A stretch of 64,000 nucleotides of DNA from Zygnema cylindricum (taxonomy: Eukaryota > Streptophyta > Zygnematophyceae > Zygnematales > Zygnemataceae), in NCBI GenBank assembly GCA_037447655.1, contig JBBHKE010001841.1, forward strand, positions 142,600-206,599, in the 5' to 3' direction. Positions 1-64,000 of this stretch are shown here, piece after piece. Below the pieces are notes generated by a model that was given only the letters and a program-made list of their open reading frames with translations, made no database searches and was not told the DNA's origin. Position 1 is the first letter of the stretch, and each line of letters opens with the position of its first letter. Both the position numbers and the translations under genes were made by a program.

Positions 1-17
1 AGATGAGGTGTAGCCAC

Positions 18-522
18 TGTTAGGATAAAGTACTGAGCACTCACTTAGGGACAAAACATTCTCTTCGCTAAGGTAGTGACGACCAACGACGAAGTAGTTT
101 CGTTGCTAGATATTTGAAGTGACGTAGAAAATGTTTGGTCGTTTTGTTTCGCGCGAGTTATAGTCGTACTATAGAAATGACGTTGAAATTGTTTCGTCGC
201 TTCGGTTCACTAAAGTTCTAGTCGTGCCGTGTATTTCAAGTCGGTTGGTAGTTGACTTTCTTTGTTGGTCAACCAACTTAGGACGACTACCTTTTTGTTG
301 GCCGTATAGTTCGCTACGCATTTTTAGTTGTGTAGATATATATTTGTTGAGACTTCGTGGTAGAGTTATCTTTTGGAGGCATAGATTATTAACGAGGCGT
401 AGAAAGGTCAGAAGTAAAAGGGAGAAAGTAAATAAGTTGTATTTACATTGTGTTTAAATATATTGAATGTTTTGAAGGAACACTATTTTGTGTGTATATT
501 TTGTTTGGTTTGTTATCTTTCA
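18..522 (+). repeat. LTR of family Y (5' LTR of a truncated LTR element)
   Basis: The segment begins TGTTAGGAT and ends CTTTCA, and a diverged copy lies in inverted orientation at 43244-43801, so it is a dispersed repeat with LTR-type TG...CA ends. It is followed two bases later by an initiator-tRNA-Met-like primer-binding site, which makes it a 5' LTR. The sequence is unrelated to the copia LTRs that fill the rest of the window. Whether the family is Ty3/gypsy or copia cannot be told, because almost no internal region survives. Confidence 0.7.
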
Positions 523-524
523 TT

Positions 525-604
525 TGGTATCGGAGTGGGTTACTGGCAACGCTTTTCGGTATGGCGGAGAAAGGGAAATCCACAGCGGAACCTAGTGGAG
601 GAGT
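525..604 (+). other. Primer-binding site and start of coding region of element Y, truncated
   Basis: TGGTATCGGAG at 525 resembles the usual plant LTR-element primer site TGGTATCAGAGC, complementary to the 3' end of initiator tRNA-Met. An ATG at 561 opens a reading frame (MAEKGKSTAEPSGG) that is cut after about 14 codons by the 5' LTR of element A. The rest of element Y is not seen in the window. Confidence 0.5.
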
Positions 605-820
605 TGTTGAAATCACTAGATTTATGAAGTATTTTTTAGGTCCGAATAGCTGAATAGAAAAAGAAAAGAAAAGCGCAAGCAGTCTACCTCCACCTCTTTT
701 CTTTGTCCCTCATACTTGTTGTAGTCAATGAAAGAGAGAAAGAGAGAAGTGGAGCCATGGCTGCCTAAGCTCCAGTAGGTAGGACTTAAGAGTGACTTAA
801 GTCACTCTCAACAAAAGGTT

Positions 821-888
821 GAGTCCGGCAGGACTTGAACCTCCGACCGGCAGAGCGAGGCGTAGCTGTCAGCTCTAACCGATCTGTC
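821..888 (-). other. tRNA-like module inside the LTR of A
   Basis: On the minus strand the segment reads like a tRNA: a box-A-like GGTTAGAGC and a perfect box B GGTTCAAGTCC about 40 bases later. It is antisense to the retrotransposon. The same module sits at 7398-7465 in the 3' LTR. The acceptor stem does not close well, so it is a tRNA-derived promoter-like segment and not a tRNA gene. Confidence 0.55.
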
Positions 889-1350
889 GTAAAAGTTCTT
901 TAAAGTACATAGGGCGTGATATATACTTAAACAACGTTTTAATCTCTAATCAGGTGACAGAAGTATGAATGAATGGACATAAAATTAGTTAAAATATAGT
1001 GCGAACATAATCCCGTACAAAAAAAATGAATCGGACATTTGTTTCGACGACTAACATAAAATGTCGATTTTATCCAACAACGCATATCACGGTCGAGATC
1101 TCTGAACGGTCACTTTGGCATTTTGTGATGTGGCATGACCTGGCGCCACGTAGAGAGATAACATTTGGTCATGAGAAATCCGAGGAATATAAGGACGAGT
1201 AAAAAGTGGACACGCGTCCACTTGATGGCCTTTTCGTACATAGGCCGTACAGTTATCTGATTGGTTCATACTGTAGTACATAGGGGTTGTGAGAGGGAAT
1301 TAGGACTTAGCAATTTTTGGTAGACAGTTAGCTCTCTCCTTGAGAATTTG

Positions 1351-1371
1351 TATAAATTGGCATCTTTGCCA
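1351..1371 (+). promoter_or_regulatory. TATA box with abutting palindrome in the LTR of A
   Basis: TATAAAT is followed at once by TGGCATCTTTGCCA, a 5-bp stem (TGGCA/TGCCA) with loop TCTT. The 3' LTR of A (7974-7987) and the 5' LTR of D (9814-9827) have the same palindrome; C, E and F have versions with changed but still pairing stems. This is the likely core promoter of the element. Confidence 0.6.
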
Positions 1372-1551
1372 CCTTATAACTTATCGGTTGGTTTGTTGTT
1401 TTCAGTGATTCTTTTTGCTACGGCCTCAGGGGAGTTCAAAATGCATAAGGGTGTAGTCAGATTGTCAACTTGTGTGCATGGGCAGCAGTGGTTGTGGTTG
1501 AAAGTGGGTTAGTTAAATACTACCTAAAGGCTTCTTGAATTTTGTAGTCCA

Positions 1552-2500
1552 ATGGAGGACACAGAATTGCAGGTTATGGGCCCACCCTTTAGGGTGCCCA
1601 TCTTCAATGGATCTGGGTTCATCTATTGGGAAGCCATGATGACAGGGGCTTTGTGCGAATTACGATACTAGAGTATTATCAGTGGACAAGTGAAACGTCC
1701 ACCTCAGGGAAATCCACCAAGGTTTGGTGGAATAAAGCTTTTTGCAGCAACATCTGCTGCAGCAGAGGAGGCAGATGTTGGGGACAACACTGTGTCCAAA
1801 AAGGGGAAAGAGAAGGAGACACCTCTTGCTCCTATTGCCACGACACCCAGAGCGACGACCTTGAATACCGCGGAGAACGATACCCAAATGTGGGAAGACA
1901 CCAACATGGCTGCAAAAAACTTTATTTTAAGACACCTCACTCAGGCTTTGGCAACCCCTCACCTTCACATTTACAAGGACGAAGAGTTGTGGGTGAGTTT
2001 GGTGGAGATCTTTAGAGGTGGTACTATTTAGGAGCTCCAGTTGGCTGAGCAAAAGTTAGGGAATTATACTTACAAAGGGGGAAAGATGTTAAACTATTGT
2101 AATGATCTCTCTTGTTTGTATATGGAGGTGGAGAGTGCCGAGTGGACAGGTACAATGAAGATGAAAGTTAAACCTCTCATCATGAAGTTACCCGACGAGT
2201 ATGAAAACATAGTGTACCGAGTAAAGGAGATGATTGGGAGTTCATGGAAGTGGAACACAGTGGTCCGGATGATACTTGTGCAAGAGGACACAATTGAGAA
2301 AAGGAGAGGGAGAAAGAGCATCCAAGCTCTAGCTACAGGAGCTAACCGATGGGGGAAGGATCCAAAGAAACTGTACAAAAGAGAGAGAGAGATCAGTCTG
2401 GAGGACCAAGGCCTACAAAGGGTCTTTGTCATTTTTGCAAAAAGTCGGGACACTTCATTGCAGATTGCGTCAAGTTGTGGGAGGTGAGGCTCTTAGAGAA
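1552..2500 (+). pseudogene. gag of element A, broken
   Basis: The frame opens at ATG 1552 within the LTR (MEDTELQ), continues through the primer site (VMGPP) into a capsid-like region with F-N-G and I-Y-W motifs, and hits a TAG about 40 codons in. The frame resumes at 1690-2031, then after another TAG at 2041-2487, where Y-C-N-D-L and L-P-D-E-Y-E-N are typical of this copia gag (UBN2-like). A frameshift near 2350-2400 moves it into the frame carrying the zinc knuckle. No functional capsid protein can be made. Confidence 0.85.
1572..1586 (+). other. Primer-binding site of A (internal initiator tRNA-Met type)
   Basis: GGTTATGGGCCCACC directly follows the LTR end CA. It is complementary to the anticodon-stem region of initiator tRNA-Met, the half-tRNA priming known for Drosophila copia, and not to the tRNA 3' end. 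It also encodes gag residues V-M-G-P because the reading frame started upstream in the LTR. Confidence 0.75.
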
Positions 2501-3266
2501 CCGTGGGGGGGGGACTTTTGGAGGGAAGAAGAAAGAACTTGTGGTCACAAAAGTAAAAAGAGAGAGCGAGGATAAATCCTATAATGAGGATGATGGGGAG
2601 CTTCTTCTTGACGAAAGTCTAAAGGAGAAGGAGATTCCTTGGAGACAGAAGTGTGCTCTTAGAGTAATTCGAGAAGCTCCACAAGAAGGATGGATCATTG
2701 AACCAGGTGCATCCATGCATATGTGTCGTGATAAACACCTCTTCACTAAGCTAAGAAAGATCCCTACAGTAGAAATAGAGTATGGGGATGGGAGAGTGGT
2801 TATTACAAATCTAGTGAGGTCGGTAGATTTGAAGGTCTTAGTGGAGGGTAAGACTTCTATACTCACCTACTCAGATGTTCTCTACTTTCCTCAACTAAGT
2901 AAAAATCTTGTCTTTACGACTGTGTTAGATGACAAAGATTTTGATACCTTCACTAGAAAGGGAGTCTTTAAAGCTAACTATTGGGATGAAGTCTACTTCA
3001 CGGCAGATAAGGGTAGCCAAGGAATTTTTGGGCTTAAACTAAATAATGAAAAGAAGAATGCTTATTATGTTGATGTTCCAAAGTTGATGGTTTGGCATAA
3101 GCGGTTGGGGCATCTGCATTTTGACAGGCTGAGGGAAGTGAAGAAGCTTGGCGTAGTAGAAGGCATACAATTTGAGGATAATAAAATGGTGGATGAATGT
3201 AGTGATTGTGCCCAAGATAAGGCTCACAGACTTCTTTTTCCCAAAGCCGCCATATATAGGGGTTAA
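2349..3266 (+). pseudogene. Nucleocapsid, protease and pre-integrase region of A
   Basis: An open frame of about 305 codons contains the CCHC knuckle CHFCKKSGHFIADC, then a basic linker, then the aspartic protease motif, then the pre-integrase zinc domain (WHKRLGH ... CSDCAQDK). The catalytic D-T-G-A of the protease reads E-P-G-A here, so the active-site aspartate is gone even though the frame is open. The frame stops at 3266, just before the integrase core. Confidence 0.85.
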
Positions 3267-4046
3267 AAAGTACTAGATCTGGTCCACACCGAAATCTGGG
3301 AACCTCCAAAAGTACCTTCGGTCGGAGGGAAGAGGTTTTTGTTGACAATAACCGATGACTGGTCCAGATATACTAGAGTCTATCTTAAAAACAAAGTCTG
3401 AAACACCAACTTACTTCAAAGAATATAAAGCTTGGAGTGAGAAGTTGCCTGGACCCTCATTAAGAATATAAGAAGTGATAATGTGGGAGAATATAACTCT
3501 AACCAGTTTGAGGAACACTTGAGAGATAAGGGAGTTCAGCACTAGAAAATTGTACCATATAACTCGGAACAAATTGTTGTAGCTGAGAGGTTGAACCGTA
3601 CACTAAGAGATAGTGTATGAGGTATGTTGGCCGATAAGAAAATAGGAAAGAGATTTTGGGTAGAAGCCATGAACTGTGCCAACAACATTAAGAATAGAGT
3701 CCTTACCTCAGCCGTAAAAGGAATGACACCTTATGAGAGATGGGTTGGAAGGAAACCATATATCTTTCACCTTAAAGTGTTCGGTAGCCAAGTTTACAGT
3801 CTTGATGCGAAGAGGAAAAACTGGAATCTAGATGCTACGGGAAAACCTGGATACTCTGTAAGATATGATGAGGATGTTAAAGGATATAGAGTCTATGACT
3901 TAGCAAAGAAAGATATCATTTTGGTCAAACACCTAGTTGTTATGGATGAAGGGAAGTCATTTGATCGTTTCAATTATACCAAGAAGATAAGAATCAGTTT
4001 TGAGTCCAAAGTGAGGAGGACTCGGTACTTCCCGAAAGGGACGTAA
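3267..4046 (+). pseudogene. Integrase core and C-terminal region of A, broken
   Basis: The rve-type integrase is visible in pieces: LTITDDWSRY with the first aspartate, RSDN-GEY with the second, and a degenerate E-Q-x-V-V-A-E-R-L-N-R-T region with the glutamate. Several frame changes and stops interrupt it between 3267 and 3620. The open stretch 3624-4046 covers the end of the core and the following copia segment (R-V-F-G-S-Q-V-Y, G-Y-x-V-Y-D). Domain order is as expected downstream of the zinc domain. Confidence 0.8.
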
Positions 4047-4054
4047 AATAAATA

Positions 4055-5202
4055 GTGATTGCAAATTCAGCGGAGATCCAAGATACAAGAGATTTGTCGG
4101 AAACCTCACATATTCCTATGGACTTCGAGGAGACAGAAGTGGAACCAACTTCCATGGACAAGGAAGCCGATGAGACAGTAAGAAGAAATCCAAGACTTCC
4201 CTCCATTCTAGCTTCAAAGTTTGAGCGAGGGAGAAGGAGCAGTAAACAAATAAAAGAAAAACATGCCGCTCATAAAGTAACTAAGTTATCTCACCCTGAT
4301 GAGCCTCAGACATACTAGGAGGCAGTCAACAGTCCGGAGAAAGACAGATGGATTAGAGCCATAAATGATGAGATGGCCTCTATAATGGAAGAAAATACTT
4401 GGGAACTAGCGGACTGTCCTTTGGACAGAAAATTGATTAGTTGTAAATGGGTGTTTAAACTGAACTATACCCAGATAATACCATCGAAAGATAAAAAGCT
4501 CTGTTGGTAGCAAAGGGATTCACTCAAAAAGAGGGAATTCACTATGGGGAGACTTTTGCTTTAGTTGTTCGGTTCCCATCAGTAATGATTCTCCTCAATC
4601 TAGCAGCAACGGAAGACATGGAAATACACTAGATGGATATTAAGACAACCTTTCTCAATAGTGAGTTAGAGGAAGAAATTTTAATGCGGCAACCAAAGGG
4701 GTTTATGGAGGAAGGAGAAGAGAGCAAAGTCTGAATCCTCATAAAGTCCTTATAATGATTCGAGCAGGCTCCCCGATAGTGGAATAAGAAACTAGATGAG
4801 TTTCTCACTAGTCTATGATATATCCGGATCAGCTCTAACCATTCTATTTATATGTTTGAAGATGTGAATGGTGTGATTTTTATTGCAATTTATGTGGATG
4901 ATCTACTGGTGTTAAATAAGTCTTTGGAAAAGATCAATAAGTTGAAGAAAGATCTTAGAAGCAGATTTGACATGAAAGATTTAGGGGAGGCAAGATATAT
5001 TTTGGTAATTCAAATGGCGAGAGATAAGGGAAAAAAGATCATTAGACTTACTCAGAAAGAAGCAACAGGTAATATGCTTGAGAAATTTCAGATGGAAAAG
5101 ACAAACACTTGTACCACTCCCATGGACTTGAAGAAAGTAAGTGATGGAAGTGTAGAAGGAGGAGTGATAATCTTAGAGGATCAAATTAGTCTAGAAGAAT
5201 AA
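4055..5202 (+). pseudogene. Linker and reverse transcriptase of A, broken
   Basis: An acidic linker (4055-4318) leads to the RVT_2 reverse transcriptase. Recognisable are W-E-L-A-D and C-K-W-V-F-K near 4400-4460, the palm region with stops around 4500-4800, and an open frame 4852-5202 with the catalytic box YVDDLLVL followed by M-K-D-L-G-E-A. At least six stops or shifts occur between 4318 and 4850. Confidence 0.85.
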
Positions 5203-5537
5203 GAGTTTATGAATTCTATCCCTTATAGGAAGGTTGAAAGAAGTCTAATAAACTTTATGAACTGTACCAGGCCGGACATAGCGGCAGCAGTTGGAGTACT
5301 CAGTAGGAGTCTTAATGACCTTAGAAAAAAAGACATGGAGGAAGCCAAGAGAGTCATGAGATATCTGGTGGGAATGAGAGAGTTATGGTTTCATTTAGGA
5401 GGGGAGCACATTGATATCAGTACTTGGAGTGATGCTTGTTTTGGGGATGCACCTATGAGAAGATGCACTTCTGGGTATGTGTTGTATGCAGGGGAAGGTG
5501 CTTGTTGTTGGAACAGCAAACAACAAAAGGTGGTTGC
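5203..5537 (+). pseudogene. RNase H of A, first part
   Basis: The copia connection and RNase H region starts with Y-R-K-V-E-R-S-L and N-C-T-R-P-D-I-A-A-A-V, then T-W-S-D-A with a catalytic aspartate and C-C-W-N-S-K. The frame is interrupted at 5537 by a solo LTR. It resumes after 6811. Confidence 0.85.
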
Positions 5538-5853
5538 TGAAACTTTGAGACCTCCATTGGCCCTCAGAGTAGGCAGATCCAAAAAGAAGCTAATCTAGGT
5601 AGTGCCGACTCCAACTTGATATAAACCCAAATAACTGACCCCTTGATAGTAAAAACCCCAATACAGCTTCACCCCTGTGAAAGAATACTTTCTGTGTGCT
5701 CAGTTCCACCACAGAATGCAAAGGTAGAATATGAGATTTGGACACATTCACCCACTTTGACTTTCCCTTATAATAAGTGCCACTTTGGCACGCAAAGACA
5801 CTTACCGACTACACCCCTTTTTAGCCTGGACTCCCATGAGTCCGCAGCAAAAA

Positions 5854-6017
5854 GAATCACCTAAAATGGTCAAGTAAATTGATAGTTATGGCTGGCCAAA
5901 GTTTGCCATTTATACAAGGTGCTCTCTGGGAGAGCGAATCACCTAAAATGGTCAAGTAAATTGATAGTTATGGCTGGCCAAAGTTTGCCATTTATACAAG
6001 GTGCTCCCTGGGAAGAG
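5854..6017. repeat. Tandem duplication of 82 bp within S1
   Basis: Two adjacent copies with period 82 bp start GAATCACCTAAAATGG at 5854 and 5936. The duplication covers the core promoter palindrome region, so S1 has two copies of its likely promoter. Confidence 0.85.
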
Positions 6018-6540
6018 CAGCTACCTACCCAAAATATTCTAAGTCCTATTCCCCTTCTAAAAATCTATCTACTGAAGTACGACACCAATCAAATTACTGT
6101 GTCGTACATAAAAGTATAGGTACCGGTGTACTTTCTGTACGACCATCGTACGACATGGCCAAAATGTCGACACGTGTCATAGCCAAATTTGTTCCCGCAA
6201 TCTCCAGAGTCGCGGCAATCCAACATTGTTGCGCCACGTGTCACATGACGTGGCGATGACTGAAAAACGCCAAAAGTACATATTTCGTGATCGCGGCGCC
6301 TATCGTGGCCGTCCGATCAAACCGGATACAATTGTAGCCGTTGAAAATACACCCGCGATATTTGTTTCGCGTTCAAAACAAATGCGCGGTATCCGTTTCA
6401 TAAAATACATTAAATCGTACTCCGTACTATACAAAACTGTATCTATACATTACGTATCTATTTTCTGTTAGACGAAATAGTCTACGTGTAAAAACATAAA
6501 TATCTGTCAAACCTATTATACTTTAGCACTGGATTTAAAC

Positions 6541-6612
6541 TTATTGGTTGAAGCTAACGGCTAGTTTGACGGACGGCAGGTACCCAGATCAAATCCTCGG
6601 TCCGTCAAACCT
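6541..6612 (+). other. tRNA-like module in S1
   Basis: A tRNA-like stretch with box-B-like GATCAAATCC and GC-rich flanks lies antisense to the LTR, as in the other LTR families. The cloverleaf is poor. Confidence 0.4.
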
Positions 6613-6816
6613 TTTAGATAACTCTATCAAGATTTGCCTTCTTGTCCTCTTTGGACAGCCTAGGCAGCCATGGATCCAACTCCTCTTCAAGTCTTCAGTG
6701 ACTGCGACAAGTGTGGGGACTTGAGTGAAGAGTTAGAGGCAGGCAGTCACTGTCCCCTTTTTGCCTTTTATTTTACAATCTCAAGACTTAGAAAATACTT
6801 AAATTTCAACAGTTGC

Positions 6817-7165
6817 TCAATGTACTATGGAGGCTGGGTATATGGCCTCTTGTTCTGCTGTGAAAGAGCTGATGTGGGTCAAGTCTTTGTTGCAAGAACT
6901 AGGGTATGTGAAAGAGGGAGTGCATGAAGTCTTTTGTGATAATCAGGTTGCCATTGCAATTACACCCAATCCAAAACATCATTTTAAAGCTAAGCATATC
7001 GACATAAGATTAAGCTTCGTAAGGGAAAAAGTTGAAAATAAAAATGTGAATCTTGTGTATAGTTCTGATGAATAAATGGTGGTTGACATGATGACCAAAC
7101 CAGTGCCCTCTCCCAAGTTAAAATGTTGTAGGGAAAAATGTGGATTGAAAGAAAAGTCAAAATTA
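6817..7165 (+). pseudogene. RNase H of A, second part
   Basis: The frame resumes after S1 with M-E-A-G-Y-M-A, C-D-N-Q-V-A, H-H-F-K-A-K-H-I-D-I-R and M-M-T-K-P-V-P-S-P, the usual end of a copia polyprotein. One TAA falls near 7073. A purine-rich tract (AAGAGGAG) just before 7185 is the polypurine tract. Confidence 0.85.
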
Positions 7166-7184
7166 GACTAGAAAATAAGAGGAG

Positions 7185-8185
7185 TGTTAAAATTACTAGA
7201 TTTATGGAGTATTTTTTAGGTCTGAATAGCTTAGTAGAAAAAGAAAAAAAAAGCGCAAACAGTCTGCTTCCACCTCTTTCCTTGATCCCCTATACTTGTT
7301 GTAGTTACTAAAAGAGAGAGAGTGTAGTGGAGCCATGGCTGCCTCAGCTTTATATGCAAGACTAAAGAGTGACATAAGTCACTCTCAACAAAAGGTTGAG
7401 TCCGGCAAGACTCGAACCTCCGACCGGCAGAGCGAGGCGTAGCCGTCAACTCTAACCAATCTGTCATAGAAGTCCGTTAAAATACACAGAGTGTGATAAA
7501 TACTTTAAGTGTGTTTTAATCTGTAATATGATTAACAAAATTATGAATGAATTGACATAGAACTAATTAAATTACAGTGCAAACATTATCCCGCACTAAA
7601 CAAATGAATCGAACATTTGTTTCAACGGCTAACATTAAATGTCGGTTATTATCCAACGCCGCATATCATTGCTAAGATCTCGGAATGGTCACTATGACGT
7701 TTTGTGACGTGGAATGACCTGGATCCACTTGGAGAGATAACATTTGGTCGCGAGAATTTCGGTGAATGTAAGGACGAGTAAACAATGGACACGCGTCCAC
7801 TCAATGGCCTTGTCGTACACATGCCGTAAAATAAGTACATCGACAGTAGTACTTTCATTACTGTACAGTTATCCGATTGGTTCGTGCTGTAGTAGATAGG
7901 GGTTTTGAGAGGGAATTATGACTTAGCATTTTTTGGTAGACACTTAGCTTCCTCTTCGAGAGTTTGTATAAATTGGCATCTTTGCCACCTTATAACTTAT
8001 CACCTGATTGGCCGTTTTCATTGATTTTTTTTGATACAGACTCAAGGGATTCGAAAATGCACAGGGGTGTAGTCAGATTACCAACTTGTCTGATTGGGCA
8101 GCAGTGGTTGTGGTTGAAAGTGGGTTAGTTAAAATCTATCTAGAGGCTTCTTGAATTCTGTAGTCGAATGGGGGACACAATTGCA
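7185..8185 (+). repeat. 3' LTR of element A
   Basis: It matches 605-1571 along its length and ends ACAATTGCA. It repeats the antisense tRNA-like module, the TATA/palindrome core (7967-7987) and the gag initiator region, although here the ATG has become part of AATGGGGGAC. Confidence 0.9.
7398..7465 (-). other. tRNA-like module in the 3' LTR of A
   Basis: Counterpart of 821-888. On the minus strand it has a box-A-like GGTTAGAGT and box B GGTTCGAGTC. Confidence 0.5.
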
Positions 8186-8518
8186 GAACCTACACAATGC
8201 TAAATAATTATCAAACCCTATGTATTCTAACAAACTTCAACGACAGACACGCTAAAGCTGCCAGCTACGCCTCGCTTTGCCAGTCAGAGGTTTGAGTCCT
8301 GGCGGACTCACGTTTTTGATAAGAGTGCTTATGTCACTCCTTAGTTCTACCTAAGGAGCTGAGGTAGCCATGGCTCCATCTCCCTCTCTATCCTTTAGTG
8401 ACTACAACAAGTATGGGGACTAGAGAGAGGAGATGGAGACACGTTGCCCATGCTCTTTCCTCCTTTTTTTTTAATCAATAAGAACTTAGAAAATACCCTC
8501 TAAATCTAGTGATTTCAA
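8186..8518 (-). repeat. Fragment of an A-type LTR, minus strand
   Basis: Read on the minus strand, its start (TTTGAAATCACTAGATTTAG at about 8517) matches the start of the LTR of A, and it carries the same tRNA-like module (8241-8309). Only the first third of an LTR is present. It abuts the truncated LTR of E, so this joint is a rearrangement and not a clean insertion. Confidence 0.65.
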
Positions 8519-8520
8519 AA

Positions 8521-8945
8521 AAAAGTTCATTCCAAGATGGCGGCGTGAACTTCAACCGTACGATTGCGCTAATTTGTGGGGTTCCATCCGCGTCGGTATA
8601 CTAGATACATTTATATGTACACCGTTGGTCCTTTGTTTCGTTAAACATATGAGTCGTGCTAAATTTATTTAAAAAATCTATGATACCCCATATATGTATC
8701 GAATCATCTACGACTTGGCAGATAAGCCGGATGGCTATTGCGTACGGCACTATCCTACAAGACCTAGGATCAAATCCTAGTTTGACCACCAATTTTTGCA
8801 GGGGACTAATCCTCGTGTCTGCCTCTCTATCTTCATAAGGCAGCCATGGTTGCTCTTGAGTTCTCAGTGACTACGACAAGTACGACGACTCACTAACAAC
8901 ACAAACCGCCAAAAATATAAAATTTATAAAATACCTTTTTAAACA
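8521..8945 (-). repeat. 3' LTR of E, truncated
   Basis: Matches 40735-41155 of the 5' LTR, including the tRNA-like module near 8714-8795. The distal half of the LTR is missing. On the minus strand it starts TGTTTAAAAAGG after the polypurine tract AAGGGGAG. Confidence 0.8.
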
Positions 8946-9045
8946 CTCCCCTTGTTTTCTAATCTATCTTTTGCTTTAGTCCACAATTATCCCTATAAAA
9001 TACCAATCTAGGTGAGGGCACCGATTTAGTTATCATGTTTGCTAA
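8946..9045 (-). pseudogene. Tail of the E polyprotein and polypurine tract
   Basis: On the minus strand it encodes the closing M-I-T-K-S-V-P-S-P region of a copia polyprotein and then the polypurine tract. Its upstream codons continue at 26845, on the far side of element D. Confidence 0.75.
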
Positions 9046-10037
9046 TGTTGAAAAACTGAGTTATTTTATTTTTTCTAGGTCAAAATTTAAAAATAAAATG
9101 GACTTAATTTATAGTAGGCTCCACTCTCTCTCTCTCTCCTGTTGCCATACTTGTTGCAATCCCTGAAGACTCGTCAGAGAGAGATGAAGCCATGGGTGCC
9201 TAAGCAGCCACAAGAGGGGAGGTAGATGAATCTTCAGCAAAAAGGTTGTCGCACCAAGGATTTGATCTTGGTCCCTATAGTCCGTCATAGTAGCCAGTAG
9301 CCGGTAGCGTTGTCCTATAGTTTGAGACTAGTGCTAAGATAGATGGGGTATGATAACTATATAAACCAATACAATTGGATTAAGCCGATTAACGAAATTA
9401 TAGAACAGTAACATAGAAACATTTAAAGTATTTAGTAGGCCCACGGTCTACTATATTGAACGGCTCATATTGAATTCTGGTTTACATCGGACAGCTCCTA
9501 TTCAAGCCGCTATTGCGGAATAGTCGCTTTGGCCATTTTTGGACGTTATGTCACCAAGTGCCACGTGGCAACTCATCATTCGATTACAAGAATTGCGAAA
9601 AACCGGGAGGCAAGTCGGAAGGTGACGGGTGTCCCCTCCATGTCCATGTTGTACAATGGCCATACAGAAAGTACATCGACGTCAGTATCTTTCTGTACAG
9701 TACACTCATTTGATTGGACCTGTACACCAGTAGTAGGGTGTTTAGTGAGGGGTTTATGACTTAGTGTTTTTTGGTAGATGCGCGCCTCTCTCTTAGAGAG
9801 CTTGTATAAAAATTGGCATCTTTGCCACCTAATAAATAATCGTTTGGTTGGGCGTTTTTGAGAAATTCTTTTTGCATCGGGCTCAGAGAAGTGTATCCTT
9901 CACAAGGGTGAAGGCTGTAAGGGAATTTGCCTTCCAAAGTGGCAGTTGTTCCTAGGTAAAGAGAGGCACTTCAATTTATCCTAGAGGCTTGTAGTAAGCT
10001 GCATATTATGTGCACCATTGGAGGTCACAAAATTGCA
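9046..10037 (+). repeat. 5' LTR of D
   Basis: Starts TGTTGAAAAACTG, ends AAAATTGCA. Contains an antisense tRNA-like module (9252-9331), a G-box CCACGTGG at 9561-9568, several GTAC sites (9650-9730), TATAAA at about 9805 and the palindrome TGGCATCTTTGCCA at 9814-9827. The gag ATG has mutated to ATT. Confidence 0.85.
9252..9331 (-). other. tRNA-like module in the LTR of D
   Basis: On the minus strand a box-B-like GATCAAATCC is flanked by paired GGGACCAAG/CTTGG, as in a T arm. Antisense to D. A counterpart lies near 26060-26155. Confidence 0.4.
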
Positions 10038-10052
10038 GGTTGTGGACCCACC
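10038..10052 (+). other. Primer-binding site of D
   Basis: GGTTGTGGACCCACC directly after the LTR: two changes from the half-tRNA-Met site of A and F. Confidence 0.65.
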
Positions 10053-10800
10053 CTCGAGAGTGCCCATCTTTGATGGAACATTGTTTATCTTTTTTTCCTT
10101 CCACTTCATCTTTAGTCACCTTTCATGAAAAGTGGCCACGCCTCATCTGAATGTAAATAGAGCCTCCGATCTGTGGGAGGCACTTGAAGACATTTATAAA
10201 AGTGGCACGATTCACGTACAAAAACTTGCAGATTAAAAATTTTAGGCAGTTAGTCACTAAGGAGAGAAAATGATTGATTTCTGCACTATGTTGGTGGGTT
10301 TTTTTGTGGAGTTGGAGAGTGCAGAGAAGGTGGAATCAGAAAAATAGAAGGTGAATACTTTGCTAATGAAGCTCCCGTAGGAGTATGAAAATATTGTCAA
10401 CAGATTTAAGGATCTGCGAGAAAGTTGGTGGATTTGGAACACGGTGGTTAGGATGATATAGGTTAGAGAAAACACCATTGAGCTTCGGAGCAGAGGAAAG
10501 AGTGGTCACGCCTTGGCCGCTGGAACCAATTTGAGAGATCAGGAGAACAAAAAACCATATGCAAACTTCGGTGGAGGCGAGAGAGGAGATCAAACGGATG
10601 GATCCGGATCTCGGCCTCCAGTAGGGCTTTGCCATTTTTGTAAAAAACTTGGTCACCACATGGCAGATTCCACCAAGCTGACTAAACTAAGGCTTAAGGA
10701 GAACAAATCTGGTGTACCTTCCGGGAAGAAAAATAAAGTTGTAATCACACGGGTGAAAGGGGAGCTTGGAGAAAAGAAAATCTCTAACGAAAAGGACTAG
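10053..10800 (+). pseudogene. gag of D, deleted and broken
   Basis: Starts P-P-S-R-V-P-I-F-D-G, loses much of the capsid-like region (about 10090-10150 joins distant parts), then shows the L-W-E-A-L, Y-E-N-I and L-R-S motifs and an open frame 10513-10800 carrying the zinc knuckle CHFCKKLGHHMADS, whose last cysteine is serine. Several stops. Confidence 0.8.
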
Positions 10801-11557
10801 GAGAGCTTTTTCTCAATGAAAAATTGGAGGAGAAAGATATCCCAAGGAGACAAAAATGTGTGATCGAGGATTTCCGAGAAGCTATGGAGGAAGGTTGGAT
10901 CATTGATATAGGTGCTTCACTGAATATGTGCCAAGAAAAGCAAATGTTTCCCAAGCTGAGAAAGATTCCCAATATAGAGATAGAATATGAGGATGGGAGG
11001 GTTGTAACTACAGATATAGTGGGGTTTGTAGGTACTTGTGGAGGCTCAAACATCTATAGTTATTTTTTCAAACGTCCTCTATATACCTTAGTTACGCAAG
11101 AATCTCATATCTACCTCTGTTTTGGATGACAAAGATTTTGAGACTCATTAGAACGGGAACTTTCACATCTAAATATGATGATGAGATCTATTTCACTGGT
11201 GACAAGGGTAGTCAAGGAATGTTCAGACTTAACTTGAGTAATGTAAAGAAGAGTGCTAATTATGTTGGTGTCCTCTAGATAATGGTATGGCATTAGCAGT
11301 TGGGGCATGTGCATTTGGATAGATTGAGGGAAATGAAAAAACGGGGAGTAGTGGTAGGGATTCACTTTGGGGACAATAAAGTAATGGATGATTGCAGTGG
11401 CTGTGCTCAAGGTAAGGCTCACAGATTTTCCTTTCCCAAATTTGCCACATATAATGGGGAAAAGCTACTAGATCTTGTACACACCGATATCCGGGGACCG
11501 GCTAAAATACCTTCAGTAGGAGGAAAGAGATGTATGCTAACCATAACTGATGATTAG
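10801..11557 (+). pseudogene. Protease and pre-integrase region of D
   Basis: Frame 10824-11129 holds the protease motif GWIIDIGASLNMC, one of the few here that keeps the aspartate, although the usual T or S is I. After a frameshift, 11300-11557 carries the zinc domain C-S-G-C-A-Q-G-K and the beginning of integrase (L-T-I-T-D-D), ending in a TAG where a tryptophan is expected. Confidence 0.8.
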
Positions 11558-12270
11558 TCTAAATATTCAAGAGTTTTTTTTCTCAAAAATAAATCTGAAT
11601 CACCACTCTATTTTAAAGAATATAAAGCATCGAATGAGAAGTTGCATGGAAACCTTATTAAAAGAATTAGAAGTGATAATGGGGGAGAGTACACATCCAA
11701 TCAGTTTGAGGATTTCTTGAAAGATGAGGGAGTAAAACACCAAAAAAATGTTCTTGATAATCCAGAACAAAATGGTGTAGCTGAGAGACTAAATAGAACT
11801 CTAGGTGATAGAGCCAAAAGCATGATAACAGATAAAACGATACGAAAATGTTTTTGGGCTGAAGCTATGAACAATGCAAATTACATTAAGAATAGAGTTC
11901 TTACATCAGCTATAAAAAAAGAAACACCTTATGAGAGATGGGTTTAGAGGAAGCCGGATGTATCTTATCTAAAAGAATCGAGAGTCAAGTGTATAGTCTA
12001 AACTCTGAATGTAATAATTGGAAGCTATATGCTAAAGGAAAGTCAAGATATCTAGTGGGAAATGATGAGGATGTTAAGGGATACCGAGTCTATGATCTTG
12101 GGAGAAATGATATCATAATGATTAAGCACCTAGTTTTCATGGATGAAGGAAAGTTGATAGACGCCTTCAAGTACTATAAGACAATCAAAATCAGATTTGA
12201 TCCGGAGCTCGAGGAAGAGTCAAAGTTTCATGAAAGAAGTACCAGCCCTCAGATTATTGTAGATTCATAG
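11558..12270 (+). pseudogene. Integrase of D
   Basis: Open stretch 11642-11947 has R-S-D-N-G-G-E-Y and P-E-Q-N-G-V-A-E-R-L-N-R-T, the second aspartate and the glutamate of the catalytic triad. A shift at about 11945 leads into 11938-12270, the copia C-terminal segment (D-V-K-G-Y-R-V-Y-D). The fragments align with 3267-4046 of A. Confidence 0.85.
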
Positions 12271-12297
12271 GAAAAACAGATCGAGGAGGAGACACCG

Positions 12298-12824
12298 ATG
12301 AATCTGCAAACTCCACTTGAGTTTAACAACATTGAGGAGGAGGAGACAACTCCCATAGATAGGGGAGCAGATGAAGTGATTGAGAAGAACCCATACTACT
12401 ATGTTTTCCAGCTTCCGGGTTTGAGGGAGGACGAAGGAGCGCAAAAGACTACAAGAAATGCAAGTTTTCACAAAGTAACGAACTATCTAATCCCAATGAG
12501 CCTCAAACTTAATCAAAGGCAGTAAACATCCTTGAAAATGACAGATGGATTAGAACCATTAATGATAAAGTGACTTCCATCATGGAAGCTAATACATGGG
12601 AATTAGTGGACTGCCCTCGAGACAGAAAAAACCGATGGGGTGCAAATGGGTGTTTGGACTAAAATCGACCCAGATAATACAATTGAGAGGTTCAAAGCCA
12701 GATTAGTAGCAAAGGGTTTCACCCAAAAGGAGGGAATAGATTATGAAGAGACCTTTGTACCGGTTGTACTTTTTCCCTCAATGAGGATTCTCCTAAGTCT
12801 AACTACAACATAAGACATGGAAAT
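12298..12824 (+). pseudogene. Linker and start of reverse transcriptase of D
   Basis: Acidic linker 12298-12525, then W-E-L-V-D-C and the [10 protein letters not shown] region of RVT_2 with frameshifts. Broken off at 12824, exactly at the insertion of C; the next codons continue at 24635. Confidence 0.8.
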
Positions 12825-13316
12825 TGTTGAAAAAATGTAATTAATAGTTCACTTCTCCATTTTAGTTATACTTTAAATAAAGAGAGTGAGGATGAAAGGC
12901 ACGCCATGGCTTCCGCCATGTTTAGAAAGTGGCAAATTTTGAAGTAGAGGATATTTTACTAAAATGTTGCCTAAGTCCAGATTTGAACCTAGATCTGTGG
13001 ACCAGTATGTAGACGTAAGCTTTATCCACTAGGGCGTTATCGAAACGATACACGTGACGGGTTCCAAAAATATATAAATATTAACGCGACAGCTAATTAA
13101 CTGCAGACTAATGAAAAGGAGCAATTCATGCATGTACGCAAATCTGAACAGTGTAAAATATATTTTGATCAGACGGCCCGCATTGTAGCCGCCATGCGAA
13201 GTGAACTTTTCGCGGCATTTGGAGAGAGCGTCATACGGTGCCACGTGGCGCCACATTATTTGATACGGGAGATATTGGGAGCGGGAACCGTGGCTCCCGA
13301 TTTGACAGGTGTCACC
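12825..13316 (+). repeat. 5' LTR of C, left part
   Basis: Starts TGTTGAAAAAATG. Holds an antisense tRNA-like module (12971-13042) and a G-box CCACGTGG at 13241-13248. Interrupted at 13316 by B. Continues at 18923. Confidence 0.88.
12971..13042 (-). other. tRNA-like module in the LTR of C
   Basis: On the minus strand, CTAGTGGATAAAGC resembles box A of an arginine-type tRNA and GGTTCAAATC box B, 45 bases apart. The counterpart in the 3' LTR is 23891-23963, and the LTR of F carries the same module (32063-32130). Confidence 0.5.
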
Positions 13317-14172
13317 TGTTGTTTTTAGAAAGCTTTAGTCCTCTCTATGCCTCAGTTGTGAGGGAGAGAGAGTTGTTTAGGACATAAGAAATTTTTTGGT
13401 TGAGTTCGGTTCAGTACTTACCAGAATTATTATGACAGTGAAGTTGGGAGTTCACGGTTCATTCACACTTGGGACATGCGTCGTCACTTGAGACAAATGC
13501 GTGAGTATGTCCTCCGTGGACGTACTGTATTCGGCAGGACCACGGGACTTCGTGAAGTCAGTTCTACTTTGCCAAATCCTCTAATCAGACAGCTGACAGC
13601 CGCCTCCAACAAATACTGAGGAGAAGTGACTAGATCAGTGACTAGATCACTATCACTTTACGTTGTCTGAACTTCGGTGTAAATATTTGGTAGAACATAA
13701 TTTTGTTTGTAGTGAATTAGTTGTTAAGTGTTGAGAATGTGGTTTATGACATACCTGCAGTACACAAGTATACTCACAGTATTTGTTGTGTTAGAATGTT
13801 AGATGTACGGCTGGAATGCCTCTGTACAGCTTAGTGTAGTTTTGGTGTATAGAAGTAGGACTTAGTGAATTTGATTCATTAGGAAAAAATGATATGAAAA
13901 CTGTACACTCAGTTTTATGTAATTTCATTTCTGAATATCTCAAAGATCTGTGAGCAAAATTAAATGAAATTATGTGTGTGTGTGGTTTTTGCATGTCATC
14001 TAAGCTGTGGTAAAGTTTTAGGACCATTGGGTTTCTGTACTGAAAGTTATAGTCCGTCAAAGTTGCTGTTCAACCATCGGTCTTTGTGGAAGCTTCCTCT
14101 CTTGATTTTTTCTACAATGACTAATGTTGCATCTTCTTCATCTTCAGTGCCAGCAGTTGTCTCAGAACAACA
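13317..14172 (+). repeat. 5' LTR of B
   Basis: 856 bp, partner 18077-18917 (841 bp), with a moderate number of differences by eye. The gag ATG lies at 14117, so the LTR encodes the first 18 codons of gag, a serine-rich stretch. No tRNA-like module is obvious in this lineage. Confidence 0.9.
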
Positions 14173-14880
14173 GGTCAGGGGCCCGCCTTCACGAATTTCG
14201 ATTTTTGATAGACGCGAATATTTGTATTGGGCAGATTTGGTTAAGTCTTACTTCAAGCAAGTGAAACTTATTGATGTGTTAAATGGATCACTGGCAGAAT
14301 CTGATGCGAGCTTTGATCAGAAAAATGACCAAGCTTTGCATTTCGTGAAGCTTATGATATAAAAAGAATTGCATATGACATATATTAATGTTACAAAGGC
14401 ATCAGAATTGTGGGATGCATTGAAATCTTCTTATGTTAAAGCTAGTGACCAGCATGAGATTATAACTACTGGTCAGATCTATGAGTATGTACACATGTGG
14501 TAGCATGGTAGAATAGACTAATCGGTTTCGAATGTTATTGTCAAAAAATGCATGTTCTTGGGGGACTTTCTCCCGTTATCATAAGGCCATGATTCTCTTA
14601 AAAGGGCTTTCAATGAATATAAAGGAGCCTTAGATGAAATGAAAAAAATGTCTAAACCTCTTTAGAATTTGCAAACAGCTATAGAGTTTATCTTTGCAGA
14701 AGAGGTTACTCAAACAGTTTTAGGATTAGGGAAACCAGCTGTAGCATTTACGGCTCGGTTTCAGAGGGAAAGTAGATATAAAGGGAATCAGTTTAATCCT
14801 CAGTTTGAGAAATGTGTTTATTGATATACTGATGGTAACTCCTTCAGAGCTTGTCCTTTGTATATAAAAGCTCTTGAAAT
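14117..14880 (+). pseudogene. gag of B, broken
   Basis: Initiates in the LTR, crosses the primer site region (GGTCAGGGGCCCGCC at 14173-14187, read as V-R-G-P-P) and shows I-F-D-R-R-E-Y-L-Y-W-A-D and S-Y-F. A TAA falls at about 14360, then T-K-A-S-E-L-W-D-A-L and further stops. The zinc knuckle near 14808-14860 has a TGA in place of the second cysteine and N in place of the histidine. Confidence 0.85.
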
Positions 14881-15154
14881 AGGTAACTTTCAGAAAGGAT
14901 GGAGACACCACGGACCTCCCATTTCCCAAAAACCTCCGAATGAAACTGTTGCATTTTCAGCGAAGGATACGGAATTGAAGAAGAAAAAGACCAAGGAAAC
15001 GACACCTGATGTGATCAATTTTCCAAAAACTGATGTCAAAGAGTTCTTTCCTCTTGCTAAACTCGACATGATGGAAGGAGAAAAGGACCTCAGATGGATA
15101 ATGGATTCCGGCAGCTCTTCACACATGTGTTGGAACAAGTTTCTACGTTTGTAG
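14858..15154 (+). pseudogene. Protease region of B
   Basis: Open stretch with K-rich linker and the active-site motif RWIMDSGSSSHMCWNK, catalytic aspartate intact. Compared with elements I and L, sequence between the protease motif and the pre-integrase domain is deleted at about 15140, so the enzyme is C-terminally truncated. Confidence 0.85.
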
Positions 15155-16200
15155 CTGAAAGCAAAGGCTTTGAGGTTCTCCAGCAAAATGGCAAGAAAAT
15201 AGTGAGCAAGAATGGAAGAGTAGCTCTAGTAGGAATTAGAGGCCCAAACTTTTTGTACCGCTTGGACCTGGCTAATAAAATTAATTTTGCGTACTATAGT
15301 GTTCTATGTGATAATTTTTTGTGGCATAAAAGGCTTAGTCATGTGCATCATGAGAGACTTACTAAGTTGATAAAGCACGATATGATAGAGGGAGTCAAGC
15401 TTGGTCAACAAGAGTCTCATGTGTGTGATGGTTGTGCTCTGGGAAAGCTTCACAAGCTTCCCCTATCACAAGTTTCTGATCACCGAGCCACAGATGTTCT
15501 TGGTATTATTCACTCTGATGTTTTCGGCCCTTCCAAAGTTCCCTCTCTTGGTAGCAGCCACTTCTTTGTCACCTTTACAGACGATTACTCCCGGTATAGT
15601 CGCCTATACTTCATGAAGGAGAAGAGAGAAGTCTTCACTCACTTTAAACACTACAAAATTTGGGCGGAGAAACTTCACGGCAAATCTATTCTTGCTTTGC
15701 GGACAGATAATAGTGTAGAGTATGTATCTCATGCCTTTGCTGATTTTTTGAAAGAAAATGGCATCTCTCGTTAATTTACTGCTGCGTACAGACCGGAGCA
15801 AAATGGTGTTGCCGAGAGACTTAATCAGACTTTGACTGAATGTGCTCGATTTATGATGGCCGATAAAGGTGTGGATCCAAAGTTTTGGGGGGAAGCTTTT
15901 CATTGTGCTTCCTACATCAGAAATAGAGTGAAAACCCGAGCTGTTAGGGGTAAGACACCTTATGAAGTGTGGACAGGCAAAAAGCCAAATGTCAGTCATT
16001 TTAGAGTTTTTGGTAGCAAATGTTTTATCTTGGATAATCTTCCTAATTGGAAGCTTAGTCCAAAATCTATACCTGGTGTCTTTTAAGGGTATGATGATGA
16101 ATCTGCAAGCTATAGAGTGTATAATCCTCAGAGAGGATGTCTTCAGACAGCCAGGAATTTTCAGATTAAAGAAAAAAGTCAATCTGTTGATGTTTTTAGC
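15094..16200 (+). pseudogene. Pre-integrase and integrase of B
   Basis: Frame 15094-15774 has the zinc domain (WHKRLSHVHHERL ... CDGCALGK) and the integrase core with F-T-D-D-Y-S-R-Y and R-T-D-N-S-V-E-Y; the second G of the usual N-G-G-E is V here. A single TAA at 15774 interrupts before P-E-Q-N-G-V-A-E-R-L-N-Q-T, which carries the glutamate; 15832-16086 continues to N-W-K-L. All three catalytic acidic residues are still encoded. Confidence 0.88.
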
Positions 16201-16241
16201 ATGGATGCAGCTTAAAGGAATGAGAAAATACGTATATCATT

Positions 16242-17365
16242 GTGGAGCAGATACCTTTTACTCCATCCTCTTCTACTTCTTCTACCTCTCTCCCAAATGC
16301 CTCAAGGCCGTATAATACCCCTTTCGGAGCTGCTCTTTCTACTGATGCTCCTCCCAATACACGCCGTGTGCGACAAGCTAGGGAACCAACAGTTCCTGCG
16401 TCACATTTTCCGAGGGGAAGAAGGCAAAACAACCGCCTTCGAGGCGACCGAGTGGAGAGTGCTTTTTTTGCAAGGACAAGGGAGCAGTTTACTATTCATG
16501 TAGCTTTTTCCATTCGTGAAAAGATCATTGGATCTCGACAGCTAATGAAGAGATAAAGTCAATTATGGAAGCCCAAACTTGGGAACTTGTGGAGCTCCCA
16601 CCGAACCGGAAAGCTATCGGTTGTAAGTGGGTCTTCAAATTAAAATTGAATCCTGATAATATAATTGAGAGATATAAAGCTAGACTGGTGGCTAAGGGAT
16701 TTAGCCAAAACGAGGGAATTGATTATGAAGAGACCTTCTCTCCTGTGGTTCGCTTTCCTACTGTTAGAGTTTTGCTATCTCTTGCTGCAATAGAGGATAT
16801 GGAATTGCATCAGATGGATGTTAAGACGACTTTCTTGCATGGTGATTTGGAGGAAGTAATTTATATGAAGCAGCCAGAGATGTATGCAGAAAAAGGGAAA
16901 GAAAATCTGGTCTGTAAACTGTTGAAGTCCCTGTATGGTCTGAAACAGGCTCCGAGACAATGGAACCTGAAATTAGATGAGTTTTTAACCAATCTTGGCT
17001 TTACCAGGATCAGTTCAGATCACTTAGTCTATGTATTGCAAGGTGATGATGGAGTGATTTATGTGTCATTTTATGTAGATGATTTGCTACTGATTAGCAA
17101 ATCTATCAATGAGATTAATAAAATAAAATCAGCTATGAATTCCCAGTTTGAAATGAAAGACTTGTGTGAGGCTAAGTATATTATAGGAATTCAAGTAGAA
17201 AGAGACACGATTTTTTTTTTTTATTTAACTCAAAAAGAAGCAATCAAGAACATGTTAGAAAAGTTTGGCATATCAGATGCAAAGGGCAGTGCCACTCCTA
17301 TAGAATTCAGACAGAAATTGGAGGGTACGAAACGGATGGTGGTGTTTTGGATGATGATTTCTTAG
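16242..17365 (+). pseudogene. Linker and reverse transcriptase of B
   Basis: Linker 16242-16556, then after one stop an almost intact RVT_2 domain at 16565-17365 (266 codons): [37 protein letters not shown] and YVDDLLLISK with both palm aspartates. A T-run at 17212-17222 gives three phenylalanines and may be slippage. A frameshift at about 17335 ends the frame. Confidence 0.9.
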
Positions 17366-18053
17366 ATTCGAGGAGGCAGATTCTATGTCCTCCATTCCTT
17401 ACAGGCAGATTGTCGGAAGCCTCATTTATTTCATGAAATGTACTCATCCCGACATCGCAGCAGCGGTTGGAGCTTTCAGCTGAAGCCTGGAAAATCGAAG
17501 GAAGTCGGACTATGAGGCAGCAAATAGAGTTATTCGTTATCTTGCAAGAAGTCAAAATCTTAAACTCTCTCTCCGTGGAGAGGAAGTAAAAATTCATACA
17601 TGGAGCGATGCGAGCTACGGAGATATGCCCAGCCAACGCTCCACTACCGGATACATTTTGAAGATTAGAAGTAGAACTTGGTGCTAGATAAGCAAACTTC
17701 AAAAGGTAACAGCTCAGTGTACCATAGAGGCTGAGTACATGGCTGCCAGCTCGGCAGTTAAGGAGTTACTTTGGGTAAAGTCTCTTCACTAAGAGCTTCT
17801 CTTTATACAATCTGGACCACAGATAGTGTGGTGTGACAATCAGGCAGCAATCACTATTGCATCTATTCCCAGTCATCACTTTAAGAGAAAGCACATTGAT
17901 ATCAAGCTACATTTTGTAAGAGAAAAGGTGATGGGAAAAGTCTTGAAGTTGAGTTATTTACCTGATGAGCAAATGGTGGCTGATATGATGACGAAACCCT
18001 TACATGCTCCCAAATTGAAACTCTGTAGAGAGGCATGTGGACTGAGTGACTAA
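17366..18053 (+). pseudogene. RNase H of B
   Basis: Y-R-Q-I-V-G-S-L-I-Y-F, C-T-H-P-D-I-A-A-A-V-G, W-S-D-A-S-Y-G-D, E-A-E-Y-M-A and W-C-D-N-Q-A-A are all visible with four or so stops in the first two thirds. The last 75 codons are open to the natural end C-G-L-S-D followed by TAA. The polypurine tract TTAGGGGAG precedes the 3' LTR. Confidence 0.88.
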
Positions 18054-18076
18054 AAGAGTCTAAAACTTTAGGGGAG

Positions 18077-18917
18077 TGTTGTTTTTAGAAAGCTTTAGTC
18101 CTCTCTATGCCTCAGTTATGAGAGAGAGAGAGCTGTTCAAGACTTAAATTATTTTTTGGTTGAGTTCGGTTCAGTACTTACCAAAATTATTATGACAGTG
18201 AAGTTGGGAGTTCACGGTCATTCACACTTGGGACACGCGTCGTCACTTGAGAGAAATGCGTGAGTATGTCCTCCGTGGACGTACGGAAATTTGGCAGGAC
18301 CACGGGACTTCGTGAAGTCAGTTCTATTGTGCCAAATCCTCTAATCGAAAAACTGACAGCCGGCGCCAACAAATATTGACGAGGCGTGACTAGATCACTA
18401 TCACTTTACGTTGTCTGAACTTTGGTGAAAACATTTGGTAGAACAAAATTTTGTCTGTAGTGAATTAGTTGTTTAGTGTTGAGAATTTGGTTTATGACAT
18501 ACCTTCAGTACACAAGTATACTCACATTATTTGTTGTGTTAGAATGTTAGATGTACAGCTGGAATGCCTCCGTACAGCTTAGTGTAGTTTCGGTGTATAG
18601 AAGTAGGACTTAGTGAATTTGATTCATTAGGAACAAATGATATGAAACTTTACACTCACTTTTATGTAATTTCATTTCTGAATATCTCACAGATCTGTGA
18701 GCGGAATTAAGTGAAATTTGTGTGTGTGTTCCTTTGCATGTTATCTACACTGTGGTAAAGTTTTAACACCATTGGGTTCCTATACTGAGAGTTATAGTCT
18801 GTCAAAGTTGTTGTTCAGCCATCGGTCTTTGTAGAAGCTTCCTTTCTTGATTTTTTCTACAATGACTAATGTTGCATCTTCTTCATCTTCAGTGCCAACA
18901 GTTATCTCAGAACAACA
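18077..18917 (+). repeat. 3' LTR of B
   Basis: Direct repeat of 13317-14172. The ATG (18862-18864) and serine-rich gag codons are repeated here too and run into the LTR of C downstream. Confidence 0.9.
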
Positions 18918-18922
18918 TCACC

Positions 18923-19318
18923 TTGTAGACCTTGTTGTGTAATGGTCGTACAATAAGTACATCGCCTATTGTACCTTCTTGTACTATATAGTGTTCCTAT
19001 TGGACTAGGGTGTAGTAGTAGGTAGTCGTGAGTAGGCAAACCAAGACTTAGTGAAGTTTAGGTACCTCTCACTAAGAGAGCTTGTAACTGTAAAGGTCAT
19101 CTTCGACCATCCATAACTTACTGCTCAGGGGTGCAAATTTAGTGATTCTTTTTGCGTTTGACTCAAGGGAGTCTTCTCCTGACAAGGGTGAGGGTGGTTT
19201 GAATATTTGTGTTACTGGGCGGCACTTATTCAGTGGGAAAGTGGAAGGGGCAAATATTATCCTAGAGGCTTTATATAGGCTGCTCATTCTGTGAGTCAAT
19301 AGAGACCACAAGATTTCG
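18923..19318 (+). repeat. 5' LTR of C, right part
   Basis: Continues 13316 after B. It holds GTAC clusters (18950-19000), the promoter palindrome GGTCATCTTCGACC (19095-19108) and the gag start, which has mutated to ATA. The LTR end CA has become CG. Confidence 0.88.
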
Positions 19319-20300
19319 GGTTATGGACCCACCCTCTAGGATGCCCGTATTTCATGGATCAACCTTTTTGTATTGGGAAATGATGGTGGAGGAAGAACTA
19401 TCTGAGAAGCATCTATGGGGCATATTGTCTGGACAAATTCGATGCCCACCTCCAACTGGGTTTGGAGGGACACGTTTTTCTGGCACCTCCGCCTCTTCCG
19501 TTGGTAGAACAGCTGCCACCATCACCAAGGATGAAGAAGAGGAAGGAGAGAAGATTTTCATAGAAGGAGAAAGGGGAGGAGATGCAACTCTAGTGACACC
19601 ATTGCCGAAGGCGATACCGGCTGCAACACCACCAGCAAGGGGCGACAAGGGTTCAGACCGAAAGATCAAAGTATGAAAAGTGGAACTACAAAGACAAGGT
19701 TGCTAAGCTCTTAATTCTTAAAAGTGTAGCAAAAGGCATTGCCATTCCCCTTATGCATGTCAAATCTTCATCTCAGATTTGGATATCACTAGTTAACAAA
19801 TACAAGAGTGGATTATTGCAGCAGCAACAGTTGGCAGAAAATAAGATTGCAGCTTATACTTATAAGGGAGGAAGTATGGATAATTATTGCAATGATTTAC
19901 AAGCATTATTTGAAGAGCTAGAGAGTGCAGGTAACTCATGGTCTGAGAGACAAAGAGTGAACACATTAATGAAGAAACTACCTGAAGTGTATGAGAATAT
20001 TATTCACTGATTGCGAACATAGGAGATAGCAATTAAAATTGGGATGACACAGTGGGAATGATTTTAGTGAAAGAAAGGACCATAGAGCTTAGGAGAGGGA
20101 GTCCAAGTGTTCAAGCATTGTCTGCAGGAGCTGATTGGCGGAAGCGTGATGAGGAGAGAGGGAAAAATCCCTATCGAAACTTTGGTGGAAGAGGATAAGG
20201 AGGTGGCAGATTTGATAGACAGGGGAGAGGAACTTCTCGAGGAGGATTTTGTCACTTCTGCAAGAAACCGGGACACTATATGGCAGATTGTGTCAAACTT
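19319..20300 (+). pseudogene. gag of C with primer-binding site, broken
   Basis: The primer site GGTTATGGACCCACC (19319-19333) supplies the first usable ATG (19323) and leads to P-P-S-R-M-P-V-F-H-G, L-Y-W-E-M and I-R-C-P-P. Frame 19323-19676 ends at a TGA; 19753-20010 carries Y-C-N-D-L and L-P-E-V-Y-E-N-I. The knuckle CHFCKKPGHYMADC is encoded near 20245-20295 in the frame leading into the next segment. Confidence 0.85.
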
Positions 20301-21074
20301 GCAGATCTTCGACTGAAAGATGGTCAAGGAACCTCAAGGCACGGAGGAAAGAAAAAGGCTTTCATGACTCAAGTTTTTGATGAGAAAGTGGAAGAAAAAA
20401 CTGAACTAGAAGAGGAGCTTGAGGAGCTTCTTCTTAATATGAAAAACACTGAAAAACATGCCGACATTCCATGGAGACAAAAGTGTGTTTTCGGAGTTAA
20501 GAGGGATCTACTCGAGGATGGGTGGATCATGCACTCAGGAGCTTCAATGCGTATGTGCAAAGATAAGCGATGGTTCACTAAACTGAGAAAGATCCCAACA
20601 ATTGAGATAGAGTACGGAGATGGTAGAGTAGAAACCACAAGTCTTGTTGGAACTGTTGACTTGAAGGTTCTAGTTGATGGAAAGGCCTCAATTGTAACAC
20701 TCTCAGACGTTCTTTACATTCCACAACTTAGCCATAACCTAGTTTCAATAGCTCTCCTAGATGAAACGGAGTTTGAAACAAGAACTAAGAAAGGAATCTT
20801 CACAGCAAGCTCTGATAATGAGGTTTATTTCATCGCTGAGAAGGGCAATCAAGGAATGTTCAGAATTTTTCTTTGCAATGAAAAGAGTGTTCTCTACTCG
20901 TCTGCAAGTGAGATGATGCTTTGGCACAAAAGGTTGGGGCATGTGCATCTAGATAGATTAAAGAAAATGAAGAAAAAGGGAATAATGAAGGGTATTACTT
21001 TTGAGGATGATGAGACCTTTGATGATTGTAGTGGATGCGCCCAAGGGAAGATTCATAGACTTCCATTTCTATGA
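20280..21074 (+). pseudogene. Protease and pre-integrase region of C
   Basis: Open for 264 codons. The protease motif is W-I-M-H-S-G-A-S, so the catalytic aspartate is replaced by histidine. The zinc domain W-H-K-R-L-G-H ... C-S-G-C-A-Q-G-K is intact. Stop at 21072. Confidence 0.87.
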
Positions 21075-21900
21075 GCAACCACATTTAGGAGAGAGAGGGT
21101 ATTGGATCTATTTCACAATGATGTTGAGGACCTGCTAGGTATGCTTCACATAGGGGGAAGAGATGGATGTTAACCATCACAGATGATTGGTCTAGATACA
21201 CGAAGGTATATTTTCTCAAACATAAGTCAAAGGTATTAAGATGTTTCAAAGAGTATAAAGTATGGAGTGAAAAGCTACATGAAACCTCAATAAAAGAGAT
21301 AAAAAGTGATAATGGGAAAGAATACATCTCAAGGGAACTTGAAGAATGTCTTAAAGAAGAAGGAATTCATCATGAGAAAATTGTTCTCAATAATCTTGAA
21401 CAAAATGAAGTAGCAGAAAGAGTGAATAGAACTTTAGGAGATATGCCCAAAAGTATTTTAAGTGATAAGAGGATAGGGCTGCAGTTTTGGGTTGAGTCTA
21501 TGAACTATGCTAATTTAATCAAAAAAAGAGTCCTAACTTCAGCAAATAAAGAGTAAACTCCGTATGAGAGGTGGACAAGAAGAAAGCCTGATTTGTCTAG
21601 TTTGAGAGTGTTCGGAAGTCAAGTTTACAGTTTGGATTCCGATAAGACTAAATGGAAGTTAGAGTGAAGAGGGAAACCAGGATATCTTGTAGGATATGAT
21701 GAGAGCACAAAAGGATACCGGGTGTATGACTTGAAAAAAAAAGATATAATTTTGGTAAAACACATAGTGGTGATGAATGAAGTGAAGTCCATTGATCCAT
21801 TCAAATATAATAAAGAAGTCAAAATCAGATTTGTAACGGATCAGTTTTCTGACTTTGAATCTGAAAATGAAGAGAAAGAAGATGGATAAAAAGAAAAATC
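21075..21900 (+). pseudogene. Integrase of C
   Basis: Frame 21167-21556 keeps T-D-D-W-S-R-Y, K-S-D-N-G-K-E-Y and L-E-Q-N-E-V-A-E-R-V-N-R-T, that is all three acidic catalytic residues. One TAA at 21554, then W-T-R-R-K-P, R-V-F-G-S-Q-V-Y and K-G-Y-R-V-Y-D with one more stop. Confidence 0.87.
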
Positions 21901-21928
21901 TACAGATGAACCAAAGGAGAAGGAGGAA

Positions 21929-23183
21929 ATGACAAAATCCGAGGCAACGCCACAATACGAAGTGGAAATCAATAAGGAACTTGATGAGACACCGGAATTG
22001 GAAGACGAGGAGCTAAAAATTGTCCTAAACGAAACCCAAGGATGCCTTCCATACTGGCGTCCGATTTTGAAGGGGGGAGAAGAAGTAGTAAACAACTTCA
22101 AGAAAGACAAGAAAATAACCAACTCACAAAGATGTCTCACCCAGATGAACCTCAGACATACTTAGAGGCCATAAACACCCCAGAAAGTAGCCGGTGGATC
22201 AATACTATAAATGGAGAAATGGCCTCTATCATGGAAGCCAATACATGGGAGTTGGTAGATTCTCCACTGGATTGAAAACCGATCGGATGTAAGTGGGTTT
22301 TTAAACTTAAATTAAACTTGGATAATACCATTGAGATGTACAAAGCTAGGTTAGTTGCAAAAGGGTATACTCAAAAAGACGGGATAGACTACGAAGAAAC
22401 CTTGCACCAGTAGTTAGATTCCTTTCTGTTAGAATGATCTTATGTTTAGCCGCAGCGGAGGATATGGAAATACACCAAATGGATATTAAAACAACATTTT
22501 TGCACGAAGTGTTAGAAGAAGAAATTTACATGAGGCAACCGGAAGGATTCGTGGAAAGTGGGGAAGAAAACAAGGTTTGCAAACTGCTAAAATCACTCTA
22601 TGGGCTTAAGCAAGCCCCGCGACAATGGAATATAAAGCTAGACGAATTTTTGACGGGTTTTGGGTATACCAGAATTAGTTCAAATCAGTCAATATTTTTA
22701 TTTGAGGATGAGAATGGAGTGATATTTATTGCATTTTATGTGGATGATTTGTTAGTCCTTAGCAATTCCTTAGATAAGACTAACAAACTAAAACGGGATC
22801 TTAAAAACCACTTTGACATGAAAGATCTCGGCGAAGCGAAACATATTTTGGGAATTCAGATGGAGAGAGATAGAGGGAATAGGATTATAAGACTCACTCA
22901 GAAAAAGGTAATCGGTAATATGCTAGAAAAATTTCAGATGGAAAAGTCAAACGGATGTACTACTCCCATGGATCTGAAGAAAGTGTCTCAGGGGAGTGAC
23001 GAGAGACGAATAATGACCATTAATGATGAGATGGATGAAATAGAAAGAAAATTTATGGAAAATATCCCTTATCGGCAGATTGTAGGCAGTTTAATCTATT
23101 TTATGAACTGTACCCGTCCGGATATAGCTGCAGCTGTAGGTGTCCTTAGTAGAAGTCTAAATGAACCAAAAATGAGAGACTAG
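21929..23183 (+). pseudogene. Linker and reverse transcriptase of C
   Basis: Acidic linker, then RVT_2: [22 protein letters not shown] with a stop and a shift near 22275-22420. The frame 22434-23183 (249 codons) is open through H-Q-M-D-I-K-T-T-F-L-H, L-Y-G-L-K-Q-A-P-R-Q-W, YVDDLLVLSN and into the RNase H connection. Both palm aspartates are present. Confidence 0.9.
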
Positions 23184-23732
23184 GAGGCTGCCAAAAGGGT
23201 GATGAGGTATCTGGTGGGGACAAGGTAATCGTGGTTGCATTTTGGAGGGGAGCACACTGACATTACCACCTGCAGTGATGCTAGTTATGGAGATGTGCCT
23301 TTATGGCGGTGTACGACTGGATATGTGTTGCAAAATGGATTCGGTGCATGTTGTTGGAGTAGCAAGCAACAAAAAGTAGTTGCTCAGTCCACTATGGAGG
23401 CTGAATACATGGCTTCCTGTGTTGCCACCAAAGAATTAGTGTGGGTGAAATCTCTTCTTGAAGAACTTGGGTTCACGAAGTTTGGAACTCAAAATGTTTT
23501 TTGTGATAATCAAGTTGCTATCTCTATTACAGCTAATCCGAAACATCACTTCAAAGCTAAGCATATGGATATTAGACTAAGCTTTGTCCGAGAGAAGGTT
23601 GAAAATAAAATTATTAAACTGGTTCATAAAACTGATAGAGAAATGATTGCACACATGATAACAAAACCAGTGCCTTCCCCTAAGTTGATTTATGGCAGAG
23701 AAAACTGTGGATTAAAATTGAAAAGTAAATAG
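23184..23732 (+). pseudogene. RNase H of C
   Basis: After a TAG at about 23180 and a TAA at about 23227, an open frame 23235-23732 has C-S-D-A-S-Y-G-D, M-E-A-E-Y-M-A, F-C-D-N-Q-V-A and M-I-T-K-P-V-P-S-P, ending naturally. This is the best preserved RNase H in the window. Confidence 0.88.
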
Positions 23733-23745
23733 GAATTAAGTGGAC

Positions 23746-24629
23746 TGTTGAAAATAGTTAATTAATAGTTCACTTCTCTATTTTAGTTATAATTTAAATA
23801 AAGAGTGTGAGGATCGAAAGCACGCCATGGCTGCCGCCATATTTAAAAAGTGGCAGATTTTAAAGTAGAGGATATTTTACTAAAATGTTGCCTAAGTCCA
23901 GATTTGAGCCTAGGTCTGCGGACGAGTATGTAGACGTAAGCCTTATCCACTAAGGCGTTATTGCAACGATGTGACGGGTTTTAAAAATAACTAAACGTTA
24001 ACGCGACAGCTAATTAACAGCAAACTAACCAAAAGGAGCAATTCATGCATGTACGCGAATCTGAACCGTGTAAAACATGTTTTGATCGGACGGCCGGCAT
24101 TGTAGCCGACACGCGAAGTGAGCTTTTGGCGGCATTTGGAGAGAGAGTCACACGGTGCCACGTGACGCCACATCATTTGATATCGGAGAAGATGGGAGCA
24201 AGAACCATGGCTCTCGATTTGACAAGCGTCACCTTGTAGACCATGTCGTACAATGGCCGTACAATAAGAACATCGCCTATTGTACCTTCTTGTACTATAT
24301 AGTGTTCCTATTGGACTAGGGTTTAGTAGTAGGTAGTCGTGAGTAGGAAGACCATGGCTTAGTGATATTTAGGTACCTCTCTATAAGAGAGCTTGTAACT
24401 ATAAAGGTCAACTTTGACCAGCCATAACTTACTGCTCAAGGGAGCAAATTCAGTGATTCTTTTTGCGTTTGACTCAAGGTAGTCTTGTCCTCACAGGGGT
24501 GAGGGTGGTCAGAATATTTTTGTCATAGGGCGGCACTTATTCAGTGGGAGAGTGGAAGGGGAAAATATTATCCTAGAGGCTTTACATAGGCTGCTCATTC
24601 TGTGGGTCAATGGAGACCACAGAATTTCA
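23746..24629 (+). repeat. 3' LTR of C
   Basis: 884 bp, starts TGTTGAAAATAG, ends GAATTTCA. tRNA-like module at 23891-23963 (antisense), palindrome GGTCAACTTTGACC at 24406-24419. It shows the unoccupied site for B. Confidence 0.9.
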
Positions 24630-25275
24630 GAAATTCATCAGATGGATATGAAAATTACCTTCCTCAATGGTGAGCTAGAGGAAGAAATTTTAATGAAGTA
24701 GTCAAAAGGCTTCGTAGAGGAAGGGGAGTTGAGTAAAGTATGCAAGATTATTAAGTCATTGTATGGACCAAAACAGGCTCTTAGGCAATGGAACAAAAAA
24801 CTGGATGAATTCTTAACCAATGTGGTATATATCATAATCACCTTTGACCACTCAATTTAAATTGTTGATGACGAGGAGAGAGTGATTTTTATCATCATCT
24901 ATGTAGATGATTTTCTAGTATTGAGTAAGTCCATGGAAAAGATTAATAAGTTAAAGATAGATTTAAGAAGCAGATTTTGACATGAAAGACTTAGGAGAGG
25001 CAAGATATATCTGATGAATTCAGATGGAAAAGGATGGACAGAAAAGAATAATCAGATTAACCAAAAAGGAGGCAATCAAAAACATGTTAGAAAAGTTTCA
25101 AATAGGAAAGGTAAACAATTGTACCACTCCCATGGACTTGAAGAAAGTATGTGATGGGAGTGAAGAAGGAGGTGTAATTATCATTGAAGAGGAAACGTGT
25201 GCAGTAGAGAGACAGTTTCTGAAGTTGATTCCCTATAGGCTGGTTGTAGGAAGTCTTATTTATTTTAGACCCTAA
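24630..25275 (+). pseudogene. Reverse transcriptase of D, remainder
   Basis: Resumes at H-Q-M-D-M-K after the GAAAT duplication, with L-Y-G-P-K-Q-A, Y-V-D-D-F-L-V-L and an open piece 25024-25275 (L-E-K-F-Q, C-T-T-P-M-D-L). Multiple stops. Confidence 0.85.
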
Positions 25276-25872
25276 TATAGTTTTTAACAGATTGATTATT
25301 TAAATGGAACCGATGTCCAAAACAAATACAAAGGCCCAAGAGGTCATAGAGATATTTGATAGGAACTAGGGGTCTTTGGTTGCATCAAGGGGGAGAATAC
25401 TAACATCACCAATTGGAGTGATGCCAGTTATCGAGATGCTCCTATGAAGAGGTGCACATCAAGATTTGTTTTTTATGTGGGGAATGATGTTTATTGTTGG
25501 AGCAGTAAGTAGCAAAAGGTGGTAACTCAATCTACCATAGAGGTTGAGTATATGACGTCTTGTTCTGCTGTTAAATATTTAATGTGGGTAAAGTCCCTCT
25601 TGCAAGAACTTGGATTCATGAAGGTTGGAGTTCAGAAAATGTTTTGTGATAATAAAGCTCCTATGGAAATTACAGCAAATCCAAAACATCACTTCAAAGC
25701 TAAGCACATAGATGAAGACTAAGTTTTATGAGAGAAAAAGTAGAGAACAAAATTGTAAGCTTGGAGTATAAACCAGATGGAGAAATGGTGGCTGATATGA
25801 TGACACAAACGGTTCAATCTCCTAAGCTAAAATTTTGTAGGGAACAGTGTGGACTTAAAGAAAAGGGTGATT
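25276..25872 (+). pseudogene. RNase H of D
   Basis: The N-C-T-R-P-D-I region is deleted or scrambled near 25270-25330. W-S-D-A-S-Y, V-E-Y-M-T-S-C, F-C-D-N-K and H-H-F-K-A-K-H follow with shifts. Polypurine tract AAGGGGAG precedes 25888. Confidence 0.82.
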
Positions 25873-25887
25873 AGAAAATAAGGGGAG

Positions 25888-26844
25888 TGTTGAAAAACAA
25901 TTTATTTATGTGTTTTCTAGGTCAGAAAAAAAAGGAGTTAATCGATAGTTAGGCTCCCTCTCTCCAATTGCCATACTTGTTGCAATCCCTAAAGACTTGT
26001 CAGAGAGAGATGAAGCAATGTTTGCCTAAGCAACCACAAGAAGGGATGAAGATTAATCTTCAGCAAAAAGGTTGTCACACTATGGATTTGATTCTTGTCC
26101 CTATAGTCCATTAGAATAGCCAGAAGCCTGTAGCGTTGTCTTATAGTCTAGGATCAGTGCAAGGATATATAGGGTGTGATAACTATATAAACCTATGCAA
26201 TTGGATTAAGCCGATTAACGAAGTTATAGGACAGTAACATATAAACAATTAAAGTATTTATTAGGCGCACGGTCTACTATATACAACGGCTAATATTGAA
26301 TTCCGGTTATCATCGGACGGCTCATATTCAAGCCGCCATTGCGAAATAATCGTTTTGGCCGTTTTTGGACGTTATGTCACCAAGTGCCACGTGGCAACTC
26401 ATCATTCGATTGCAAGATTTGCGAGAAACTCGAAGGCAAGTCCGAAGGTGACGAGTGTCCCCTCGATGGCCATGTCGTACAATGGTCGTCAGTATCTTTC
26501 TGTAATGTTTAGTCATTTGATTGGACCTGTACACCAGTAGTAGGGGGTTTAGGGAGGGGTTTATGACTTAGTGTTTTTGGGTAGATGCCCACCTCTCTCA
26601 TAGAGAGCTTGTATGAAAAAAAACATTTTTGCCACTTAATAATTAATCGCTTGGTTCGGCGTTTTTGAGCAATTAATTTTGCATTGGGCTCAAGGGAATC
26701 TATCTTTCACTGGGGTGAAGGTAGTCAGAGAATTTGTCGTCCAAGGTGGTTGTTTTTCCTAGGTATAGAGAACTACTTCAAATTATCTTAGAGGCTTCAA
26801 GTAAGCTGAATATTCTGTGCACAAATGGAGGTCACAGAATTGCA
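25888..26844 (+). repeat. 3' LTR of D
   Basis: Matches 9046-10037 and ends ACAGAATTGCA. G-box CCACGTGG at 26387-26394. The palindrome is degraded here (ACATTTTTGCCA). Confidence 0.87.
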
Positions 26845-27526
26845 TCTACCATTTACCCATCCGGTCTATATTTCAAACTAATGATTTTATTCTCTACCTT
26901 TTCTTTAACAAAACTTGGTCTCATATCCATGTGTTTTGCTTTGAAATGATTCTTTGGATTTGCTGCAATTGCAATTGCAATTTGATTATCACAAAATATA
27001 TTTTGCACTCCATTCTTCGTATATCGAAGTTCTTAAAGCAATGATTTCACCCAAATCAATTCTTTCACAGCAGAAGAAGAGGCCATATACTCAACCTCCA
27101 TGTTGGGCTGAGCAATAACCTTTTGCTCTTTGGTGCTCTAAGAGCAAGCCACATTCCCAACATGCAACACACACCAAGAAGTACACCTCCTCATTGGAGC
27201 ATTCCCATAACTAGCATTACTCCAAGTGGTGATGTCAGCATTAACCCCCCCCCCCAATTGCAGCCACATATCTCTTTGTTCCTTTCAAGTATCGCATTAC
27301 CCTCTTGGCCGCTTCATAGTCTCTCTTCTTAAGATCATTTAGACTCCTACTAAATGTTCCTATAGTTGCCGCTACATCAAGACGGGTACAGTTCATAAAA
27401 TATATCTAACTGCCGATAACTTGTCTGTATGGAATATTTTGCATAAACTCTCTTTCCTCCGGTCCTAACTCTTCTTCCGAGACCACAACTCCCCCTTCCG
27501 AACTCCCTTCATTTCTTTTAAATCCA
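26845..27526 (-). pseudogene. RNase H of E
   Basis: On the minus strand, residues equivalent to H-F-K-A-K-H, C-D-N-Q, M-E-V-E-Y-M-A-S and the C-T-R-P-D connection can be followed with many shifts. A C-run at 27246-27255 looks like a slippage scar. The segment joins 9045 when D is removed. Confidence 0.8.
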
Positions 27527-28267
27527 TCAAGTTGTACAACTATTTGTTTTATCCATTTGAAACTTTTCAAGAATGTTTTTGATTGATTTTTTTTGAGTTA
27601 ATCTAATTGTTTTCTTCCCTCTATCCCTCTCTGTTCGAATTTCCAAAATATTTTTTGCTTCTTCCAAATCCTTCATTTCAAATCTATTCTTTAAATCCTT
27701 TTTTAGCTCATTAATTTTCTTCATTGATTTACTTAAAACAAGCAAATCATCAAGATGGATTGCGATGGAAATTATACCTTCCTCATATTTAAAGAGATAG
27801 ATGGAATGATCCGAGTTGATGCAAACATATCCCATATTCGTCAAAAACTTGTTTAGTTTCTTGTTCTATTGGCGCGGAGCTTGCTTTAGTCTATAAAGGG
27901 ACTTTATCAATCTTCTTAACTTGTTTTTTTTTCCTTTCTCTTGAAATCCTTCTGGCTACCGCATGAAGATCTCTTCTTCCAATTCTTTGTGCAAGAAAGT
28001 TGTTTTAACATCCATCTGGCGCACTTCTATGTCTTCCGCTGCTGCCAAACTAAGTAAAATTTGGACGGATGAAAATATAACAACCGGAGCGAAGGTCTCC
28101 TTATAATCTATTAGTGTCTTTTGTGTGAACAATCTGGCCACTAACCTTGCCTTGTACCGCTCAATAGTGTTATCCGGGCTGAGTTTTAGCTTGAAAATCC
28201 ACTTGCATCCAATCAGTTTCCTGTCTAGTGGACAATCCACAAGCTCCCATGTGTTTGCTTCTATGAT
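27527..28267 (-). pseudogene. Reverse transcriptase of E, main part
   Basis: Open pieces 27527-27844 (I-A-I-H-L-D-D-L-L-V-L: the usual YVDD is HLDD) and 27956-28240 (C-K-W-I-F-K-L, A-R-L-V-A, H-Q-M-D-V-K-T-T-F-L-H with H to R at the first position). Interrupted upstream by solo LTR M. Confidence 0.85.
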
Positions 28268-28272
28268 GAAAG

Positions 28273-29241
28273 TGTAACATGATCTCCTACCTCTCAGAAA
28301 ATCCCATTACCACAAACAATTTCAACCACACATTCCACACATTGGAAAATACACATCCACATTGGAAAGCACTCACATAAGGATAAACTTTAAATTAGAA
28401 GAAGTTTTTTTTCACATAACATTAGCTTGGTCTCTTGCCCTCGTGGCTCAACCCTTTTTTTAAAGTGTTTTCCTCTACTCTCCACTCTTAAATATTTATA
28501 TCTCTTAACTACTAAAACACTATTTAGTTAGTAAGAGATTTCAATGCAAAAATGCCACTTCTTCAATTTGGTTTTAACCGCTTAGGTCCAAGATCAGTCG
28601 GAATTTCCACAAACTTTTCCAAAGGAAAAGATGTCTACTCTCCTCTTACAATTCACTATTTATCCATCATTGCCTTGGACTAGCCAGGCCAGAGTCAAAG
28701 CTCCGTTTGAACAGGCTTTTACCCGAGCCAATCATTGATCAGCAAGGACTCGGACTGACCAATGCAAAAACGTGCGAAATCTCTTACTAACTACTTAGCA
28801 CTTTACTAACCAGTCAAACGCTACGTTTCACTACGTAAGATTTACGTGCAAAAGTGCGCGCCAAACGAAACGCGATTTCACACGATCGTGCGTCACAAAT
28901 TTTGCACGCGAAACTTTCTACAAAATTCCTTTAATTGAGAGTGACGTTTCGTACTAAAATTTGTACGAAACGAACCACCGTGCATACTAAAAGTTTCATT
29001 AGAACTTTATGAAACGTACACTCAAATATTCGGTACTAATTTGACCCTTAACCCTTTTCAATGATACCCACTTGTTATTTAGACCCCGCGCTCTCACCTA
29101 AATACACCCATCGCTATAACTTTGAAAATATAACTCCAAATCGCGTGATTTTTTTGTGGACGTCTACCAACTTTAGTACCCTATAATCATAACACCCAAA
29201 TACCCTTTTACGAACAAGTTTGATACGCTATTGCTATTACA
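28273..29241. mobile_element. Solo LTR M, unrelated family, inserted in E
   Basis: 969 bp beginning TGTAACATG and ending GCTATTACA, bracketed by a perfect target duplication GAAAG (28268-28272 and 29242-29246). The reverse transcriptase codons of E join across it. It has no coding capacity and no resemblance to the copia LTRs here. Orientation cannot be decided. It contains an imperfect palindrome around 28503-28535 (CTCTTAACTA/TAGTTAGTAAGAG). Confidence 0.75.
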
Positions 29242-29246
29242 GAAAG

Positions 29247-29560
29247 CCATTTCATCATTGATAGTTGTTATCCATCTACTCATTTGTTAATTGCTTCCAA
29301 ATAGGTTTGGGGTTTACTCAAATGTGACACCTTAGTTACCTTATTATTTACTTGTCTTTCTTGAAGTCTCTTGCTGCTTCTCCTTCCCCCGAATGGATGG
29401 TAATATCGGATTTCTCTAAATGACTTCATCTTCTCCCCTATCCATGGAATCCATCTTCGGTCTCTCTCCCCTATCCGTGGAGTGCGTTTGTGGTCTTTCT
29501 TCGTCCTCCCCCTCGGTTGCAACCGGTGACTGTGACTCCAAGAGGGTCATTCTCGGTTAG
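29247..29560 (-). pseudogene. Start of reverse transcriptase and linker of E
   Basis: On the minus strand: T-Y-L-E-A-I-N-K, R-W-I-T-T-I-N-D-E-M-A immediately before M, and a basic R-R-S-S-K-R-L-Q-E-R-Q stretch seen in the linkers of A and C. Confidence 0.75.
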
Positions 29561-30712
29561 TTTTTCCTCCTTATCCTTAAGGTTTGGGTAAACCAGAGCT
29601 CGGTTATAAGAATTTGAATCTAACTCACTTTTGGATTCAATTCCAATTCTGACCGGTTTAGTGTATTTAAAGGGATCTACCAACTTTCCTCCATCTATAA
29701 ATACCAAGTGTTTTACTAGGATGATATCTTCTTTCCCGAGATCATATACTCTATATCCCGTACAATTTCATCATACCCAAGTAAGTAACCCGGATTTCCC
29801 CTTGCATCTAACTTCTGATCAGATTTTTCTGCTTTTAGACTTAAAACTTAACTTCCGAACACCTTTAAGTGAGAGGTATCCGGTTTTCTCCCGGTCCATC
29901 TTGCATACTATGTTTGACCTTTTACCGCTAAGGTGAGAAATCTATTCTTAAGGTAATTAGCATATTTTATAGCTTCTACCAGAAGCGTTTTCTTATCTTT
30001 TTACCCAATAGCATGCCCAGAAGCGTTTTCTTATCTTTTTACCCAATAGCATTCTACGGGCACAATCACTTAGTGTCCTATTTAACCTTTCGACTACACC
30101 GTTTTGTTTCGAATTTTTTGAGACATTTTTGGTGTTGAACCCCTTCCTCTTTTAATTAATCCTTAAACTGATTAGAAGGATATTCTCCCCCATTATCACT
30201 CCTCACTTTCTTTATAGGTATCTCATGGAGCTTTTCACTCCATGCTTTATACTCTTTGAAATAAGCCGGTGCCTCAAATTTATTTTCAAGAAGTAGACTC
30301 TAGAATACCAAGACCAATCATCAGTAACAGTAAGCATAAATCTTTTCCCTCCAACCGACGGTACTTTAGCGGGTCCCCATATGTTAGTGTGAACTAGATC
30401 TAGCACTTTTTCACCCTTATAGGTTACAGTTTTTGGGAAAGGTAATCTGTGGGCCTTACCTTGAGCACATTCACTACAGTCATCCAAGGTCTCATTATCC
30501 CCAAACTGAATTCCCTCATCTACTCCCATTTTCTTCATTTCTTTCAATCTATCTAGATGCACATGCCCCAATCTTTTATGCCAAATCATCAAGTCACTTA
30601 CACCGACATAATAAACCTCGGTCTTTTAATTACTCATATTCAACCTAAACATTCCTTGGCTACCCTTTTCAGCTGTGAAATATACCTCATCCTCATAGCT
30701 AGCAACAAAGAC
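29561..30712 (-). pseudogene. Pre-integrase and integrase of E
   Basis: 30212-30592 is open on the minus strand with W-H-K-R-L-G-H-V-H, C-S-E-C-A-Q-G-K and T-V-T-D-D-W-S. The rest of the core and C-terminal region runs to 29471 with shifts. A 38-bp tandem duplication lies at 29980-30055. The upstream codons continue at 35423 beyond F. Confidence 0.83.
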
Positions 30713-30975
30713 TGAAATTCTATGGGCTCCATTGCCCACAGAATTCGCAGATCCAAAAGAAGCTAATCTAGATAGTGCCGACTCCAAGTTTATATAAACC
30801 CAAATGAATGATCCCTTGACAATTAGAACCCCAATACACCTTCACCCCTGTGAAGAGAAGACCTTGTGTGTGCTCAGTTCTGTTGACGTACGTAAAACGT
30901 GCTGATCGATACCCAGAATTGTGGTAAAATCCACACTAAAAACTATATAAAATTGGACCCACCAGCATAACATCT

Positions 30976-31048
30976 GAGCTGGTGGTACAGTGGTTAGTAC
31001 ATTCACAGCTAAAGTGAAAGGTCCCAGGTTCAAATCCTGGCCGGCTCA
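30976..31048 (+). tRNA. tRNA-like cloverleaf in the 5' LTR of the TRIM (probably not a normal host tRNA)
   Basis: All 73 nt fit a standard tRNA: acceptor GAGCTGG/CCGGCTC (7 pairs, one G-T), 4-bp D stem GTAC/GTAC, anticodon stem TTCAC/GTGAA, 5-nt variable loop, T stem CCAGG/CCTGG, discriminator A. Box A TGGTACAGTGG and box B GGTTCAAATCC match the Pol III consensus. The anticodon loop is AGCTAAA: read by position the anticodon would be CTA, but position 33 is G and not the near-universal T, so decoding is doubtful. Confidence 0.6.
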
Positions 31049-31264
31049 TGAATCCCTTTATTGGGATCATCCATTCTATCCCCCGATTCTAGGAATCTTA
31101 ACATGGTATCAAAGCCAGGGGGACTAGGTTTACATGGACAATTATGACCAGCTACCTCTCAAGGGGGGGTGTTGACGTACGTAAAACGTGCTGATCGATA
31201 CCCGGAATTGTGGTAAAATCCACACTAAAACCTATATAAAATTGGACCCACCAGCATAACATCT

Positions 31265-31337
31265 GAGCTGGTGGTACAGTGGTTAGTACATTCACAGCTA
31301 AAGTGAAAGGTCCAAGGTTCAAATATTGGCCGGCTCA
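31265..31337 (+). other. tRNA-like copy in the 3' LTR of the TRIM
   Basis: Same 73-nt segment with box A intact but T arm and box B damaged (GGTTCAAATAT). Confidence 0.6.
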
Positions 31338-32062
31338 TCAATCCCTTTATTGGGATCGTCCATTCTATCCCCCGATTCTAGGAATCTTAACAAGTTCCAC
31401 CACAGAATGCAAAGCTTGAATATGTGTTTTGGACAATACTCCCCACTTTGACTTTCCCACTGAATAAGTGCCACCCTGGCACACAAAGACTCTGACCGAC
31501 TACACCCATGTGTATCTTGGACTTCCCTGAGTCCGCAGCAAAAAGAATCACCGAATTTGCTCACTCGAGCATTAAGTTTTGGCTGGCCAAAGATGGCCTA
31601 TAAATACAAAAGGTCACCTGGAGAGAGGCGCCTCAAATACGCTAAGTCCCTTAACTCCTACTCATAACTATCTACTACTCTACCCTAGGCCAGTCAAAAG
31701 AGTGTATAGTACAAGAAGGTACAGTGGCCGATTGTACTTCTTGTACGGCCATTGTACTACATGGCCTTTTGGTTGACACTTGTCAACTTGGGAGCCATCG
31801 TTCCTCCTCCCATCTTTCCTGGCGTCCAATGATGTGTAGCCACGTGGCAAAGCGCGCCGCGCTGTCTGGAAGCCGCCGAAGATTCATTCGGGTTTGGCGG
31901 GGGCGACGAAAGCCGTCCGATCATATATTTTACACGGTTAGATTCGCGTCCGCGAGCGCTGTTTGACTATAGATGTCGTTTCGTCAATTTTGGTCTGTTT
32001 AAGTCAAAGTGACGTTTCAATAAGACTTTAATTAATAACCGAACCATATACGTGTATCGTTT

Positions 32063-32130
32063 CGTTAACGCCTAAGTGGATAAGGCTTACGTCTACATAG
32101 TACTCCGTAGACCCAGGTTCAATTCCGGCA
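32063..32130 (+). other. tRNA-like module in the 3' LTR of F
   Basis: CTAAGTGGATAAGGC as box A and GGTTCAATTCC as box B; same module as in the LTR of C, again antisense to its element. Counterpart in the 5' LTR of F at 35115-35180 (GGTTCAAACCC). Confidence 0.5.
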
Positions 32131-32377
32131 ATAGGCAGTATTTTACTAAAAGTAGTAAAATTCCTTCTAATTTATTCTGCCTCCTTCTAAATGACGCAGC
32201 AGCCATGGCCTGCCTTTGGTCCTCTCATTCTCTGTTTTTACATTCTAACTAAAATATAGAAGTAAACTATTAATAACCTTTTTCCAACACTCTAATTATT
32301 TTTCCAATACAGACCTAGAAAATACATTAATTTCAACACTCCCCTTATTTTTTAGTCTACTTCCGTTTCAACTCCCA

Positions 32378-33262
32378 CTAAACACATTTTTTTTTTCTTT
32401 TCTTTTTCTTCTTTCTTTTCTCCTCATAAAACTTTAAGTGAATACCCTCGTATTTAACGAAGTGTATTAGATAAGCTGAAATAATAGTTACATCATACAT
32501 TTTATTTTGCATGCCATTTTTCATAATTTCGAGAAAAGATTTTATCCATCTCATCTCTTTTCCATCCACACTAAATCCTATTTCCCTCTTGCAATTCAAA
32601 CAGCCAGCCCCATCTCCAATCTGCAACACACACCGAGATGCTAACCCTTTTACAGGTACACCTTCATAAATGCCATCACTCCCATTAGTGATGTCAAATC
32701 CATTACCCCCCAAATTTTCCCAAAAAACAAGTGTCCCCACTAGGTTCCTCATAAGATCTACGTCTTCCGTATTCATATTTTTATCCATGATATTCACCCC
32801 ATTTTTTGAACTTTCCTCACTCTCTCCCATGGAATTCTTTCCGCTATCACTTTCTATTTTTATTCCCAATAAATATTTCTCCTCCCCTAAACCTTTCATT
32901 AAATATTCCTTTTCTCCCCTATCCTTTAAAACCCCCTCTAGATTTACTTCTCCCCTTTCCTCGGAATCCGTTGAAGTCTCCCTTTCCGACCAGTTTTCTG
33001 TTTCCAAAATATCTATAAAATTATCCTCATTATTTTTATTTTTCCCTTTTTCAATTATAGATTCTAGATCTGACTTTCTATACTCCTTGACATCCATATC
33101 ATGTCTAACTCCTTTAAGTACCTCCCTTCCCTTTACTTCCCTTATACCTCCAAAAGCACACTGTTGCTTTCGTGGAATTTCTGTGTACTTTTCTCTCTTC
33201 GCAATTCTACCGATGTGGAGAAGCTCTAAGATTTCTTTATCCTCTTTTTGCTCTTCCCTCTC
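32378..33262 (-). CDS. ORF2 of F: compact remnant of pol
   Basis: An open frame of about 294 codons (first ATG at 33097, 239 codons from there) follows gag after one frame change. It begins like the linker before protease (E-I-P-R-K-Q-Q-C-A-F, compare E-I-P-W-R-Q-K-C in A) and then jumps to vestiges of the reverse transcriptase end (G-L-G-E-E-K-Y-L-L-G-I-K) and RNase H (R-N-L-V-G-T-L-V-F, N-G-S-D-G, E-M-R-W-I-K-S). Protease, integrase and the YVDD palm are absent, and RNase H catalytic signatures are altered. It ends in a lysine-rich tail. Function unknown; uninterrupted length is notable beside the broken neighbours. Confidence 0.6.
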   Translation of the reverse strand, partial: EREEQKEDKEILELLHIGRIAKREKYTEIPRKQQCAFGGIREVKGREVLKGVRHDMDVKEYRKSDLESIIEKGKNKNNEDNFIDILETENWSERETSTDSEERGEVNLEGVLKDRGEKEYLMKGLGEEKYLLGIKIESDSGKNSMGESEESSKNGVNIMDKNMNTEDVDLMRNLVGTLVFWENLGGNGFDITNGSDGIYEGVPVKGLASRCVLQIGDGAGCLNCKREIGFSVDGKEMRWIKSFLEIMKNGMQNKMYDVTIISAYLIHFVKYEGIHLKFYEEKRKKKKKRKKKCV

Positions 33263-33287
33263 TTACTCCTCATCCACATTCCAACTC

Positions 33288-34313
33288 CTAAGTTTCCAAA
33301 CAAGGGCATTCCTCCATATAATGACCCGGTTCCCTACAAAAGAAGCAAACCCCCTTTTTCAAAGCTCCCCTTTCTTTTACTCTCCCTCTCTTTCCACCAA
33401 AGTTCCGATAAGGTTTACCTTTGTCTTTCTTCCTCTCATCACGCTTTCGCTCGTCACCGCCGTTCCTCTCATCACGCTTCCGCCAATCACCGCCAGCTGT
33501 AAATGCAGTCACCTTGTCACTTCCCCTACGAAGCTCCAAAGTGCTTTCCCTCACAAGAATTATCTCCATGGTAAAGCTCCAAGTCCATAAGGAGCCATCC
33601 ATTGCCTGCATACGATAAATGATGTTTTCGTACTCATCTGGGAGTTTCATGAGTAATGTATTAATCTTTCTCTCCTCAGATTCTACATACCCCGCACTAG
33701 CAAGCTCGACATATAACGCAGCAATTTCTTTACAAAACACTATCATGTTACCGCTTTTATAAACATAGGCCTCTATTTCTTGTTTTACTAACTGCTGCCT
33801 CTGAATAGTCTCACTCTTATAAATCTGACTTAGTGTTTCCCAGATTTTCGAAAACTTGGTTAGACTTAAAAGAGTGATAGCTATGGACTTAGACACATAT
33901 CTAAGTATGAGATCTTTTGCTATAGTGTTTTTATACTCCCAAATTTTACTATCATTTTTTTCAGTTTTACTTATAACCCCTCTAAGTGGAGCTGTGGCGG
34001 AGAGCATAGCTCCCCTCACCATAAGTGTCCTTTTATCCTTCTCCCCTTTTCCCCCTTCCATGACAATATTTTTCCCTTCACCTTCCGTTGCATCTAAAAT
34101 ACAGTTGGTTTTATGGGAAGCCCCTAATGATTCTCCGTAGTGAGTTCCTCCAAATCCCGGTGGCCGACACCTCACTTGTCCCGAAACAATTCCCCATAAG
34201 TGCTTCTCGAAAAGCAATCCCTCCATTGTAAACTCCCAATAAGTGAAGTCTGCTCCATCGAACATAGGCACCCTAGATGGTGGGCCCATAACCTGAAATT
34301 CTATGGGCTCCAT
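33288..34313 (-). CDS. gag of F, intact
   Basis: 341 codons from the ATG inside the 5' LTR (MEPIEFQ, then VMGPP from the primer site) to TAG. It has the capsid-like region (M-F-D-G-A-D-F-T-Y-W-E, K-I-W-E-T-L, L-P-D-E-Y-E-N-I-I-Y), a lysine/arginine-rich stretch and one CCHC knuckle CFFCREPGHYMEEC. It would form the particle and bind element RNA. It is the only complete gag of this lineage here; an in-frame ATG 24 bases upstream also exists. Confidence 0.85.
   Translation of the reverse strand: MEPIEFQVMGPPSRVPMFDGADFTYWEFTMEGLLFEKHLWGIVSGQVRCRPPGFGGTHYGESLGASHKTNCILDATEGEGKNIVMEGGKGEKDKRTLMVRGAMLSATAPLRGVISKTEKNDSKIWEYKNTIAKDLILRYVSKSIAITLLSLTKFSKIWETLSQIYKSETIQRQQLVKQEIEAYVYKSGNMIVFCKEIAALYVELASAGYVESEERKINTLLMKLPDEYENIIYRMQAMDGSLWTWSFTMEIILVRESTLELRRGSDKVTAFTAGGDWRKRDERNGGDERKRDERKKDKGKPYRNFGGKRGRVKERGALKKGVCFFCREPGHYMEECPCLET
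34279..34293 (-). other. Primer-binding site of F
   Basis: GGTTATGGGCCCACC on the minus strand, identical to that of A. Confidence 0.75.
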
Positions 34314-35417
34314 TGCCCACAGAATTCGCAGATCCAAAAGAAGCTAATCTAGATAGTGCCGAATTCAAGTTGATATAAACCCAAATGAATGATCCCTTGA
34401 CAATTAGAACCCCAATACACCTTCACCCCTGTGAAAAGAAGACCTTCGGTGTGCTCAGTTCCACCACAGAATGCAAAGCTTGAATATGTGTTTTGGACAA
34501 TATTCCCCACTTTGAATTTCCCACTTTATAAGTGCCACCCTGGCACGCAAAGACTCTGATTGACCACACCCCTGTGTAGCTTGGACTCCCCTGAGTCCGC
34601 AGTAAAAAGAATCACTGAATTTGCTCACTCGAGCATTAAGTTATGGCTGGCCAAAGATGACCTTTATAGTTACAAGCTCTCTTAGAGAGAGGTACCTAAA
34701 TCTCACTAAGTCTTGGTCTGCCTACTCACGACTACCTACTACTAAACCCTAGTCCAATAGGAACACTTTATAGTACAAGAAGGTACGATGGGCGATGTAC
34801 TTATTGTACGACCATTGTACGACATGGTCTACAAGGTGACATGTGCCAAATCAGGAGCCATGGTTCCTCCTCCCATCTTCTCCGGTATCAAATAATGTGG
34901 CGCCACGTGGCACCGCGTGACGCTATCCCCAAAGGCCACCGAAAGCTTATTGCGGGTGGCGGCTGTTATGGTGGCCGTCCGCTCAATTGTATTTATACGG
35001 ATTCGATTCGCTTCCATGCATCAATTGATTAATGCGCGTTTTCGTTAGTCTGCTGCGAATTAGCCCTTTGAATCAATAGCTAAATATGCGTGAAACGTCT
35101 AACCTGTATCGTTTCGATAGTAACTAAATGGATAAGGCGTTGGTCATTAGTAGCCTACAGACCCCGGTTCAAACCCAGCCGGCGACAGTATTTTGGTAAA
35201 ACTAGTAAAATACTTTCTAATTCATTCTGCCTCCTTCTAAATAATGCAACAACAATGGCGTGCCTTTGGTCCTCTCTTTCTCTCTCTTTACATTTTGGTC
35301 CTTTCTTTCTTTCTCTTTACATTCTAACTAAAATATAGAAGTGAACTATTAGTCACCTCTTTTCAACACTCTATTTATTTTTCCGATACAGACCTAGAAA
35401 ATACATAAATTTCAACA
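34294..35417 (-). repeat. 5' LTR of F
   Basis: 1124 bp. G-box 34903-34910, GTAC cluster 34773-34820, promoter palindrome 34649-34662 (stem with one G-T pair), tRNA-like module 35115-35180 on the plus strand. It preserves the empty TRIM site. Confidence 0.9.
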
Positions 35418-35422
35418 AAGAC

Positions 35423-35586
35423 TGCTTCCTTAGTACTAGTCTCAAAACCCTTATCATCTAAGACCGACGTAGAGATAAGATTTTTGTTCAACTCTGGAAT
35501 AAAAAGTACATTGGAGAAAGTGACTATAGATGTCTTGCCTTCAACTAAGACTTTCAGATCCACAGATCACACTAAACTAGTGGTCA
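35423..35586 (-). pseudogene. Protease C-terminal part of E
   Basis: On the minus strand V-D-L-K-V-L-V-E-G-K-T-S-I-V-T, N-V-L-F-I-P-E-L and L-I-S-T-S-V-L-D-D-K, as in A and C. It lies between F and G and links the two flanking parts of E. Confidence 0.85.
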
Positions 35587-35591
35587 TTAAT

Positions 35592-36509
35592 TGTTGTTTT
35601 TGAAATGTTAGTTTCGTACTTACGCCACATTTTGTGCGCACGCGACGGTTCGTGCGTAGATTATTACCGGAAATATTGTGGTGGTACAAATGGAGGTTCG
35701 AATGGATTTGTGGATTGGGGGAGTAATTGTACAATTGAAGTTAAAGGATTGTATTTTGATAATGTGGTATCAAGTGGACCGTACGTATATGATGTCGGTT
35801 CATGTCGTGGTTTCGTCCTCAAGTGACTAATCAAGTTGATACTCAGTACGCGGATTTTACGGAAGCGTCGATGTAAATATTTGGTTGAACATTGATGTGT
35901 CTTTTTGTGAATTAATTATTAGTGTAGATTTACTCACTTTGACATACCTTGAAGTATTCACGTATACCGACATTAATAGAGGTAGCTGGTAGATAGCGTA
36001 CCGCTGATATGCCTCCGTACATTTAGCAGTAAGCTCTTGTATATATTTGTAGGACTTCGTCATTTTAGGACATAGGAACTTTTTGGACCAAAAACTGTTT
36101 ATGGTTATTTTTGGTAATTTTATCTGAGGATTACTCTCAGATCTGCTTGCGGAATTATCTGAAACTCTGCATGTTTGTTCCTATTTATATTTTTAATATT
36201 GTCACAGATTTTCAGGTCTATTTTGTGCCTGGTCTGTGTTTTACGTCATTGTGAAGTTAGCCTGTCTGATCAAAGTTCTGGCAGACTGTTTTTCTGCAAC
36301 TTTGACTAGATGATGTGATCAATCTGTTTATTATTTTTGTCTGAAACTTTGTGAGGTCATTTTATATCCTAGATAATATCTGTAAATGTAGTTTCAGCTT
36401 GTTTTGTTTATTCTGTTGAATTCTGTGTGTATCCAAACTACGCTGTTTTTAGGGTAGTATGTGGTGCTTCCTAGGGTGAATCCATGGTTAGAAATGGCTA
36501 TGGACAACA
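35592..36509 (+). repeat. 5' LTR of G
   Basis: Contains the gag ATG at 36484, 26 bases before the LTR end. No tRNA-like module seen. Confidence 0.92.
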
Positions 36510-37113
36510 GGTTATGGGCCCACGCCCATGGCTACCCATATTGGATGAATCGTACTTACCCATATTTAATGGAACTGAATATTATTGTTGGAGGAGTATT
36601 ATGAAGAGCTACTTCAAGTTGAGGGAGCTTATGGATGTGGTGGATGGGATATGTGTCGAAACATCGGCTGAATGGGAGGAGAAAAACCTGGAGTGCTTGA
36701 GGATTATCAAGCTATCTATGACTAAGGAATTTGTAATGATGTACCTTGATGTGAAGAGTGCAGCTGAATTGTGGAAGTGTTTAGAATGCACTTATCAAAA
36801 GACTTCTGTGTATCATTGGATGATTAGTGCTACAAAAATATTTGAATATAAATATGCTGGAGGTAGCATGTTGAAATATTGCCTTAGTTTGCAAAGATTG
36901 TTTGCAGAAAATGATATTGCAGGAGAAAACTTTACAAATGTTCAAAAGGTTCTCTTGTTAATGAAAGGATTACCTAAAGAATATAAGTGTGCTTTAGATA
37001 GATTAAAACAAGTTGATAAAAAGGATTGGAGCTTACCTTTAGCAATCAGATTTGTTTTAGATGAAGAAGATGATAAAGAGGCTTTAAAGAATAGGGGGAA
37101 TTTCAGGGTGTGA
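36484..37113 (+). CDS. gag of G, ORF1
   Basis: 209 codons starting in the LTR (MVRNGYGQQ), through primer site GGTTATGGGCCCACG (36510-36524, read V-M-G-P) and into a typical copia capsid-like region: F-N-G-T-E-Y-Y-C-W, S-Y-F-K-L, A-A-E-L-W-K-C-L, L-P-K-E-Y-K. No stops. It ends at TGA 37111 and overlaps ORF2 by 19 bases in the -1 frame, close to a run of five G (37094-37098). Confidence 0.85.
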   Translation: MVRNGYGQQVMGPRPWLPILDESYLPIFNGTEYYCWRSIMKSYFKLRELMDVVDGICVETSAEWEEKNLECLRIIKLSMTKEFVMMYLDVKSAAELWKCLECTYQKTSVYHWMISATKIFEYKYAGGSMLKYCLSLQRLFAENDIAGENFTNVQKVLLLMKGLPKEYKCALDRLKQVDKKDWSLPLAIRFVLDEEDDKEALKNRGNFRV

Positions 37114-37760
37114 GATCACAATTTCATAAAAATAGAAAAAATGGTAAATCAGAAAATTGTTTTTACTGTAATGATTTAGGACATACTTTTAGAGTATGTC
37201 CACTTTATAAATGTGCATGTGTCACAGGAAATTTTCGAAATGGATGGGATGACTATCGGGTTCTACCCCCTCCACGAAAGGCTACACTTCACGTTGATGA
37301 ATTTGTATACTTGCCGACTGTTATTTTTCTAAATATGGAAAATGAGGAAGGGAGGGAAACATGTGCTGTCACCGAAAATGGAGTGGAGAATGAGGTGACA
37401 GAAAAGGATTTGGTTTTTGTCAATTTTTCCGATGACAGATTGGTGAGTGATAAAGATTTACAGGAGGAAGAGGTTAATGTAGTGAGGATAGCTGGAGAGA
37501 GTGAAGGTCAATTAGAAATGGAAACTGAAAATAATTTGCATGAGGAGATTACTGTACTTAAAGAGGGAAAGAGAAAAAGTGTTCAAAAAATTGAAGTAGG
37601 AGAGGAAGTTTATATTATTGGAATAGAAAACAAAAGTTCAAAAATTGAGAAAATACCAAAATTTATTAAGAAAACAAAGAAAATAAGTAGAAGTAAAAAG
37701 ATAAACCGTAGAAGAAAACATGTTCAGAAAATGGTCAAAAGAAAGCATCGTGGAAAATAA
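37095..37760 (+). CDS. Nucleocapsid-like ORF2 of G with basic tail
   Basis: Lies in the -1 frame relative to ORF1; no ATG near its start (first possible start is GTG 37110), so it is either read by frameshifting or was separated by a one-base indel. It opens with a CCHC knuckle CFYCNDLGHTFRVC, continues with an acidic middle section and ends in a strongly lysine/arginine-rich tail of about 45 residues. No protease motif follows. The tail has no match among the other elements here and could be RNA-binding or nuclear-targeting; that is inference. Confidence 0.7.
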   Translation, partial: GEFQGVRSQFHKNRKNGKSENCFYCNDLGHTFRVCPLYKCACVTGNFRNGWDDYRVLPPPRKATLHVDEFVYLPTVIFLNMENEEGRETCAVTENGVENEVTEKDLVFVNFSDDRLVSDKDLQEEEVNVVRIAGESEGQLEMETENNLHEEITVLKEGKRKSVQKIEVGEEVYIIGIENKSSKIEKIPKFIKKTKKISRSKKINRRRKHVQKMVKRKHRGK

Positions 37761-37919
37761 TTTTAGGGAAAGTAATTATCTTTTACATTTAATAATTTTT
37801 TGACGAATTTCTGATTTAAAACTTTGAATTTTGAAATTGTGTGAGAAGGAAAATTTCTACTTTGAAGACCTAGAAAGAGGTAGTGGAAGCAATGGTGTGT
37901 TTAGGAAGGAAGGATTTTG

Positions 37920-38000
37920 GAAGACATGGCAGCAGGCAGTTGGAGCAGTGGCGACGTCAGCGGAAGCAGTGGTGATGTCAGCGGAAGCAGTGGTGATATT
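37920..38000 (+). repeat. Short direct repeats downstream of ORF2 of G
   Basis: GTCAGCGGAAGCAGTGGTGA is repeated at 37956 and 37977, after a similar GGCAGTTGGAGCAGTGG. Untranslated in either main frame. Confidence 0.6.
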
Positions 38001-38075
38001 TGAACGAAAGGTACAGTTTCATTTGACACGCGGCATACTTTATTATGGGTGCACGAAACTAAAATTTCGGGGGAG

Positions 38076-38993
38076 TGTTGTTTTTGAAATGTTAGTTTCG
38101 TACTTACGCCACATTTTGTGCGCACGCGACGGTTCGTGCGTAGATTATTACCGGAAATATTGTGGTGGTACAAATGGAGGTTCGAATGGATTTGTGGATT
38201 GGGGGAGTAATTGTACAATTGAAGTTAAAGGATTGTATTTTGATAATGTGGTATCAAGTGGACCGTACGTATGTGATGTCGGTTCATGACGTGGTTTCGT
38301 CCTCAAGTGACTAATCAAGTTGATACTCAGTACGCGGATTTTACGGAAGCGTCGATGTAAATATTTGGTTGAACATTGATGTGTCTTTTTGTGAATTAAT
38401 TATTAGTGTAGATTTACTCACTTTGACATACCTTGAAGTATTCACGTATACCGACATTAATAGAGGTAGCTGGTAGATAGCGTACCGCTGATATGCCTCC
38501 GTACATTCAGCAGTAAGCTCTTGTATATATTTGTAGGACTTCGTCATTTTAGGACATAGGAACTTTTTGGACCAAAAACTGTTTATGGTTATTTTTGGTA
38601 ATTTTATCTGAGGATTACTCTCAGATCTGCTTGCGGAATTATCTGAAACTCTGCATGTTTGTTCCTATTTATATTTTTAATATTTTCACAAATTTTCAGG
38701 TCTATTGTGTGCCTGGTCTGTGTTTTACTTCATTGTGAAGTTAGCCTGTCTGATCAAAGTTCTGGCAGACTGTTTTTCTGCAACTTTGACTAGATGATGT
38801 GATCAATCTGTTTATTATTTTTGTCTGAAACTTTGTGAGGTCATTTTATATCCTAGATAATATCTGTAAATGTAGTTTCAGCTTGTTTTGTTAATTCTGT
38901 TGAATTCTGTGTGTATCCAAAGTACGCTGTTTTTAGGGTAGTCTGTGGTGCTTCCTAGGGTGAATCCATGGCTAGAAATGGCTATGGACAACA
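38076..38993 (+). repeat. 3' LTR of G
   Basis: Preceded by polypurine tract GGGGGAG. Near-identical to 35592-36509. Confidence 0.92.
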
Positions 38994-38998
38994 CTAAT

Positions 38999-39328
38999 CT
39001 CCCATCCCCATACTCTATCTCTACCATAGGGATCTTTATCATTTTGGTAAACATATGTTTCTCTCTACACATATGCATAGAGGCACTAGTGTCAATGATC
39101 CAACCTTCTTCGGGTTTTTCTTTCACCCTCCCAAGGCACACTTTTGCTTCCTTGGATTGTGCGGCTCGGTTTTCACCTCCAACTCCTCGTTGGCGCAAAG
39201 TTTACCATCATCGTCATCGAAATCCTCTCTTGTTACTTGTGTTGCCACAAGTGCTTTCTTCTTTCCTCCGGCTGATCCACCATACTTCCCTTACTTAAGC
39301 CTCAACTCCGTCAATCTAGTACACTCAG
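38999..39328 (-). pseudogene. Protease N-terminal part of E
   Basis: Minus-strand G-W-I-I-D-T-S-A-S-M-H-M-C: aspartate kept but the invariant glycine of D-T-G is serine. Followed by K-I-P-M-V-E-I-E-Y-G-D-G-R. Upstream is the basic linker. Confidence 0.83.
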
Positions 39329-40216
39329 CTATGTAATGCCCCGAGTTCTTACAAAAATGACAAAGCCCCTTTGGGGGCCTATATCCGAAATCATATGATT
39401 GAGAGCCTCTCCCTTCTCCTCAAAAGTTTCCATAAGGCTGCTTGAAATCCTCATTCCTCCAGTTAGTTCTAGTGGCCAAAGCTTGACCACTCTTTCCTCC
39501 TCTCCGAATCTCAATGGTATTTTCTCGAACCAAAATCATTCCAACAACAGAATTCCAAATCCATTGATGATCCGACAAATTGTGAACCCTGTTAACGATG
39601 TTCTCGTACTCATCCATTATTTTCATTAGTAAAGTGTTCACCTTTTCTTTCTCAGTGTCCCGTTTTCCATCATTCTCCTACTCCATAAACAATCCGGACA
39701 AGTCATTACAAAAGTCAAGCATCTTTCCTCCTTTGTAAACATTTGCATGCACCTTGTGATATGCCAATTTCTGCTGTTTAATCATATCGCTCTTGTAAAT
39801 CTTTACAAGAGCCTTTCACAGGTTGGGTGCCTTGTCCACATTTAGGGTAGGAGTAGCAACTGCTTGGGTAAGACGCCCGTGAATAAAATGAGTTGCCACA
39901 ATATTGTTGAATTCCCACATGTCAATGTCATTTGCCTCGGTTTTTTGAACAGTTGCTATCAGTGTGAGTTACTCCTTCTCCTTCTCCTTTCCTTTGTGCA
40001 ACATGGTACTGTCTCAGTGAACAACTAATTCCTCTGCCCCCGCAAATCCTCCTAAGAATCGAGCTCCTCGAAACCTTAGTGGAACTCCCAAATTTGTAGA
40101 TGGCCACCGCACTGGACCACTCACAATGCCACATAGCCGTTATTCAAAAATGTGCACCTATCATCAAGGTTTCCCAGTAAATGAACCCCGTTCCATTTGA
40201 AATGGGCACCCTAGAG
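39329..40216 (-). pseudogene. gag of E, broken
   Basis: Minus-strand fragments show C-H-F-C-K-N-S-G-H-Y-I-A-E-C (near 39320-39362), W-I-W-N-S-V-V-G-M-I-L-V, D-E-Y-E-N-I-V-N-R-V (39420-39641) and the N-terminal P-S-R-V-P region by 40200, in several frames. Confidence 0.83.
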
Positions 40217-40231
40217 GGTGGGCATATAACT
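40217..40231 (-). other. Primer-binding site of E, decayed
   Basis: AGTTATATGCCCACC on the minus strand: three changes from GGTTATGGGCCCACC. Confidence 0.6.
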
Positions 40232-41155
40232 TGTGATTGTGTGACCTCCATTGGCCCACACAATATCTAACTAATATCAAGCCTCTAGGATATTTTTGCC
40301 CTTTGCCTTTCCCATTGAATAAGTGCCACCTTGGCACGCAAATATTTTGACCACCTTCACCCCTATGAAGGCGTGACTCCTGTGAGTTGAACACGAAAAA
40401 AATCACTTTATTTTCTCCCCTGAGCTGTGAGTTATAGTTGGCCAAAGATGGCTTATAAACATAAAAGGTCACCTGGAGAGAGGCGCCTCAAAAACTCTAA
40501 GTCCCTAAACCTCTACTCACAGCTACCTAGTACTAAACCCTAGACAAATGGGGAAACTGTGCAGTACTAGAAGGTACAGTGGCCGATGTACTTCTGGTAC
40601 CACCATTGTACGACATGGCTTTCAAGTTGACGCTTGTCATCTTAGGAGCCATGGTTCTTTCTCCTGTATTCTCCGATGGCCAATGATTTGTCACCACGGG
40701 GCATTGCGTGACATTGTCTCTTATAGGCGCCAAAAGTTCATTTTGGAATGGCGGCGTGAATGTCAACCGTCCAATCACGCTAATTTGTGGGGTTTGATCC
40801 GTGTACGTATATTATATACATTTATAAGTACACCGTCGGGCGTTCGTTCTGTTAAATGAATGAGCCGTGTCAAAACTATTTAAATATCTATCACACACCA
40901 TATACGTATTGATTCATCTACGACTTGGCGAATAAGGCGGATGGCTATTCAGTACGGCAGTATTTTGAAAGACCTAGAATCAAATCCTAGTCTCACCACT
41001 AACTTTTGCAAAAGACTAATCCTCCTGTTCTGCCTCTATGTCTACCTAAGGCAGCCATGGCTGCTCTTGAGTTCTCTGTGACTACAACAAGTATGATGAC
41101 TCACTATCAACACAGACCGCCAAAAAAGTAGACTTTATAAAATACCTTTTTCAAC
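40232..41155 (-). repeat. 5' LTR of E
   Basis: Minus-strand start TGTTGAAAAAGG, end CAATCACA. Palindrome GCCATCTTTGGC (40441-40452), GTAC cluster 40560-40612, tRNA-like module on the plus strand at about 40920-41000. Confidence 0.87.
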
Positions 41156-41413
41156 ACTTTCTCCTAGAGAGTTTGTATAAAAACAGGCGATTTTGCCACT
41201 TCACAATCAAACGCCTGGTTGGGCGTTTTTGAGCAATTCTTTTTGCATTAAGCTTAGGGGAATCTAACCTTTACAGGGGTGAAGGCAGTTAGAGTCTTTG
41301 TGTGCCAGGGTGGCAATTGTTGTAAGAGGAAGGGAGGCACCTAAAATTTTCCTAGAGGCTTCAAGTAAGCCGCATATCTTGTGTAGCAATGGATTTCACA
41401 GAATTGCAAGTTC
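41156..41413 (+). repeat. Right end of a D-type LTR into which E inserted
   Basis: Resembles 9790-10037 of D: TAGAGAG, TTGTATAAAAA, GCGATTTTGCC, ends GAATTGCA. The left part of this LTR should lie left of E but is missing, another sign of a deletion near 8.5 kb. ATG at 41389 begins M-D-F-T-E-L-Q as expected for an LTR-borne gag start. Confidence 0.7.
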
Positions 41414-42030
41414 CATGTACTCGCTCGCACAGTTACACATGCACTTCCAATGACGTGTTTTGTGGGAAAAAGAACGTACGGCTGGGGGATCATGAGGACT
41501 TCCTACACCAAATCCAAATCCAAAGTCCTTGTTGTATCCCCACGCCTACCCACCGCCACCTGGTCATGCGGCGCACGCGGCGATTGGCTTCAATTTGCCT
41601 TACGGCCCACCACCACCGTGTTATACGGCTCCTCTTTTTTACTATCCTCTTTCAAATCCGTCGGTTTCACCGGATGTTTTTCCCACATCCACCCAAAATA
41701 TTGGGTCTGCGTCACCTGCAATTGTACCTATCCCAAATATACCTCCCCCACTTCCCGCCGTGGACTATGGGTACGCTTTTTCGCAATCAGGTAATCCTTT
41801 TGATTGGCTAATTGACTTAGGCGCTTCTCATCACATGTGTTGCCAGTGTGATATACTGCTTAATATGGTTCCCCTTTCCATTCCTCTACGTATTTATTTG
41901 GGTAATAATATGATTCTAACCTCCACTCTCGTTGGACAGGTGCATATTAATTCCGGTTTGCACGCCTCTCATCTAATCATATTGGACAAAGTTTATTAAT
42001 TCCGGTTCGCACGCCTCTCGTCCAATCTAT
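41414..42030 (+). pseudogene. Fragment of a third copia lineage: proline-rich gag end and protease
   Basis: Frame 41529-41999 encodes a proline/alanine-rich stretch (Y-P-P-P-P-G-H, G-P-P-P-P-C) and then F-D-W-L-I-D-L-G-A-S-H-H-M-C, a copia protease active site with aspartate intact, followed by L-G-N-N-M-I-L and L-H-A-S-H-L-I. It differs from both lineages elsewhere in the window. It stops abruptly at 42000, where 22 bases containing CGCACGCCTCTCRTC are repeated. Confidence 0.65.
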
Positions 42031-42039
42031 TATTACTAT

Positions 42040-43025
42040 TTACTATTATTGTTAGATGGCATTATAGAGATTATTATTGATTAATTCTAATAGTTACAGT
42101 TCTTACCTAGTCTATGCATTGAATATAACATATTATTACTATTTTTAACTCTAAATATATTTCTTTATTGCTGCGTTCAATGACTATTATTATTATAATA
42201 GCAATTATATATATTATTATTTATTCATACCTATTTTTACTATTATTTATTTATATAGCTATCATTAATTATAATTGATAATAAGCTACTGGTGTCATTA
42301 ATTAACGTTATTGTTTGTCCGTAGTTTTAATTACTATTACTATTATTATAGATTATTCTTGTTGAAAATTACTATTACAGATCATTTTTATTCGTTTGGA
42401 TTACTAATAAACGTTAGTCGTTAGTTATTTTCTTTTTTTTAAATAAACAAGAGTATTAAATGTTATCAACTATTTCCAAAAATTGTGCTTGACAGGTCGC
42501 GATCATTATACACCTACACTTCTTTAAAAATAAACTCAAATTATTATAGAAGTTAAATAAAATGTCAATATTCACCATTATTATTGTTTATCTTGAATAT
42601 CATAAGTATTTATACCCAAGCTTACAATTATTATTAGGATTATTAAATTTTATTATTATCATGATTATTATTGTTAAATTGTTAATATTGATAATTATTC
42701 AGTGTTTGATATTATATTATTTTATTGTTATTGTCTATTCTTTATTCCATTATTGTTATTTTTCTTATTACATTTATTGTTGATCATTTTATAATTATTA
42801 TCATTTTTTATTATTGCTATTATTGTTATTATTGTTTGATAAAAAAGCTTTTATTAAAACATATACTCATTAATATTTGGATGTTTACTTACAAAAAAAA
42901 TATACTTTTAAGATCACTGTTAGGATGGATACATCCTATTATAAAGATGATATATCCTATTATTAAGATAGATACCCAAGTATTATTATCACTATGGATA
43001 AAAAATGATTGTTATTAGGATATAT
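42040..43025. repeat. AT-rich low-complexity stretch
   Basis: Dominated by TTATTATTGTTATT-type trinucleotide-like runs. Open frames here (for example 42562-42783) consist of I, L, Y and F and are composition artefacts. No gene seen. Confidence 0.8.
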
Positions 43026-43029
43026 GATA

Positions 43030-43235
43030 ATGTTACCCTCCCCCCCCGCTCTACCTTCCCCTTACTCTTTTTCGCACTTTTTAACTCTTTTCACATCTCT
43101 CCCTTCGTCCTCTCTTTTTCTACCTCCCACTTCCTCTCTCTCAACCTTTACCTTATTGTCCCCCCTCTATCTCTCTCTCACACTCTCTATCTCTAGCTCT
43201 TTCACTATATCTCTCTCTCCTTCCCTACCTCACTC
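43030..43235. repeat. CT-rich tract
   Basis: C and T account for most positions, with CTCTCTCTCC runs. It abuts the end of LTR Y2. No gene seen. Confidence 0.75.
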
Positions 43236-43243
43236 CGCGTCCC

Positions 43244-43801
43244 TGAAAGATTACAAACCAAATAACATACATACACAACAAAGGTGTTCCTCCAAAAGCA
43301 TTCAATAAATTAAGCACAATGCAAATACAACTCCTTTCTGTCTCTTCCTTTTGCTTCTGACCTTTCTACGCCTTCTTAACAAGCTATGCCTCAAAAAGAT
43401 AATACTACCACAAATTCACAACAAATATATATAGGTACACGACTAGAAACGCGTAAGGGTCAACGTAGGGAAATGAACGACCGACAAGTTAAACCGACTT
43501 GAACAACAAGGTACGACAAGGAAAGTCAATCGCGAACCAACTTGAATCACACGGTACGACTTGAACTTACGTGAACCAAAACTACCAAGCAATTTCCACG
43601 TCACTTCTATAGTACTATTCAACATACGTGAAACGAAATGAACATTTGATTTCTACGTCACTTCAAATATCCAGCGACAAAACTTCTTCGTCACTGGTAC
43701 TTCAAATATCCAGCGACGAAACTACTTCGTCGCTGGTCGTCACTACTTTAGCTACAAGAATGACTCGTCGCTAAAAGAGTTCTCAGTACCATATCCTAAC
43801 A
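43244..43801 (-). repeat. LTR Y2, second copy of family Y
   Basis: On the minus strand it starts TGTTAGGATATGG and ends CTTTCA, collinear with 18-522 with one tandem duplication of the CAGCGACGAA-type segment (43671-43735). It sits directly inside the coding start of X. The five bases on each side (GTCCC, CATGC) do not match. Confidence 0.8.
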
Positions 43802-43978
43802 CATGCCTCCATGAGTTCTTCACCAAGACGAGATTCCAAGGTTGCGACGGTGTTGCTCAGCTGAGCATTCTGTAATCTGACATTTTCCAACTCTCGAAGA
43901 ACTTGCGCTAACATTTCCATGGTGGATACGCCGTGTTCTCCCATGTTGTTGAGTCACGAGGAAAAGCTCTGATACCAG
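43802..43978 (-). pseudogene. Leader, primer site and gag start of element X
   Basis: On the minus strand TGGTATCAGAGC (43966-43977) is the standard primer site for the 3' end of initiator tRNA-Met. ATG at 43944 opens about 48 codons predicting a coiled coil (L-Q-N-A-Q-L-S-N-T-V-A-T-L-E-S-R-L), reminiscent of Ty3/gypsy gag starts, before running into LTR Y2. Confidence 0.6.
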
Positions 43979-44440
43979 TGTAAAAGGGACAAAGTGATCC
44001 ACACCACACCACAATGCACAGCGGAAAGACTCCCGAGGATCCCCCTGTAGCAATAACAAAAGCACACAACACTCACGGATAAAGGTTGAGCTTTATTAAC
44101 CGGGAAGATTACAAGTTGAAAGCTCGCTGTGAAGGTTTACCTAAAAAGAGTTGTCTACTCACTAGGTCTACTTGATTATTTAAACTCACCAGCTGCTAGT
44201 CAACCCGTACCACACTTATGTACAGGTGGACCTTTATGGTCAAACGAGATCTATCTAAACTATCTTTTAGAACTATATAGTTTAATATAAATTTTGTGGC
44301 GTTGCTATACTGTTACGCTGTTTTGCTAGGCTACACTACCAAGTCGTTGCGCTATCTCGCTAAGTCGCTACGCTACTATGTTGCGCTGGTCTGGCATCGC
44401 AGCTGCGCTGCTTCGGAATCGCAACTATCGCAACCCGGAT
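43979..44440 (-). repeat. Probable LTR of element X
   Basis: The sequence immediately upstream of the primer site must be the LTR; its end reads TTTTACA. The outer boundary cannot be fixed. 44290-44440 is built from short repeats of GCTACGCT and TTGCGCT. Confidence 0.4.
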
Positions 44441-44441
44441 T

Positions 44442-45426
44442 CTAACCACTAGGTACTCCACTCTGTAACCATGTTACACCTTTGCTCGATGGTTGGATCT
44501 CCTTAGACTTGTCCAACCAGCATATTATATGGACAACAGTGTGATTCATTCCCGTATATTTGGGTTCCATTTGCGCCATGAAAACCGCAAATTGCTCCTC
44601 TATCATGGCCACCATTTCCATATGCATTTTTAAACGCCCTCTCTCCCTTCTGGATTTCATAGGTGGAGTCGTTATTTTCTCAATTTCTTTGAAATGTTAA
44701 ACAAGTTTTGCACATCGAGCAAAAATGGCAACACTTCGAATTTTGAATTTTGAAATCAAATTTTGGGGTTTATAATGCGCCATCTATCGACGTTATGTCC
44801 AACTTACTTGCAATGTATACAGGATGCAATTTTTTCAGGACACATTTGTGTATCATAACCCGATTTCTCGCATAGAAATCATATTACGTTCTCGGGATTA
44901 AGTGGTGGAGTTGCCATGGTTCAAACCATATGTGGTCGATTGTTAGGCCATAGGTTGTGCGGGATTTTAATGCTTGCACCACTTGTTAATTCTAGACCAC
45001 GATAGGATGATCTTAGGCATCCCACCAACAAGTTAACATTTTATATTCTACTACGCAGTGAGAGACTTAGTAAAAGGAGAAATTCAAGCCATACGTTTGG
45101 GTCAAAAGGTTGTGGTTACACCTCCAAATTTTTGGATAGCTTTTACATTGGAAATTAAATTGGGCAACGTCTCTCTGAGTATTCTAATCGAGCATGCATG
45201 GAGGGAGGGGTCTCTCCCAATTTTTGTTTGAATTTCATCAACTTGAGAACTGTTAAAAAATTTAGCTAATTTATATTCACTTTTTATGTTAAAGCTGTAA
45301 AAACCTCTCAGAGTAAGGCTGTATGGTTGCCGCCTTGGTTGCTAAGATGACAGAGTAAAGAGAAGGAAAAATATATAAATCACCCTTTTCAAAAAGGGTA
45401 GACCAATCAAGATTTTATTCTCCATC
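44442..45426. other. Stretch without recognised gene
   Basis: A 72-codon minus-strand frame (44442-44660) with a charged, methionine-rich start resembles nothing I know. A perfect-looking hairpin ACCCTTTTcAAAAAGGGT lies near 45384-45402. Otherwise nothing is supported. Confidence 0.4.
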
Positions 45427-45440
45427 CTTTTCTCTTCGAA

Positions 45441-45546
45441 AACTTTAGTCCTGTATGCCTTGGGTGTGAGAAATAGAGAGTTCCAAGACTTCAAACTTTA
45501 GTCCTGTATGCCTTGGGTGTGAGAAATAGAGAGTTCCAAGACTTCA
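45441..45546. repeat. Tandem duplication of 53 bp in the LTR of K
   Basis: AACTTTAGTCCTGTATGCC at 45441 and again at 45494, nearly identical copies. Confidence 0.85.
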
Positions 45547-45739
45547 AATGTTTGAAGTAAGTCGAGTTCAGTACGAATAAAAATTAGTGTTACAATAAAT
45601 CAGTAAGAAGTACACTGATGCATACATTCTTAAGACACGCGTCTGTACTGTTGAAATATAAAATCTTTAGTTTAGTAAACAAGGCTGTGAGGAGAGAGTA
45701 AGGACTTATATTAATTTTATCTAATACAGATGTAATACT

Positions 45740-46689
45740 TGTTGGTTTTAAAGCTTTATCCTTAGTAGATAGAGCTGTGCGGGGAGGCTTAGGACTTAGA
45801 ATATTTTTTGTCCAAACTTGTTGTAATACTTACCCAAAATAGTGTGGTAGTGGAATAGTGACTCTTTTGTATTTTGTACGGTCACACGAACACGCGTCAG
45901 CATTTGAAGATAGAGCAGGAATTGCGGAATGGTGCTGAACACATGTCGAACATCGAACGCGTGAATTCATCGAATCGGACGGACGGAAAGCGAACGGAGC
46001 ATCTTGGAAATCAATTGTACGGGACATGAACCAGATGCAGATTTTAACCAAACGGACGGTTGCGATCCAATTGGGGACCACAGGTGACAGGCTGCCGAGT
46101 AAGCACTCCAAATATTCGTACAAAGATTACCAACGCCGGTTGGACTTATTTGACTGTTTTTGACTAAGCGACAATATTTTATGTATGGCGCCAAATTAAG
46201 AATATTTGATGAAACATGTTTTTTTATTATTGCGCATTAGAAAATAGTGTTTTACTGTTCATCATTAGGCTAGACGTAAATGGGTTTTATTTAAGTACAT
46301 TAGGTACTCCTTCGTACTAAAGTAACAGGTACAAACACCTGATTAGTCGGTGAGCAGTAGATACTCACTCAGTGTATAAAGTTTAGGACTTAAGAATTTT
46401 TTTGTATCCAGTTTTGGGATAATAAGATGTTAACGGCAGTTTTTGGGAAACTTGCAGGTCTCATATCTTATGGTTTAGCGGGTCAATTATGTTGTAATTT
46501 GGAAATTAATAGTGTATATGCTAATCTATATGTGTGCTGAATTTTGGGGAAATTGGATAAGTGAGTCAGGTTTTATAGTGTGTCAAAGATTGGTGTTTGT
46601 GAGGATTTCTTGTCAAGCTTCTGCTTAAGTATGTCTTCATCTACTACTACTGCTGCAGCTCCACTTGCACCAGCTGTCATAGAACAACA
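45740..46689 (+). mobile_element. Solo LTR J in the 5' LTR of I
   Basis: Starts TGTTGGTTTTAAAG, ends GAACAACA, perfect target duplication ATACT (45735-45739, 46690-46694). The 3' LTR of I shows the empty site. It carries its own gag start at 46631 (MSSSTTTAAAPL). Confidence 0.9.
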
Positions 46690-47586
46690 ATACTTACCTT
46701 TGATAGTGTGACAATAGCAGATAGGCATTAAAGTGTACTTTACTTTTGCAAGGACACGGGTCGACAGTCAGAGATGATGCACGTATTGCGGAGTGGCGCC
46801 GTCACCCGCATACGCGTGTCACAATTCTTACGGGGGTTTTCGGTGAATCGGACAAACGAAGACTAAACCGAACATCTGGGAGAGTACTGTACAAAATTAA
46901 AAGTAGATCGTTGATACGAAAGAGATTGGACTGACGCGATCAAAGTGGGGACCACTATGACTAAGAGAGCTGTCCGCACTCAAGATTTTTGTACCACTGA
47001 ACCAACATTCATCTTGACTTTTGTGACTGATGCTGACTAATCATAGGCAACATCAATTGTACAGACAATATCTGTGAATATCTGAAAAAAAAATAGTTAA
47101 CGTTTAGTGCATTTATAAATATTGTTACACTGTTCATTTAGCGGCAAGTAGTTATTAGGGTTTTAGAAGTACTTCGGTACAGTGACGTACGGGTTGTAAA
47201 CTTTGTCGTAAGTCATGATAGTACTGTAGTACGGTCACTCAAATTAGTGTGACTAGTAGATACTCACTGTGAGTATATAGTTTAGGACTTAGCCAATTTT
47301 GAATCATCCAGTTTTGGGATTATAATATTTTAAGGGCAATTTTTGGGAAAGTTCAAGACGTCATATCTTATGGTTTACTAAATCATTTAGGCTGCAATTT
47401 AAGGAATTGTCAGTTTACTGTGTTGTGTATCACTGTGGCAAAAATGAGGCATATTGGATATTTGATTCATATTTTGTGTCAGCTCAAAGTTGGCTATTGA
47501 GTAGGTGCTTGATATTCTCTGCTCTTTGTCATGTCTACTTCCACTACTACTGCTGGTTCTCCTACTACAACGGTGGTTGTAAAACA
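46690..47586 (+). repeat. 5' LTR of I, right part
   Basis: Matches 51905-52860. The gag ATG lies at 47531, followed by a serine/threonine-rich run. The primer site downstream is decayed (TTAAGTTATCGGCC). Confidence 0.85.
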
Positions 47587-48420
47587 TTAAGTTATCGGCC
47601 TTTTGTCAATAGTTCATATCTTTAATGGCCTAAAGTATGCGTATTGGGCAGGAATGGTTGAATCTTTGTTTCAAACTGCAGACTTATTGACGGTCTTGGA
47701 TGGCTCCCTTGATGAACAGATCCGAGTTGGGGGAAAAAGAATTCAATGGCAAGAAATAATCCAATTCTTTGTATTTAAAAAAATGTGGTCATGTCAGACT
47801 AAAAACGAAGAAGGCGAGCGAGATTTGGACATCACTGAAATTTGCTTTTGAGAAAGCGAATGTCCAAGAAGAGCTCATCGTGGCTGGAAAAAATTGGAGG
47901 TACAAATACTCGCGGGGAACTATGGTCGAGTATTTCGACAATTTTTGTGCACTTATTGATGCACACTCGTTTGGTCGGGGGTCATTTCTTGAGTTTCAGT
48001 AGGCAGCTCTGATTATTAGAGGACTCCCTAGTAGCATGAAAGGTGTGTATGTTCAGTTGAAGAGTCATGATAAAGCAAGCTGGTCATTTCAATTAGCATA
48101 TAATTTTATATTGGAGGAAGAGTCTAATACTAAACTCCTTGAAAGAGATGGAAAGGATGAAGCCTTTGCCACAGACTTTGACAAAAAAAATCATATTAAT
48201 AAGAACATGAGTTTGTTTAACCAAAACCAGAATCATTTTAATCAGTATAATCAAAGGCCAAATAGGCAATCTTCTACTACTTTCTATTGTTTTCTGAGAA
48301 GGGTCATCGATAGAAGTACTGTCCTAAGCAAAAAAAAGGCTAATGAGAGAGGTTTATATAGGCCAGGTTGGCAGCAAAGCCAATATCACAGAGGCTTTTC
48401 TGGGAATCCTACCTATTGAA
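47531..48420 (+). pseudogene. gag of I
   Basis: Frames 47603-47851, 47769-48002 and 48036-48419 together give I-F-N-G-L-K-Y-A-Y-W-A, S-L-F-Q, G-L-P-S-S and a Q/N-rich basic region. The zinc knuckle near 48280 keeps only the first cysteine pair region (F-Y-C). Frameshifts at about 47800 and a TAG at 48000. Confidence 0.83.
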
Positions 48421-48455
48421 ATGCTCTATTTTCAGCTTCTACAACTGATGCAGAT

Positions 48456-48940
48456 GTGTCTTTGAGCTTCAACGAGCAAGAGGAGGCGGAGTTATTTGCT
48501 ATGGCGGCAGCCATGGAGGGTCCCAAGAAAGCACGATGGATCATGGACACGGGAGCATCGGCCCACATGTGTTGGAACAAAGGCGGCTTTTACAAATCTG
48601 CAGCAAACATCTCCAAAGAGTATCTACTATGCTTGTGGCATGAGTGTTCAAACCTCAACTTACGGTGATGTATCTGTAATGGTAGATGTGGGGAGAAATT
48701 GGTAGAGAGAGCACTTCACAATAATTTGTATGTTCCAAACTTAAAAAAAAAAAAAATCTCTACATCCTTAGTGGAGAGCAAAGGCTTTGAAGTCATTTGA
48801 AAGGAGGTTGACAAGTTGTTAGCAAGAAAGGAAAAGTAGCAAAAACACGAACTAGAGATGCTAACAAAATGTACCCGTTGGACATGGTTGAATATTAAGA
48901 ATATGATGTTCTCTACTGAAGTGTCCAATCTGATAATGAG
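48456..48940 (+). pseudogene. Protease of I
   Basis: A-R-W-I-M-D-T-G-A-S-A-H-M-C-W-N-K: intact active-site triad D-T-G. Downstream half is shifted; an A-run at 48741-48755 and several stops follow. Confidence 0.83.
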
Positions 48941-49830
48941 TTGTGGCATAAAAGATTAGGACATATGAATTATAATAGTTTAAAGAAAATGGTGAATTTG
49001 GGAAAAGTTGATGGAGTTTCTCTCACTTCTCATCGTATAAAATCATGTGATGGTTGTTCACTTGGCAAGATCCACATATTGCCATTTCCACAGGAAACAG
49101 ACTACAAATTTGACAAAGTTCTACAACTAATACATTCTAATGTTCTCGGTCCTTCACAATTCTGATGTTCTCGGTCCTTCACAAGTGGCTTCGGCTGGAG
49201 GCGTCCACTATTTGGTTACATTCACAGATTACTACTCAAAGTACACCAAATTTTATTTCATGCAACATAAAAGTGAAGTGTTTACTCACTTCAAACACTA
49301 CAAAGCGTGGGCGGGAAAGCTTCATGGAGTTCCAATCTTGGCGTTGAGATCGGACAATGGGGGAGAATACACATAAAAGGAATTCGAAGAATTTCTCCTT
49401 TAGGAAGGTATCACTGACAATCTTACATTTCCATATACACCAGAACAGAATGGTGTTTTTGAAAAAATAAATAGGACAAACAGAGAGTGCTCGGTAAATG
49501 CTTGCAAATAAATACTTTTTTGAAATTTTGGGCTGAAGCACTTAACTGTGCTGTTTATATTAAGAACAAAATTGCTTCTAGATCTGTTAGCACAAAACCT
49601 TATTTGTTTTGTATAGGAGAAAAACCTGATGTTATTCACTTTAAGATCTTTGGCAGCAAGTGTTTTATTCTAGATACTTCACAAGTGTTTTGTTCTAGAT
49701 CAGGATAGATGGAAAATGGATGCTAAGGGTTTACTTGGGATTTTCATGGGATATGATAATAATACAAAAGGGTATAGAGTTTTTGTATTTGAGAAACAGA
49801 AAGTGATTATCTCTAGGAATATCGTGATTA
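48941..49830 (+). pseudogene. Pre-integrase and integrase of I
   Basis: W-H-K-R-L-G-H-M-N, C-D-G-C-S-L-G-K-I-H, then after a 25-bp tandem duplication (49141-49190) that breaks the frame, F-T-D-Y-Y-S-K-Y, R-S-D-N-G-G-E-Y and P-E-Q-N-G-V-F-E-K. Ends in G-S-K-C-F-I-L-D. Confidence 0.85.
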
Positions 49831-49833
49831 AAG

Positions 49834-51046
49834 ATGAACAAGATTCGGTTGACTAATTTGATGTACCAGATCAACTGGCAAAGGAAAAACAAAAATATGT
49901 CATTTTTTTACCATGCACAAGGAGTTTACTTTCCACCAGCAAGTGGGACATCACTTACTTCAGTTCCCTTGGTAAATTCACTAGATGCTTCCCCAAAAGA
50001 TCCAACTCAAGCGGAACGAACTGTTACCCACTCAGAACTAGAACAAAACACGGCTCGGACCAGGCAGTCAAAATAAAGACTGCCAACAATTTCAGCCTCA
50101 GAATTTCCGAGGGAAGGAGATCAAACAACCGTCTGTAAGCAAGCTCTCACTTTGCTTTTTTTGCAGCTATAGAGGAGCGTCTAACAATTCAGGAGGCCTT
50201 ATCATCACCTGAGTGAAATCACTGGATCGAGGCAGCAAACAAGGAAATGAAGTCTATTATGGAGGCACAGACATGGGAGTTGGTGGATCTTCCTCCGGGC
50301 AAAAAAAACCATCGGCAGCAAATGGGTATTCAAGGTGAAGTTGAACCCGGACAACACCATTGAAAGGTATTAGGCCAGACTAGTGGCCAAAGGGTATAAT
50401 CAAAAAGAAGGTATTTATTTTGAAAAAGCCTTCTCTCCGATTGTTAGATTTTCTGCCTGTCAAAATATTGCTAAGTCTAGCGGCTATAGAGAATATAGAA
50501 ATACATCAAATGGATGTTAATACTGTTTTTTTGCATATAAAGGTAGAAGAGACCATTTACATGAAACAACTTGATATGTATGTAGAAAAAAGAAAGGAAG
50601 AATTAGTGTGTAAACTGATGAAATCTTTGTATGGGCTGAAACAAGCCCCTAGATAATGGAATTTGAAGTTCAGTGAGTTTTTGACTGGGCTAGATTTTAA
50701 GAGAACTAGCTCAGATCATTTTGTACATGTTATACAAAGGAAGGATGGGATATTTTACAAAGCTGTTTATGTGGATGACTTATTATTAATAAGTAAGGTA
50801 ATTGATGCAATAAACCACATTAAAGGGACTTTAAGGTCTACGTTTGAGATGAAAGACCTCAGCGAGGCCAAATATATCTTAGGTATACAAGTAGAAAGAG
50901 ACATAAAGAAAAAGCTGATTATGTTCACTCAGAAAGAAGTAATAGGTAATATGCTTGAAAAATTTGAAATGAAAGATGTAAAAGGATTTGTAACGCCTAT
51001 GGAATCCAGAAAAAATTGGAAAGAAGTGACTCAGATTAAGGCATAA
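49834..51046 (+). pseudogene. Linker and reverse transcriptase of I
   Basis: T-W-E-L-V-D-L-P-P, shift, 50420-50656 ([20 protein letters not shown] then TAA for Q) and 50663-51046 (YVDDLLLISK, L-S-E-A-K-Y-I-L-G-I). Palm aspartates retained. Confidence 0.87.
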
Positions 51047-51049
51047 TGG

Positions 51050-51805
51050 TTAGTGGCCTTAATGGTTAGTGAGAGTTTAGAGACAGGGGAGGAAGAGTTC
51101 ATGGCTTCCAAGCCATATAGGCAGGTAGTTGGAAGTCTTATATATTTTATCAACTGTACGAGACGCGACATTGTAGCAGCTGTGGTAGTCTTGAGTAGAA
51201 GTCTGCAGCAGTTGTGGGAGTCTTGAGTAGAAGTTTGCAGAATCTTAAGAGGGCAGCCTGGGAAGCAGTAAAAAGGGCTTTGCGATATCTTGTAGGAACT
51301 CGAAATCTTAAGCTTGTACCCAGAGGAGGAGAAGTTAAAATACAGACGTGGAGCGACGCTAGCTATGGGGACATGCCAAGTCGGAAATCTATAACTGGTT
51401 TTGTTATGAAAATTGGAAATGGAACTTGCTGCTGGAGCAGCAAGTTACAAAAGGTTACATCTTAATCTTTAATGGAGTCAGAATATATGGTAGCAGCTTC
51501 CGCCCTCAAGGAGCTTTTATTGGTCAAGTCTATTTTGCAAGAACTTGGCTATATGCAAACAGGTCCTCAAGGTATCTAGTGTGAGAACCAGGCAGCAATT
51601 GCAAATGCCTCTAACCTTATCCATCACTTTAAAAGCAAACACGTGGATATTAGACTTCACTTTGTCAGAGAAAATGTGCTTGCGAGAGTCATTAAATTGT
51701 GTTATTTACCGGATGAGAGGATGGTAGCTGACATGTTAACTAAAGCCCTTCCCTCTCCTAAGTTGTAGTTTTGCAAAGAGGCTATTGGGTTGAGTGAGTA
51801 AGTAA
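51050..51805 (+). pseudogene. RNase H of I
   Basis: Y-R-Q-V-V-G-S-L-I-Y-F, C-T-R-R-D-I, then a 32-bp tandem duplication (about 51179-51242) that shifts the frame, W-S-D-A-S-Y-G-D, C-C-W-S-S-K, E-S-E-Y-M-V, C-E-N-Q-A-A (D to E), M-L-T-K-A-L-P-S-P. Polypurine tract TTAGGGGAG before 51825. Confidence 0.86.
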
Positions 51806-51824
51806 GTCTAAAGATTTAGGGGAG

Positions 51825-52860
51825 TGTTGAAATATTAAATCTTTAGTTTAGTAAACAAGGGTGTTAGGACTTAGAATATTTTTATGTATTTAGATGTAAT
51901 ACTTACCTTTGATAGTGTGACCGTAGCAGAAAGACAGTAGAGTGTACTGTACTTCTGTAGGGACACGAGTCGACAGTCGGAGATGATGTAGGTTTTTCGG
52001 GAGTGGCGCCGACATCCACATACGCGTGTCACAAATCTAACGGGGGTTTTTCGGTGAATCGGACGAACAAAGACTAAATGGAACATTTGGGAGAGTATTG
52101 TACGAAATCAAAAGTAGATCGTTGATAAGAAACAGATTGGGCGGACGCGATCAAAGTGGGGACCACTATGACTAAGTGCGCCGTACGCACTCAAGACGTT
52201 CGTACCACAAAACCAACATTCATGTGGACTTTTGTGACTGATGTTGACTAAGCATAGGCAACATTGATTGTACGAACAATTTTTGTAAATATTTGAAAAA
52301 CACATAGTTAACATTTAGTGCATTAATATATTGTGATACACTGTTCATTTAGCGGGAAGTAGTAATTAGGGTTTTAGAAGTATTAACGGTACAGCGTCGT
52401 ACAGGTAGTATACTTTGTCGTAAGTCGTGATAGTACTGTAGTACGGCCACCCAAAATAGTCTGACCAGTAGATACTCACTGTGAGTATATAGTTTAGGAC
52501 TTAGCCAATTTTGTATCAACCAGTTTTGGGATTATGATATTTTATGGGCGATTTTTATGAAACCTCTAGACATAATATCTTATGGTTTACAAGGTCATTT
52601 GGGCTGAAATTTTGTGAATTATGAGTTTACTGTGTTGCGTTTCACTACGGCAAATTTGAGGCATATTGGATTTTTGAGTCATATTCTGTGTGTTGCGTTT
52701 CACTATGGCAAATTTGAGGCATATTGGATTTTTGAGTCATATTCTGTGTCAGCTGAAAGTTTGCGGTTGAGTAGGTGCTTGATATTTTTTGTTGTTTTTT
52801 CATGTCTACTTCCACTACTACTGCTGGTTCTCCTCTTGCAACGGTGGTTGTAGAACACCA
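51825..52860 (+). repeat. 3' LTR of I
   Basis: Partner of 45649-47586. It has a 58-bp tandem duplication at 52631-52746 (TGTGTTGCGTTTCACTA) that the 5' copy lacks. Ends TAGAACACCA. Confidence 0.87.
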
Positions 52861-53492
52861 AGTACAAGGAAAAACGTATTTTGGAATATCCGTTTATTGG
52901 TTTACGGATAGACCTGAGGATTGAAATGACACATGGAGGTTCACCTATGGATAAGAATCTTATATGTAAGCGGCGGATAAAGATCGCCAACAAATACTAG
53001 TTTGAGTAGACCATGTACACGATGATATGACGTGGAATACGAAAACCTAAGTAGGTGTAAATATTCGCTTGAGCTTGTCTTTGTCTTTATTTGATTAGTT
53101 GATTAGTGTAGAATTCCTTTATTTAACATACCTTGTTCATTTTGGGTATCACACAATAATAGGTGTGTCAAGTTGTTAGATGTACGGCAGGTATGCCTCC
53201 GTAAGTTGAGTAGTGAAGCTTTAGTGTATATGAGTAGGACTTAGTCATTTTTGGAGTTATGAACTTTTTGATATAAAAACTGTATAGGCTGTTCTGATAA
53301 ATTTGATATTCTTATCCCTCAGAATTGGAATTATAATTTTGTGAAATTTTGCATTGTTGTCCTCGTGTTGTTATCTAGATTGTATTAGATTTTTAGAGCA
53401 ATTATTTCTCTTATTTGTGAATTATCAACAATTGAACTTGATGTTTTTTATGTTGGTTTTAGTGAAAGATTCTTGCTTCTTTTCATTTTGAG

Positions 53493-54110
53493 ATGACTAC
53501 ACCTGTAACCTCATTGTCTTCAGTTGCATCCTCATTGTCTTCATTTCTAGCAGCTATCTCAAAACAACAGGTTACTGGCCCGCCTTCACGAATTTTGGTT
53601 TTTGATGGGAGAGAATATCTATATCGTGCAAATCTTGTCAGATCTTAATTTGTACAAATGAAGTATTTTAATGTTGTCCATGTAACTTTGGCAACGATTG
53701 ATCGTACCTGTGATAAAAAAATGAACACGTTATTCTTTTTATATAATTAATGATCTCTAAAGAGTTGCATATGACCTACATTCAGGCTACATAAGCATCA
53801 AAAATATATGATGCTTTAAAAAAGAAATACACTAAAGCTAATGCACAACATGACATTATAATTGCTAGGCAAATTTGGGAATACAAATGCACAAGCGGAA
53901 ACATGGTGGAAAATTGTAATAACCTCAGAATTCTAGTAGCCAAAAATGCATGGTCAGGTGGTTCTTTCCTTGAATACCATCAGGCAATGATTTTAGTCAG
54001 GGGGCTTCCTAATGAGTGTAAATGAGCCTCATATGAGCTGGGAAAATAAGAAAAAAAATACTTGAATTTAGCTACGACGATAGAGTATATTCTATAGGAA
54101 GAGGCCACTC
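53493..54110 (+). pseudogene. gag of K
   Basis: ATG 53493 lies in the LTR, giving about 25 LTR-encoded codons (MTTPVTSLSS and on) before the primer site. V-T-G-P-P-S-R-I-L-V-F-D-G-R-E-Y-L-Y follows, then stops every 20-30 codons until similarity ends at about 54110. Confidence 0.8.
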
Positions 54111-54179
54111 AGTTGGAAATTGACGGGTTTTTTAGGGTTTTTTGGTTCGAATGTTTTAATTTGTCCAATTTTTGGTCCG

Positions 54180-54820
54180 GATGTTTTAATTGGTCCGAAT
54201 TGGTCCGAATACAATATGGGTCTTAAGGTCATATTGTAAGTTTTGCATACAATAGGCATATTGTACGGGCCTACTTTCACCTACTTTTGAACTATGATTT
54301 GACAGTTGCAATTGAAAGCTAAGATTCTCACCTTCCGATTGGCGGTCACCATGTATAAATTGGACAAGTGTGCACGGAGAAAAGCTATATTTAAAGGCGA
54401 AAAAAATTGTTAACGCTAATAGCGATACACCGTGTACCAAAAAGCAGAAGCTAATATGAGAAGTGAGCAGACATACAAGATTTCCACCCTGCTTAAAATA
54501 GTGATGGCGCCGTACAGAACAATGTACATATTTGTACCTTTCATTGGCTCAATTACAGTGATGGCGCCGTACAGAACAATATACATATTTGTACCTTTCA
54601 TTGGCTCAATTACAGTACAGTACACCGTGAATCGCTATTAGTGTTAATGTTTTTCTTTCATTCTTATTTTCCAACTTAAACATCTTTTATCCGTACACAC
54701 TTGTCGGATCAGGGATCTGACGGTTGAGATTGAAAGAAAGGATTCTCACCTTCCGATTGTCGGTCTCCATTCGAAAATCGGACAGCTGTGTACGGAGAAA
54801 AGATGTTTTATGCGTCGGAA
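54180..54820. repeat. Cluster of inverted and direct repeats
   Basis: TACAATATG/CATATTGTA is a perfect 9-bp inverted repeat at 54211-54239. Direct copies of a segment of about 100 bp (GATTCTCACCTTCCGATTG) start near 54298 and 54718. Inverted copies of GTTAACGCTAATAGCGAT-type sequence lie at 54409-54437 and 54620-54647 and enclose a 57-bp tandem duplication (54501-54614). CCGTACACA at 54692 pairs with TGTGTACGG at 54787-54797. No coding frame is credible. Confidence 0.65.
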
Positions 54821-54841
54821 AAATATTAACACCATTACACT

Positions 54842-55344
54842 GTGAATCGCTATTACCGTAATGAAATAGATAGCGTAATGAAACAATTAGCGTTATTTAC
54901 GCTAATTGGGAATGTCGATTTTTTTGGAAATAATTTTTATTCTAATTTTTCGTATACTCTAATTTGTAAACTGCTTTGTAAAAAATTTCGGTGCAGAATA
55001 TCTCCACACTAAAATATGCTCATGTACGAAATTGTTCAAATCGTACGCCTTCGCTTTTTTTTGACATCCGCGAATGCCGGAAAATATTTACGCAATTACA
55101 TGTTAGCGCGACTCCTTGACAGCGTGAATATCTTTTCTGTAATTTTCTACCTGAAAAAGTACATAAAAATACGTCTCTGACAGACCGTACATCAAACTAT
55201 TTACGATGGCACTATATTAGACTCATGAATCCTATTTTATGGAACACCTCAAATAACGTGTAGGAACATTTAGAATGTCTGATTCTATTTGAGAATTTGC
55301 CCAAAAACAGGGCACCACCATTCAAACACGCCACAGCGATTCAC
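54842..55344. repeat. Diverged repeat unit 1 (about 500 bp, short inverted ends)
   Basis: Begins GTGAATCGCTATTA and ends ACAGCGATTCAC, a short imperfect inverted repeat. Collinear with unit 2 through ACAATTAGCG, CACACTAAA, TTTCTGTA, CAAATAACGTGTA and CTATTTGA. Confidence 0.55.
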
Positions 55345-55377
55345 TGGGTAGCCATAAATGCACCAACGACTGTTAAC

Positions 55378-55790
55378 GTGAATCGCTATTAATGGTAATG
55401 ATAAATAATGAACAATTAGCGCACTTACGGAATTGTGTTTCGGGTACCATGATACAATTTATCATGTCTGAATTTGCCCGCAAAAATTTCAGCCCATAAT
55501 ATGTCTACACTAAACACGCATTTGCACGAACCGCAAATTTTATGGGCCGCAAGACTGCGTTTCTGAATATTTACGAATTATATATTATTATATTTTCTGT
55601 ACTTTTTTAAAATGTACGAAATAGTACATATCCGCGTCCGTGACACCACTATTTAAAAGGGAACTAAATACTTATGAACCGCATTGGCCGGGTACCCAAA
55701 TAACGTGTAAAATTTTAGCGGCTTTATTCTATTTGATTTGCCCAAAGGGTACCAATTAGCACATGCACGCCAATAGCGATCATGGTACTG
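55378..55790. repeat. Diverged repeat unit 2
   Basis: Begins GTGAATCGCTATTA and ends CCAATAGCGAT. Shares blocks in the same order as unit 1. A third start (GTGAATCGTTATTAG) is at 55874. Unit 2 is shorter than unit 1. Confidence 0.55.
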
Positions 55791-56159
55791 ATTCAGACTT
55801 TTATTGATAATTGTACGGTACAGTCTCCAGAATTTCCATGTGTACAGAACAAGACTAGTTCACTAGTACACCAGTGAATCGTTATTAGTGTCAAATTTTA
55901 AACAGCGTAAAACAATTAGTGCTATTGATTCTAATTACGAGACGGGTAGATGGTCCCGTCCTTAAACAGCGTTGCCAATTTATTTCGAAAATCATGCATA
56001 CAATTGCGGAAAATGTAAAAAGAACCCAAATTGTGACTTTGACACTAATAACGGTCGCGGTGTACCGTCTTGCGAAATTTTCCGCACGGTTCACGAAATC
56101 CGCACTTTTCCGCACTTTATATAATGTGTTTTTGAGGTGATGAATCAAATTAGGGTTAA

Positions 56160-56245
56160 GGGCGAACGCAAATTAGAGTAACCTTGGGCAAATGAGGGTA
56201 AGTTAGGGCAAATTAGGGCAAATGAGGAACATTAGGGTAAATCAG
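56160..56245 (+). repeat. Degenerate GGGCAAATTA short repeat
   Basis: Variants of GGGCAAATTA/GAGGGTAA recur about every 11-16 bases. Confidence 0.55.
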
Positions 56246-56474
56246 TGGAGTCTTCTCTTTCTCCCTTTCGATTTTTAGTTCCTTTAAAATTTTTATTTTT
56301 TCAACTTTTATTTTCTTTCAACTTTTATTTTCTTTTAACTTTTCCTTTTTGAAATTTTCCTTTTTTATCTTTCCTTTTTTAACTTTGATTCTTCCTCCTT
56401 TTTTTCGAAATTTTTCTCCTAAAAACCTATCTCTTGCCTTTTATTTTTTTTTATCCATGAAAAAGTAATTTCAA

Positions 56475-57441
56475 ATGAAACGTTTTTTTTCCAAGGATTT
56501 TCGATCTCTAGTGTACGGAATTTGTGGGTCAAAATTAAATAATCAAAGTAGTCTATTTAACAATGGCATTGCAACATTGCCCCCCAATTTTTACGATCGT
56601 ACTTATCAAATTTTACGAAAAAGACAACATTTTCACAACTTTCCCATACAACCACAAAACCAAAAAAATAATAAAAATGAAATTTTGAATTTATTTTATC
56701 AAATTCAACTTTTTCAAAAACAACCCATTAAAGAAAAAACTTTAAAAAATATTTTTCTACAAAACCCTTTTTTACCTTCGCCGTCATATTCTACTTTTTT
56801 TTTTCAAAGTTGTGACAATTCAAAAAATTGGAATGCTTTTAATTTGAAATATGGGCTCTCTCCCTCTCTCTCTCTCCACCCCTCCCTCTCCCCCTCTTCC
56901 TCCCTTTCACTCTCCCCCTCCCACTCACTCTCCCGCTACCTTCACGACCCTCCCCCTCACACCCTCCCTTTGCCCCCTCTCATAAGTGTACATTCTCCTT
57001 CCTTCCCTTCCTCCTCCTCCTCCTCCTCCTCCTCCTCCTCCCCCTACTCCACCTTCCCCTCCTCCTCCTCCCTTGTCAAAAATGATCAACACTACTTACC
57101 TTCCGTGCTCCACCGTCGAGAAAAAGACAAAAAGTGTCAAGAAAAGGAGAAAAATTGCCGCTTGATATACGATTCGACGATCGGATACGAAAAAAATGAT
57201 ACGAAAATTCTTAACCTAAACCGTAATAACGCTCCGGAAAATATTTTGAATCGTTTTTCTTCACAAATTTCACAAAATGTTTCACAAAAATTTTCACAAA
57301 GTTTTGTTTCAAATTTTGAGCTTAGAAACTTTCACGGACCGTCATTTCGTTCTACGAAAGGAATTCGACAAAAAAACTGTCCTACTGATTACGGTGGGAT
57401 TTTGATCCGTAACGGTTTCCGTGCGAATTCCGTTACTCGAG
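56475..57441 (+). CDS. Candidate first exon of an unrecognised gene
   Basis: Open from ATG 56475 for 322 codons, with GAG|GTCAGT, a good splice donor, at 57441/57442 just before the TAA at 57447. The product starts with a basic, hydroxyl-rich stretch (MKRFFSKDFRSL) that could be an organelle-targeting peptide, then N/Q-rich, then a long serine/proline low-complexity section encoded by CT-rich sequence (56850-57080), then a charged part with S-Q-x-x-Q repeats. No known domain. The even AT-rich flanks argue for real coding, the CT-rich centre argues for chance openness. Confidence 0.4.
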
Positions 57442-58641
57442 GTCAGTAATTTTTGCTCATTTTTGGTCATTTTCGCTCCATTTTTTATTTTATTTTTGTT
57501 ATCATTTATTTTATTAATTGTTATTTTTAGTGTAATCCACACTTTTTATGGTTAGAGTTTAAAAAAATGGGTTTTTAAGGATAAAACATAAAAATGCACA
57601 AATATGTGAATGCATCGATTTTGGGGAAAGATGCAAAGGGGTTTAAGGTTTAAGGTTTAGGATTAATTTTAGAGTGTTTTTTTTTTTTTTACCTGTCCCA
57701 TTATACTCTCAGAAAGCCCTCAAAAAATCCTAAAAAACCCGAAAAACCTCTAAAAAACGGTAAAAAACCTTGTAAAATGCTAAAAATTCCTCACAAACCC
57801 TGAACAGCCCTATGAAAACCCTAAAAAACTTTAAACTCCCTACAAATAACCTGACCTTTTAAAAACTTGCAATTTAATATTCTGAAAATTAAAAGTTTGA
57901 AATCTAAAGATCTGAAATTTGAAAATGTGAAATTTAAAAACTTGGTTGTTTTCCTGAAAATATTATACAGATTTTAGGGTTTTTACCACTTTCTTAAAAG
58001 AGATTTTTCTTCAAATTTCTTAGGATCTACAAGTTTTTTCATTTTTTGCTTTCAGTTTTTTTTTTTTTTTTTTTTCATTTTTTTTCTTGAAAGTCCTTTA
58101 GACAAACACCACCCAGAGATTAATCTGTGAATTTCTAAAGAAAAAAAAAATAAAAAAAATTAAAGAAAGGGACCTACTAACAAACTTAATTATTTTATTC
58201 TAAATATTTTTTTTTTGGAAATTGAAATTACAATACATTTTAGTAACAGAAAAATGGCTATGGTAGTCACGGTTGCATTTTTTATCCTTTACTAAGTGCT
58301 CCTTTGAGGTTTTTAGGATTTTTTAGGGTTTTTAAAGGTTTTTTAGAGTTTTTTCAGGGATTTTTTTAAGAATTTTTTCACGATTTTCTAAAAAAAAATT
58401 AGGGTTTTTCTAGATTTTTTTTAATGGTTATTTAAAAGGTTATTTTAAAGGGTTTTTTAGGTTTTTTTTTTAGTTTTTTTAAATGGTTTTTTGAGGGATA
58501 TTTCAAGGTTTTCTTAAGTTTTTTTTTTATGGTTTTTAAATAGTTTTTTCGAGTGTTTTTTGAGGTTTTTTTAAGGATTTTTGAGGGGTTTCCTTAGGGT
58601 TTTTTGGATTTTTGAGGTCACTTGTCCTATTTTGAATGCAG
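57442..58641 (+). other. Candidate intron with opposed low-complexity blocks
   Basis: Bounded by GTCAGT and a pyrimidine-poor TTTTGAATGCAG. It contains an A/C-rich block (57710-57840, CCCTAAAAAAC variants) and a T/G-rich block of the complementary kind (58310-58620, TTTTTTAGGGTTTTT variants), plus T-runs of about 20 (57680, 58055-58075). Confidence 0.35.
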
Positions 58642-58687
58642 GTTTCAGCGCAATTCCGTCGCAAACCCTCCAAAATGATCATCACAG
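58642..58687 (+). CDS. Candidate second exon (46 bp)
   Basis: Flanked by AG and GT (CACAG|GTACAA). Joined to exon 1 in phase it continues without a stop as G-F-S-A-I-P-S-Q-T-L-Q-N-D-H-H. The phase match over 15 codons is suggestive but short. Confidence 0.3.
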
Positions 58688-58718
58688 GTACAAAGGAACA
58701 TTTTTTTTATTTCTTTTA

Positions 58719-58734
58719 TTTCTATATATATATA

Positions 58735-58795
<61 letters not shown>
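58719..58795. repeat. TA dinucleotide microsatellite
   Basis: Alternating TA for about 75 bp with one TATTATA slip near 58739. It lies just downstream of the candidate donor at 58688. Confidence 0.95.
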
Positions 58796-58797
<2 letters not shown>

Positions 58798-58799
58798 GA

Positions 58800-59185
58800 T
58801 AGTGTTTGTTATTTTATTTTTTTTTATATATAAATATATATTATATACATTGGATTTGTATTTATTTTTTCCTATTTTTACCTTTCTTTGTTAGTATACA
58901 TTTTTGAAACTGAATAGATTCGAGTATCCAATATTTTTTTTGCCGATTTTTGTTTTTTGGGTTTTTGGAAGAAACAACATTCCTTTTTTTTTTTTTTCCA
59001 ATATTGTTTTCAAACTACACACAATTTTATTTTTTATTTGAACTCTCAATCGTTTCGAGTGTCCTGATATTTTTTATATCAATTCGGGTTCTGGGCTTCC
59101 GCACTGATTCCATTTTTTTTTTCCCTTTTTTTTTTTTTTCCTTTATCATTGAATTTAGTGAAAGCCAGTAATAATTGTTCTTAGC
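58800..59185. other. T-rich stretch, no gene seen
   Basis: T-runs of 8-15 with TTTGAGTA-like spacers; ATACATTTTTGAAACTG and CAATCGTTTCGAGTGTCC segments suggest a weak direct repeat (58905-58930, 59045-59075). Confidence 0.5.
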
Positions 59186-59189
59186 CCTT

Positions 59190-59830
59190 TTGCCTTGTTG
59201 TCCTTTTGCCATGTTCTTGTTTTGTCCTTTTGTCTCTCTGTCATTTTGTTGATTTGACTTTTTTTCGTCGTATCCTCTTGTCTTTTTGTCCCTTTTGCCC
59301 TTTTGCCCTTTTGCCCTTTTGCCCCTTTGTCTTTTTAACTTTTCGTTCTTCTGTCCTTTTATCTTTTTGTTGATTGTCCTTTGTGTCCTTTTCTCAATTT
59401 GCGTTTTGCCCTTTTGTCATTTTGCTATTTTATTGTTCCTTATTTTTGTCTTTTTGTCCGTTTTCATTTTGTTATCTCGCCCTTTGACCTCCTTTTGTCT
59501 TTTTGTCCTTTTGTGCTTCTGTCCCTTTGGCCTTTCATCGACTTGTTTTTTGTCCTTTGCCGTTTTGTCTTTTATGAACTTTACAATTTTGTCATGTCCT
59601 TTTGTCAATATGTTATCTTGTCTCCTTGTCGTTTTGTCCTTTTGTCCTTCTATCTTTTTGTCGTTTTGTCGTTTTATTGTTTTGTCATTTGGTTTTTTGC
59701 TATTGCCTTTTTGTCTTTTTGTTTTGTCTTTTTGACCTTTTGTCCTTACTCTCTTTTCGCCTTTTTTTCCATTTATCCTCTTGTTGTTTTGTCCTTTTGC
59801 CTTTTTGTTCTTTTGTTACAATGTTTTAAC
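59190..59830 (+). repeat. Degenerate minisatellite of CCTTTTGTC units
   Basis: Nine- to ten-base variants of CCTTTTGTC, CTTTTTGTC and CCTTTTGCC follow one another for 640 bp. Long open frames over it (F-C-P-F-V-L-L-S-F repeats) are products of the repeat. Confidence 0.85.
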
Positions 59831-59867
59831 CTTTATGTGACGTATTTTAGTGTGGTAATATCACGGA

Positions 59868-60095
59868 AGGGAAAAAAAGGGGGAGAGAGGGAGGGAGTAA
59901 AGAGAGACGAAGGAGTAAAGAGAGGGAGGGAGTAAAAAGAGTGAGGGGCTGAAAAGAGGGAGGGAGTAAAGCGAGGGAGGAAGTTTAAGAGGGAGGGAAT
60001 GGAGAGAGGAAGGGAGTTTAAGAGAGGATGCCACCGAGTGACAGGTAGGGAAGAAAGAGGGAGAGAAATGGTGGTAAAGAGAGGGAGGCAAGGGA
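59868..60095 (+). repeat. Purine-rich minisatellite (GGGAGGGAGTAAAGAGA)
   Basis: G and A make up nearly all positions. Units of about 20-22 bp contain GGGAGTAAAGAG. Confidence 0.85.
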
Positions 60096-60199
60096 GACCT
60101 GGTTTGTCTTTTTCCTGTTTCCCATAAGTCAAGACAAGACTTTAACTCATATGTCTGTTATTGTTGCATACTATTTTGTCTTATCTGTTGTGTTTTTAT

Positions 60200-60835
60200 C
60201 CTATCTTATTCCTCCTCCTCCTCAAATTCTCCCCCTTCCAATTCCCTTCTTCTCCTTCATCAACTTAATCTAATCCTTCTTCCCTGCTCCCTTCCCTTCT
60301 CTCCCCCCTCTCCCTCCCCCTCCTCCCTCCTCTCTCTCTCTTCCTCTCTCTCTATCTCCCCCCTTTTCTCTCCTCCCTCTCTCTCTCCCTCCCTCCCTCT
60401 CTCTCTCCCTCCTACTCTCCCTCCCTCCCTCCTTCCCTCCCTCCTCCCCCCTCCCTCCAAGCGCCTGTCTTCCTCGCCCTCCCTCCCTCTCTTGTCCCCC
60501 CTCCCTCCCTCCCTCCCTCCCTCTTCCCCCCCCCCAGCAAGCGCGCTGTCTTCCGTGCCCTCCCTCGCTGACCTCTGCAACCTTGTGGTCCTCTCCCTCA
60601 AGTCCGTCCTCTACCTCTACTCCGGCTCCTCTGTGATGCTCGCTGAAGCCGTCTCCCTCCCTCGCTGACCTCGCCAACCAGGTCCCTCTCCCTCTCTCCC
60701 TGCCTCTCCCTCTCGCTCTGCCTCTCGCTCTCCCTCTCCCTCTCCCTCTCGCTCTCCCTCTTCCTCTCCCTCCTCTCTCTCCTCCTACATCTCTCCCTCC
60801 TACCTCTCCCTCCCCCTCTCCCTCTCCCTCTCCTG
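60200..60835 (+). repeat. Long CT-rich tract
   Basis: CCTCCCTCC and CTCTCC repeats, nearly uninterrupted polypyrimidine, with short islands (60455-60475, 60535-60690) containing GCTGACCTC and GCCAACCAGG. The long minus-strand E/G/R frame is a composition artefact. Confidence 0.9.
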
Positions 60836-60858
60836 GCATGCATATACCATATAAAATG

Positions 60859-61215
60859 TGGATTGTTGGCCGAGGCCAGGGAGTGCATGTCATAGATACA
60901 TAAGTACCATATATAGTGTGGATGTTGGCCGAACGTTCCATATGTAGTGTGGATGTTGGTCGAACGTACCGTTTGTGGTGTGATGTTGGTCGAATGTACC
61001 GTATGTAGTGTGGATGTTGGCCGATCGTACCGTACGTAGTGTGGATGTTGGTCGAACGTACCATATGTAGTGTGGATGTTGGCCAAACGTACCATATAGT
61101 GTGCCGAACGTACCGTATGCAGTGTGGATGTTGGCTGAACGTATTATATAGTGTGTGCCGATCATACCATATATAGTGTGGATGTTGGCCGAACGTACCA
61201 TATACAAGTGGATGT
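60859..61215 (+). repeat. 31-bp minisatellite (GTGTGGATGTTGGCCGAACG...)
   Basis: About ten units of 31 bp: GTGTGGATGTTGGCCGAACG followed by TACCATATGTA, with some shortened copies. Nearly every unit contains GTACC. Flanked on both sides by CTCGCCAACCAG (60672 and 61246). Confidence 0.92.
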
Positions 61216-61797
61216 TGGCCGAGGCCGTGTACTCTCTGGTTGACCTCGCCAACCAGATATTTGTACATGCTGTTGTTTCTGGAAGCTTTGGTACTCTCAG
61301 AAGATAGGGCTTTGAGAGGAGTAGTTTAGGACTCAGAAATATTTCTCAGTAGAACTTGCAACATGTACCAGACTTAGAATGGTAGTGACCATTACACGTC
61401 ACACAGTGTAGAGAGTGTACGGTCAGTACACATGTTGATGCTACCGGTTTTAGAATGGAAGGTTCCTGTACGGACCAATTAGACCTCGGGATGAAACAGG
61501 ATGCACAATAACAAGACTTGTGACACGATATGAGACGACGCAGGTTTCGATCGGACGGCATCGAAACGTCACGGAAAATCTGGAATGACCCTGTACGGAA
61601 AAACATGACACTCCGTCCGATAAACATGATCGGACCGGCACTAAAGATTTCGGATCTACTTTTGGACCATGCTGACGCGGCGACTTTTGTCATGAAATTA
61701 CTCACATTAAATAACTAGTATACAAATGATTGCAGGTACGTAATTAGGGTTTATTCGTATGTACGGAACAGTGGTTAATATCTCTGAGTCTAATTAA

Positions 61798-62290
61798 GTG
61801 TCTTGCTTGTCTCATCGGCCTCATGGATGTGGCTCAGCTGAAGTTTTCAATACACAGTTTTCGAGAAGAGAACAGGTCCAGAATGGTCAAAATAGCAATT
61901 TTTATCAAAAATATGACATATGCTATTATTGGAATGAGAAAAGGCATGGTTACAGAAACTACCCCAACAGTATAAAAAGGCGTGTGAAACCGGTGTTTTT
62001 GACAAGGATGGCAGATTAAAAGACCCAACAACTGATCACTGGCAAAGACATCAACTTTTCCACTGAAACTGAAAAGGAGGAAGTAAGCAGTTTTCCCACC
62101 CCATTGACAAGGAACTCTTTGTCAAATTCCGAGGAATCGATTTCTATTGGTCGGACTCCCAAATATTTTGTCACTTCTTCTCGGTCCACCCGAAGCATAC
62201 TCTGCACATTTTCTACTAGAAACCTGGTTTTTTCCAACAAAAAAACAAAAAAAACAAGAGTGTACACCAATTTAGAGGAAAGTATGGGTG
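61798..62290 (+). pseudogene. gag C-terminal region of L
   Basis: Zinc knuckle remnant C-Y-Y-W-N-E-K-R-H-G-Y-R-N-Y-P: second and third cysteines replaced by W and Y. Surrounded by basic residues, then shifts. Confidence 0.7.
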
Positions 62291-62888
62291 GATTATGGAT
62301 ACGGGTGCATCAACCCATATGTGTTGGAACAAGGCATATATTTGGGCATAATTTGATCATCTCTATTATTGGTCTATTATTCCACCAAGACATATCTATT
62401 ATGCGGACGGACAAAGTGTTTGAGTGTCTCAAATGCTAAAGGGCAAATAACACTCATGGTGAACAGTGATGGACAACCGGAAAAAAGAACACTGCATGAT
62501 GTTCTTTATGATGTTCTTTATGTGCCAGATTTTAAAAATAACTTGTTTTCAGCTTCTCTTGCATAGAGCAAAGGTTTTGAAGTACTCGTGGGAAACGGAA
62601 AACAAGTAGTTAGCAATCAAGGTAGAGTAGTAGCTGTAGGGACCAGAGGTGCAAATTAAATGTATAGGTTCAGTTTGGCTAATATGAATGACAAAGATGT
62701 TCTCTACTTTGGTGTCTTATTTGACAATGAGCTTTTGAATAAAAGATTAGGCCATGTCCATATTAAGATTCTTGAAAAAACGGTGAAAAAAGGTATAATA
62801 GGAGTGGAAATCAGTAAAACGGAAAGCAAAATATGTGATGGTTGTGCCCTTGGAAAGATACATAAGCTATCTTTTCCATCTGAGAACT
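62275..62888 (+). pseudogene. Protease and pre-integrase region of L
   Basis: G-W-I-M-D-T-G-A-S-T-H-M-C-W-N-K near 62287-62335 with intact D-T-G, then D-V-L-Y-V-P-D-F-K-N-N-L, then R-L-G-H-V-H ... C-D-G-C-A-L-G-K-I-H-K-L (62660-62890). Two stops and two shifts. Confidence 0.8.
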
Positions 62889-63125
62889 GTTTAGGTGGAT
62901 TTCACGATTTGTACCGTTTTTAGTGTAGATCAGATAGAAACTGTTTGTGGTTGGATTCCGCGATTTGTACCGTAATTAGAGTGGATTGGATGGAAACTGT
63001 TTTTGGGTACATTCCACTATTTGTAATGTAATTAGTGTGGATCGGATGGAAACTGTTTAGGTGGATCTCTCGATTTGTACCATATTTAGTGTGGATTGGA
63101 CGGAACCTTAGGGTGTCATTAGGTA
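62889..63125 (+). repeat. 56-bp minisatellite (about four units)
   Basis: Units of 54-56 bp beginning AAACTGTTT, containing CGATTTGTACCGTAATTAG and TGTGGATCGGATGG. It starts exactly where element L loses similarity. Confidence 0.88.
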
Positions 63126-64000
63126 TCAATAAGGCATGGGGGGTCGATTTTTATAAAAATAAAAAGGAGGGGGGTGGAGGGAAGGGTAGATGTGTTTCTG
63201 TCCCTTAGAATTTTTTTATTTTTTTTAAACACAAAAAATCCTTGGTCCTTCAAAAAAGTTACCGGGAAATTTATCGACAAGTTACGGAAAATGGATATAT
63301 TTTTTGAAACTCTTACCTGTTTGTAATGTATATTCTTCCTCTGAACCTTATGTTAACTTTTCTTTTTCTTAAATCCGCTGAGATCCCCCATTTTTTTTTT
63401 TTTTAATTTATATATATATATATATATATGTTTTTTTTTTTTTTTTTTTTTTTTTTATTATTATTTATTAATTAGTTATTTGTTATTTATTAATTATTAA
63501 ATATTTATCAATTTATTTTTATTCTGGTTTTTTTTTGTTTTTCGCCTATGGTCTCTTTGTGATTTGTTTTTTCCATTTTTTGTTATTTTTGTCCTTTTTA
63601 TAATTCTTGTCCTTATATGATTTTGTTCCTTTTTTCATTTTTTGTTCTTATCCTTTTTTACCTTTTTGTCTTTTGCTTTTTTTTAAAGATTCTTATCTTT
63701 TCTATGATTGTTGTCCTCCTCCTCCTCCCCCTCCTCCTCCCCCTCCCCTTCCTCTTTTTCACCATTCTTGCCCTTTTCATAACCCCCTCCCGTTTTACTC
63801 CTCTTGTCCCTTTTTTGTCCTTTCTAATTTGTCTTTTTGTGCAATTACAGCTTGCATGAAAGAGAGCTCATTATTCTTACCCTTTTTTTACGATTCTCGT
63901 CCTTTTCATATTTTCTCGTCCTTTTTCACACTTCATGTCCTTTTTCCTATTCTTATCCTTCCTTCCTTCCTTCCTTCCTTCCTTCCTTCCTTCCTTCCTT
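63126..64000. repeat. T-rich, TA, CTC and CCTT simple repeats
   Basis: TA repeat 63407-63430, T-run 63431-63456, CCTCCTCCC at 63714-63750, TCCTTTTT-type repeats, and a pure (CCTT)n run from 63957 to the window end. No gene seen. Confidence 0.85.

Follow-up and report, generated by a model that had tools for sequence, protein, structure and literature searches.

A TRIM with a tRNA-like cloverleaf in each LTR and its related families in Zygnema cylindricum

The element and its insertion site

The window analysed here, a stretch of 64,000 nucleotides from Zygnema cylindricum, holds at positions 30881-31392 a 512-bp TRIM that carries a tRNA-like cloverleaf inside each LTR. The 5' LTR (30881-31103) and the 3' LTR (31170-31392; both on the plus strand, as are the other oriented features of the window given below) were found by direct-repeat detection. 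Each is 223 bp long, the pair is 97% identical and the ends read TG...CA. The LTRs enclose an internal part of 66 bp, which begins with the primer-binding site TGGTATCAAAGCCAGG (31104-31119) and finishes with the polypurine tract CTCAAGGGGGGG (31158-31169), both read from the sequence and from the unit measurements. The primer-binding site differs at one position from the complement of the 3' terminus of initiator tRNA-Met in plants. The target-site duplication AGTTC was read from the sequence on the left (30876-30880) and on the right (31393-31397) of the element, and the left copy is additionally supported by two empty sites in paralogous sequence, in which the joined flanks recur exactly, with 0 mismatches and without interruption (5694-5723 and 34449-34478). 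This confirms the anatomy given in the initial annotation, including both empty sites. The element is inserted in repeated sequence near Copia-type pieces, and pieces of this type with gag, integrase and RT domains are found in the window at 2346-3263, 15061-17362, 20199-23180, 33291-34343 and 36475-37110.

The tRNA-like sequence of the 5' LTR (30976-31048) scores 56.6 bits against the Rfam tRNA family (RF00005; cut-off 29, E 1.5e-9) and is the sole Rfam match in the 64-kb window at gathering cut-offs; thus, no 5S rRNA-like sequence was found in the window LTRs. ARAGORN called the tRNA-like copies of both LTRs and nothing further across the window. The cloverleaf had been described as folding at every stem, which holds for the 5' copy, but in the 3' copy (about 31265-31337) two of the five T-stem pairs are broken by inspection and the score falls below the Rfam cut-off. 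Within the 5' copy, a box A-like sequence, TGGTACAGTGG (30983-30993), and a box B-like sequence, GGTTCAAATCC (31027-31037), were read from the sequence, as was the TATA-like element TATATAAAA (30944-30952), which starts 32 nt 5' of the tRNA-like sequence. A stretch AACATC lies beside the tRNA-like sequence in the LTR of this family, hereafter family 1. The window element contains no TTTT; as 33% of shuffles likewise have none, avoidance of TTTT was not significant and was dropped.

The anticodon loop reads AGCTAAA, with the formal anticodon CTA and a G at position 33, exactly as initially annotated. Because anticodon position 36 varies among subfamilies, with A, T, G and C all seen, the tRNA-like sequence is probably not used in decoding. 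ARAGORN labels the LTR copies tRNA-Pyl or tRNA-Lys. No parent tRNA is named, since among the fetched tRNAs, a set excluding valine and initiator-methionine genes, the best has no more than 49, 50 and 55 bases in common with the tRNA-like sequences of families 1, 2 and 3, respectively.

Some further tRNA observations were made in the same genome. The tRNA family search over 352.8 Mb gave 24,620 first-look candidates, of which 63 were scored, and 30 fetched sequences resemble ordinary tRNA genes; the number of first-look candidates may reflect many tRNA-like repeats in the genome. At L019:2261-2332 there is a lysine-like tRNA with the formal anticodon CTA, called tRNA-Pyl by ARAGORN, which could be a suppressor or a pseudogene; its start is 760 bp away from that of a tRNA-Lys(ctt). 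A contig that also contains TRIM copies (C2443) carries a tRNA-Phe at 50363-50436 (L009), presumably resembling plant mitochondrial trnF and possibly representing mitochondrial DNA in the nucleus.

Copies of family 1

The searched assembly comprises 352.8 Mb in 2689 contigs. An ORF at L034:53-1063 encodes ribosomal protein L4, whose best hit by E-value (85% identity) is a JGI protein labelled Mesen1, from the zygnematophyte Mesotaenium. Next come four unnamed proteins at 85-86%, then ferns, liverworts and mosses at about 81%, Klebsormidium at 79% and angiosperms at mostly 73-77%. This places the host among the streptophytes, probably with the zygnematophyte algae. An angiosperm host was rejected on this result and because the Copia RT hits, at least 120, are mostly about 50% identical; a rust fungus, considered for the suppressor anticodon known from Helenus, was rejected on the L4 result as well. 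Searches of the assembly for rbcL (PF00016) and chitin synthase gave 0 matches each, the latter with a control that also gave no signal, and had no bearing on the host. With the whole element as query, at least 47 matches were obtained, with 40 of the 806 first-look candidates scored. These matches are covered by 40 loci, each with LTR and internal matches, and some of the loci are tandem arrays with a common internal part (L039, L044, L066 and L068). A 42-nt core of the tRNA-like sequence occurs 89 times with up to three mismatches, versus 0 occurrences of the reversed control. The tRNA-like sequence thus runs through a large family, which contradicts the possibility, raised in the initial annotation, of a one-off passenger. 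LTR-LTR identity in 42 LTR-internal-LTR units ranges from 87.3 to 100%, and some copies are young, judged by values that reach 99-100%. The 5-bp target-site duplications of the 42 units are perfect in 22, have one mismatch in four and two or more in 16; the last group includes array units (L039, L044, L068) and ends trimmed by the aligner.

For the alignment, 132 LTR copies that each cover at least 200 of the 223 bp were used, and 29 shorter pieces were left out. TATAWA is present at LTR positions 56-80 in 112 of these copies, a box A-like pattern in 107 and the box B pattern GGTTCRANNC in 80. More than five of the 73 tRNA columns are deleted in four of the 132 copies, a number to be read in light of the retrieval, which favoured tRNA-bearing copies and would under-sample tRNA-less ones because the query sequences included the tRNA. 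Both LTRs carry the tRNA-like sequence, with at most five of the 73 columns missing, in 40 of the 42 units, while L048 and L071 have a larger deletion in one LTR. The 5' LTR of L075 retains its first 67 bases, which are followed by unrelated A+T-rich DNA up to the internal part, so that its tRNA is gone; the 3' LTR of L075 is intact.

Four LTRs contain a partial tandem duplication of the tRNA region, with the tRNA cores spaced 62 bp apart in L066:1290-1574 and in L082:955-1239, 146 bp in L080:893-1246 and 151 bp in L081:914-1280. Close beside one of these LTRs, at L080:1265-1418, a 77-bp unit is repeated twice (95%).

Families 2 and 3

At least three families of tRNA-bearing LTR elements exist in the genome, and their LTRs measure 223, 229 and 235 bp. 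Rfam gave 26 tRNA hits in 20 further loci, of which 23 correspond to the tRNA-like sequence in LTRs of families 1 and 2 and three to that of family 3; at four of the 20 loci (L008, L083, L088, L089) no tRNA of family 1 or 2 scores up to the cut-off. Family 2 was recognized in L087 and L083, where a tRNA-like sequence of the same kind is located in an LTR with different flanks. The L087 LTR query gave at least 87 matches when 40 of 968 candidates were scored, and many of these have the same score and lie in tandem arrays. The family 2 element L136 consists of two identical 229-bp LTRs and a 57-bp internal part, flanked by the duplication CCGTG; its tRNA-like sequence has the loop AGCTGAA, followed by ATTTTCCC. 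Family 2 also has the motifs AATAAAT and CAACATC, and a TTTT follows one base 3' of its tRNA-like sequence.

Family 3 includes a solo LTR (L089:1593-1827) with the duplication GAACC, and a tRNA-Ala(ggc)-like sequence occupies the middle of this LTR (L089:1695-1767). More family 3 sequence is found in L086 and L081, where LTRs of this family stand head to head as a palindrome (L086:423-906 and 906-1190; L081:495-880), with arms of 167 nt (95% complementary) and 57 nt (100%) in L086 and of 54 nt (91%) in L081. At both loci the palindromes adjoin a family 1 LTR and an internal part with PBS- and PPT-like sequences, i.e. a chimeric or inverted element.

Conservation of the cloverleaf

Within family 1, U3, the tRNA part and U5 show 2.06, 2.32 and 1.75 rare changes per site and mean minor-letter frequencies of 0.084, 0.067 and 0.043, respectively. 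The share of copies that have the commonest 10-mer is 36% at box A and 57% at box B, compared with averages of 41% in U3 and 63% in U5, and other 10-mers are better kept than the windows of the two boxes. Because the tRNA part decays like its flanks and the boxes are not the best-kept windows, these values speak against special protection of the tRNA part after insertion, as expected for dead copies.

Pairing was then compared across copies and with shuffles. Seven loci contain a unit with an LTR identity of at least 99%; in six of them (L007, L046, L042, L053, L055 and L040) both LTRs have the full set of 21 stem pairs, and in the remaining one, the array L044, the number is 19 to 21. Among the 132 aligned copies, 105 have 19 or more of the 21 pairs. 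In a covariation set of 97 sequences (95 of family 1 and two of family 2), 93.5% of the stem cells are paired, and none of 500 shuffles reaches this value or the covariation score. A clean two-sided switch is seen at the D-stem pair 11-24, which among 130 readable copies is T-A in 68, C-G in 55, T-G in one and broken in six. Two-sided changes are nevertheless found in only three of the 21 pairs, with no excess over the shuffled mean of 3.8, and the 44 two-sided cells do not exceed the 45 of a control slid by +2. Compensatory change is thus seen at one D-stem pair, and because only three pairs are two-sided and the slid control equals the count, the stem covariation would rather reflect one event than a pervasive process. 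On a tree of U3 and U5, the T-A/C-G haplotype requires 14 changes versus a shuffled mean of 40.6, with only two forced by well supported branches; recombination of this haplotype is plausible, though not proven.

A different picture emerges between families. The tRNA part of L136, a young element, matches that of the young family 1 LTRs L007, L046 and L055 at 69 of 72 positions without gaps, whereas the flanks match at 66/81 to 70/89 positions in U3, with 20-38 gap columns, and at 35/49 to 36/48 in U5. For L046, the flanks give 67/90 with 20 gap columns in U3 and 36/48 with 11 gap columns in U5 (Fisher p 6e-5); the corresponding p values for L007 and L055 are 3e-4 and 5e-4. The window copy shares 65 of 72 tRNA positions with L136 (Fisher p 0.015). 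Hence, decay of the tRNA relative to its flanks, which the initial annotation had proposed to compare, is about equal within family 1 but much slower between families 1 and 2. Young members of both families have lost one D-loop base and have a G at position 30; L086, L087 and L090 show neither change, and L083 has the G with the base kept. Either selection or exchange by recombination could account for the better-kept tRNA across the two families. Taken from comparison of the copies, four points speak for maintenance of the cloverleaf in active lineages: the pairing in young loci, pair 11-24, family 2 and family 3.

Transcription and mobility

We consider it probable that the element is a TRIM of the Helenus type, in which a Pol III promoter inside R drives transcription and Copia-type enzymes with initiator tRNA-Met priming provide movement. 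The tRNA-like sequence of the 5' LTR would recruit TFIIIC through box A and box B, and RNA polymerase III would start a few bases 5' of it, near AACATC, aided by the A+T-rich TATA-like element at -32. The transcript would read through U5 and the internal part into the 3' LTR, reverse transcription would proceed from the initiator-tRNA-Met primer, and insertion would be carried out by enzymes supplied in trans, most likely from a Copia element as the presumed partner. As in SINEs, the promoter would be carried along in each cycle because it is located inside the transcribed (R) region. As the window element lacks TTTT, Pol III could pass through it, but this lack is not significant against shuffles. 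In family 2, the TTTT may stop Pol III ahead of the internal part and, unless leaky, argues against simple read-through.

The TATA-like element would be equally suited to Pol II. It is conceivable, though unlikely, that the element is transcribed by Pol II in the ordinary way from TATATAAAA at -32 and that the tRNA-like sequence is tolerated cargo in R, as would agree with the presence of TATAWA in 112 of 132 LTR copies, the similar decay of tRNA part and flanks within family 1 and the TTTT of family 2. Plant tRNA genes are, however, also described with TATA and CAA motifs, and mere cargo fits poorly with a tRNA part that families 1 and 2 share more closely than either flank, with a stem pair changed on both sides and with a third family in the same genome that has a different tRNA in mid-LTR. 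Another reading is that the cloverleaf is kept as a folded RNA in addition to its role as promoter DNA: cleavage by RNase P or RNase Z could define the ends of the transcript, or the fold could serve export or be recognized by proteins of the partner. Position 24 of the switched D-stem pair lies outside box A, and pairing reaches 93.3% of the cells in the acceptor stem and 97.1% in the anticodon stem, neither of which is a promoter box; yet the clean switch concerns a single pair, possibly through one event spread by descent or recombination, and neither the shuffled mean nor the slid control is exceeded, which makes this reading quite improbable.

Short, non-coding tRNA-derived SINEs share the internal tRNA-type promoter with the window element, which differs from them by its LTRs, PBS, PPT and 5-bp duplications, features of LTR-type and not of LINE-type movement. 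A separate SINE nested in the LTR would make two elements instead of one, and an insertion of this kind has been proposed by Kojima as an origin of Helenus (PMC10886601). For the elements described here this is very improbable, because both LTRs carry the tRNA-like sequence in 40 of 42 units, the 5-bp duplications flank the whole LTR-internal-LTR unit, and no SINE body or tail was recognized between the tRNA and the LTR end; a SINE may nevertheless be their remote origin.

Beyond the probable Pol III promoter in R, we raise as a tentative and rather doubtful extension that the cloverleaf is a module under RNA-level selection, which is swapped between LTR families as a promoter cassette; such swapping might be a general way in which LTR elements driven by Pol III evolve among the algae related to land plants. 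This idea stems from the derived-looking tRNA changes common to young members of families 1 and 2 despite their diverged flanks, and from the other tRNA of family 3.

Relation to known elements

The initial annotation knew of no named TRIM family with a tRNA in its LTRs, which was wrong: TRIMs with a tRNA-derived LTR sequence were named Helenus in 2024 by Kojima, who also uses the wording 'TRIMp3' (PMC10886601). Helenus was described from fungi and animals, with Selaginella moellendorffii as the sole plant, and its members in plants and fungi make 5-bp duplications; one genome can contain several families, tRNAs of the CTA 'suppressor' type occur in two rust fungi and tandem arrays in a fish family; its Pol III transcription was called unvalidated and multiple origins were proposed (PMC10886601). 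In agreement with the Helenus definition of a TRIM, the window element has two LTRs, is non-coding and, at 512 bp, stays below 1000 bp, and its PBS and PPT adjoin the LTRs. The elements described here thus resemble Helenus as short, gene-less LTR elements that have a PBS, a PPT and 5-bp duplications and whose LTRs each contain a tRNA-like sequence with both boxes, and also in the several families per genome, the CTA-type anticodon and the tandem arrays. The Selaginella family differs in having LTRs of 120 bp and an internal part of 85 bp, whereas the LTRs of the three families described here are 223, 229 and 235 bp long. The assignment to Helenus is structural by definition, and the likeness to the Selaginella family rests on architecture.

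The parallel to Cassandra drawn in the initial annotation is sound: the element is a TRIM with a tRNA cloverleaf per LTR, the counterpart of the 5S of Cassandra. According to its description, Cassandra is likewise a TRIM with a Pol III gene-like sequence per LTR and forms LTR-internal tandem arrays, but its LTRs carry 5S rRNA instead of a tRNA, and Pol III promoters and terminators are stated for it, whereas the window element has no TTTT (PMC7215508). A survey of 48 plant genomes reports that TRIMs occur in Selaginella as well as in two green algae and one red alga but not in Physcomitrella, with 5S rRNA confined to Cassandra (PMC4717578). Among the papers listed in our literature search, no further plant report of tRNA-bearing TRIMs beyond Selaginella was apparent.

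The interpretation given in the initial annotation is therefore partly supported. This kind of element is already known as Helenus; what appears to be new is the host lineage, together with limited evidence, drawn from sequence comparison, for maintenance or exchange of the tRNA across families. For tRNA annotation, the LTR copies called tRNA-Pyl or tRNA-Lys are a warning, as they would inflate tRNA counts. The elements place Helenus in a streptophyte host far from Selaginella and provide a young, high-copy, multi-family system that is suited to testing whether Pol III drives such elements.
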